A stretch of 50,820 nt of DNA from an uncultured Pelagibacteraceae bacterium (GCA_902589795.1 CACIUJ010000004.1:1-50820), one strand, 5' to 3'; shown: positions 1 through 50,820, numbered from the stretch's first letter. Numbers and translations: made by a program. Notes: generated by a model not told the origin, from the sequence alone.

Positions 1-269
1 GTTTCGTTTGGTGGCGGTTGAGCTTGAGCTGTTTCTTGTGGTGACGGTTGAGTTTTGTTAGTTTCTAATTTGTTAGCAATTAAATCATCATACCATTTTT
101 CTAATATAACTATTGCTTTATCTAAATCTGTTGTTCCAGACGAAACAATCTTTTGTTTTCCATTATGATAGGTTCTCCCAACCCAATTTTTAGACTTTAA
201 CTCTCCCTTATATTTATCTTGCCTTACATAAATATGCAGTCTTCCACTTTTTTTATGTATAGTATCCAT
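1..269 (-). CDS. N-terminal part of a truncated protein (MDTIHKKSGRLHIYVRQDKYKGELKSKNWVGRTYHNGKQKIVSSGTTDLDKAIVILEKWYDDLIANK...), possibly integrase/DNA-binding N-terminal domain followed by P/Q-rich linker; runs off window
   Basis: Open reading frame from ATG at 269 (minus) to window edge with no stop; beta-rich N-terminal segment reminiscent of tyrosine recombinase arm-binding domains (tentative). Confidence 0.4.
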   Translation of the reverse strand, partial: MDTIHKKSGRLHIYVRQDKYKGELKSKNWVGRTYHNGKQKIVSSGTTDLDKAIVILEKWYDDLIANKLETNKTQPSPQETAQAQPPPNE

Positions 270-345
270 AAATCCCTATATTCCGATCTCGAACAATAAA
301 TTTTTTTTATAAGTTCGAACAATTTATAGAGGGCAATATCTTTTA

Positions 346-723
346 TTTTTGTGTCACACTATTTTTTCCTATAAATTCTATTAAAACTCTAACACATTTA
401 TTAAATATTGCAAATTATATTTGTGTCACAGTAAATATATTTTGTGTTAGATATAATTTTGACCTTAAAAAAGGCTTTATATTGCTATTCCAACTTTTTT
501 TCTAACACAAATACAATAATAAGATAAAAAATGGATTTTGTGTTAGACTTGAAATGAAAAATTATAAATATTAAAATAATGCATAAAATAACAGCATAAT
601 TCCCTAAAAATCTTTATATTTAGCCATATTTTCTTGTTTTTAAATATCAAAATCTAAATTAAAATTATTATCACATTAGAAAAGCAATTTTGTGTTAGAG
701 TTTACTTAATTTTGTGTTAGAGT
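346..723. repeat. Cluster of TTTTGTGTTAGA / TTTTGTGTCACA motifs in both orientations
   Basis: Direct reading: TTTTTGTGTCACACT 346-360, (rev) CTCTAACACATTT 387-399, ATTTGTGTCACA 419-430, ATTTTGTGTTAGATA 439-453, (rev) TCTAACACAAAT 501-512, TTTTGTGTTAGACTT 536-550, ATTTTGTGTTAGAGT 687-701, AATTTTGTGTTAGAGT 708-723. Confidence 0.75.
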
Positions 724-996
724 TAATAATTCTAGACATATTTTATCAAAATAGTATTAATTTATGCTAATAATCTAATAATTTATGCAAATTTACTAAA
801 TATTTATCGATTTTGGCTTAAAACATAGGTTTTTTGAATTTTATCCATATATTCAAGTTGTATTTTAAGAATATATTTAAGTTTTTATTAGTTTAAATTA
901 TACCTGAGGTTGTGGTTTGCTAATAATAATCACTATAGTTTCAATTTTAGGGCTATATTGTTTACTAATGATAATTGGGAAAACTTATTTAAAATA

Positions 997-2010
997 ATGA
1001 TTAATAAAATAACTGAATTAGCTAAAAATAATCCTAAAATCTCAGATTTTCACTTGAGGGGAGGCTCGGATATTGCTTGCCGGATAATGGGTGACATTGT
1101 TATCGAAAAAAATACAAAAGTTGAAAATAAAGATATCGAAGAACTTTTGAAAAAAAATTGTAGTGAAGAAGAAATTAATACTTTTAAAACTAAGAAGGAA
1201 TTAGATTGCGCTATTATTTTAGATGCGTTTCGATTTAGAGCAAATTTCTATAAAACTCTAAAAGGCTCCGCTGTAGTACTTAGAAAAATTGAAACTAAAA
1301 TTCCTATGATGGATAATCTTAATTTGCCACCCGTTCTTTATGAATTAATAGACGCTCATAAAGGCTTGGTATTAGTCACGGGACCTACTGGATCTGGGAA
1401 ATCTACAACTCTAGCATCAATTATTAACCAAATTAATGAGACCAGAAATAATAATATTATTACTATTGAAGATCCTGTTGAATTTATTCATACAGACAAA
1501 AAAAGTATTGTGTCACAAAGAGAAGTCGGAAAACAGACTGAAAGTTTTGCTAAAGCCTTGAAAGGAGCTTTGCGTGAAGATCCTGATGTTATCTTGGTTG
1601 GAGAGCTGAGGGATTTAGAAACGATTGGAATGGCTTTAACTGCAGCTGAAACGGGACACTTAGTCTTTGGCACGCTCCATACTAGTGGCGCTCCTAATAC
1701 TATTAATAGAATTATCGATGTTTTTCCTCCAGAGCAACAAGGGCAGATTAGAGCACAGATTGCTGAATCTTTAAAAATGGTAGTCACTCAAAAACTGTTT
1801 AAAAAGAAAGATGGCTCAGGCCGTATAGGAGCCTTTGAGGTTATGGCATGCACTCAACCCATCAAAAACCTTATAAGAGAGGCTAAAATACACCAAATAC
1901 CTAGCATAATGCAGACTGCCCAAAGAGAAGGTATGATTACCATGGAAAAGTCTATTGAGGGTCTAGTTGCCTCAGGAGTGATTAATATTGCAGAAACGAA
2001 AACATCATAG
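997..2010 (+). CDS. pilT: Type IV pilus retraction ATPase, PilT/PilU family (ORF extends upstream to 910 with alternative start)
   Basis: Walker A GPTGSGKST, IIEDPVEF-like ITIEDPVEFIH, Walker B DPDVILVGELRDLETIGMALTAAETGHLVFGTLHT; ATG at 997 fits family N-terminus. Confidence 0.88.
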   Translation: MINKITELAKNNPKISDFHLRGGSDIACRIMGDIVIEKNTKVENKDIEELLKKNCSEEEINTFKTKKELDCAIILDAFRFRANFYKTLKGSAVVLRKIETKIPMMDNLNLPPVLYELIDAHKGLVLVTGPTGSGKSTTLASIINQINETRNNNIITIEDPVEFIHTDKKSIVSQREVGKQTESFAKALKGALREDPDVILVGELRDLETIGMALTAAETGHLVFGTLHTSGAPNTINRIIDVFPPEQQGQIRAQIAESLKMVVTQKLFKKKDGSGRIGAFEVMACTQPIKNLIREAKIHQIPSIMQTAQREGMITMEKSIEGLVASGVINIAETKTS

Positions 2011-2674
2011 CGCCTTTAGCTTAATTGAGCTATTAGTTGTTATCGCTATACTAGGAATACTCAGCGCCTTTGCCTTTCCTAATATTTCAAAATGGATCAC
2101 CAAACGAGAAGTTAAAAAAGAAGTTTATGATGTTGTAACTTATATCCAGGAAAGAAAATCGGAAGTTACTAGCGGAAAGTATGGGATGACACTAGTTCGC
2201 TTAAGACCTGACTTAGAAGTTTGGACAATGAGTAGCCAAGATTTTTTTAATACTTATAGAAGTATAAGCTCAAATAGTTCTTATAAAAGAAATAGCCAAT
2301 GTGATTATCCCTGGAGACAAACTGGCTTTGTTAGAAATAAAGATCTTGAAACCTTAAAATTAAGTGTTTCAAATAATGATAGCAAAGTTCATGTTTATCC
2401 TAATGCTGCTCATAATCCAGTTGATACAACAATATGCATTACTAAAGATGGTTCTGTAAGTTATATGAGGACAAGAAAAACTGAGAGAGATCCAAGCACT
2501 CGGAAAAATGTTGATGTATTTATTTTTTGTTCTAAATCAAACTCTAATCAATATAATTGTAAATATAATGCTAATTTTGAACACATGTATAAAATTACAT
2601 TAGATAAATATCAAAATATAAAAGTTTATATAAAAAATACAAAAAAAAATAGCTGGAATAAAATAGATGGATAA
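1988..2674 (+). CDS. Prepilin-like protein, FimT/GspH type
   Basis: Prepilin N-terminus HHSAFSLIELLVVIAILGILSAFAFPN; overlaps pilT end. Confidence 0.75.
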   Translation: MQKRKHHSAFSLIELLVVIAILGILSAFAFPNISKWITKREVKKEVYDVVTYIQERKSEVTSGKYGMTLVRLRPDLEVWTMSSQDFFNTYRSISSNSSYKRNSQCDYPWRQTGFVRNKDLETLKLSVSNNDSKVHVYPNAAHNPVDTTICITKDGSVSYMRTRKTERDPSTRKNVDVFIFCSKSNSNQYNCKYNANFEHMYKITLDKYQNIKVYIKNTKKNSWNKIDG

Positions 2675-3134
2675 ATCAATTAAAGGTATTTCGCTTGTTG
2701 AGGCGCTTGTTGCATTAGTGATAATAGGAATAGGTTTCGTTGCTATATTACAAGTATCCGCTTTTACAATTTCATCAATGGATCGTTCTATGGAGAAAAA
2801 TAAACTTAATTTTTTATCCGAAATGGTTATGGAAGATATGATTGGCAATCCTACAAGTTTATCAAGTTATAATAATTTTAATGAAACTTGTAATTACAAT
2901 ACCAAAGGTGGAACGAACCTCCATGAAAAGCAAAAAGATAAATGGAGAAATAAACTTGCTGAAAAAAACTATATTCAAATTAAAAATTCAAGTGGCGGAT
3001 CTTATAAAGAAAAAAAACGCCCTTGTTTTAATCAAGATAGTAAAAAAACATTTACAACTGATAGGTCTGGGAGAGTTAATTTTAAATCAAATAAAGAAAG
3101 AATAAAAAAATATTTAGGAGTAGTTGTTAAATGA
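2667..3134 (+). CDS. PilV-like minor pilin
   Basis: GISLVEALVALVIIGIGFVAILQVSAF prepilin helix; operon position. Confidence 0.7.
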   Translation: MDKSIKGISLVEALVALVIIGIGFVAILQVSAFTISSMDRSMEKNKLNFLSEMVMEDMIGNPTSLSSYNNFNETCNYNTKGGTNLHEKQKDKWRNKLAEKNYIQIKNSSGGSYKEKKRPCFNQDSKKTFTTDRSGRVNFKSNKERIKKYLGVVVK

Positions 3135-4009
3135 TAAAAATTAAAAATTCTGGATTTACATTGGTTGAAATATTGGTTGCTTTAGTTATTGGTGTAATTA
3201 GCGTAGGAGCTATATTTTCTTCTTACCAATATTTTAATCGAACTCATGAATCAATTTCACAAAAAGCAGCTATCAGTCAGTCAGGTAGAGAAGCTTTGTC
3301 TCTTATAGCGAGCGATTTAAGAAATGCAGGTCACATCGATCCTAACTTTGTAGGAAATTCAAGCGAAGGAATATCATCTTTAAGACAAGCACAACTTAAA
3401 ATGATTGAGGTTAAAAGTAAACATTTCGGAAAATACAAACAAAGCGATTGGCTCAGCATGTGGTACACAACCTCTCCCAAAGATAGAAAGAGAGTACAAT
3501 ATTATCATAAGAAATATGAGGATAGTAATAGCTATTATTTAGCAAGAGACGTAGTGATGAATCCTGAAGGTGGTAGTAATTGGGCACACCCAGTAGATAT
3601 GGAACTGTTTGTTCCATTCGTAGAAGATTTTCAGATCATATTGAAAGATATAAATGGAAATATTTTAGTACCAGTTTGTAGTTCCTGCGGAGCTTTAGAA
3701 CAGTCACAGGGCGCAAATGATAAGGTTGGTGATAGAAATAAAAGTCAAGCCAATATGTTAAAAGTACATACTGCAGAGGTATATCTAACAATAAGATCTC
3801 CAAAAGAAGTTTATAAGGAAAATAAGAAAACAAAAATTGTTAATGGTGAATCTGGCCACGGTAGCAATATAACAATATCCCCTGATGATAAATACTATCG
3901 AGAAACCTTTTTTGTAAGTGTTCATACAAGGAATTTAGCTAAACCATTGGTGCCAACAAGCGCTGGATCCACAACTACTATTAACACAGGAACGATTTAC
4001 AATAAATAA
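3131..4009 (+). CDS. PilW-like minor pilin
   Basis: SGFTLVEILVALVIGVISVGAIFSSYQYF; position between pilV and pilX. Confidence 0.75.
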   Translation: MIKIKNSGFTLVEILVALVIGVISVGAIFSSYQYFNRTHESISQKAAISQSGREALSLIASDLRNAGHIDPNFVGNSSEGISSLRQAQLKMIEVKSKHFGKYKQSDWLSMWYTTSPKDRKRVQYYHKKYEDSNSYYLARDVVMNPEGGSNWAHPVDMELFVPFVEDFQIILKDINGNILVPVCSSCGALEQSQGANDKVGDRNKSQANMLKVHTAEVYLTIRSPKEVYKENKKTKIVNGESGHGSNITISPDDKYYRETFFVSVHTRNLAKPLVPTSAGSTTTINTGTIYNK

Positions 4010-4588
4010 ATGATAAATAAACATAAAAAAAATGAAAAAGGATTTGTATTGCCGGTGGCTCTTTTGGTTTTGGTGGTCATGAGTATTATGGCGGCTTCCC
4101 TGGTCACAATCACATCTAAAGATCACGCTGCTAATAATAGTAAGGACTCAAGCCAGCAAGCATTTTATGCTGCAGAGAGTGGAATTGCTATTGCCAAAAA
4201 ATATATGATTGATGAAAAAAGATCATTTACAGGTTCTGCTCCAATGAATTTGGATAGAGATTTAAGATTCTGTAAAGCAAATCTTTTTCCTAATTTAAAA
4301 CAATCTTATGGAATTATACATAAAAGAAGTAATTTAAGTGAATTTATAAACGCCTCGGGCAAGGAATATACAAGGCTAGGTAAATTTAGCTTTGAATATT
4401 TTATTACCTTTTCACCAGATCAAAGTGGAAACGTAGCATCAAATAAATCGTCGGCTAAAAAAAAACCAGGAACTAGTCAGATTTATTACACAATATACTC
4501 GTGTGGTTGTAATGAAGAAAAAAATATCTGCAAACCAGAAAACAATATTATAATTCCATTGGAAGCCGTGGTAACCTTGGTTGAATGA
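4010..4588 (+). CDS. PilX-like minor pilin
   Basis: EKGFVLPVALLVLVVMSIMAASLVTITSKDHAANNSKDSSQQAFYAAESGIAIA typical PilX N-terminus. Confidence 0.75.
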   Translation: MINKHKKNEKGFVLPVALLVLVVMSIMAASLVTITSKDHAANNSKDSSQQAFYAAESGIAIAKKYMIDEKRSFTGSAPMNLDRDLRFCKANLFPNLKQSYGIIHKRSNLSEFINASGKEYTRLGKFSFEYFITFSPDQSGNVASNKSSAKKKPGTSQIYYTIYSCGCNEEKNICKPENNIIIPLEAVVTLVE

Positions 4589-5103
4589 TGAGAAGATTTA
4601 TACTTTATATAATTGGATTTTTTCTATTAGCACAAGTAAGTGCTTTAGCTTTAAACTGTAACTTAAATAGGATTCAAACTAATACGAGTATTAGTAATTT
4701 TGAAGAAGAGAAAGTATTCTTTTCATATTTTAAAAACCCTTCTGGTGCAAGTTCAATGATGATGCCTATAGAACATTTTTGCAAAGATGATGATACAAAC
4801 GGTATCATATTAACTTTATTTTTTTTAGAAAATAAATTAGTTCGGATTATATTTGAAAATGTTTTAGCCCAAAATAGAATTTTATTTAAAATTGCCAATG
4901 ATACTTACAAAGTTGGTTTCAATAAAAATAATATAAAAATTAGTAGAAAAGCAACAGAAACTTACTCGATTAATAAAAATGATAATTTTTATTTTTATGG
5001 AAATTTTATTGGTAAAAATGAGTTTTTAGAATATTTTGAAATTACTAGCAATAAATATAAAGATAAACTAAACGAAGAACTTTTAAAAAGGGAGGAGCAA
5101 TGA
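4585..5103 (+). CDS. Small secreted protein of unknown function between pilX and pilY1
   Basis: N-terminal signal-peptide-like hydrophobic stretch; overlaps neighbours by 4 nt on each side (operonic). Confidence 0.6.
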   Translation: MMRRFILYIIGFFLLAQVSALALNCNLNRIQTNTSISNFEEEKVFFSYFKNPSGASSMMMPIEHFCKDDDTNGIILTLFFLENKLVRIIFENVLAQNRILFKIANDTYKVGFNKNNIKISRKATETYSINKNDNFYFYGNFIGKNEFLEYFEITSNKYKDKLNEELLKREEQ

Positions 5104-8100
5104 TTAAAAAAGTTGTTACTTTACTTTTACTAATATTATTTTTCCCCAATAATTCATTTTCTAAATCTCCACCACCTGGAACAGGCACGGCTTCTGTTCC
5201 TGCAAATATTTTAATTATGCTGGATAACTCTGGAAGTATGGGATGGGACATTGATGGGAATATAATTAATGCAAATTCTAGTAAAATTTCATTAGCTGCA
5301 GATGTGGCAGTAGATAGCTCAGGCAATCAATATGCTCTTGAGCTCTATACTAGAAAAATCAAAGTTTTTGACTCAAACGGCACATACAAAAAGCAACTTG
5401 GGGGTGGTTATGGGTATGGCTGCAATCAGTGGATTTATGCATATGACATAGCTATTCATAACGATCAAATTTATGTCTTAGATTATTATGGACGACGTAT
5501 AAAAGTTCTATCTCTAACAGGAACATGCATTAAACAAAAAAGCATAAATTATAGTTGGACTAAAGGATTAGCAGTTTCAGATCAGTATGTTTACGTGGGT
5601 TACGGAATGGGAGGAGGAATTGCAATGTATGATAGAACAACACTTAACCATGTCAGAGTGCAATATAATTATAATGAATTTTATCGTATTTATGGATTAG
5701 ATGTAAATGATGCAGGAACTAAACTTGTTACAGCTAATTATAATCGTCACAAAGTTTGTGTTCATACTATCTCTGGATCAAGTCTAGGGTCATGTACAAA
5801 AGTTGGTGTTTCATCTCAAGGTACCGGAAATGGTTATTTTTACTATCCATCAGATGCTGTTTTCGATAGTAGCGGTAATGTATTTGTCACCGAGCTATAT
5901 GGCCACCGAATACAAAAATTTGATACATCCTATGCATATGTATCAAAGTATGGTTCGTTTAATTATAACGGAAATCCTTTTTTCTACCCTTTTGGTTTAG
6001 GAATTTCTTCATCTGATAACATTTATGCAGCTGACTGGGGGAATAATTTAATTCAAGAATTTACCAGCACTTTAAGTTATGTAGGCAGAATTGGTGTAAA
6101 CAAATCCAGAATGCAAATGGCAAAGGCCGTGATTAAAAAACTGGTATCTAATACCGAACTTACGAGTGGAGCAAATTTTGGTCTTATGGAATGGGGTTGG
6201 TACTGGAACCCTTATCTTCGATTAAGAGTTCCTATTAGTTCTAATGGGGCAAAATTAATTTTTAACGATGTTGATCAAGTAAGAGCTTATGGAGGAACTT
6301 ATTTATTACAGGCAATGAATAAAGCAAGAGAATACTACACGGGTTCACAATCTCCTCGAATAGCTAATGCTAAATGTCAATTAAATTACATAATTCTTAT
6401 TAGCGATGGTGTTTGGAATAGTCATAGCAGTGCTATGAGTGTTGTAAAAAATATGAAAAATCAATATGGCATTAAAACTTTCGCAGTAGGTTTTGCCATA
6501 GCATCAGGTAATAAAAATAACTATGAAGATTTAGCCGATAATGGGGGAACCGATGATCCTTTGTATGCTGATAATGAAGGTCAACTACTTACAACGCTAA
6601 CAGATGCCATTAAACAAGCTATATCGGGCACATTAACTTACACAACACCTGCTATAATGTCGGAAAAACAGAGGGGTGATTTCATTTATCAATCTACTTT
6701 TAAATACGCCAAATATAAACAGTGGGAAGGTCATTTAAAAAAAATCAAACTAAATTCTAATGGTAGTTTTGGAGCTACACAGTGGGATGCTGCTGATAAA
6801 CTGAATAAAAAAAGTTATACTTCAAGAAATCTTTGGACTGCGGGGATAAGCACAATAAGTACAAATAATTTTACAACAACGAATAGAGATGAGTTAAAAA
6901 AATTATTATTCCCTAATACAGTACCTACAGATACTGAAGTAGATAATTTAATTAATTTTGTTCGTGGTATCGATACATATGATGAAGATGATGACAACAA
7001 CACCACAGAAACAAGACACAAGCTTGCAGATATTTACCATTCAGATTTAGTTGTTGTGGGTCCGCCTGAAGGATCTACCGAAGATGACGGTTCTTCAAAT
7101 TTTACAAAAAAAGATGCGTATTATCGATCACAAAATAATTATAATGGTTTTAAAAATGGAACCAGTTGTGGAGGAAGCTGCCAAAGTCGAAAAGAAGTTG
7201 TTATAGCAGGTTCTAACGGAGGCATACTTCATGCCTTCGACGCAAGTAATGGTGAAGAATTATGGGGATATATTCCTCCTAATATCTTAGGAAAATTATC
7301 AACTATGGTTTCAAGTAAAGCTAATACGACAAATGCTATTTATGGAATAGATGGGTCCCCAGTTGTTAAAGATATTTATTTTGATGATACGCCTAATAAT
7401 TCTGCGAATGATCCAAGATGGAGAACAATTCTATTATCAGGACTAGGTGCTGGCGGGCATGGTTATTTTGCTTTGGATATTACAGATATTAACTCACCCA
7501 AACAATTATTTACTATAGAACATGATCCTTTCAGACAATTTGTAAACCACTGGGATAGTGATGAAAAACTTACAAAATATGCTTATGAACTTAACTATTC
7601 TAGTTTTAACTTAAATGGTAAACAAATTTTCAAAGGCAATATGCCAGATGAATATGATTACCAAAAACTTGGTGAAGCCTGGTCCACTCCAAGAATTATT
7701 AGAATAAAAGTTAACAACAAAGATAGGTGGGTTGCTGTTTTTGGTGGAGGTTATAATGGTGGAACAAACCCTAATTATGGCTCTACTGTATATGTTATGG
7801 ATTTAGAGAATGAAGGAAAATTACTTAAAACAATTTATATTCCTGATGAATATTGGACTCGACATAACTATTCTTGTTTAAATGCAGAAAAAGGTTCCAC
7901 AGAGTTTGATATAGGAAGAAGTTGTAGCCTGCACAGCTTAGATACTAGTTATTATTCTTTAAGAGTACAAGGTTTAGGAAATGTTCCATATAGTCTTATA
8001 GGTGATCGAAATGGTAACTATCTTAGAAATATGAAATTGAAATTTCAAACTACAGATGCTAATGGCAATCTCGTTGATGTGCCTTTAGAAAATCGTACCC

Positions 8101-8921
8101 ATGTCTATATTAGTGTAGTGCCTAAAACTGATATCGTAAATTCTGTTCCTTCTGACTTAGTAGTTATTACAGCTGATGGAACAAAAGAAGCCGATTATGA
8201 TGGAGCATTAGTTTATGCAGCAGATCTAGAAGGAAAAATTACTAAAATTAATTTAACTGGTTCTAATGCATCTTATCAAACCACAACACTCTTTAATGCT
8301 GAATCAAATACTAACAACGGCAGATATATTTATAACCAACCCGAAGCAGCGATAAACAGTGATAATAAATTGTGGTTATATTTTGGAACTGGAAATACAC
8401 AAAAACTTGGAAATCGATCTAATCAAATTAAGAATCGTGTCTATGGCATAAAGGACAAAGATTTTCCTAACTTTAAAAATATCAGTTCTCCTGGAACCAT
8501 TAGAAAATGTGCGAGAGCACCTACCTGCCCTGGCGGTTATTACGATTTAGGTTGGTATGTAGATTTAAAAGAATCAAGAAAAGTTACAGCAGAACCTACT
8601 GTTTTTAAAGATCGTGTTTATTTTCCTCTGTATGAGCCTGCGCCAGCTAATGCGGTATGTACAAAAGGATCAGCATATTTAAACGCTTATGATAGAAAAT
8701 GTGGAGAAGCCAAATTAGGAGCTTATGGAGTTAAATTAGGACAAGGTGTACTTTCAAAAGTGTTAGTACAAGGTGATAATTTATACATAGGTTTATCCGG
8801 CGAAGCTGATACTTCCGCTGCAGCTGGCTTTGAATCATCTGGAAATTTAATTAAAGGAACTTCTAAAGCTACAAGTGGTAAGGGAGGTGTTCAATTGGAA
8901 GGATGGAAAGAAAATTATTAA
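5100..8921 (+). CDS. pilY1: PilY1-like type IV pilus tip adhesin; vWA domain interrupted by NHL-like beta-propeller, plus C-terminal PilY1 propeller
   Basis: MIDAS DNSGSM (5223-5240), rest of vWA from ~6101 (SRMQMAKAVIKKL ... TYLLQAMNKAREYY ... IILISDGVWN), PilY1 core (VVIAGSNGGILHAFDASNGEELWGYIPPNIL; SPVVKDIYFDD; WRTILLSGLGAGGHGYFALDITD). Confidence 0.88.
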   Translation: MIKKVVTLLLLILFFPNNSFSKSPPPGTGTASVPANILIMLDNSGSMGWDIDGNIINANSSKISLAADVAVDSSGNQYALELYTRKIKVFDSNGTYKKQLGGGYGYGCNQWIYAYDIAIHNDQIYVLDYYGRRIKVLSLTGTCIKQKSINYSWTKGLAVSDQYVYVGYGMGGGIAMYDRTTLNHVRVQYNYNEFYRIYGLDVNDAGTKLVTANYNRHKVCVHTISGSSLGSCTKVGVSSQGTGNGYFYYPSDAVFDSSGNVFVTELYGHRIQKFDTSYAYVSKYGSFNYNGNPFFYPFGLGISSSDNIYAADWGNNLIQEFTSTLSYVGRIGVNKSRMQMAKAVIKKLVSNTELTSGANFGLMEWGWYWNPYLRLRVPISSNGAKLIFNDVDQVRAYGGTYLLQAMNKAREYYTGSQSPRIANAKCQLNYIILISDGVWNSHSSAMSVVKNMKNQYGIKTFAVGFAIASGNKNNYEDLADNGGTDDPLYADNEGQLLTTLTDAIKQAISGTLTYTTPAIMSEKQRGDFIYQSTFKYAKYKQWEGHLKKIKLNSNGSFGATQWDAADKLNKKSYTSRNLWTAGISTISTNNFTTTNRDELKKLLFPNTVPTDTEVDNLINFVRGIDTYDEDDDNNTTETRHKLADIYHSDLVVVGPPEGSTEDDGSSNFTKKDAYYRSQNNYNGFKNGTSCGGSCQSRKEVVIAGSNGGILHAFDASNGEELWGYIPPNILGKLSTMVSSKANTTNAIYGIDGSPVVKDIYFDDTPNNSANDPRWRTILLSGLGAGGHGYFALDITDINSPKQLFTIEHDPFRQFVNHWDSDEKLTKYAYELNYSSFNLNGKQIFKGNMPDEYDYQKLGEAWSTPRIIRIKVNNKDRWVAVFGGGYNGGTNPNYGSTVYVMDLENEGKLLKTIYIPDEYWTRHNYSCLNAEKGSTEFDIGRSCSLHSLDTSYYSLRVQGLGNVPYSLIGDRNGNYLRNMKLKFQTTDANGNLVDVPLENRTHVYISVVPKTDIVNSVPSDLVVITADGTKEADYDGALVYAADLEGKITKINLTGSNASYQTTTLFNAESNTNNGRYIYNQPEAAINSDNKLWLYFGTGNTQKLGNRSNQIKNRVYGIKDKDFPNFKNISSPGTIRKCARAPTCPGGYYDLGWYVDLKESRKVTAEPTVFKDRVYFPLYEPAPANAVCTKGSAYLNAYDRKCGEAKLGAYGVKLGQGVLSKVLVQGDNLYIGLSGEADTSAAAGFESSGNLIKGTSKATSGKGGVQLEGWKENY

Positions 8922-9451
8922 AAAATAGAGGTTTTACTTTAATAGAACTTCTAGTCGTTGTCGCCATCATCGGTATTCTTGCAGCTGTAGGGGTTACGAC
9001 GTTTACTGGGTTTCAGGAGAAGGCAAAAATTTCTGCAACAAAAGCTAATCATAAAAGCATAGTTAAATTTGTTTCGACACAATTAATGAAATGTTCTTTA
9101 GGAGACGAATTAATTTTAAAACAAAATCCTACAACTGATACTCCCGATCTTTGCCCAGATGTTCTTGCTGGTAATGCTAACAAATTTGCAACACAACTAT
9201 CGTATCATTTCAACAGTTTAAAATGGTGTAATCCAATGGGTTGGAAACATAATTCTGGCACTTGTTTAGAAGCTGTAGAAACTTCAGGAACTGTTGGTGA
9301 AGGATATACAGGTGCAACAAAATTAATAACCTCATCTGGATCTTCATCTACATTAACAATTGATACAAAATATTCATGCGATCCTTTGCCTTTAACCGAA
9401 ATATGTCATGGCAAAGGAAAGTCTTTAACTGCTAACATTAAAATAGAATGA
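8903..9451 (+). CDS. Type IV pilin (tandem copy 1)
   Basis: NRGFTLIELLVVVAIIGILAAVGVTTFTGFQEKAKISATKANHK. Confidence 0.85.
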   Translation: MERKLLKNRGFTLIELLVVVAIIGILAAVGVTTFTGFQEKAKISATKANHKSIVKFVSTQLMKCSLGDELILKQNPTTDTPDLCPDVLAGNANKFATQLSYHFNSLKWCNPMGWKHNSGTCLEAVETSGTVGEGYTGATKLITSSGSSSTLTIDTKYSCDPLPLTEICHGKGKSLTANIKIE

Positions 9452-9954
9452 AAATCAAAGCCTTCACCCTCATCGAGCTCCTAGTCGTCGTCGCCATCAT
9501 CGGTATTCTGGCTGCGGTGGGTGTTACGACGTTTACTGGGTTTCAGGAGAAGGCAAAGATATCAGCTACTAAAGCAAATCATAAAACCATAGTTAAATTT
9601 ATGACTAGCGAAATTATGAAGTGTTCGCTTGGTGACTCAAATTTAAATTTACTAAAGTCTAATGGTAATGCTACATCAGTTTCTTGCAATCCATCTTCCG
9701 TTAATACAATAACACTTGGCAGTAGATTTGTAGATCACTTTAGAGGTGCTGGTTTCACAAACCCATTTAATATTGAAGATCAGAACGGAACTGTATATGC
9801 TACTTCAGGAAATTCTCCATGGAAAGGGCAAACAAGAATCGTCAATGCTGGAGGTACTAAAATACAAATTGTAACAAAGTATACTGGTAATGATGGACAA
9901 TGGGGAGGAAATACTAACGAAGTACTCATTGACGAAATAATAGACGATAGATAA
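9448..9954 (+). CDS. Type IV pilin (tandem copy 2)
   Basis: MKIKAFTLIELLVVVAIIGILAAVGVTTFTGFQEKAKISATKANHK. Confidence 0.85.
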   Translation: MKIKAFTLIELLVVVAIIGILAAVGVTTFTGFQEKAKISATKANHKTIVKFMTSEIMKCSLGDSNLNLLKSNGNATSVSCNPSSVNTITLGSRFVDHFRGAGFTNPFNIEDQNGTVYATSGNSPWKGQTRIVNAGGTKIQIVTKYTGNDGQWGGNTNEVLIDEIIDDR

Positions 9955-9956
9955 TC

Positions 9957-10487
9957 ATGAGAGCTTTCACTTTAATAGAACTCTTAGTCGTTGTTGCCAT
10001 CATCGGCATTCTGGCTGCCGTGGGTGTGACGACATTTAGTGGGTTTCAGGAGAAGGCGAAAATTTCAGCCAGTAAAGCTAATTTTAAAAACATAGTAAAA
10101 TTTATAAGCCTTAGTTATTCTAGATGTGAAATAGATGATAAAGTAATGATGAATAATCAATCCGGTGTCTCGACAGATGTAACCAGTGGTTTTTGTAATA
10201 ATAGCCCTCTAGGTGCTTGTCATATTCTTACAGCACATTTTAAATCATTAAAATGGAAAAATCCTTTCACTGACTATTACATAAAAAATAATGTCGATAG
10301 TGAATATGCACTTCATTGCTCTAATTCAGGCTGGCCATCAAAAGAATTAGTTTCAAAAGCGGGTTATATTTTCATAACCAATGTTTCTGGATCTCCCAAA
10401 ACAATGAGGATAGAAATGAGACAAGATAACGACTACAGTGGTAACTGGAGCAAACGCTACTCTAGAAAAGATATTATAATACCTTAA
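9957..10487 (+). CDS. Type IV pilin (tandem copy 3)
   Basis: MRAFTLIELLVVVAIIGILAAVGVTTFSGFQEKAKISASKANFK. Confidence 0.85.
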   Translation: MRAFTLIELLVVVAIIGILAAVGVTTFSGFQEKAKISASKANFKNIVKFISLSYSRCEIDDKVMMNNQSGVSTDVTSGFCNNSPLGACHILTAHFKSLKWKNPFTDYYIKNNVDSEYALHCSNSGWPSKELVSKAGYIFITNVSGSPKTMRIEMRQDNDYSGNWSKRYSRKDIIIP

Positions 10488-10493
10488 ATAATT

Positions 10494-11036
10494 ATGTACC
10501 GTCGAGCTTTTACCTTAATAGAACTCCTAGTCGTCGTCGCCATCATCGGAATTCTGGCTGCGGTGGGAGTGAATACGTTTAGTGGATTTCAGGAGAAGGC
10601 GAAAGTTTCTGCAACAAAAGCTAATCATAAAGCTGTTTGTAAATGGACTAACGTGGAATTAATAAAATGTGATTTAGATAGTTCCGAAATTATTTTTAAT
10701 GGCCAAATGCCTTGTTCAACAATAATATCAAAACTTAGTCAAAACCAACAAGATGCAGCATCAGAAGTGTCAAAAGAATTAATAAAAGGTTTAAAAGATA
10801 AGTTTAAAAATCCTTATGGTGCATATGATTCATCGATGGGAGACAACGCTGTCACGGCTGCTGGATGGGGTAAAGATCGTGATTTAGGCTATACGATAAT
10901 CGAACCAACGACCCATTCTTAAACAGGCAAAGCAATATTGAACATACATACATGTAATAAACTTTCCTGTATTGGACAGTGGTGGAACAATACTAATGAT
11001 AATATAGAAATATGCTGGATAGAAGTGCAACCATAG
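10494..11036 (+). pseudogene. Type IV pilin (tandem copy 4) interrupted by in-frame TAA at 10920-10922; same-frame continuation to TAG at 11034-11036
   Basis: ORF 10494-10922 ends ...TIIEPTTHS*; the same frame continues TGKAILNIHTCNKLSCIGQWWNNTNDNIEICWIEVQP*, giving a paralogue-sized product (~180 codons). Confidence 0.75.
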
Positions 11037-11037
11037 T

Positions 11038-11808
11038 TTAAATTAGGATAAAGTTATATAAATATTCGCCAAAAAAAAAATAAATTACTCCTGCGGTAAT
11101 AATATAAGGACCAAAAGGAATTTCAGATTTTAAACTTCTTTTCTTTTTTAATAATGAGGGCATCACCAACAATAATCCAAGTACTGCTGAAACAAATAAA
11201 ACAAATGGTACAGATGGCCATCCAAATAATAATCCAATACCTGCCATCAATTTTGCGTCCCCTAGCCCCATTCCCTCTACTTTTTTAAATGTTCGATAGA
11301 GATAAATGATAATCCAAATTAATGAATACCCAACAATTCCCCCAATGATGGAAAGAATGATGTTTTGAGTAAACACTAAGGTTAGATCAGGTAAAAAGTT
11401 TTTAAAAAAAGCCAAGAAGATAACTCCAAAGTTTAGTACGTCAGGAATTATAAAGTGCTTAAAGTCAATAAAAAATATCATCACATACATCACCAATAAG
11501 ATAGATAGTAATATTGAAGCAAAATAATTTTGATAATTAAGAAAGATTAATAAAAAACCAGTTCCTATTAACAATTCAATAATAAAATATTGTAGTGATA
11601 TTTTTTTTTTACAGGACCTACATTTTCCATTTAATAAGAAAAAAGAAATAACTGGAATATTATCAAACCATTTAATTTTTTTTTTGCACTTAGGACAGTA
11701 AGAACGTCCAAATAATACTTGTTTTCTTTTTGGTAAACGGTAGATACAAACATTAGCAAAACTACCAGCACATAAACCTATTAAAAAAATAAAAATTAAA
11801 TGTTCCAA
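11038..11808 (-). CDS. pilD: Prepilin peptidase / N-methyltransferase (PilD, A24 family)
   Basis: GLCAGSFANVCIYRLPKR, CPKCKKKIKWFDNIPVISFFLLNGKCRSCKKKIS two CxxC pairs, GMGLGDAKLMAGIGLLFGW. Confidence 0.93.
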   Translation of the reverse strand: MEHLIFIFLIGLCAGSFANVCIYRLPKRKQVLFGRSYCPKCKKKIKWFDNIPVISFFLLNGKCRSCKKKISLQYFIIELLIGTGFLLIFLNYQNYFASILLSILLVMYVMIFFIDFKHFIIPDVLNFGVIFLAFFKNFLPDLTLVFTQNIILSIIGGIVGYSLIWIIIYLYRTFKKVEGMGLGDAKLMAGIGLLFGWPSVPFVLFVSAVLGLLLVMPSLLKKKRSLKSEIPFGPYIITAGVIYFFFGEYLYNFILI

Positions 11809-11967
11809 AGTTAAATATTAATTAATGCTGTTAAGCTTATAATGCTTTCATAACAATAACTTATAAACAAAACACTTTTTTCATAAACTACTTCAAAGTT
11901 TGGAGTGTAAAGAACAACTTTCATAATAGATATTATATACTAAAAAATATGTTCAAATTTAGTTAAT

Positions 11968-12189
11968 TTAAGTATTGCTATTAAACAAATCTTTTATGCA
12001 TCTCACGTATTTAGCAAATACATCAGGTTTCCATATTAATAGAAAAAGGTAGGGAGCTAACGCTGGTGTAATACCAAACCAAAACCATTCATCCCATTGA
12101 AATGTATTGGGTTTATTGTACCAAGTTAGATAACCGATAAAAATTATCCATACTAATGATAGTGTTAAAATTATTTTTACTTTTTTCAT
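11968..12189 (-). CDS. Small hypothetical membrane protein (2 TM)
   Basis: 73-aa ORF, two hydrophobic segments. Confidence 0.5.
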   Translation of the reverse strand: MKKVKIILTLSLVWIIFIGYLTWYNKPNTFQWDEWFWFGITPALAPYLFLLIWKPDVFAKYVRCIKDLFNSNT

Positions 12190-12221
12190 TATATTTTTAG
12201 TTTATTTAAAAAAAATGAAAA

Positions 12222-12257
12222 AGGATACATGCTTTTAGGATACATGTTAGGATACAT
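12222..12257 (+). repeat. Three AGGATACAT direct repeats
   Basis: Copies at 12222-12230, 12237-12245, 12249-12257. Confidence 0.8.
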
Positions 12258-12389
12258 AGAATCTGAAGTCTTAAAGTAATACTTAAACATTGAAACTGCA
12301 TCAAAGACCTATTGATTCCATTGCTTTGAAGTCTTAAAATCATTATATAGAATTGTAGCGTACTAAACGACATTTGTGAATCCACTGTA

Positions 12390-12434
12390 CTACGGACCAG
12401 GAGGTTCTGAGTTCAAGTCCTAGCAGGCGCGCCA
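12390..12434 (+). other. 3' fragment of a tRNA gene (tRNA-Arg(ACG)-like, anticodon loop to CCA), candidate attachment-site remnant
   Basis: CTACGGA-CCAGG-AGGTT-CTGAG-TTCAAGT-CCTAG-CAGGCGC-G-CCA: anticodon loop, T-arm and acceptor 3' strand; no matching 5' half upstream (expected GCGCCTG absent at 12359). Confidence 0.65.
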
Positions 12435-12445
12435 GAAAGAATTTT

Positions 12446-12559
12446 ATGTCAAAAAGATATAGTGGAAAATCATTTAAAGACTCAAGCGTAATGAAAAAAG
12501 CAAAGTTAAGTTTTAAAGAAAAAAGAAAGTTGAAAAGGGAAAAAAGGAATAAAAAATGA
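12446..12559 (+). CDS. Small basic hypothetical protein, 37 aa
   Basis: MSKRYSGKSFKDSSVMKKAKLSFKEKRKLKREKRNKK*; ATGA overlap with next ORF. Confidence 0.45.
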   Translation: MSKRYSGKSFKDSSVMKKAKLSFKEKRKLKREKRNKK

Positions 12560-12633
12560 GTTTACAAAAAGCAGTTATATTTTTTTTAGTCTTAATAGCA
12601 TTATTTGTATTAACTTTATCAATAATATTTTGA
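12556..12633 (+). CDS. Single-TM micropeptide, 25 aa
   Basis: MSLQKAVIFFLVLIALFVLTLSIIF*; overlaps preceding ORF by ATGA. Confidence 0.4.
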   Translation: MSLQKAVIFFLVLIALFVLTLSIIF

Positions 12634-12639
12634 AAATTT

Positions 12640-13059
12640 ATGAATAAAAATTTTGAACAAATAAGTATAAAACCAGGTTTTATGAAACATAATGGAGGTT
12701 TGTTATTTAAAACTATTTCAGAAAATGAATATCAATTTAAAACTGTGATAACAGAAAATCATCTTAATGCAGCTGGCATTACTCATGGTGGTTTTATATC
12801 TGCGATGGTTGATGCTGGAGCAGGCACGTCTGCTCACAGAGCTGCTGGTAACAGTCCGTGTGTAACTATTTCTTTAGAATTAAAATTTATTTCTCCAGTT
12901 AAACTAGGACAAGAATTAATCGGAACAACTAAGATACAAAAAAAAACTAAATCAATGGTTTTTTTAACATGCGAATTAAAAACTTCTGATAAAATTGTTG
13001 CTACAGCATCAGGTGTGTGGAAAATATTAAAATTAACAGGAGCGGGACCCGGAGGTTAA
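12640..13059 (+). CDS. PaaI-family hotdog thioesterase
   Basis: LNAAGITHGGFISAMVDAGAGTSAHRA...VTISLELKFISPVKLGQELIGTTKI. Confidence 0.85.
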   Translation: MNKNFEQISIKPGFMKHNGGLLFKTISENEYQFKTVITENHLNAAGITHGGFISAMVDAGAGTSAHRAAGNSPCVTISLELKFISPVKLGQELIGTTKIQKKTKSMVFLTCELKTSDKIVATASGVWKILKLTGAGPGG

Positions 13060-13060
13060 A

Positions 13061-15424
13061 TTATAAATTGGGCTGCCTTCTATAATTTAAATAACCAAAA
13101 CCAACTAAAAATAATAAAGCAAATGGATAAACAATTGCTTTATTGGGTCTATCTAAATTTTCTATTTTAAATTCGGTAATTACATCTCTCATTTCCATTC
13201 CATCTTTTTTTGCAAGTCCATTAAATTCAAGTTTGTCCACCGTTGTTCTTCCATCTTCATTAATTAAATTTATGCCGTAATCATTTAAAGAAAAATTTTC
13301 ACTGAAACTACCCTTTTCAATTACAAAAAGCTTATATCGATCACCATATTCTGTTCTTCTTGTTATCCTTATATGAACATCTTGGTTAGGTTTTAAAGTT
13401 ATCATTTCTAAAGTATTCATTTGTGTTTCTGTATATTGGTATTTTGGATAAAACTTATCTAATACATAGTCTGGTCTAAATAGTGCCATAGCTAATACGA
13501 TAAATATTATTATTTCGTACCATTTCATTTTATTTATAAACCAACCTTGTGTTGCAGCAGTAAAAACTAATATAGCTATGAGTGAAGTTGTAATTACTGC
13601 AAATCCATGCCAAAAACTTGTAATTCCAATTAATAATAATTCATGATTAAAAATAAAAACTATAGGTAAAATCCCTGTTCTCAAACTATACCAAAAAGCT
13701 TGTATACTAGTTTTAATTGGATCTGCCCTAGATATAGCGGCAGCTGCATATGAAGCTAAACCTACAGGAGGTGTAACATCCGCCATTAGACCGTAATAAA
13801 AAACGTAAAGATGAACTGCTATTATTGGAAAAGCGTATCCTGATGCCCCCGCTACTTCGACAACAACATGAGACATTAAAGCAGCAACAACAATATAGTT
13901 TGCTGTGGTTGGTAATCCCATTCCCAAAATAATACAAAGTACAGCAGTTAAAGTTAATAATGTGATTATATTTCCTCCAGAAATCGTCTCAACAATAATA
14001 ATTAAATTATTGCTCAAACCAGTCGATGCCACAGATCCAACAATGATTCCTGCGGTCGCAATAGCAATACAAACACTAACCATGTTCTTTGCTCCTTTTT
14101 CTAAACCAGCAATTATTGCATTTACACCTGCTATTATTCCATTGAATGGAGTGAGATTATTTTTTTTAGCTATCAACACCTCACGCAAAATAATAATAAC
14201 CATTAAAGAAAGTATTGAATAAAATACTGATGACCCTGCCGTCCATCTTTCAACTAAAAGTAAATAAACTAAAATAAATATTGGTATTAAGTAATGAACA
14301 CCACTTAAAAATGTTTTCCCAAGAGGAGGAATTTCACTTTCGGGCAGTCCTTTAATATTTAGTTTAAGAGACTCAAGATGTGAAATATAAAATAATGCAA
14401 TATAAGATATAACTGCAGGCAAAATAGCGTGGGTTATGACCGTAAAATATGAAATACCAAGTATCTCAGACATTACAAATGCAGCAGCACCCATAATTGG
14501 AGGCATTATTTGTCCATTAACTGAAGCAGCGACTTCAACTGCTCCAGCCTTAACCGCCGGAAGTCCAGTTCTTTTCATAATTGGAATTGTAAAAGTTCCT
14601 GTTGTAACTGTGTTGGCAACTGAAGATCCAGAAATTAATCCAGTTAGGCCAGATGCAAGAATGGCTGCTTTTGCAGGCCCACCTCTCATTTTACCAACTA
14701 TAGCAAATGCTAAACTTAAAAAATATTTTCCTCCCCCAGCTGTATCTAGAATCGCACCAAACAATACAAATAAGAAAATAAAACTCACAGAAACACTTAT
14801 CGGAATTCCAAAAATAGCCTCCCCAGTAAACCAATGATACCCAACTAATCTCTTAATAGATAAACCTTGATGAGCAATTAAATCGGGCATTGACTGTCCA
14901 AAAATTGAAAAAATTAAAAAAATTATAGCGATGATTGCTAACGGAATTCCTATGGCTCGTCTCGTTGCTTCCAATAATAAAATAATTCCAAGGGCTCCCA
15001 TAATTATTTCGTAGGGTATAATTACAGATCCTATTTGAATTTTTGCTAAAATTCCTTGACGATAAACCAAGCCTTCGTAGTCAAAAAAAATATATAAAGT
15101 TACGAAAAGTGATATAAATACAAAAAGAAAATCTGTTATTGATATTTTTGTCTTTTTTTTAGATTTAAAAACTGGATAAATCAAAAAACATAAAGTCATC
15201 CCAAACGCTAAGTGAATTGCTCTGGCAGGAAGATCAATAAATATGCCAAAATCAAAAATAAAAGGCAAAGGAGAAGCATACCAAAGTTGGAACAAAGACC
15301 AAGCTATAGCTACCAAAGCAACTAATTTTAAATTCCAACTATTAGTATTTTTGTCAAGTCCTGAGCCTCTATCAAATTTCTCGAGTAAATCAGATTCGTT
15401 TACTTTTTCGCTACCAGAGTTCAT
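13061..15424 (-). CDS. TRAP transporter, fused 4TM/12TM permease (TAXI-associated)
   Basis: Long multi-TM protein, GMGLPTTANYIVVAALM, PPVGLASYAAAAISRADPIKTSIQAFWYSLRTGILP. Confidence 0.9.
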   Translation of the reverse strand: MNSGSEKVNESDLLEKFDRGSGLDKNTNSWNLKLVALVAIAWSLFQLWYASPLPFIFDFGIFIDLPARAIHLAFGMTLCFLIYPVFKSKKKTKISITDFLFVFISLFVTLYIFFDYEGLVYRQGILAKIQIGSVIIPYEIIMGALGIILLLEATRRAIGIPLAIIAIIFLIFSIFGQSMPDLIAHQGLSIKRLVGYHWFTGEAIFGIPISVSVSFIFLFVLFGAILDTAGGGKYFLSLAFAIVGKMRGGPAKAAILASGLTGLISGSSVANTVTTGTFTIPIMKRTGLPAVKAGAVEVAASVNGQIMPPIMGAAAFVMSEILGISYFTVITHAILPAVISYIALFYISHLESLKLNIKGLPESEIPPLGKTFLSGVHYLIPIFILVYLLLVERWTAGSSVFYSILSLMVIIILREVLIAKKNNLTPFNGIIAGVNAIIAGLEKGAKNMVSVCIAIATAGIIVGSVASTGLSNNLIIIVETISGGNIITLLTLTAVLCIILGMGLPTTANYIVVAALMSHVVVEVAGASGYAFPIIAVHLYVFYYGLMADVTPPVGLASYAAAAISRADPIKTSIQAFWYSLRTGILPIVFIFNHELLLIGITSFWHGFAVITTSLIAILVFTAATQGWFINKMKWYEIIIFIVLAMALFRPDYVLDKFYPKYQYTETQMNTLEMITLKPNQDVHIRITRRTEYGDRYKLFVIEKGSFSENFSLNDYGINLINEDGRTTVDKLEFNGLAKKDGMEMRDVITEFKIENLDRPNKAIVYPFALLFLVGFGYLNYRRQPNL

Positions 15425-15450
15425 TAAAATTATAAGAAGGAATAAAAAAA

Positions 15451-15478
15451 AAGGCTCAGTTAACTAACTGAGCCTTTG
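15451..15478 (-). terminator. Intrinsic terminator hairpin between TAXI receptor and TRAP permease
   Basis: AAAGGCTCAGTTA-AC-TAACTGAGCCTTT perfect inverted repeat followed (minus strand) by a T-tract. Confidence 0.85.
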
Positions 15479-15489
15479 ATTTTTTGATC

Positions 15490-16488
15490 TTACATCCAGC
15501 CTTTTTCTTTATAATATTTAATTGCTCCCGGATGTAATGGTGCAGATACACCATCTACTATCATTTTCTTTGGATCTAGATCTTTAAACGCGTCGTGTTG
15601 CTTTTTGAAATCTTCAAGATTTTCAAAAACAGCTCTCACTACAGCATAAACTAAATCGTCTGATACCTCAGCACTTGTAACTACTGAAGCCATAACACCA
15701 AAAGTTGTTACATCTTTTTTAGAAGTTTTGTAAGTTCCTTTTGGAATTGTTGCCCATGCATAAAAAGGATTATCAGCAACTAATTTTTTTACAGCATCTG
15801 TTTGCAAATCAATTATAGACGCTCCGCATCCATCTGTTGCTTGTCTAACTCCTGAATTTGGAACACCTACTGTATAACCATATGCATCAATTTTTCCATC
15901 GCAAAGAGCTCCGGATTGTTCTGATGAGCCTAGCTCTGATGCTGCACTAAAATAACTAGTGTCTACACCATGGGCTTCCATAAGAACTTCGAACGTTCCT
16001 CTTTGTCCTGAACCAGGGTTTCCAATATTTACTTTTTTACCCTTCATAGAATCCCAATTTTTAATTTTAGATTTTTTTCCAACTAAAATTTGGAATGGTT
16101 CTGGATGCGCTGAAAATATTGCTCTTAAACCTTTAAATGGTTTAACCTTATCAGGCATTGTGCCATTGTAGGCATGATACTGCCAATCAGATTGAGCCAC
16201 ACCAAATTGGAGTTCACCTTCCATTATCTGACCGATATTATAAGTTGATCCTCCAGTTGAAGGCGCTGAGCAGCGATAAGCTTTGTCAGTACCTTTTTTT
16301 CTACCATGTTCTGCTGACTGAAGCATTGCAACCATTTTACAAATTGCGTTACCTACTTGGAAGTAAACTCCAGTTGGCCCACCTGTTCCTATTGAAAAGA
16401 ACTCTGCTGATTTTGCTACTGTCGACAGTGGTGCCGATACAGTAAACATCAATAGTGCTCCTGCAATAGTGGAAATAAATTTTCTCAT
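15490..16488 (-). CDS. TAXI-family TRAP transporter solute-binding protein
   Basis: Signal peptide; SIGTGGPTGVYFQVGNAICKMV ... STGGSTYNIGQIMEGELQFGVAQSDWQYHAYNG. Confidence 0.92.
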   Translation of the reverse strand: MRKFISTIAGALLMFTVSAPLSTVAKSAEFFSIGTGGPTGVYFQVGNAICKMVAMLQSAEHGRKKGTDKAYRCSAPSTGGSTYNIGQIMEGELQFGVAQSDWQYHAYNGTMPDKVKPFKGLRAIFSAHPEPFQILVGKKSKIKNWDSMKGKKVNIGNPGSGQRGTFEVLMEAHGVDTSYFSAASELGSSEQSGALCDGKIDAYGYTVGVPNSGVRQATDGCGASIIDLQTDAVKKLVADNPFYAWATIPKGTYKTSKKDVTTFGVMASVVTSAEVSDDLVYAVVRAVFENLEDFKKQHDAFKDLDPKKMIVDGVSAPLHPGAIKYYKEKGWM

Positions 16489-16555
16489 TTTTTCCTCCTT
16501 TAATTATTTTTAAAAATAAATTTAATGTAATAAGGATATCAACTTTAAAATGAAT

Positions 16556-17791
16556 CTAAAGTGATTTTGACCATTCTTTTAACGCTTTTACGCCATTAAC
16601 TATATTTGGTGCATTTTTTTTTAGATCAGCATAATCTAGTTTTTTACTACCTAAGGTATTCTTTAAAAAGTTAGCTCCATCAAAGTCAGTGTAGCTCAAT
16701 CTAGCTATCATTTTTTTTTTACTAAATCCAAAATCACTACCTGGAAGTAAAGCTACACCAGTTTTATTCAAAATATCTTTACACATTTCAGATGATGAAG
16801 AAAACTTAGCATTTGTAAACTCGGGTAATAAATAAAATCCACCTTCTGGTTTTTTTATATTTACTGCATTTGATTTTAAATTTTCATAAACGTAATTACC
16901 TATAAATTCTAGAATATTTCTAACTTTATCTAAATATTTAGTATGATCTCCTTTATATGCTTCCAATGCTGCATATTGAATTGGTGCACTAACCGAAGAA
17001 AAAGATTCGCTACATAATATTTTTAAACTATTTTTCAATTCCTTTAGATGCTTTGGTATAGCAAAAAAACCTAATCTCCAACCGCCTGCTCCGCACCATT
17101 TACTTAAGCCATTACTAACTATTGTTCTTTCTGGATAAAATTTTGAAATTGATTTATACTCTTTATTAAAAGTTAATTCAGAGTATATTTCATCAGATAA
17201 AATTATTAATTTATACTTTTTTGCAATTTTAGCAATTTCACTTAAATTTTTGCATATAGTTCCTGATGGATTATTTGGTGAATTTAAAAAGAGTAAAATA
17301 TTTTTATTTTTTAATTTTTTTATTTTATTTTCTAAATCTTCAGTAGAAGGAAACCAATTATTATCCATGCTAGTCTGTATCCAATGTACTTTGTTCTTAG
17401 CTAAAAGTGCTTGAGGTTGGTATGATACCCAGCTAGGGGCGGGAAGTAGTATTTCGCCATTAAAAGCAATTTGAGTAAGCAACATCAGTTCTTTAGTTCC
17501 TGGTCCAATAATTATGTCTTCAGGTATAAAATGATTATTATTTTTTTTATTAATATAATTTGCAATTGTTATTCTAAGTTCCTCAAGACCTTGCATAGGC
17601 AAATATGTATTTTTACTAGCATTATTTTTCAATGCATTAACGATAGAATCTGGAATTGGAAATGGAGATTGCCCAAAACCAAATTTATAAATTTTTTTTC
17701 CACTCTTTTTTAATTTATTTGACTCCTCGTTTATTGCTAAAGTGGCAGAGAGTTTTAAGCTGCTTACCTGATCTTTAATAATTTTATTCAT
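16556..17791 (-). CDS. PLP-dependent class I/II aminotransferase
   Basis: FLNSPNNPSGTICK, IILSDEIYSELTF, SNGLSKWCGAGGWRLGF. Confidence 0.88.
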   Translation of the reverse strand: MNKIIKDQVSSLKLSATLAINEESNKLKKSGKKIYKFGFGQSPFPIPDSIVNALKNNASKNTYLPMQGLEELRITIANYINKKNNNHFIPEDIIIGPGTKELMLLTQIAFNGEILLPAPSWVSYQPQALLAKNKVHWIQTSMDNNWFPSTEDLENKIKKLKNKNILLFLNSPNNPSGTICKNLSEIAKIAKKYKLIILSDEIYSELTFNKEYKSISKFYPERTIVSNGLSKWCGAGGWRLGFFAIPKHLKELKNSLKILCSESFSSVSAPIQYAALEAYKGDHTKYLDKVRNILEFIGNYVYENLKSNAVNIKKPEGGFYLLPEFTNAKFSSSSEMCKDILNKTGVALLPGSDFGFSKKKMIARLSYTDFDGANFLKNTLGSKKLDYADLKKNAPNIVNGVKALKEWSKSL

Positions 17792-19739
17792 ATAATTCTT
17801 TAATATTTATAAATTGTTTTAAACTATCTGGATTAGCTAAAGCTTCCAAGTTTTTTATTGTCTCTCCTTCTATAGTTTGTTTTACGGCTAGCTCAACAAG
17901 TTTGCCATTTTTTGTTTTTGGTATCTCAAAAATAGATATTATTTTTGAAGGAACGTGTCTTGGTGAAGCTTTAGATCTTATTTCTATTTTAATTTTTTCT
18001 ATTATTTTTTTGTTTAATTCATAACCCTGATTAAGTACGACAAATAAAATTATTCTAATATCATTATTCCAAGATTGACCAACGACTATTGACTCATTAA
18101 TTTCTTCTAATTTTTCTACAACATTATATATTTCCGCAGTTCCTAGTCTAACACCTCCTGGATTAAGAGTAGTATCTGACCTTCCAAAAATAACAAAGCT
18201 GCCTTCTTCTGTAACTTTTGCAAAATCCCCGTGATGCCATACGTTTTTGAATTTTTCAAAATAAGAGGCCTTATATTTTTTATTACCATCATCGTTCCAA
18301 AAATACACTGGCATTGAAGGAAAAGGCTTTTTACAAACTAATTCTCCTTTTTGATTTTTTATGGAAAATCCATTTTCATCATAAACATCCACATCCATAC
18401 CTAAGCCTCTATTTTGAATTTCGCCAGCATGAACTGGTTGAAATAAATTACCCAATACAAAACATGAAACAATATCTGTTCCACCCGAAATGGAAGATAG
18501 ATGAACATCATTTTTTATATTTGCATATATATATTTAAAACCATCTTTAGATAGGGGAGATCCGGTTGAACAAATGGTTCTTAATTTTGTCAAATCATAA
18601 TTATTTTTTGGAACAACCTTATTGTTTTTTAGTGCATCTATATATTTAGCGCTAATACCGAATAAAGTAATTTTTTCTTCACTAGCAAGCTGAAATAGTA
18701 AATCGTTCTTTTTATATAGTGGAAAACCATCAAATAATAAAATTGTCGCTTTTAAAGCAAGTGAACCCACAAGCCAATTCCACATCATCCAACCACATGT
18801 TGTAAAATAAAATACTCTGTCATTTTCTTTTATATCACAATGTATTTGCAGTTCCTTATTATGTTGAATTAATACTCCACCTGTTCCATGACAAATACAT
18901 TTTGGTTTTCCTGTTGTGCCACTAGAATAAAGAATAGCCAAAGGGTCATTAAAATTAAATTTTTTATAAATAATTTTATTATTGCTTTCAGAACTAGTTA
19001 ATTGACTCCAATCGATTATTATTTTTTTTTTATTGTATTTCTCAATTTCTGTACCTGGATAAGGAATAACAACAATTTTTTTTATGGAAGGTATTTTTTT
19101 AATTATGCTTGTTAATCTATCAAGAATACTAATTTTTTTTCCATTATAAAAATATTTATCACCAATAAATAAGATTTTTGGATTTATTTGTGAAAATCTA
19201 TCTATAACCCCATTGCTGCCAAAATCAGGTGAGCATGAAGACCATATTGCCCCAATGGAAGAAGTTGCAAGGTATGCAATAACTGTTTCTGGAATATTTG
19301 GAAGATAGGCTGCTACCGTATCTCCACTTTTAATTCCATTAGATAACATCCAACTCGATATATTTGAAACATTAAAATTTAAGTGTTTCCAACTTATTTC
19401 TTTTCTAAAACCATTTTCGCTTCTAAATATAATTGCTGGAGTCTCATCATTTTTCTTAAGCAAATTTTCTGCATAATTAAGTTTGGCATCTGGGAAAAAT
19501 CTGTTTTTATAAAATACATCAGACTTTTTTAGTACAGCTTTGCCTTGGTCACCATTTATTTGTGTAAATTCCCAAATTGATTTCCAAAAATCCTCTGGAT
19601 TTTTTATTGACCAATCCCAAATTTTATTAAAATCAGTTCCCACATCTATTTTATATTTTTCCCTGATAAAATTTGAATAAAAATATAGATTTGTATTTTT
19701 TAATTTTTCGTTACCCAGTTTCCAAATATAAGATTTCAT
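17784..19739 (-). CDS. Acetoacetyl-CoA synthetase
   Basis: ILYSSGTTGKPKCICHGTGGVLIQHNKE, CGWMMWNWLVGSLALKATILLFDG, GRSDTTLNPGGVRLGTAEIY. Confidence 0.9.
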   Translation of the reverse strand: MKSYIWKLGNEKLKNTNLYFYSNFIREKYKIDVGTDFNKIWDWSIKNPEDFWKSIWEFTQINGDQGKAVLKKSDVFYKNRFFPDAKLNYAENLLKKNDETPAIIFRSENGFRKEISWKHLNFNVSNISSWMLSNGIKSGDTVAAYLPNIPETVIAYLATSSIGAIWSSCSPDFGSNGVIDRFSQINPKILFIGDKYFYNGKKISILDRLTSIIKKIPSIKKIVVIPYPGTEIEKYNKKKIIIDWSQLTSSESNNKIIYKKFNFNDPLAILYSSGTTGKPKCICHGTGGVLIQHNKELQIHCDIKENDRVFYFTTCGWMMWNWLVGSLALKATILLFDGFPLYKKNDLLFQLASEEKITLFGISAKYIDALKNNKVVPKNNYDLTKLRTICSTGSPLSKDGFKYIYANIKNDVHLSSISGGTDIVSCFVLGNLFQPVHAGEIQNRGLGMDVDVYDENGFSIKNQKGELVCKKPFPSMPVYFWNDDGNKKYKASYFEKFKNVWHHGDFAKVTEEGSFVIFGRSDTTLNPGGVRLGTAEIYNVVEKLEEINESIVVGQSWNNDIRIILFVVLNQGYELNKKIIEKIKIEIRSKASPRHVPSKIISIFEIPKTKNGKLVELAVKQTIEGETIKNLEALANPDSLKQFINIKELYE

Positions 19740-19912
19740 AGCTCCATTATGTCAAAAAAAAATAATATTGAATTCTCTAAAATTATGCTAAACTTAAATT
19801 TCAATTATTGAAAAGGAGAACTTTTTATTCGTTGATTCGGTCATGTTTTAATCTTCATTTGTTCTATACTTTGATCTAGATGTAGCATACCAATAAAAAT
19901 AACACACAACAG

Positions 19913-22393
19913 ATGGAATTTGAAAAAAAAAGAATTACTGCAGTTTTGGGACCAACTAATACTGGCAAGACTCACCTCGCCGTGGAAACTATGTTGGAAT
20001 ATAAAACTGGAATTATAGGTTTTCCACTAAGGTTGTTAGCTAGAGAAATTTATGACAAATGCGTAATAAAATTAGGAAAAGAAAAAGTAGCATTAATTAC
20101 TGGTGAAGAAAAAATAATACCAGAATCTCCTCGTTATTACATTTGCACTGTAGAATCTATGCCTCAAGATATACTTGTAGATTTTGTTGCAATTGATGAA
20201 ATACAAATGTGCACTGATCATGAAAGGGGCCACATATTTACTGATAGATTATTAAACTCAAGGGGGGGGAAGCTCACTATGTTCTTGGGTTCACACACAA
20301 TGAAACAGTTAATTAGCTCAATTAAAGATAAAGTAGAGTTTGTAAGCAGAGACCGTTATTCTAAATTAACATACAGCGGATATAAAAAAATATCCCGATT
20401 AAATCCCAAAACTGCATTAATCGCATTTTCAGTGGATGAAGTTTATGCCATTGGTGAATTAGTAAGACGACAAAAAGGAGGAGCGGCTGTAATCATGGGT
20501 TCTTTAAGTCCAAAAACTAGAAATGCACAAGTAGAGCTTTATCAATCCGGTGATGCAAATTTTCTTGTTGCTACCGATGCAATAGGAATGGGAATTAATA
20601 TGGATATAAACAATATAAGCTTTACTAATCTAAAAAAATTTGATGGGAAAAAAACAAGAAGATTAAACTTAAGTGAAATTTCTCAAATAGCTGGCAGAGC
20701 CGGTAGACACATAAACGATGGAAGTTTTGGTATGACTGGACAGTGCGAAAGTTTATCGGCGGATGAAATTGAAAAAATTGAAGCACACGAGCTAAATAAA
20801 ATAAATGTAATATATTGGAGAAATTCAAATCTTAACTTTCAAAATTTAGAAAGTTTAAATGTATCGCTTGAAAAAAAACCAGAACATGAATTTTTAAAAA
20901 GAATTAGTGACTGCGAGGATGAAAAAGTATTAAAATTATTAACGAAAGGAAATAGTAAAATAGAAATTAGCAATACTAAAGATGTGATTGAAACTCTTTG
21001 GGAATGTTGTCAAATACCCGATTTTTCAAAAAAAGCTTATGGAAGTCACGTAGATGTTGTAAAAAAAGTTTTTTCTTTTTTAATCTCAAAAAAAAATAAG
21101 GTTTCGAATGATTACATGAAAACACAACTCAAGCATTTAGATTTATATGATGGCAATATAGATACTTTGGCTAATAGAATTTCAAATGTAAGAACTTGGT
21201 CTTACGTTGCAAATAAAAAAAATTGGACAGAAAATTCAGATTATTGGATAGAAAGGACTAAATATATAGAAGATAAACTTTCTGACAAACTGCATGAGGA
21301 GCTTACTAAAAGTTTTGTAGATAAAAGAATAAGCGTTTTATCTAGAAGTTTAAAACAAGATATTATCTTGGGTACGGAAATTAAAAATGAAAATGAAGTT
21401 ATTATTGATAATCAATATATGGGTAGACTCAAAGGATTAAAACTTGAGCTAGATCTTAAATCTGGCTCATTAAAAACAGATATAAAATCTTTAAAAAAGG
21501 CCGCAAGACAAGCTATAGCCCCTGAGCTAATGAGAAGAGTTAAAGAAATAATAAAAAGTGAATCTTTCGATATAAAAGATGATTTTAAAATCTATTGGAA
21601 AAATTACCCAATAGGATATCTTGTAAAAGGTAAAAATTACTTAAAGCCAAAATTAGAGTTAATAGTTGACGATGCTTTAGATTTAGATTCAAAAGAAAAA
21701 CTTAAAAACGATTTAGAAAATAAATTAAAAAAATTAATTAAAACTGAATTATCAGATCTTGTTAGATTAAGCGAAGCAGAATTCAACAATAATTACGTAA
21801 GAGCTCTGTGCTATCAATTGTTTGAAAACAATGGAGTTTTAAAAAGAGAAGTAATTAATAAAATGGTAAAAAATATTTCTAAAGAAGACAGATCTCAACT
21901 GCGAAGATCTGGAGTGAAAATAGGAAGATACCATATTTTCTTGCCGAAAATGTTAAAACCAAATGCAGTAAATCTTAGAGTAAAATTGTGGAAATTATAT
22001 TTCGTTAATGATCGTAAAAATAATATACCAAAGTTTGGACTAAATTTTTTAAAAGACGAAACAAAGATAAATAAAAGTTTTTTGTTGATATGCGGATTTG
22101 AAAATTTTGGTAAGTTTTATATCAGAGTAGATATTCTTGAAAGATTCTTCTTGCAAGTAATGGAAAACTCTAAAGATGGTGTTTTTAAAATAAATTCTGA
22201 TATGATTAATTTAATTGGATGTAATAAAGAAAATTTCTTAAAACTTTTAGAACTAATGCAATATAAACCTCAAAAAACAACACAAACAAATGAAGAATTG
22301 TTTAAATACTCACCCAAATTTATGAAAAGTAACACAAAAAAAATTAACAAAAATGATGCTTTTAAAAAGTTATCCGAACTCAGACTAAGATGA
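19913..22393 (+). CDS. SUV3/MgpS-like DEAD/DEAH-box RNA helicase
   Basis: AVLGPTNTGKTHLAVETMLEYKTGIIGFPLRLLAREIYDK, DEIQMC, GRAGRH. Confidence 0.88.
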   Translation: MEFEKKRITAVLGPTNTGKTHLAVETMLEYKTGIIGFPLRLLAREIYDKCVIKLGKEKVALITGEEKIIPESPRYYICTVESMPQDILVDFVAIDEIQMCTDHERGHIFTDRLLNSRGGKLTMFLGSHTMKQLISSIKDKVEFVSRDRYSKLTYSGYKKISRLNPKTALIAFSVDEVYAIGELVRRQKGGAAVIMGSLSPKTRNAQVELYQSGDANFLVATDAIGMGINMDINNISFTNLKKFDGKKTRRLNLSEISQIAGRAGRHINDGSFGMTGQCESLSADEIEKIEAHELNKINVIYWRNSNLNFQNLESLNVSLEKKPEHEFLKRISDCEDEKVLKLLTKGNSKIEISNTKDVIETLWECCQIPDFSKKAYGSHVDVVKKVFSFLISKKNKVSNDYMKTQLKHLDLYDGNIDTLANRISNVRTWSYVANKKNWTENSDYWIERTKYIEDKLSDKLHEELTKSFVDKRISVLSRSLKQDIILGTEIKNENEVIIDNQYMGRLKGLKLELDLKSGSLKTDIKSLKKAARQAIAPELMRRVKEIIKSESFDIKDDFKIYWKNYPIGYLVKGKNYLKPKLELIVDDALDLDSKEKLKNDLENKLKKLIKTELSDLVRLSEAEFNNNYVRALCYQLFENNGVLKREVINKMVKNISKEDRSQLRRSGVKIGRYHIFLPKMLKPNAVNLRVKLWKLYFVNDRKNNIPKFGLNFLKDETKINKSFLLICGFENFGKFYIRVDILERFFLQVMENSKDGVFKINSDMINLIGCNKENFLKLLELMQYKPQKTTQTNEELFKYSPKFMKSNTKKINKNDAFKKLSELRLR

Positions 22394-22816
22394 ATGTTTA
22401 AAAAATTTTTTAATAAAGAAAAAAAGGATAATAGTAATAAAAACCTATTAGTAGCTTCTTTGTTAGTACATGCCGCCAAAATTGATGACCATTATACAGA
22501 GTCTGAAAAAATAATAATTAAAAAAGCTATAGTTGATTTAAAGTTAATTGAAAAAACTAAAGTCGAAAATTTATTAAAATTAGCTGAAGAAAAAGAAAAG
22601 GAATCAAATCAAATAATTGAATTCACAAAAGAAATTAAAAAACACCCTATGGAATTTCGTTTAAAAATAGTTGAAATACTTTGGAAAATTGTATATTCAG
22701 ACAACGCAAATGACAGTTATGAATCAAATTTAATAAGAAGAATTTGTGGTTTGCTTTACATATCTGACAAAGACAGCGGATTAATAAAAGAAAAAATTAA
22801 AAAATTGGAACAATAA
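22394..22816 (+). CDS. TerB-like (tellurite resistance TerB family) protein
   Basis: [29 protein letters not shown] ... [35 protein letters not shown]. Confidence 0.75.
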
Positions 22817-22818
22817 AA

Positions 22819-23160
22819 ATGACCTACATCGTAAATGATAAATGTATTAAGTGCAAATTAATGGACTGCGTAGAAGTTTGTCCAGTGGATTGTTTTTATG
22901 AAGGTGAAAATATGCTAGTCATTAAACCGGATGAGTGTATTGATTGTGGAGTATGTGAACCAGAATGTCCTACAGATGCAATAAAGGCAGACACGGAAGA
23001 TGATTCTACCAAGTGGATTGAGCTTAATGAAAAATATAGTAATCTGTGGCCAAATATAACCAAGAAAAGACCGGATGATGTTCCTCAGGATGAAGCAAAG
23101 TGGCGTGGAGTTAATGATAAGCTAAAATATTTAAGTGAAAAACCAGGAAAAGGAGATTAA
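22819..23160 (+). CDS. fdxA: Seven-iron ferredoxin FdxA
   Basis: [55 protein letters not shown]. Confidence 0.93.
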
Positions 23161-23172
23161 TAAAAATTTAAT

Positions 23173-23835
23173 ATGGGAAGAAAGAAAAAAACTAAAAAAA
23201 AAATAAAAAAAACTAATAAAAAAATTAGTGTTCCAGCAAAAAAAATAATAAATCAGACCGTCTCAAAAGCTGATGAAAAAATATTAATAAAAAAGATTAA
23301 AAAACAACCAACTGAGAAAAGGGAATATGATGTTAATGACTTTGTCGTATACCCAAAACATGGTGTTGGAAAAATAATTGGTGTTGAAAAAGCAAAAATA
23401 GGTGAAATAGAAATTACTTTTTATAAAGTCATGATAGAAAAAGAAAAGCTTACCTTAAGTATACCACTTAATCAACAATCTCACTTAAGACATGTATCAA
23501 GCGTCAATCAAATTAATAAAGCAATTAATATTTTAAAGGGAAAGCCAAAAATAAAAAGAACAATGTGGAGTAGAAGAGCACAAGAATATGAACAAAAAAT
23601 TAATTCAGGTAAAATCTATGAGCTTGCAGAAGTAGTGAGAGATTTAAATAAAAAAACAGATGTTATTGCAGAGCAATCTTATAGCGAAAGACAACTTTTT
23701 GAAAAAGCTTACGAAAGATTAAAATCAGAATTTGAAGTAATTCTAAAAGAAAAAGCTCAATTAAAAATGGATAAAGCTTTAAAGAGAGAAGAAGTCGTTG
23801 AAAATATGAATGAAACGGTTGCTGCTCCGCAATAA
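23173..23835 (+). CDS. CarD-family transcriptional regulator with lysine-rich N-terminal extension
   Basis: YDVNDFVVYPKHGVGKIIGVEKAKIGEIEITFYKVMIEKEKLTLSIPL. Confidence 0.88.
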   Translation: MGRKKKTKKKIKKTNKKISVPAKKIINQTVSKADEKILIKKIKKQPTEKREYDVNDFVVYPKHGVGKIIGVEKAKIGEIEITFYKVMIEKEKLTLSIPLNQQSHLRHVSSVNQINKAINILKGKPKIKRTMWSRRAQEYEQKINSGKIYELAEVVRDLNKKTDVIAEQSYSERQLFEKAYERLKSEFEVILKEKAQLKMDKALKREEVVENMNETVAAPQ

Positions 23836-23836
23836 A

Positions 23837-23872
23837 AAAACGCCCCCTTTTCTTTGGAAAAGAGGGCGTTAA
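23837..23872. terminator. Bidirectional intrinsic terminator
   Basis: AACGCCCCCTTTTCTTTGGAAAAGAGGGCGTT hairpin with T-tract on minus strand; between convergent carD and polybasic microgene. Confidence 0.85.
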
Positions 23873-23897
23873 ATAAAGTTAAGTAAAAAGATTTACT

Positions 23898-23963
23898 TTA
23901 TCTTCTTCTTCTTTTCTTACCTTTTTTCTTTTTACCTTTTTTCTTTTTTCTACGTTTAGCCAT
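23898..23963 (-). CDS. 21-aa polybasic microprotein
   Basis: MAKRRKKKKGKKKKGKKRRRR*; SD-like GGGAGC upstream, promoter and terminator flank it. Confidence 0.65.
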   Translation of the reverse strand: MAKRRKKKKGKKKKGKKRRRR

Positions 23964-24024
23964 TGTCAGCTCCCTTTTTGTCTTAATTAAAACAAATCAT
24001 TAAGTGATTCGCCTATTTGATTAA

Positions 24025-24052
24025 ACCATAAGTAATTTTCTACTCATGTCAA
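24025..24052 (-). promoter_or_regulatory. Sigma70-type promoter for the polybasic microgene
   Basis: TTGACA - 16 nt - TATGGT on minus strand. Confidence 0.6.
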
Positions 24053-24162
24053 ACATAAACTTTGTTTACAATTTTTTTTAAATTAATTTTAGAAAAATAA
24101 TTTTTAAAAATTTATAAAAAACAAGTAATAACAATGTTTTTTTGATTATAAATTAATTGAAT

Positions 24163-25884
24163 TTATGATTTTTTATAAAAATTTTCTAAAATATTTTTAT
24201 ACTTTTGAATAACTTTATTTCTCTTTACTTTCATTGTTGGTGTCAGCAAACCATTTTCAATTGAAAAATCTTCATCAATTAAGTAGAATTTTTTTACTTT
24301 TTCAACGATAGTTAAATTTTTATTTATTATATTTATTATATTTTCTATTTTTTCTCTGTTGCCTTTAAATTCTTTGCTGGGAACAACTAGTGCAACTAAA
24401 TAATTTTTTCCATCCCCATAAACCATGCATTGATCTATAGCTGAAGAATTTGATAAAATGTTTTCTATTTTTGCCGGCGAAATATTATCTCCACCAGCAC
24501 TAACTATTATATCTTTCTTTCTATCAGTAATTTTAAGATAACCATCATTAGGATCTAATTCGCCAATATCGCCTGTGTACAACCATCCATCTTTAATAAT
24601 TTTTTCTGTTTCCTCATCTTTATTCCAATAGCCCAACATAACATTTTCACCTTTAACTAATATTTCTCCGTCGTCAGCTATTTTTACTTGATTGCTTTTA
24701 AATGGAGGCCCCACAGTTTCAACTCTTATTTTATTAATTGGATTACAACTTACAACCGGTGAGGTCTCAGTTAAACCATACCCCTGCAAAGTTGGTAATC
24801 CTATTGCATTTAAAAATTCCCCTATTTCTTTATCAAGAGCCCCTCCTCCAGATACAAAAGCTTTTAATTTTCCACCAAACTGTTTTTTGACTTTTTTTCT
24901 AACTAAAATATTTAAAACATTATTTATTAATTTTTCTAAAAAATTCATTTTTTTATTAAGCAATTCTTTTTTCCCTAGGTTAATTGTAGCTTGAATTAAT
25001 TTAGCTTTTATTCCTGATGACTTTTTCATATTTAAATTTATTTTATTATAAAGATTTTGATAAAATCGAGGTACGGCAGTCATAATTGTCGGTTTAGCTT
25101 CTGCAATATTATCTAAAAGTTTTTCTATTTTTTCTGCATAAAATACTTTTGCACCAACTGCAATTTGGACAAATTGAACTGTATGTTCGTAGGAGTGAGA
25201 TAAAGGAAGCCAAGTTAAGAAAGTTGGTTTTGAATCAATTATAGGATTTAAAATTTCAAAAGCTCCTTCAAGATTATTTAATATACCCCCATGACTTAAT
25301 ATAACGCCTTTTGGATTTCCACCAGTGCCTGAAGTGTAAATTATACATGCCGGAGAATTTCTTTTTAAATTTGTATTTTTTATTTTATTATTTTCTAATA
25401 AATTTTCAGCAAGTATTGAACTAAGATCTAAGTACTTGCTTTGATAATTTACGCCTGGAATAATATCAAGCGTAATTACTTTTTTGATAAATTCTTTTTC
25501 TTTGATAATTTTTTCTAATTTTTTATGCATTGCATGATTTGAAACAATAACAACCGATGGTGTACAATCGTCAATTAAATATTCATAATCTGATGCTGTA
25601 TAAGTTGTATAAGCAGGCACAGTGATTCCTCCTGCTAACATGATTGATATGTCGGATATAAGCCACTCTGGACGATTTTCTGATACTAAAAGACATCTGT
25701 CTTTTTCTTTAATATTTTTTTTTAAAACGTCTGTTAGTTTATAAACACTGGAAACAGTTTCAGACCAAGTAAATTTTTTTCTATTAACAGTATTGAGCCA
25801 TTCTAAAAAAACACTTGCTTCTTTTTGTTTTCCAGCTTGGAAAAAAAACAAATCTGTTAAATTATTAAAATCTTTTAAATTCAT
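24163..25884 (-). CDS. AMP-dependent long-chain acyl-CoA synthetase family
   Basis: IIYTSGTGGNPKGVILSHGGI, LQGYGLTETSPVVSCNP, GWLYTGDIGELDPNDGYLKITDRKKDIIVSAGGDNISP. Confidence 0.9.
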   Translation of the reverse strand: MNLKDFNNLTDLFFFQAGKQKEASVFLEWLNTVNRKKFTWSETVSSVYKLTDVLKKNIKEKDRCLLVSENRPEWLISDISIMLAGGITVPAYTTYTASDYEYLIDDCTPSVVIVSNHAMHKKLEKIIKEKEFIKKVITLDIIPGVNYQSKYLDLSSILAENLLENNKIKNTNLKRNSPACIIYTSGTGGNPKGVILSHGGILNNLEGAFEILNPIIDSKPTFLTWLPLSHSYEHTVQFVQIAVGAKVFYAEKIEKLLDNIAEAKPTIMTAVPRFYQNLYNKINLNMKKSSGIKAKLIQATINLGKKELLNKKMNFLEKLINNVLNILVRKKVKKQFGGKLKAFVSGGGALDKEIGEFLNAIGLPTLQGYGLTETSPVVSCNPINKIRVETVGPPFKSNQVKIADDGEILVKGENVMLGYWNKDEETEKIIKDGWLYTGDIGELDPNDGYLKITDRKKDIIVSAGGDNISPAKIENILSNSSAIDQCMVYGDGKNYLVALVVPSKEFKGNREKIENIINIINKNLTIVEKVKKFYLIDEDFSIENGLLTPTMKVKRNKVIQKYKNILENFYKKS

Positions 25885-25891
25885 ATAATTT

Positions 25892-25978
25892 TGGTGGGCA
25901 AAGAGAGACTCGAACTCTCACAGCATTGCTACCACAGGATTTTGAGTCCTGCGCGTCTACCAGTTCCGCCATTCGCCC
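25892..25978 (-). tRNA. tRNA-Leu (anticodon CAA)
   Basis: GGGCGAATGGCGGAACTGGTAGACGCGCAGGACTCAAAATCCTGTGG...GAGAGTTCGAGTCTCTCTTTGCCCACCA; class II variable arm, encoded CCA. Confidence 0.95.
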
Positions 25979-26094
25979 TTTTTTAACTATTATTTTAATC
26001 ACATTATCAAATTACTAAAAATACAGTAGATATAATATACATTTCACCTAAGCTAGCAAAAAGATTTTATGGAGGTTATAAAGATTTAATTAAA

Positions 26095-26691
26095 ATGATT
26101 AAAAAGTTATATGATAAATGTATTAAATGGTCTGGGCATAGATATGCTAAGCCAGCTTTGGCTATTGAAGCATTTATTGAAAGTTCTTTTTTTCCAATAC
26201 CTCCCGACGTAATGATAATTCCAATGGTAATATCAAAGAAAAAAGAATTTATTAAAATAGCTTTAATAGCAACTATTTTTTCTGTGCTAGGTGGATTGTT
26301 TGGATACTACATTGGATATGCTTTAAATGAGGTAGCAATAAAAATTTTTGAACTTTATGGTTATGAGTATTCTGATTCTTTTAAAGAAAAATTTAAAACT
26401 ACTGGGGGATTTTTTGCTTGGTTAGGTATATTAGTCACAGCAGGTTTTACTCCCTTGCCATTTAAACTTTTAACCATTTCTAGCGGCATTATTCATTTTC
26501 ACTTATTACCTTTTATTTTGATATGTATTGCAACTAGAGGCTTGAGATTTTTTTTAGTTGCATATTTAACCTATAAATTTGGAGAAAAAATAGGTCCATT
26601 TTTAGATAAACGCGGAAAAAAATGGAGTATTATTATTGCATTGGCAATTATTTTAATTTTTGCAATAGCGTACTTTTTATTTTTAAGATGA
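26095..26691 (+). CDS. YqaA/DedA-like SNARE-associated membrane protein
   Basis: EAFIESSFFPIPPDVMIIPMVISKKKEFIKIALIATIFSVLGGLFGYYIGY. Confidence 0.85.
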   Translation: MIKKLYDKCIKWSGHRYAKPALAIEAFIESSFFPIPPDVMIIPMVISKKKEFIKIALIATIFSVLGGLFGYYIGYALNEVAIKIFELYGYEYSDSFKEKFKTTGGFFAWLGILVTAGFTPLPFKLLTISSGIIHFHLLPFILICIATRGLRFFLVAYLTYKFGEKIGPFLDKRGKKWSIIIALAIILIFAIAYFLFLR

Positions 26692-27179
26692 AAATGATTC
26701 AGAAGATAAATAATAAAATTTTATTTAGTGTATTTGTTTTTATTCTTGTAGTCACCATTTCTGCTTTTATAATTGAATACCAATTTAATTACCAGCCTTG
26801 TAAATTATGCATTTATGAACGCATACCATATCTTCTTTCTATTACATTGATAATAAATATGTTTTTTATTAATAAGTATCAAAAAATTACATTATTAATA
26901 TTATCTTTAATTTTTTTTATCAGTTCAATTCTGGCTTTTTATCATTTTGGAATAGAGCAAGGTTTTTTTAAAGAGTCATCGGTTTGCACAACCAAAGATT
27001 TATCTCCATCACTTACAAAAGAAGAAATTCTAGAACAGCTAAATAAAAATATCATAAGTTGTAAAGATGTTAGTTTTGCCATATTTGGCTTGTCTCTTGC
27101 TACAATTAATACTCTTTTTTCAATTTGTTTAAGTGTTATATTTGCAAGATTGTTTCTGAATTATGGAAAAAACCAATAA
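26688..27179 (+). CDS. DsbB-family disulfide bond formation protein (start reassigned from 26622)
   Basis: EYQFNYQPCKLCIYERIPYL, conserved CxxC and second Cys pair; ATG 26688 overlaps previous stop. Confidence 0.85.
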   Translation: MKMIQKINNKILFSVFVFILVVTISAFIIEYQFNYQPCKLCIYERIPYLLSITLIINMFFINKYQKITLLILSLIFFISSILAFYHFGIEQGFFKESSVCTTKDLSPSLTKEEILEQLNKNIISCKDVSFAIFGLSLATINTLFSICLSVIFARLFLNYGKNQ

Positions 27180-27696
27180 AAAAATACTGGAAGAGATTAT
27201 ACGAGTTGATCATGCTGGTGAACGGGGTGCGATTAAAATTTATGAAGGACAATTGCTAGCTTTGAAAACTGTAAAACAAGATGAATCCTTAAAAGAAAAA
27301 ATAGAGTTAATGAAAGAACATGAGCTAGAACATTTAGAATATTTTGAAAAAGAAATTCAAAAAAGAAATGTAAAGCCTACCCGTTTTCTTCCATTGTGGG
27401 ATTTGATGGGCGTTGCATTGGGCTTTGGTACTGTATTGATGGGAAAAAAAGCAGCTATGCTTTGCACGGCTTCTGTTGAAGAGGTGATTGAAGATCATTA
27501 TGAAAATCAAATCAAAAAATTGGGAAATGATGAAATAAATTTAAAGTCAAAAATAGAAAAATTTAAAAATGATGAAATTCAACATAAAAATATTGCATAT
27601 GAGTCTGGAGCAACAAACAAAGGATTTTATGGTGCAATGGACAAAATAATAAAAACTGGGTCTAGAATAGCCATAACTATTTCAGAAAAAATTTAA
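27163..27696 (+). CDS. coq7: Demethoxyubiquinone hydroxylase Coq7
   Basis: IIRVDHAGERGAIKIYEGQLLALK, EHELEHLEYFEKEI, EEVIEDHYENQIKKL, DEIQHKNIAYE. Confidence 0.93.
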   Translation: MEKTNKKILEEIIRVDHAGERGAIKIYEGQLLALKTVKQDESLKEKIELMKEHELEHLEYFEKEIQKRNVKPTRFLPLWDLMGVALGFGTVLMGKKAAMLCTASVEEVIEDHYENQIKKLGNDEINLKSKIEKFKNDEIQHKNIAYESGATNKGFYGAMDKIIKTGSRIAITISEKI

Positions 27697-27702
27697 TTTA
27701 TT

Positions 27703-28272
27703 TTAAGGTAAAAGTTCAACATCCCAGTATAAATAATCCATCCAACTTTCATGAAGAAAATTTGGTGGAAAATTTCTGCCATTTTGGTGTAAGTCGTCCA
27801 TTGTAGGTCTGAATGGTTTTTTAAATAATTTCATACCAGATTGAGAATATAGTCTACCACCTTTTTTAACATTACAAGAAGAGCAGGCTGTAACAACATT
27901 TTCCCAATCAGTAACTCCTCCTTTGGATTTGGCTAATAAATGATCAAACGTTAAATCTTTTTTATCTCCACAATATTGGCAGGTAAACTTGTCTCTTAAA
28001 AACACATTAAATCTCGTAAAACTTGGATGTTCAGATGGTTTTATAAAATTTTTTAAAGCTATAACGCTTGGTAAATTCATTTCGAACGAAGGGCTTCTAA
28101 TTTTTCTTTTGTAATTTGATACAATGCTAACTCTATCTAAAAAAACTGACTTAACAGCATCCTGCCAACACCAAAGAGAAAGTGGATAATAGCTTAAAGG
28201 TCGAAAGTCAGCATTTAAAACTAGCGCAGGGCATTTTTCTAATGGTACCTTTTCATTTGCAGATATAATCAT
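27703..28272 (-). CDS. HNH endonuclease
   Basis: CQYCGDKKDLTFDHLLAKSKGGVTDWENVVTACSSCNVKKGGR. Confidence 0.92.
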   Translation of the reverse strand: MIISANEKVPLEKCPALVLNADFRPLSYYPLSLWCWQDAVKSVFLDRVSIVSNYKRKIRSPSFEMNLPSVIALKNFIKPSEHPSFTRFNVFLRDKFTCQYCGDKKDLTFDHLLAKSKGGVTDWENVVTACSSCNVKKGGRLYSQSGMKLFKKPFRPTMDDLHQNGRNFPPNFLHESWMDYLYWDVELLP

Positions 28273-28336
28273 ACCAATAAGTTAGCGGATTAATATAAAT
28301 TTTTCAAGAAATAGTTTTGTTAAAAAATTGTTTCAA

Positions 28337-28993
28337 TTATAAAAGATTTTTTTTCAAAAAATCTAAGCCTAAGCTTGTTCCTTCCACAGGTATTTTATGC
28401 TCACAGTTATTAAAAAGTTTTGTTTTTATTTTAATTCCGTGAGTACTAAAATATTCCTTAGCTTCCAACATATACATGGGAGATACTATTTCATCATTAG
28501 CGCCATGCATTAAAAAAATTTTTGGTTTGGATATAATACTACTTGATAAATGTTTTTTATTTATTACTTTACCCGAATAACCAATTACACAATTTATTTT
28601 TTCTCTTTTTTTTAAAGCTACTTGAAGACTCATCATGCAACCCTGACTAAAACCAACTAATGCTAAATTTGAAAATTCTAATTGAAAATCTTCTATAACC
28701 TGGTCTAAATACTTACTTAATTTTTCTTCAGCTAATAAAGATTTTTCTAAGATTACATTTTCTTTTTCAGAACTTAAATCAAACCATTGATAGCCTTGAG
28801 GATTTACTGAACAAATTTCTGGAGCATTTGGACATAAAAAAATTGCGTTCGGTAAAAATCTCGTCCAATTAATTGCGAGAAGGCTTATGTCTTTACCATC
28901 TCCTCCGTAACCGTGACACAATACTATAATTTGTTGTGCCTTATTATTTGATGTCGGTGAAATTATAGTTGTATCCAAAATATATTTAGTCAT
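28337..28993 (-). CDS. Phospholipase/carboxylesterase (alpha/beta hydrolase)
   Basis: IIVLCHGYGGDGKD, LALVGFSQGCMMSLQVAL. Confidence 0.88.
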   Translation of the reverse strand: MTKYILDTTIISPTSNNKAQQIIVLCHGYGGDGKDISLLAINWTRFLPNAIFLCPNAPEICSVNPQGYQWFDLSSEKENVILEKSLLAEEKLSKYLDQVIEDFQLEFSNLALVGFSQGCMMSLQVALKKREKINCVIGYSGKVINKKHLSSSIISKPKIFLMHGANDEIVSPMYMLEAKEYFSTHGIKIKTKLFNNCEHKIPVEGTSLGLDFLKKNLL

Positions 28994-29525
28994 ATTTTAA
29001 TAACCATTTTAAAAATTTTTCATTTTGAAAATCAACTTCTCCAATTATTCTACCAAATTCTTTTCCATCTTTATCAATTAAAATTGTTGTTGGCACTCCT
29101 CTCAGTTTAAATTCTTTTACAAAATTTAAGTTTTTATCAAAATAAATTTCTAAATTTTTAATATTTAATTCTGAAAAAAATTTTTTAGTTTTTTGGATAT
29201 TTGGTTTTTCCATATTCACTGCAAAAATCTTTAGATTTTGAAATTTTTCATCTTGGGAAAGTATATCCAAAGAAGGCATTTCCTTTTTGCAAGGAGCACA
29301 CCAAGTAGCCCAAAAATTGATCACAACAAGTTTACCCGTGTAATTTTTTAAAGTAATTTCATTTCCTAAAAAATCCTCAAATAAAAGTGGTGAAATAGCC
29401 TTTGGTACTTCATTTATAACTAAATTATTGAGTGGTATATCTTCATTTGTTTGTGCTATTGATGAAAAAATATTAAAACAAAATAAAAAAATTAATAATC
29501 TTGAGTTTTTTTGATTTGTGAACAT
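28986..29525 (-). CDS. TlpA/ResA-like thioredoxin-family protein
   Basis: KLVVINFWATWCAPCKKEMPSLDILS. Confidence 0.9.
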   Translation of the reverse strand: MFTNQKNSRLLIFLFCFNIFSSIAQTNEDIPLNNLVINEVPKAISPLLFEDFLGNEITLKNYTGKLVVINFWATWCAPCKKEMPSLDILSQDEKFQNLKIFAVNMEKPNIQKTKKFFSELNIKNLEIYFDKNLNFVKEFKLRGVPTTILIDKDGKEFGRIIGEVDFQNEKFLKWLLKYD

Positions 29526-29545
29526 TGAATATGAGAACTTAACAT

Positions 29546-30934
29546 ATGAAAAACAAAAATAAAGCTATTTGGGGTACAAGATTTAATAAAGCTACTTCAA
29601 AAATTTTTGAAAACATTGGCTCATCAATAGATATTGATAAAAGATTATTCGAGGAAGATATTTTTGGCTCCATTATACATACACAAATGTTAATGAAACA
29701 AAAAATAATTAGCAGAAAAAAAGGAATTAAAATAATAAAAGGACTAAAAAGAATTAGAAAGCAAATAAGAGAAAATAAGTTTGTCTTTAAAAAAAAATAT
29801 GAAGATATTCATCTAAATATCGAAAAAAAACTTTTTGAAATTATTGGTAATGATGCTGGCTATTTACATATAGCTAGATCAAGAAATGATCAAGTAATTA
29901 CAGACTTTAAATTATGGATAAAAAAAGCTAGCGTTATAATTAATAAAAATTTAAATGATTTAATAAAAAGTTTTTTAAAAAAGGCTGAAAATAATGTTCA
30001 AACTATTATGCCTGGCTTTACTCATTTAAAAAATGCCCAGGCAATTTCTTTTGCTCATTATTTATTAGCTTACGTAGAAATGTTTAAAAGAGATAAAAAA
30101 AGATTTACAAATAATATTAGATATATAGATGAGTGTCCTCTTGGAACGGGTGCGCTTGCTGGAACTTCATATAAAATTGACAGAAATTACACATCTAAAA
30201 AATTAGGATTTAAAAAACCAACTAATAACTCGATTGATTCAGTGGCGGATAGAGATTTTGCTTTAGATTTTTTATCTTCAGCTTCAATATGTGCAATTCA
30301 TATCTCAAGATTTGCTGAAGAATTAATTATCTGGAACTCAGATATATTTAAAATAATTAAACTTGATGACAAAATGTTAACAGGCTCTTCTATCATGCCC
30401 CAGAAAAAAAATCCTGATCCTGCAGAATTAATTAGGGGCAGAGCTGGGAAAAATTTTGGGTCACTACAAGCAATGTTAACTACTATGAAAGGTTTGCCTT
30501 TATCTTACTACAAAGATATGCAAGAAGATAAGGCGTTGGTTTTTAATAGTTATGATACAATTTTAGAATCAATAATTATCACTAAGGAACTAATTAAAAA
30601 TCTAAAACCAAATAAGGAAAGAATGTTTGCATTAGCCAGTGAAGGATATACGACTGCCACAGATTTTGCTGATTATCTTGTTCAAAATAACAATTTATCA
30701 TTTAGAGATGCATATAAAATTGCAGCTAATTTAGTGAATTATGCAGAGAGAAAAAAAGTAAGATTAGACCAACTAAACTTTTATGAAGTAAAAAAAATAA
30801 AAAATGATTTAAATAAAGACGTAATGAAAGTATTTCACGTTAAATATTCTGTAAATTCAAAAAAATCTTATGGAGGAACTTCTACTAAAAATATAAGGAA
30901 AATGATATTAAAACTGAAAAGAGAATTTAAATGA
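29546..30934 (+). CDS. argH: Argininosuccinate lyase
   Basis: MLTGSSIMPQKKNPDPAELIRGRAG, HIARSRNDQV. Confidence 0.95.
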   Translation: MKNKNKAIWGTRFNKATSKIFENIGSSIDIDKRLFEEDIFGSIIHTQMLMKQKIISRKKGIKIIKGLKRIRKQIRENKFVFKKKYEDIHLNIEKKLFEIIGNDAGYLHIARSRNDQVITDFKLWIKKASVIINKNLNDLIKSFLKKAENNVQTIMPGFTHLKNAQAISFAHYLLAYVEMFKRDKKRFTNNIRYIDECPLGTGALAGTSYKIDRNYTSKKLGFKKPTNNSIDSVADRDFALDFLSSASICAIHISRFAEELIIWNSDIFKIIKLDDKMLTGSSIMPQKKNPDPAELIRGRAGKNFGSLQAMLTTMKGLPLSYYKDMQEDKALVFNSYDTILESIIITKELIKNLKPNKERMFALASEGYTTATDFADYLVQNNNLSFRDAYKIAANLVNYAERKKVRLDQLNFYEVKKIKNDLNKDVMKVFHVKYSVNSKKSYGGTSTKNIRKMILKLKREFK

Positions 30935-31050
30935 TGAAAAAAAATATAATAATAATAATTATTAGTTTATTTTGTGTTTCCTGTGGCGTCAAAGATAAAC
31001 CAGAATATAAAACTCAAATAAATTATAATAAAAATATATATAAAATTTAA
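30931..31050 (+). CDS. lptM: Small lipoprotein, LptM/YifL-like
   Basis: MMKKNIIIIIISLFCVSCGVKDKPEYKTQINYNKNIYKI*: lipobox VSCG then PEY; located between argH and lysA. Confidence 0.65.
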   Translation: MMKKNIIIIIISLFCVSCGVKDKPEYKTQINYNKNIYKI

Positions 31051-31053
31051 ATC

Positions 31054-32283
31054 ATGAACTATATTAAAATTAGGCAAAACAATCTTTGCATAGAAAACAT
31101 ATCTACTTTGAAGCTTGCAAAAAAATATAAAACCCCTTTTTATTGCTATTCAGTTTCACAATTAAAAAATAACTATTATGCCCTTGCACAGGCATTCCAA
31201 TCGATTAAGCCAATTATATGTTTTTCAGTAAAATCAAACTCAAACCTTGCTCTCTTAAAAGAGTTAAAAAAAATTGGATCAGGAGCAGATGTTGTATCAA
31301 TTGGTGAACTGCTTAAAGCTTTAAAGGCTGGAATAAAACCAAAAAAAATAGTTTTTTCAGGAATTGGAAAAACTGAAGAAGAATTAAGATTAGCAATAAA
31401 AAAACAGATTCTTTTAATTAACATTGAATCTGAAAATGAGTTAAATTTAATTAATAAAATATCAAAAAAATTTTATAAAAAAATTCCTATAGGAATAAGA
31501 TTAAATCCTAATGTTACAGGAAAAACTCATCGTAAAATATCCACGGGTGGCAAAGATGAAAAATTTGGTTTATCTTACAATGATTTTGTAAACCTATGTA
31601 AAAAAATAAAAAAAATGCGAAACTTAAGTTTAGAAGGGGTAAGTGTTCACATAGGCAGCCAAATAACGAGCATAGAACCATTTAAAAAGGTTTTATCTGT
31701 TTTAAATAAAATAATTAACAAAACAAAAGTAAACTTTAAATTTATTGATTTGGGTGGAGGTATGGGTATTTCATATTCTCCAAATGAAAAACAAATTAAT
31801 TTGAAAGTTTATGCAAAACTAGTAAATAAATTTTTAAAAGATAAAAAATCAAAAGTCATCTTTGAACCAGGAAGATTTATTATTGGAAATGCTGCTATAT
31901 TAATTTCTAGAATTATTTATATAAAAAAAAATAATAATAAAAAATATATTATACTTGATGCAGGTATGAATAATTTAATGAGACCAGCATTGTATAATGC
32001 TCATCACGAAATTATTCCATTAAAAATAAAAAATAAAAAGTTAAAAGGAAATTTTGAATTTGTTGGTCCTGTTTGTGAAAGTTCTGACAAATTTTCTAAA
32101 ATACAAAAATTTTCACAAGTAGTAGAAGGAGATTTTGTGGCTTTGGCTAATGTTGGAGCTTATGGAATGTCCTTATCATCAAATTATAACAGTAGACCAA
32201 TCATTGCGGAAATTATGGTACATGGATCTAAGCATAAAATAATTAGAAAAAGACAAAGTTTAGAAAATTTAGTTAATAATTAA
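31054..32283 (+). CDS. lysA: Diaminopimelate decarboxylase
   Basis: CFSVKSNSNLALL, GVSVHIGSQI, DLGGGMGI, EPGRFI. Confidence 0.95.
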   Translation: MNYIKIRQNNLCIENISTLKLAKKYKTPFYCYSVSQLKNNYYALAQAFQSIKPIICFSVKSNSNLALLKELKKIGSGADVVSIGELLKALKAGIKPKKIVFSGIGKTEEELRLAIKKQILLINIESENELNLINKISKKFYKKIPIGIRLNPNVTGKTHRKISTGGKDEKFGLSYNDFVNLCKKIKKMRNLSLEGVSVHIGSQITSIEPFKKVLSVLNKIINKTKVNFKFIDLGGGMGISYSPNEKQINLKVYAKLVNKFLKDKKSKVIFEPGRFIIGNAAILISRIIYIKKNNNKKYIILDAGMNNLMRPALYNAHHEIIPLKIKNKKLKGNFEFVGPVCESSDKFSKIQKFSQVVEGDFVALANVGAYGMSLSSNYNSRPIIAEIMVHGSKHKIIRKRQSLENLVNN

Positions 32284-32300
32284 TTTAAAATTTTATTTAA

Positions 32301-33008
32301 ATGTTTTTTTTAAGATCATTGTTATTTAATCTTTTCTTATATACGGGAATTATTGTAGTTTTTGTAATTGCAATACCGGCGCTATTTTTGCCTACAAAAA
32401 TTACATTATTGTTTGGAAAGTTTTTAGGGCATTATGTAATTTTTATTGTAAGAATATTTTTAAACACAAAAGTGGAGTTTAAGGGAGTTGAAAATATACC
32501 CAAAAATGAAAAATATTTTGTGGCCTGCGCTCATCAGTCAATGTTTGAAACTTTTGCCTTACAAAGTGTATTGGATTATCCTGTTTTTATTTTAAAAAAA
32601 GAACTTTTAAAAATTCCTTTATTTGGACAGTATTTAAAAAAAATTAAATCAATTGAAATAACTAGAGATACAACAACAAAAGAAAATCTTAATTTTTTTG
32701 ATAAAGTCGCTAAGATTGTCAGTGAGGAAAATAGACCTCTTTTAATTTTTCCTCAAGGAACAAGAGTGAAATTTAATGAGAAAGTACCTTTTAAAAAAGG
32801 GGTGGGTAGAATATATGAAACTTTAAATATTTCTTGTCTTCCTGTGGCCTTAAATTCGGGTAAAGTTTGGCCGAAAGAAGGAATAATTAAACACCCTGGA
32901 AATATAACTGTATCCTTTCTAAAACCAATAAAAGCAGGTCAAAATCGCGATGAATTTATTAAAAATTTAGAGATCAAAATATATGATGAAATTAAAAATA
33001 TTTCTTAG
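32301..33008 (+). CDS. plsC: 1-acyl-sn-glycerol-3-phosphate acyltransferase
   Basis: AHQSMFET, IFPQGTRVKF. Confidence 0.88.
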   Translation: MFFLRSLLFNLFLYTGIIVVFVIAIPALFLPTKITLLFGKFLGHYVIFIVRIFLNTKVEFKGVENIPKNEKYFVACAHQSMFETFALQSVLDYPVFILKKELLKIPLFGQYLKKIKSIEITRDTTTKENLNFFDKVAKIVSEENRPLLIFPQGTRVKFNEKVPFKKGVGRIYETLNISCLPVALNSGKVWPKEGIIKHPGNITVSFLKPIKAGQNRDEFIKNLEIKIYDEIKNIS

Positions 33009-33009
33009 T

Positions 33010-33909
33010 TTATTTTCTTCCAAAATCAGGTTTATTAATATCCTGCCCGGCTTTTATAATTTCTTTTCTAATTTTTTTAGTTTTTGTAAAAATTGTTTGC
33101 AGTTTTTTTTCATTTTTACTATTAATTATCTTTTTTAAATCTTTTAAATTTTTTATAAATTTATCAATCATTTTTGAGGTATTTTCTTTATTTTGTATAA
33201 AAATATCTCTCCACATAATTGGATTGGATGCCGCAATTCTTGTAAAATCTCTTAATCCTCCAGCGCTATATTTTACAATATTGTATTTTTTTTTATTAAT
33301 TTGAAGTGTAGTGTTTACAATATTGTAGGCTATTAAGTGTGGCAAATGGCTTGTGATCGATAAAATATAATCATGCTGTTTTGCATTCATGATATCAACT
33401 TTGCTTCCTATTTTTTTCCAAAATTTTTCTAACAGCTTAACTTCTTTAATTTCTGAGTGTTTACCAGGAGTCAAAATACACCACTTGTTTTTAAAAAGCT
33501 GAGAAAATCCTGATTCAGGTCCACTTTCTTCTGTCCCTGCTATTGGATGTGATGAAATCCAAGATACATTTTTGGGAATATTTTTTTCAATTACATAAAT
33601 TGCTTTTTTTTTAACAGATCCAACATCAGTTAGTATAGCTCCATTTTTTAGAGAATTTTTTATTTTTAAAATTATGTTTCTGTAACTGCTTAAAGGGGTA
33701 GCAATTATTATGAGATCAGAGTCTCTAACCTCTTTTTTTACGTCTGAGCTAGCTTCATCAACTATATTTAATTTAATTATTTTTTTATTGGTTTCTTTTG
33801 TTCTGTTAGAAGAAACTACTTTGCCTGCAAGTTTATTTTTTTTTATTGCCCTTGCTATTGAAGAACCTATTAAACCACATCCAATTATACATACTTTTTT
33901 AAACATCAT
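33010..33909 (-). CDS. Prephenate/arogenate dehydrogenase
   Basis: IIGCGLIGSSIARAIKK, DVGSVK, SSHPIAGTEESGPESGF, SHLPHLIAY. Confidence 0.92.
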   Translation of the reverse strand: MMFKKVCIIGCGLIGSSIARAIKKNKLAGKVVSSNRTKETNKKIIKLNIVDEASSDVKKEVRDSDLIIIATPLSSYRNIILKIKNSLKNGAILTDVGSVKKKAIYVIEKNIPKNVSWISSHPIAGTEESGPESGFSQLFKNKWCILTPGKHSEIKEVKLLEKFWKKIGSKVDIMNAKQHDYILSITSHLPHLIAYNIVNTTLQINKKKYNIVKYSAGGLRDFTRIAASNPIMWRDIFIQNKENTSKMIDKFIKNLKDLKKIINSKNEKKLQTIFTKTKKIRKEIIKAGQDINKPDFGRK

Positions 33910-34985
33910 TTTAAAATACTTTCCATAGATTTTACAAAATTTTCATTAGCTTCTTGATTTCCAATAGTTAGCCTTAAAGAATTTGCTATTTTATATTGTG
34001 TCATTTTTCTTAAAATTAACTTATCTTCTGCTAACTTTTTAAAAGCTTCATCTGAGTTAATCTTTGTTTCATCAAAGTTCATTAAAAAGAAATTTACCGT
34101 GGGTTCGTTTGTTTTAATATTACAGTCTTTTAAAACAGAAAATATTTTATTTGCCCATCGTGTATTATGATCAATAGCTTTTTTAGTCCATTCTTGATCT
34201 TTAATAGCTTCTATGCCAGCTGCGATAGCTATTCTATTGACATTAAAAGGAGGTTTTATCTGATACATGCTATCAATTATTTCTTCAGAGGAATAGCCCC
34301 AACCTAATCTTAATCCTGCTAAACCATAAACTTTGGAAAAAGTTCTAGTAACTAATACGTTCGGAGAATTTTTAAAAAGATCTAACCCAGAAGAAAAATT
34401 ATTAGAATTAATGAACTCAAAATATGCATCATCAACAACTAAAAGGATGTCGCTTCTAAGTTTTTTTCTTAAATTAAGCATTTCACTTTTAGATAAATAC
34501 GTACCAGTAGGATTGTTAGGATTTGCAATAAATACAATTTTTGTCTTTTTAGAAACTTTTTTTATTATTTCTTCTACTGATGCTTTAAAATTTTTTTCCT
34601 TAGCTAATACAACTTTTGCCTTATTAAGCGAAGCATATATTTTATACATAATAAAACCAAACTCTGTAACAATTACTTCATCCCCAGGATTAATAAATAG
34701 TCTACAAGTTAGATCGAATATTTGATCTGATCCAGCTCCACAAATAATTCTTTTTGAATCTATTTTAAATTTATCAGACAAGGCTTCTCTCAAAGAATTT
34801 GAATCATCTTCGGGATATTTAAATACCCCCTTTTTTTCTCTTTCGATGGCTTCTGCTACTCTTGGGCTTGCTCCAAGAGCAGATTCATTGGCAGATAATT
34901 TTATTGGATTTTCAATCTTTTTAAATTGAGATAACCCACCAACATATCTTTCAACCTCAAAATTTATCGGTTTTGGTAAATTCAT
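33906..34985 (-). CDS. hisC: Histidinol-phosphate aminotransferase
   Basis: LSANESALGASPRVAEAI, GAGSDQIFDL, NPNNPTGTYL, TFSKVYGLAGLRLGWGY. Confidence 0.93.
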   Translation of the reverse strand: MNLPKPINFEVERYVGGLSQFKKIENPIKLSANESALGASPRVAEAIEREKKGVFKYPEDDSNSLREALSDKFKIDSKRIICGAGSDQIFDLTCRLFINPGDEVIVTEFGFIMYKIYASLNKAKVVLAKEKNFKASVEEIIKKVSKKTKIVFIANPNNPTGTYLSKSEMLNLRKKLRSDILLVVDDAYFEFINSNNFSSGLDLFKNSPNVLVTRTFSKVYGLAGLRLGWGYSSEEIIDSMYQIKPPFNVNRIAIAAGIEAIKDQEWTKKAIDHNTRWANKIFSVLKDCNIKTNEPTVNFFLMNFDETKINSDEAFKKLAEDKLILRKMTQYKIANSLRLTIGNQEANENFVKSMESILK

Positions 34986-35058
34986 AATTTTTTTATATAT
35001 AATTAGTATCGCTAAATACTATATATGGAACTTTGTGGCAAAATAAATACAACCTAAA

Positions 35059-35087
35059 TTGACAAAAGACAGGGTTTTTAGTACAAG
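35059..35087 (+). promoter_or_regulatory. Sigma70-type promoter for SAM-II/metX transcript
   Basis: TTGACA (35059-35064) - 17 nt - TACAAG (35082-35087). Confidence 0.7.
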
Positions 35088-35090
35088 AAA

Positions 35091-35144
35091 AACGCGCTGA
35101 TTTAACTTAAATTGCGAGCGCATTAAAAAAACAGCTAAAAAAGG
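35091..35144 (+). ncRNA. SAM-II riboswitch aptamer
   Basis: AACGCGCTGATTTAACTTAAATTGCGAGCGCATTAAAAAAACAGCTAAAAAAGG closely resembles the known SAM-II consensus (CGCGCUGAUUUAAC...UUGCAAGCGCG...AGCUAAAAAGG); upstream of metX. Confidence 0.93.
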
Positions 35145-35149
35145 TTTTT

Positions 35150-35175
35150 GCCCGGCTTAGCTGGGCTTTTTTTTT
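35150..35175 (+). terminator. Intrinsic terminator downstream of SAM-II aptamer
   Basis: GCCCGGCTTAGCTGGGC followed by T9. Confidence 0.88.
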
Positions 35176-35183
35176 GTTTGATT

Positions 35184-36296
35184 ATGAACACAGAAATAAA
35201 AGGTATAAAAAAATTAATTGTTAACCAATCTCTTGAGCTAGATTGTGGAAAAGTAATTAAAAACTTTCCTGTAGCTTACGAAACCTATGGTACTTTAAAT
35301 AAAAATAAAGATAACGCGATACTTGCTTTTCATGCTTTAACTGGTGATCAATTTTGTACAAATATTAATCCAATAACTAAAAGGGAGGGCTGGTGGACAT
35401 TTGCTGTAGGTCCAGGAAAGTCAATTGATACTGATAAATATTTTGTAATTTGTGCAAATGTTTTGGGGGGGTGCATGGGATCATATGGACCTAAAGAAAT
35501 AAATCCTGAAACCAATAAACTATTTGGAACGACATTTCCTGTAATAACAATAAGAGATATGGTTCGTGCTCAAAAATATTTAATTGATCATCTGGGTATT
35601 AAAAAACTTCTTTCGGTAATAGGTGGTTCAATGGGTGGCATGCAAGTTTTGCAGTTTGCAGCTCTTTATCCAAACTTATCACATTCTGCTATTCCAATAG
35701 CATGTAGTGCTAGCCATTCAGCTCAAAATATTGCCTTGAATGAATTAGGTCGACAAGCAATTATGGCTGATCCAAATTGGAAAAAAGAAAATTCTTCCCC
35801 AGATAAAGGTTTAGCGGTAGCGAGAATGGCTGCACATATTACTTATCTATCTAAAAAAGGATTAGAAGAAAAATTTGGAAGAAAGCTTCAGGACAAGGGA
35901 AGTTTAAAATTTAGTTTTGATGCAGATTTTCAAATAGAAAGTTACCTAAGATATCAAGGAGCAACTTTTGTCGATAGATTTGACGCTAACAGTTATTTAT
36001 ATATTACAAGAGCAATGGATTATTTTGACTTAGAGAAACAATTCAATGGCAATTTGTCTCTTGCATTTAAAGATAATAAAGCAAAATTTTGCGTAATATC
36101 ATTCTCGTCTGATTGGCTCTATCCTACAAGCGAAAATAAGGAAATAGTTATAGCTCTGAATGCTTGTGGTGCAAATGTAACTTTTGTAGAAATTAATTCG
36201 GATAAAGGTCATGATTCGTTTTTATTAGATGTGCCACAGTTTTTAAGAACTATAAGAGAATTTATAAATTCGACTTACAATGAAGTGAAAAAATGA
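35184..36296 (+). CDS. metX: Homoserine O-acetyltransferase (start reassigned from 35148, which lies inside the terminator)
   Basis: [44 protein letters not shown]. Confidence 0.93.
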
Positions 36297-36886
36297 AAAA
36301 AGAATTTGAAGTAATATCTAAAATAATTAAAAATAAAAAAAGAGTACTAGATGTTGGGTGTGGTGACGGTACTCTAATGGAATATTTAAAAAATAGTCAA
36401 CAAAATGATGTTAGGGGTCTAGAGCCACAAAAGAATCTTGCACAAAAATGCATATCAAAAGGCCTTTCTGTTATTGAGGGGGATGCTGAAAAAGATTTGA
36501 TTCAATTTCCAAAAAAATCATTTGATTATGTTGTGTTAAGTCAAACTCTCCAGGCTTTTTTGAATCCAGAAAAAGTTCTTGATCAATTACTTAGAATAGG
36601 AAAACAAACAATTGTTTCAGTACCAAATTTTGGTTACTGGAAAGTACGCCTTCACTTACTTTTTAAGGGCACTATGCCTGTAACAAAAAATCTTCCCAAT
36701 GAATGGTATAATACCCCAAATTTACATATGTGTACCATTAAAGACTTTGTTAATTTTTGTAATAAAAAAAAAATTAAAATAGATAAATCTATGTGCTTAA
36801 CTAATGAAAAAATTTCAGAAATTACTAAAAAAAATATGGATTATAAAAATGTTTTTTCAGAGCTAGGTATATTTTTAATAGAATAA
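36293..36886 (+). CDS. metW: MetW methyltransferase-like protein
   Basis: [35 protein letters not shown]; metX neighbour. Confidence 0.92.
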
Positions 36887-36892
36887 TAAATA

Positions 36893-37654
36893 ATGCAAAT
36901 AACTCCAATACCATGTCTATCAGATAACTACACATATATCATAAGTGATTCTAGATCTAAAACTATAGGTGTGGTTGATCCCTCAGAAGCTCAACCAGTA
37001 ATTTCTTTTTTAGAAAAAGAAAATATTAAATTAAATTATATACTAAACACTCATCATCATTTTGATCATGTGGGTGGTAATGCTGAATTAAAAAAAAAAT
37101 ATAACGCCAAAGTAATTGGGTTTATAGGCGATAAACATAGAATTCCAGAAATTGACATAACTATCAAAGATAATGAGCTGTGGGTATTTGGAAAGTCCCC
37201 AGTAAAGATAATACACATTCCAGGACATACTTCGGGACATATATGTTTTTTTTTTGAAAAAGAAAAAATTGCATTTACTGGCGATACTTTATTTTCTTTA
37301 GGTTGTGGAAGAATTTTTGAAGGTGACCATAAACAAATGTTAAATTCCTTAAATAAAATTAAAAAACTTCCAAAGGAAACCAGAATTTATTGTGGTCATG
37401 AATATACATACAAAAATGCAGAATTTTGTATGAAATATGAAAGCAATAATATTGATTTAAAAAAAAAATTTGAACAAATTAAAAAATTACGATCACAAAA
37501 TTTACCAACAATACCCTCCATATTAGAGGATGAATTAAAATTAAATATTTTTTTAAGATGTGATCAAAAAGAGTTAAAAAATAAATTAAATATGAAAAAT
37601 CAAGAAGATTTGGAAGTTTTTAGGAAAGTTAGAGATCTAAAAGACAGTTTTTAG
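36893..37654 (+). CDS. gloB: Hydroxyacylglutathione hydrolase (glyoxalase II)
   Basis: NTHHHFDHVGGN, HIPGHTSGHICFF, FTGDTLFSLGCGRIFEG, YCGHEYT. Confidence 0.94.
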   Translation: MQITPIPCLSDNYTYIISDSRSKTIGVVDPSEAQPVISFLEKENIKLNYILNTHHHFDHVGGNAELKKKYNAKVIGFIGDKHRIPEIDITIKDNELWVFGKSPVKIIHIPGHTSGHICFFFEKEKIAFTGDTLFSLGCGRIFEGDHKQMLNSLNKIKKLPKETRIYCGHEYTYKNAEFCMKYESNNIDLKKKFEQIKKLRSQNLPTIPSILEDELKLNIFLRCDQKELKNKLNMKNQEDLEVFRKVRDLKDSF

Positions 37655-37667
37655 CAGTGGTTATATC

Positions 37668-37695
37668 TTGACATAACAAGTTAGAAAGCTATATT
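37668..37695 (+). promoter_or_regulatory. Sigma70-type promoter upstream of rplU
   Basis: TTGACA - 16 nt - TATATT. Confidence 0.65.
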
Positions 37696-37725
37696 GCCCA
37701 TATTTCCAAATATGAAATTAAAACA

Positions 37726-38271
37726 ATGTCTTTCGCAGTTATTCAAACAGGTGGCAAGCAATATAAGGTTTCAGCAAGTGAAATCATTAAGGTTGAAAGA
37801 CTAAACCTTGAAGAAGGTAAAACTGTCGAATTTAAAAATGTTCTTTTTTTAAATGACAAAGAAAATACAGAAATTGGAAATCCAAATATACAGGGCGCTA
37901 AGGTAGAAGCAACAATTTTAAAAAATATAAAAAATAGAACTATATTAGTTTTTAAAAAACGAAGAAGAAAAAATTCGAGAAAAAAATATGGTCATAGACA
38001 ACCTATTTCTCTTATAAGAATAACAAAAATCTTTTCAAAAAATGGAAAATTAATTTCTGAAGCTGCACCTCAAAAAAAATTAACTAAAGAATTACTAAAA
38101 GGTGAGAAGGCTAGAGAAGAACAAATAATTAAAGCCAAAAAAACACGATCGGAAGAAAAGCAAAAAATTAAAAAAATGATTCAAAAAAACGAAGATAAAG
38201 AAAAAAAAGTTACTGATAATATTGAGAAAAAGAGTATTAAAAAGAAACCTTTAACAACAAAGAAAAAGTGA
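37726..38271 (+). CDS. rplU: 50S ribosomal protein L21 with ~75-aa lysine-rich C-terminal extension
   Basis: FAVIQTGGKQYKVSASEIIKVERLN, KKYGHRQPISLIRITKI; extended K/E tail. Confidence 0.93.
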   Translation: MSFAVIQTGGKQYKVSASEIIKVERLNLEEGKTVEFKNVLFLNDKENTEIGNPNIQGAKVEATILKNIKNRTILVFKKRRRKNSRKKYGHRQPISLIRITKIFSKNGKLISEAAPQKKLTKELLKGEKAREEQIIKAKKTRSEEKQKIKKMIQKNEDKEKKVTDNIEKKSIKKKPLTTKKK

Positions 38272-38296
38272 TAATATAAATTGAGGAATTAAAAGC

Positions 38297-38551
38297 ATGG
38301 CAACAAAAAAAGCAGGTGGATCATCACGTAATGGCCGAGATAGTGCAGGAAGACGTCTTGGGGTTAAAAGATATGGTGGTCAACTAGTAATGCCTGGAAA
38401 TATAATAGTTAGACAAAGAGGTACAAAAATCCATCCTGGAGACCATGTAAGCATGGGTAAAGATCATTCCATATTTTCATTAATAAAGGGAAAAGTTCAT
38501 TTTAAAACTTCAAAGTTTAACAGAACATTTGTTTCTGTTATCCCCAGCTAA
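38297..38551 (+). CDS. rpmA: 50S ribosomal protein L27
   Basis: [48 protein letters not shown]. Confidence 0.97.
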
Positions 38552-38573
38552 ATATTTATTAGCAAAAAAATAA

Positions 38574-40668
<2,095 letters not shown>

Positions 40669-40670
40669 AA

Positions 40671-41933
40671 ATGACTAAAAACTTGTACATGGAAAAAGTA
40701 GGTAAAAAAGCAAAAATTGCCTCTATTAATTTATCTAAAATAAGTATTAACAAAAAAAATTCTGTTTTAAAACAATTTAATCAGTACTTAAAATTAAATG
40801 AAAAAGCGATTTTAAATGCAAACAAAAAAGATTTATTAAATGCACAATCAAAAAAAATTAGGGATAGCGCTATAGACAGACTTAAATTAAGCAGCAAAAA
40901 AATTTTGCAAATTAGAAACTCAATAAGTAAAATTATAAAATTTAAAGACCCTGTAGGTATAATTTTATCTTCCTGGAAAAGACCCAATGGTATAATTATA
41001 AAAAAAAGATCAATACCAATAGGAGTTATTGGTGTAATCTATGAAAGTAGACCAAATGTAACTTCTGATGTATCAGCCTTGTGTTTTAAAAGTGGTAATG
41101 TTGTTATTTTGCGTGGAGGATCACAAGCTTTTTATTCAAATAAAATTTTGTTTAAATTTTTTAAGAAAGCTCTTAAAAAAAAAAATTGTGATGAAAATTG
41201 CGTTCAATTAATTGAATATAAGGATAAAGATCATGTTGATTATCTTTTGTCTAACATGAAAAAATACATTGATTTAATTATTCCAAGGGGAGGAAAAAGA
41301 TTGGTAAAGAAAGTTTTAAAAAAATCAACAGTTTCAATTGTTGGACACTATGAGGGACTTTGTCATGTTTATGTAGACAAAGATGCAAACTTAAATAAAG
41401 CAATAAAAATTGTAAAAAATTCAAAAATGAGAAATGTAAGTATTTGCGGAGCTGCAGAAACTTTACTAATAGATAAAGCATGTCTCAAAACTCATTGTAA
41501 GCCTATATTAGATGAGCTAATAAAATTGAGATGTAAAATTATAGGAGACAAAACTATAAAAAAGTTTGTTTATAATAAAATAAAAATTGCAACGCAAAAA
41601 GATTGGGAAACAGAATATCTTTCATCTACAATTTCGGTAAAAAGTGTAAATGGTGTTACTGAGGCTATAGAACATATAAATAAATATGGCACATCCCATA
41701 CCGATTCTATAATTACAGAAAATAGTAAAACTGCTAGAAAATTTTTATATAATGTTAATAGTTCAATCGCTATTCAAAATGCTTCTACGCAATTTGCAGA
41801 TGGTGGAGAATTTGGTTTTGGTGCTGAGGTTGGTATATCAACTAACAAATTACATCCTCGTGGGCCAATTGGGCTTAATCAACTAACCACTTACAAATAT
41901 ATTTTGGAAGGCAAAGGTCAAATAAGGAAATAA
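40671..41933 (+). CDS. proA: Gamma-glutamyl phosphate reductase
   Basis: PIGVIGVIYESRPNVTSDVSALCFKSGN, FGFGAEVGISTNKLHPRGPIGLNQLTTYKYI. Confidence 0.95.
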   Translation: MTKNLYMEKVGKKAKIASINLSKISINKKNSVLKQFNQYLKLNEKAILNANKKDLLNAQSKKIRDSAIDRLKLSSKKILQIRNSISKIIKFKDPVGIILSSWKRPNGIIIKKRSIPIGVIGVIYESRPNVTSDVSALCFKSGNVVILRGGSQAFYSNKILFKFFKKALKKKNCDENCVQLIEYKDKDHVDYLLSNMKKYIDLIIPRGGKRLVKKVLKKSTVSIVGHYEGLCHVYVDKDANLNKAIKIVKNSKMRNVSICGAAETLLIDKACLKTHCKPILDELIKLRCKIIGDKTIKKFVYNKIKIATQKDWETEYLSSTISVKSVNGVTEAIEHINKYGTSHTDSIITENSKTARKFLYNVNSSIAIQNASTQFADGGEFGFGAEVGISTNKLHPRGPIGLNQLTTYKYILEGKGQIRK

Positions 41934-41937
41934 CTTT

Positions 41938-42471
41938 TTGAAAAAAAAAAATATAAATATAAAAAAAATAGGTATTCTAGGTGGAACCTTTGACCCGCCT
42001 CATATTGGACACTTATATATTTCAAAAATCGCAATAAAAAAACTAAAATTAAATAAAGTAGTTTGGGTAATCACAAAGAAAAATCCTCTAAAACATAAAC
42101 CTTATTTAAGTATAGATCTAAGAATAAAATTATCAAAAGAAATAATGAAAAATGAAAAAAAAATTTCAATTAAATATATTGATAAATTAACTAAATCGTC
42201 TGATACCTATAATATGCTAACTTATTTTAAAAATAAAAATAAGAACTCTAAATTATTTTTTTTAATAGGATCAGACAATTTAATAAATTTTCATAAGTGG
42301 AGAAATTGGGTAAAAATTCCCAAAATCGCAAAACTAATTGTTTTCGCAAGAAACAAATATTTGGTTAAAGCCATTAAATCTACTGCCGCAAAAGAGCTTA
42401 AAAAAAATGAATTGATCTACATTAATTCAAAAAAAATGAATATTTCATCTTCATTAATTAGAAAATTTTGA
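41938..42471 (+). CDS. nadD: Nicotinate-nucleotide adenylyltransferase (TTG start)
   Basis: IGILGGTFDPPHIGHLYIS, FLIGSDNLINFHKWRNW, ISSSLIR. Confidence 0.92.
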   Translation: MKKKNINIKKIGILGGTFDPPHIGHLYISKIAIKKLKLNKVVWVITKKNPLKHKPYLSIDLRIKLSKEIMKNEKKISIKYIDKLTKSSDTYNMLTYFKNKNKNSKLFFLIGSDNLINFHKWRNWVKIPKIAKLIVFARNKYLVKAIKSTAAKELKKNELIYINSKKMNISSSLIRKF

Positions 42472-42485
42472 TAACATAAATAATA

Positions 42486-42842
42486 ATGGAATTTAAAGAA
42501 ATTAATATATTAAAAAAAGAAATAGAAAAAATTCTTAATGAAAATAAAGCTCAAGAAATACAAGTTATAAATCTAAAAGGCAAAACTTCAATTGCAGATT
42601 TTATGATAGTTGCAAGTGGAAGTTCATCCCGACACATCCAGGCCCTATCAGAAATTTTGATTGAAGAATTGAAAAAAAAGGGGATCAATAATTGTAAATT
42701 AGAAGGAAGAAATAGCAATGAATGGAAATTGATTGATGCCGTAGATATAATAGTTCATATTTTTCACCCAGAAAAAAGAAAATTTTATAATTTAGAGAAG
42801 ATGTGGTCAGAATTGATACCAAAAGAAAGAGTTACAGTATGA
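42486..42842 (+). CDS. rsfS: Ribosome silencing factor RsfS
   Basis: IADFMIVASGSSSRHIQALSEILIEELK, WKLIDAVDIIVHIFHPEKRKFYNLEKMWSE. Confidence 0.93.
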   Translation: MEFKEINILKKEIEKILNENKAQEIQVINLKGKTSIADFMIVASGSSSRHIQALSEILIEELKKKGINNCKLEGRNSNEWKLIDAVDIIVHIFHPEKRKFYNLEKMWSELIPKERVTV

Positions 42843-43993
42843 AAATAAATTCTATCTGCTGCAATATTATTTTTAAATTAATATTAATATTGTTCTTTTT
42901 TTATAATTCAGCTTATTCCCAAAACATAGATAAATTTTATGAAAAAATTGATCTTTTTAGTGAAGTTTTAGAAAAAATTAATGATGAATATGTTGATGAA
43001 ATTGATCAATCTGAAATTATGGACTCGGCAATTAACGGCCTTCTCCAGTCGTTAGACCCTTATTCTTCTTATATGAATCCAGAAATTTTTAAGGAAATGC
43101 AAACTGAGACTAGCGGAAAATTTGGTGGCCTGGGAATAGAAGTAACCATGGAAGCTGGCGTAGTTAAAGTGATCACTCCTATAGATGACACTCCTGCTTC
43201 AAAGGCTGGCGTGAAAGCTGGTGACTATATAGTAAGAATAGATGGAGAACAGGTTCAAGGAAAATCGCTTATGGAAGCTGTAAACTTAATGAGAGGCCCA
43301 GTTGATTCATACATAGAAATAACAATAAGAAGAAAAGGATCAGCCAAAGCTAAAATATTTAAAATTAAGAGAGAAATAATTGAAATAAAATCTGTAGCCG
43401 CTAAATTAATTGAAAATGAAATAGGTTACTTAAGGTTAAGAGCCTTTAATGAAAATTCTGACGATCAACTAAAAAAAGAAATAAGTAAATTACAAAAAAA
43501 TAAAAATTTATCAGGATATATTTTTGACCTTAGAAATAATCCTGGAGGATTATTGTCTCAAGCTGTTACAATTTCTGATTTTTTTCTTAATGATGGTGAA
43601 ATAGTATCTACAAAAGGAAGAAGAAGTAGAGAAAACAGAAAATTTTTTGCCAATAAGGGTGATAAAATTAACGGAAAACCTTTAATAGTATTAATAAACA
43701 ATGGATCTGCTTCTGCATCAGAAATTGTTGCTGGAGCATTACAAGATCAAAAAAGAGCTATATTATTGGGGGAACGTACTTTTGGGAAAGGATCTGTTCA
43801 GTCTATAATGCCTCTAAAAAATAGAGGAGCAATAAGATTAACAATATCTAAATATTATTTACCATCTGGAAAATCTATTTCTGAAATAGGAGTATCACCA
43901 GACATTATAGTTGAAGAATCTGAAAATGATTTTGCAATTAATACTGATACTGACAATCAGTTAAATTATGCGATCAAACTATTAAATGGTTAA
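42839..43993 (+). CDS. ctpA: C-terminal processing peptidase (CtpA/Prc, S41) (start reassigned from 42803)
   Basis: PDZ domain, GYIFDLRNNPGGLLSQAV, NGSASASEIVAGALQD, GERTFGKGSVQ; ATGA overlap with rsfS. Confidence 0.92.
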   Translation: MKINSICCNIIFKLILILFFFYNSAYSQNIDKFYEKIDLFSEVLEKINDEYVDEIDQSEIMDSAINGLLQSLDPYSSYMNPEIFKEMQTETSGKFGGLGIEVTMEAGVVKVITPIDDTPASKAGVKAGDYIVRIDGEQVQGKSLMEAVNLMRGPVDSYIEITIRRKGSAKAKIFKIKREIIEIKSVAAKLIENEIGYLRLRAFNENSDDQLKKEISKLQKNKNLSGYIFDLRNNPGGLLSQAVTISDFFLNDGEIVSTKGRRSRENRKFFANKGDKINGKPLIVLINNGSASASEIVAGALQDQKRAILLGERTFGKGSVQSIMPLKNRGAIRLTISKYYLPSGKSISEIGVSPDIIVEESENDFAINTDTDNQLNYAIKLLNG

Positions 43994-43999
43994 AATTTA

Positions 44000-44476
44000 A
44001 TGCAAAACTTTAATAACCTACCATTGCGGCTTGGGGTAGGTATTGTTGTACTAAACAAAAAAAATCAAGTTTTTGTTGGTAAGAGAATTGATAATCCTGG
44101 TAATTCATGGCAAATGCCTCAAGGAGGAGTAGATAAAAATGAAAATTTTTTTCAGGCTGCTAAAAGAGAGCTTGAAGAAGAAACTGGAATAAAATCAGTA
44201 AAATTAATAAAGGAATTAGATGAACTATTAACATACGATTTACCAAAAAATCTTTTGGGAAAAATATGGAAAGGTAAATATAGAGGACAAAAACAAAAAT
44301 GGTACATTATGAAATTTTTAGGAAAAAATGATGAAATTAATATAAATACTAAAAATCCTGAATTTTTAGATTGGAAATGGGTAGAGCCTCTAGAATTACC
44401 CAACATCGCTGTAAATTTTAAAGTTAATATATACAAGAAACTTACAGAAGAACTTAGGTCTTTAAATTTAAATTAG
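44000..44476 (+). CDS. rppH: RNA pyrophosphohydrolase RppH (Nudix)
   Basis: WQMPQGGVDKNENFFQAAKRELEEETG Nudix box. Confidence 0.92.
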   Translation: MQNFNNLPLRLGVGIVVLNKKNQVFVGKRIDNPGNSWQMPQGGVDKNENFFQAAKRELEEETGIKSVKLIKELDELLTYDLPKNLLGKIWKGKYRGQKQKWYIMKFLGKNDEININTKNPEFLDWKWVEPLELPNIAVNFKVNIYKKLTEELRSLNLN

Positions 44477-44867
44477 ACTCTTATTTCTTTAATCACATCT
44501 ATTTTATGATTAAGAATATATCTATCTTGATCATTAATATTTTCTTTGGTGAGCATTTCTTCTGTTTCTTTTTGCAAATTATTTAAAAATTCTTTTGATA
44601 AATCTTTAATATTTATGGCTGATGAAGAAAGTATAACTAAGTTTTCACCAAAAAATTCAATGGTACCATCTTGAACAAAAAATTCCTCAAAATTTCCATC
44701 ATTTTTTTCAATTTTAATTATTCCTGGTCTTAAAAAAGTAATTATTGAAATATGATTATTTAATATGCTCATATCGCCTTCGTACGAAGGGATTTTTGCC
44801 ATTTTTATTGTATCTGAAAAAATAATTTTTTCCGGACTTATTATTTCGAGTTGAAATTTAGCTTCCA

Positions 44868-44868
<1 letters not shown>
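44473..44868 (-). CDS. atpC: F1 ATP synthase epsilon subunit
   Basis: FQLEIISPEKIIFSD, PSYEGDMSILNNHISIIT; operon position. Confidence 0.92.
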
Positions 44869-47173
<2,305 letters not shown>

Positions 47174-47177
47174 AATT

Positions 47178-48707
47178 TTATTTATTTTTTTTAAATTTCT
47201 CTATAATTGAAATTAATTTTTTTTCAGTTTCCTCATCTAATTTTCCAGTACTATTAATGTTATTAATTATTTCTGGACTAGTTGATTTAACTTCTTCATA
47301 AATCATTTTTTCAGTACTTTTAATATCATCTAATTTAACATCATCCAAAAAACCTCTTACCCCAGAAAATACTGCGATTACTTGTTGTGCTACAGCCATT
47401 GGTGAATATTGATCTTGTTTTAAAAGTTCAGTTAATTTTGAACCTCTGTTTAATAATTTTTGCGTAGAAGCATCTAAGTCAGAGCCGAATTGCGCAAATG
47501 CAGCCATCTCTCTGTATTGGGCAAGTTCAAGTTTTATTGATCCGGCTACTTTTTTCATGGCTTTCGTTTGAGCTGCTGAACCTACTCTTGAAACTGACAA
47601 CCCAACGTTAACAGCAGGTCTTATTCCTTGATTAAACAATTCTGTCTCTAAAAAAATTTGTCCATCAGTAATAGAAATTACATTTGTGGGAATGTATGCT
47701 GAAACATCCCCTGCTTGTGTCTCTATTATGGGCAAAGCTGTAAGAGATCCTCCGCCTTTTTCATCATTTAGCTTTGCTGCTCTTTCTAATAATCTGCTAT
47801 GTAAATAAAAAACATCACCAGGATAGGCTTCTCTTCCCGGAGGTCTTCTTAATAGTAATGACATTTGTCTATAAGCTACAGCTTGTTTGGATAAATCATC
47901 ATAAATAATTAAAGCATGCATACCATTATCTCTAAAGTATTCACCCATTGTGCAACCAGTATAGGGAGCTAAAAATTGAAGAGGAGCAGGATCAGATGCT
48001 GTTGCAGAAACAATGGTTGTATATTCCATCGCTCCTGCGTCCTCTAATGATTTTACTATTTGAGCTACCGTTGATCTTTTTTGACCAATAGCAACATAAA
48101 TACAATAGAGTTTATTTTTTTCATCACCTGATTTATTTATCTCTTTTTGGTTTATGATTGTATCAATGGCTACAGCTGTTTTTCCTGTTTGTCTATCGCC
48201 AATAATTAATTCTCGCTGTCCTCTTCCAATGGGAATTAAACTATCAATGGCCTTAAGACCAGTTTGCATAGGCTCACTTACTGACTTCCTTGGAATTATT
48301 CCAGGTGCTTTTACATCTACTCTTTTTTTCTCAATTTTTTTATCTAGATCTCCCTTACCATCAATAGGGTTGCCTAATGCATCAACAACTCTACCTAATA
48401 AACTTTTGCCAACAGGAGCGTCTACGATTGCACCTGTTCTTTTTACAACATCTCCTTCTTTTATAGATCTATCATCACCAAATATTACTACTCCTACATT
48501 GTCGTTTTCCAAGTTTAATGCCATACCTTTCACGCCAGCAGAAAATTCTACCATCTCGCCAGCCTGCACATTATCTAATCCATAAACTCTTGCTATACCA
48601 TCACCAACTGAAAGTACCTGGCCTACTTCTGATACTTCTGCTTTTTCACCAAATTTTTTTATTTGCTCTTTTAAAATTTTTGTTACTTCGGATGGGTTTA
48701 TTTGCAT
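47178..48707 (-). CDS. atpA: F1 ATP synthase alpha subunit
   Basis: [19 protein letters not shown]. Confidence 0.98.
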
Positions 48708-48708
48708 A

Positions 48709-49266
48709 TTAAGCCTCTAACATATTTCTTTCTAATTTTTTTAATTTCGTTTTAATTGAAGTATCAATCATTACACTTCCAACCTGCATGATCAATCCAG
48801 CTATCAAACTAGGGTCATATTCATAATCAATGTTTATTTTACTTTTAAAATCTTCGGATAATTCATTTTGGATTTTATTTTGTTCTTCTGTTGATAATTT
48901 CTTTGAAGAAATCAACTTTGCTTGTAACACTCCTTTGATTTTTGAAACTAAATTTAAAAAACTTTCAATTATTTTGTCTAAAAAAAACAATCTATTCTTT
49001 AATGTAATAAATCCTAAAAATTTTTTAAGTGTAGATGAGAAACCATTTTTATTTGCTATTAAAAACATAACCTCTTTTTTTTCTTCTATGGTAACCGTTG
49101 GACTTAAAATCATTTCTTTAAAATCTGAGCTATCTTTCAAAAGTTGTTTCAGACTTCTAAATCCATCTGCAACTTTATCAAGCTCAGAATTGTCTTTAGC
49201 AAGTTCGTACAAAGCTACTGCATAACTGTTTGCTGTTGAATTTGAAAATGTTGATTTTGAATTCAA
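48709..49266 (-). CDS. atpH: F1 ATP synthase delta subunit
   Basis: [25 protein letters not shown]...[28 protein letters not shown]. Confidence 0.93.
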
Positions 49267-49367
49267 TTCTTTCTCCTAAAAAGACTAGTTTTGTATGAGA
49301 TTATATTAGCAAATTCAATATCTTCCATTGTCCTTTTTTGTCTTTATTAAGACCAATAAATGCCAGT

Positions 49368-50820
49368 TTAAGCAAAATTAATTGGATCAACATCAACCTC
49401 TAGTTTTATTCCTGGTATTATTTTTATTTTACTTAACAATTGTGACAAATATTTCTGTATAAATAAATTTTTTGGATATCTTATTAAAATTCTACATCTG
49501 TATTTTTGTCTTATTTTGCTTACGGGTGCAAAAACTGGACCCAAAACATTCACTTCTTTTATATTTGGTATTTTAGATTTTATATTTACAGCAAATTTCA
49601 TTATCAATCTTTGGTTTTTTCCTGAAACAATTAAGGATATAAGGCGATAAAACGGGGGAAGTTTTTTTTCTTTTCTTAATAAAAGCTCTTTTTTTAAAAA
49701 TTCTTCTGGGTTATTTTTTGAAATACTTTGTAAAATATCGTCTTCAGGAGTGTATGTCTGAAAATAAATTGTTGAATTTGTACTCTCTCTACCTGCTCGT
49801 CCACTAAGCTGATGGTACAATTGAACATTTTTTTCCGCAGATCTTAGATCATATCCATGGGACATAAAATCTCCATCCACAACAACTATGCAATTTAATT
49901 TTGAAAAATGAAAACCTTTAGATAGTAATTGAGTTCCAACTAAAATATCAATTTCTTTTTTTTCTATTTTTTTTATAATTGGATTTGCAAAATTTTCTTT
50001 TTTTAAAGTATCGCTTGAAAATACTTCTATTTTTTTATTTGGATATATTTTTTTGAGTTCAGAAAAAATTCTTTCCACACCAGGTCCACAAAATTGCAAA
50101 TCACATTTTTTATTATCTTTGCAAGATCTTGCGGGCGTAGTTTTGTATCCACAGTAATGACATAGCAATTTGTTTAAATTTTTATGAAAATTTAAGTTTA
50201 CCGTACAATTAGGACATTGAAATTTATATCCACACTTTTTACAAATAACGAAAGGAGCATATCCTCTTCGATTTAAAAAAAACAATACTTGATCTCCATC
50301 ATCTAAATATTTGTTAACCTTGTCTAAAGTTTTTTTTGCTATCCAACTATTTTTACCTAATATTTCAGAACGTAAATTAATAATTTCTACTTTTGGTAAA
50401 GATGCTTCTTTAAATCTCCTAGAGAGTGAAGTTAAAAAATATTTTTTATTAATAATATTATTGTAAGTTTCAATTGATGGAATTGATGTAACTAAATGAA
50501 TTGGAATTTTCTCTATAGACGCCCTAGTTATTGCCATATCCCGAGCATTGTAAGATACACCCTCATCTTGTTTATATGACGAATCATGTTCTTCATCTAC
50601 TACGATTGTTCCTAAATTTTTAAATGGTAAAAATAATGAAGATCTTGCACCAATGACTATTTTTATTTTCCCTTGGGTTACCCCTTTCCAAATTATTGAT
50701 TTATTTTTTTTAGTAGTTCCAGAATGCCATACCGCAGGCTCAGATCCAAAAAATTCTTTAAATCTTCTTTTAAATTGATTTGTTAAAGCTATTTCGGGAA
50801 TAAGAATTAATGCTTGAAAA
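49368..50820 (-). CDS. priA: Primosomal protein N' (PriA), 5' end beyond the window
   Basis: Frame is open to the window edge: ...LILIPEIALTNQFKRRFKEF...VVIGARSSLFLPF-like...TIVVDEEHDSSYKQDEGVSYNARDMAITRA; Zn-binding CKKCGYKFQCPNC. Confidence 0.93.
   Translation of the reverse strand, partial: FQALILIPEIALTNQFKRRFKEFFGSEPAVWHSGTTKKNKSIIWKGVTQGKIKIVIGARSSLFLPFKNLGTIVVDEEHDSSYKQDEGVSYNARDMAITRASIEKIPIHLVTSIPSIETYNNIINKKYFLTSLSRRFKEASLPKVEIINLRSEILGKNSWIAKKTLDKVNKYLDDGDQVLFFLNRRGYAPFVICKKCGYKFQCPNCTVNLNFHKNLNKLLCHYCGYKTTPARSCKDNKKCDLQFCGPGVERIFSELKKIYPNKKIEVFSSDTLKKENFANPIIKKIEKKEIDILVGTQLLSKGFHFSKLNCIVVVDGDFMSHGYDLRSAEKNVQLYHQLSGRAGRESTNSTIYFQTYTPEDDILQSISKNNPEEFLKKELLLRKEKKLPPFYRLISLIVSGKNQRLIMKFAVNIKSKIPNIKEVNVLGPVFAPVSKIRQKYRCRILIRYPKNLFIQKYLSQLLSKIKIIPGIKLEVDVDPINFA

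Follow-up and report, generated by a model that had tools for sequence, protein, structure and literature searches.

The window, a stretch of 50,820 nt, belongs to an uncultured member of the Pelagibacteraceae (SAR11) known from a metagenome-assembled genome of 826 kb that is 64% complete. A pilus gene cluster is encoded on its plus strand. A PilT/PilU-family retraction ATPase gene (positions 910 to 2010; TIGR01420, 424.6 bits against a cut-off of 319.1) is followed by four minor pilin genes (1988 to 4588) of FimU/GspH-like, PilV, PilW-like and PilX-like type, which gave N_methyl and weak PilX_N/GspK matches; the PilV assignment scored 45.1 bits with TIGR02523 (pilV), below the cut-off. Directly upstream of pilY1 lies a gene for a 172-aa protein with a probable signal peptide (4585 to 5103), which is conserved in the operon, with homologues at the same place in seven loci, and had no match in Pfam, NCBIfam or PHROG. 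The pilY1 ORF itself (5100 to 8921) encodes 1,273 aa without an internal stop and matched the Pfam models T4P_PilY1, VWA and NHL. Four tandem PilA-like pilin genes (8903 to 10922) with near-identical N-termini and divergent C-termini come next, N_methyl being found in the three that were scanned, and a prepilin peptidase gene (PilD; A24_N_bact and Peptidase_A24) is located on the minus strand at 11038 to 11808. This setting, a minor-pilin operon with PilT and a prepilin peptidase, bears out the initial annotation of the gene as PilY1-type. The ORF layout at a related locus (L031) matched the upstream gene order, and a frame for a PilB-like ATPase was found elsewhere in the source genome (C22). 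No significant full match to pilT was obtained in 22 other sampled genomes of the genus, many of them incomplete, so the type IV pilus locus, and with it the pilus, is apparently accessory in this genus. Misbinning of the contig was ruled out, as a gene on it was 75-78% identical to genomes of the same genus.

The protein begins with a hydrophobic signal peptide predicted from its sequence (residues 1-22, nt 5100 to 5165; all features of the protein are on the plus strand). Strand beta1 of a vWA domain and the DxSxS part of its MIDAS follow as ILIMLDNSGSM (residues 37-47, nt 5208 to 5240; AlphaFold2 strand 13-20 of the modelled fragment); this motif had been placed at 5223-5240, where DNSGSM indeed lies, and the strand starts at 5208. 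The beta1-alpha1 loop then holds an insertion of residues 48-335 (5241 to 6104), a defined module of 288 residues that includes a six-bladed NHL-type beta-propeller at residues ~66-331 (5295 to 6092). The vWA domain picks up again at S336/R337 (nt 6105), as had been proposed, with alpha1 at 6108-6146. Its remainder (residues 336-508, nt 6105 to 6623) was matched by Pfam VWA over residues 333-500 with 44.5 bits, over the cut-off, and the alternating strands and helices of the AlphaFold2 model indicate a vWA fold. Thr400 of the MIDAS (GGT, 6297 to 6299) and Asp436 (ISDG, 6405 to 6407) lie in this part. A C-terminal PilY1-type propeller region covers residues ~690-1273 (7167 to 8918), where PF05567 matched residues 693-799 with 43.8 bits against a cut-off of 28.1, the model being matched in part only, and phmmer aligned the region to 3HX6 (E 1.7e-11). 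The suggestion that the second propeller is the PilY1 core was therefore upheld. The pattern D.[DN].D...[DE] of the EF-hand-like calcium site of PilY1 was absent from the protein; a diverged site would escape this pattern.

Several lines of evidence identified the inserted domain. The NHL repeats scored 42-48 bits with Pfam against a cut-off of 20, and NHL was also matched in 16 of 17 homologues, with a best E of 1.9e-27. When region 5205-6150 was compared with the PDB by phmmer, it hit the NHL domains of TRIM71 (E 4.6e-27), Thin, TRIM2 and others. A 538-residue fragment was modelled with AlphaFold2 from an alignment of 17 Pelagibacteraceae homologues (A1), with pLDDT 86.6 and pTM 0.65, values that support the blades and not the orientation of the propeller on the vWA. 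In this model, strand 13-20 runs into the MIDAS DNSGS and leads through a linker of ~18 residues to the propeller, which is followed by helix 315-327, the vWA alpha1. Six groups of mostly four strands occupy fragment residues 44-309 between beta1 and alpha1, the blades corresponding to protein residues ~66-101, 114-148, 154-189, 197-234, 250-285 and 297-331. Foldseek against solved structures returned the NHL domains of Thin and TRIM71 over the whole target, with TM(target) of 0.81-0.85 and 2.2-3.0 A rmsd. Sequence searches and the predicted structure thus confirmed that a complete six-bladed NHL-type propeller occupies the vWA beta1-alpha1 loop. The initial annotation had put six recurrent units at about 5277-6100 and read them as an NHL-like propeller within the vWA, directly after the MIDAS strand; the modelled propeller strands fall at 5295-6092, within a few residues of that estimate, and the closed propeller it anticipated between beta1 and alpha1 is present in the model with six four-stranded blades. 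The DNA of the insert contained no tandem repeat of note. Recent tandem duplication of the blades was ruled out on this ground, and the propeller is thus old, neither a fresh duplication nor an assembly artefact.

The edges of the insert were marked by an empty site in a homologue of the same family, L010 (878 aa), in which the MIDAS strand reaches alpha1 through two residues (VLDVSGSM-RG-SRLKTMQ). Blades 1 and 6, where the chain enters and leaves the propeller, adjoin each other in the ring, and a propeller can thus be grafted without breaking the vWA fold. Sequence, the empty-site homologue and structure prediction together show that the graft leaves the vWA fold whole. D42, S44 and S46 were invariant in 38 rows of the homologue alignment, and all five MIDAS residues, T400 and D436 (41 rows) included, were unvarying in the 38-41 rows that hold them; overall identity among A1 homologues drops to 27-30% with the MIDAS unchanged. 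As these residues are invariant, the vWA looks intact, judged from its sequence.

The insert is shared by PilY1 proteins of the order. PilY1 relatives were found in 40 of 197 genomes of the family, and a profile of the vWA and propeller matched 65 of 197 genomes of the order, over its full length in a second family (G211, G221, G235). Among the Pelagibacterales loci that hold the site, 37 of 38 carried an insert of 265-381 residues, a count in which a few genomes enter twice through two collections; the exception was the empty L010. A shorter form of 265-300 residues mostly had NHL repeats. A longer form of 350-381 residues occurred in proteins of 1,500-1,700 aa, mostly of genus g3, and its members (A2) gave no Pfam NHL match. 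The model of one of these (L021; pLDDT 76.7) was all beta at the insert, and its best Foldseek matches were WD40, lactonase and other propellers at TM 0.5-0.6. With moderate confidence, the longer g3 insert is taken to be a diverged propeller that is not clearly NHL. L010 lies on a long branch of the tree and the fork at its base is open, so loss and primitive absence of the insert are indistinguishable there. In a class-level search of 385 genomes, close relatives outside the order were confined to two genomes of one family, both of which end at contig edges before or at the insertion site. The propeller insert is near-standard among the Pelagibacterales and so a trait of the lineage, not of this protein in particular.

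To place the insertion site in a wider context, we drew on the Pseudomonadota: of 399 genomes from this phylum, 90 had a PF05567 match, and 55 loci were taken. None of the 36 PilY1 N-termini from outside the Pelagibacterales with a recognisable MIDAS matched an NHL or NHL-like propeller family of Pfam, a search that highly diverged propellers could escape, and the insert profile found nothing convincing within the site in other PilY1 N-termini. That the architecture might be standard in PilY1 was ruled out by these 36. In 17 proteins, those in which alpha1 could be marked by a FANWY-type motif, 124-360 residues of other sequence lie between MIDAS and alpha1, and in three more (L149, L157, L172) the profile search indicated ~10-20 residues. 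The site thus holds ~10-360 non-propeller residues in the sampled PilY1 proteins of other lineages, in contrast to the six-bladed NHL propeller described here, and a complete propeller was found only in Pelagibacterales among the sampled Pseudomonadota. Of the proposal that this protein departs from other PilY1 homologues, the part concerning the propeller therefore stood, and the part concerning an unusual occupied site did not. Since non-propeller inserts are found at the same place elsewhere, the beta1-alpha1 loop is, as read from these sequences, a general insertion site of the PilY1 vWA and a variation hotspot of the family, and the propeller is its Pelagibacterales filling. Such a general site by the MIDAS would explain part of the N-terminal diversity of PilY1. 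The domain-in-domain architecture is real: it is sharply defined, conserved in a major ocean lineage and set within the variation hotspot of a known family. A literature search for PilY1 with NHL, or for Pelagibacter with PilY1, found nothing relevant.

In 91 of 91, 28 of 28 and 35 of 36 pairs from three homologue groups, conservation was lower in the insert than in the remaining vWA, with mean identities of 43.8 versus 60.1%, 41.9 versus 67.0% and 27.9 versus 52.1%; the pairs are non-independent, and these counts are descriptions and not tests. dN/dS was 0.13-0.32 in the insert and 0.04-0.24 in the vWA. The insert changes faster than its flanks, yet it is under purifying selection, and positive selection over the whole insert was ruled out by dN/dS < 0.33. 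Invariant insert positions in A1 (D50, G53, G83, K251, P275) were mostly turn residues. Synonymous divergence between L026 and L027 was 0.16 in the insert against 0.53-0.95 in downstream regions (p 5e-8), and the two shared a tract of about residues 40-480 in which third-position divergence was far below that of the rest of the gene. In L039 and L040, sharp synonymous divergence was confined to residues ~160-240 (blades 3-4; p 3e-4). The tract and the patch are signs, in the sequences compared, of recombination in or around the propeller. Low conservation together with this dN/dS pattern points to a fold under constraint whose surface changes, which is what a variable contact surface would show; the faster evolution could also be mere relaxed constraint.

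The reading that we favour, with a probability of roughly 0.6, is that the propeller, mounted on the vWA, serves as a changeable ligand-binding head at the tip of a type IVa pilus that retracts. The protein would be a PilY1-family tip adhesin in which MIDAS loop 1 (beta1-alpha1) is filled by a complete six-bladed NHL-type propeller. By homology to PilY1, the C-terminal propeller would dock on the minor pilins. The vWA with its intact MIDAS would lie distal to it, and the NHL propeller would be outermost, adjoining the metal site. The NHL propeller would then anchor the retractable pilus to its target, a glycan or a protein, and the vWA would bear the load and may add a metal-dependent part of the contact. 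We infer secretion, tip location, metal binding and ligand binding, of which tip location and ligand binding are argued by homology to studied PilY1 proteins. In models of other PilY1 complexes, the N-terminal domain forms the far end of the tip (PMC13190605), and work on P. aeruginosa PilY1 connects its vWA with adhesion and surface sensing (PMC8806160, PMC11891296). Mechanosensing may be possible, by homology to studied PilY1 proteins. These tip models and vWA roles, together with the inserted arms of other vWA adhesins, are why a ligand-binding head is favoured and why a lid or spacer on the MIDAS is its main rival. The absence of a pattern match to the EF-hand-like calcium motif usual in PilY1 counts against this reading. 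Many lineages, though not all, have a pilus operon whose tip head diversifies and recombines, which suggests that specific targets are contacted by some of these cells.

In the main rival explanation, the propeller acts as an arm over the MIDAS face, covering or shaping it, and the true binding site is the metal site of the vWA. The vWA adhesins RrgA, GBS104, Mfa5 and PilB have inserted arms flanking or lidding the MIDAS (PMC7835359, PMC8179133), the MIDAS is fully conserved here, and the unrelated sequence that other PilY1 proteins carry at this site suggests that having an insert may count for more than what it consists of. However, a spacer would require no closed propeller fold maintained at 23-50% identity and no recombination within it, and L010 does without any insert; we consider this role unlikely, though worth serious weight. 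A more speculative arrangement is that the NHL propeller packs on the MIDAS face, the two making up within a single chain a composite ligand pocket that depends on metal and owes its changeable specificity to the propeller. If true, this would be a bacterial parallel to the integrin headpiece that arose independently, on the tip of a force-generating pilus.

It is improbable, in a second rival explanation, that propeller diversity reflects escape from pilus-binding phages or grazers and not ligand choice, the propeller acting as a tip decoy or shield. Faster change and recombination mostly within the insert would fit, as would an accessory pilus locus that was not found in the 22 sampled genomes of the genus; no dN/dS exceeded 0.33, however, and the pattern is also compatible with ligand binding. 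That the pilus tip displays the propeller as an enzyme, whether a lactonase, a glycosidase or a lyase, is very improbable: NHL-type propellers in the PDB search include the PAM lyase, and the many Foldseek matches of the long-insert group include propellers of paraoxonase and lactonase, but the few invariant positions form no conserved catalytic-looking set. A chimeric ORF or assembly artefact, for which no support was found beyond the incompleteness of the MAG, can practically be dismissed, because the same architecture occurs in single-cell genomes and dozens of species and the frame is open throughout.

The protein can be compared with several known systems. In Pseudomonas aeruginosa and Legionella, PilY1 has a vWA and a C-terminal seven-bladed propeller (3HX6), and the present protein shares with it the signal peptide, a vWA with DxSxS..T..D, the C-terminal PF05567 propeller and the minor pilin operon; a difference is that the pattern search found no EF-hand-like calcium motif in it. 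PilY1.1, PilY1.2 and PilY1.3 of Myxococcus xanthus likewise combine a conserved propeller with N-terminal modules that vary, being vWA or DUF4114 (PMC13190605), but the difference there is between entire N-terminal domains, whereas in the present protein one domain is embedded in the vWA. The words 'inserted' and 'insertion' are absent from the text of that paper. RrgA, GBS104, Mfa5 and S. sanguinis PilB are also pilus adhesins in which inserted arms flank the MIDAS of a vWA, the arms of the first three being small, at 38-123 residues (PMC7835359, PMC8179133). Those arms lie in other loops (beta4-alpha4, strand C) and are not propellers, and the proteins are not PilY1. The NHL propellers of TRIM71, Thin, Brat and PknD share the fold and repeat family, with Foldseek TM 0.77-0.85 for the first three; they differ in that they bind RNA or protein as parts of cytosolic proteins or serve as the sensor domain of a kinase, and none of them sits within a vWA. 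As in the integrin headpiece, where an alpha propeller is joined by a beta-I or an inserted alpha-I domain, a propeller adjoins a MIDAS-bearing vWA, a likeness for which no homology is claimed. The nesting is reversed, however: alpha-I integrins have the vWA within the propeller, and the present protein has the propeller within the vWA.

The PilY1 homologue of the Pelagibacteraceae locus L010 (ORF from position 1330, + strand, 878 aa) has no propeller and is a natural control for the empty insertion site. It also lacks about 90 residues corresponding to residues 917-1010 of the PilY1 encoded in the window. The latter protein contains an RGD tripeptide at residues 525-527 (window 6672-6680), and the segment around it is conserved, with RGD, KGD or RGN found in the homologues. 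An integrin-binding RGD is present in PilY1 of P. aeruginosa, but the resemblance is probably coincidental.

Immediately upstream of pilY1, a 172-aa protein is encoded (window 4585-5103) for which no family match was found in Pfam, NCBIfam or PHROGs. The place of this gene directly 5' of pilY1 is retained across several Pelagibacteraceae loci and its sequence is fast-evolving; its product is a candidate partner or chaperone of PilY1. Four PilA-like pilins are located in tandem immediately 3' of pilY1 (window 8903-10922). They are almost the same over the N-terminal ~45 residues (FTLIELLVVVAIIGILAAVGV.TF.GFQEKAK), while their C-terminal heads look unrelated to one another.

No type IV pilus operon was found in the 22 other genomes, some of them incomplete, of the genus to which the window contig belongs. 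The operon appears to be accessory in this genus, and in SAR11 it is perhaps a genomic-island trait. Three PilY1 genes were located on one contig (G043:C1, 899-933 kb) of a genome of the Pelagibacterales genus g3, at about 900-903, 926-929 and 930-933 kb, indicating that a single small genome encodes several tip proteins. In another alphaproteobacterial family (f25), the PilY1 relatives L188 (genome G338) and L195 (genome G469) were both truncated by contig ends; L188 starts with FVDYIGRGIRR, similar to the end of the last propeller blade.
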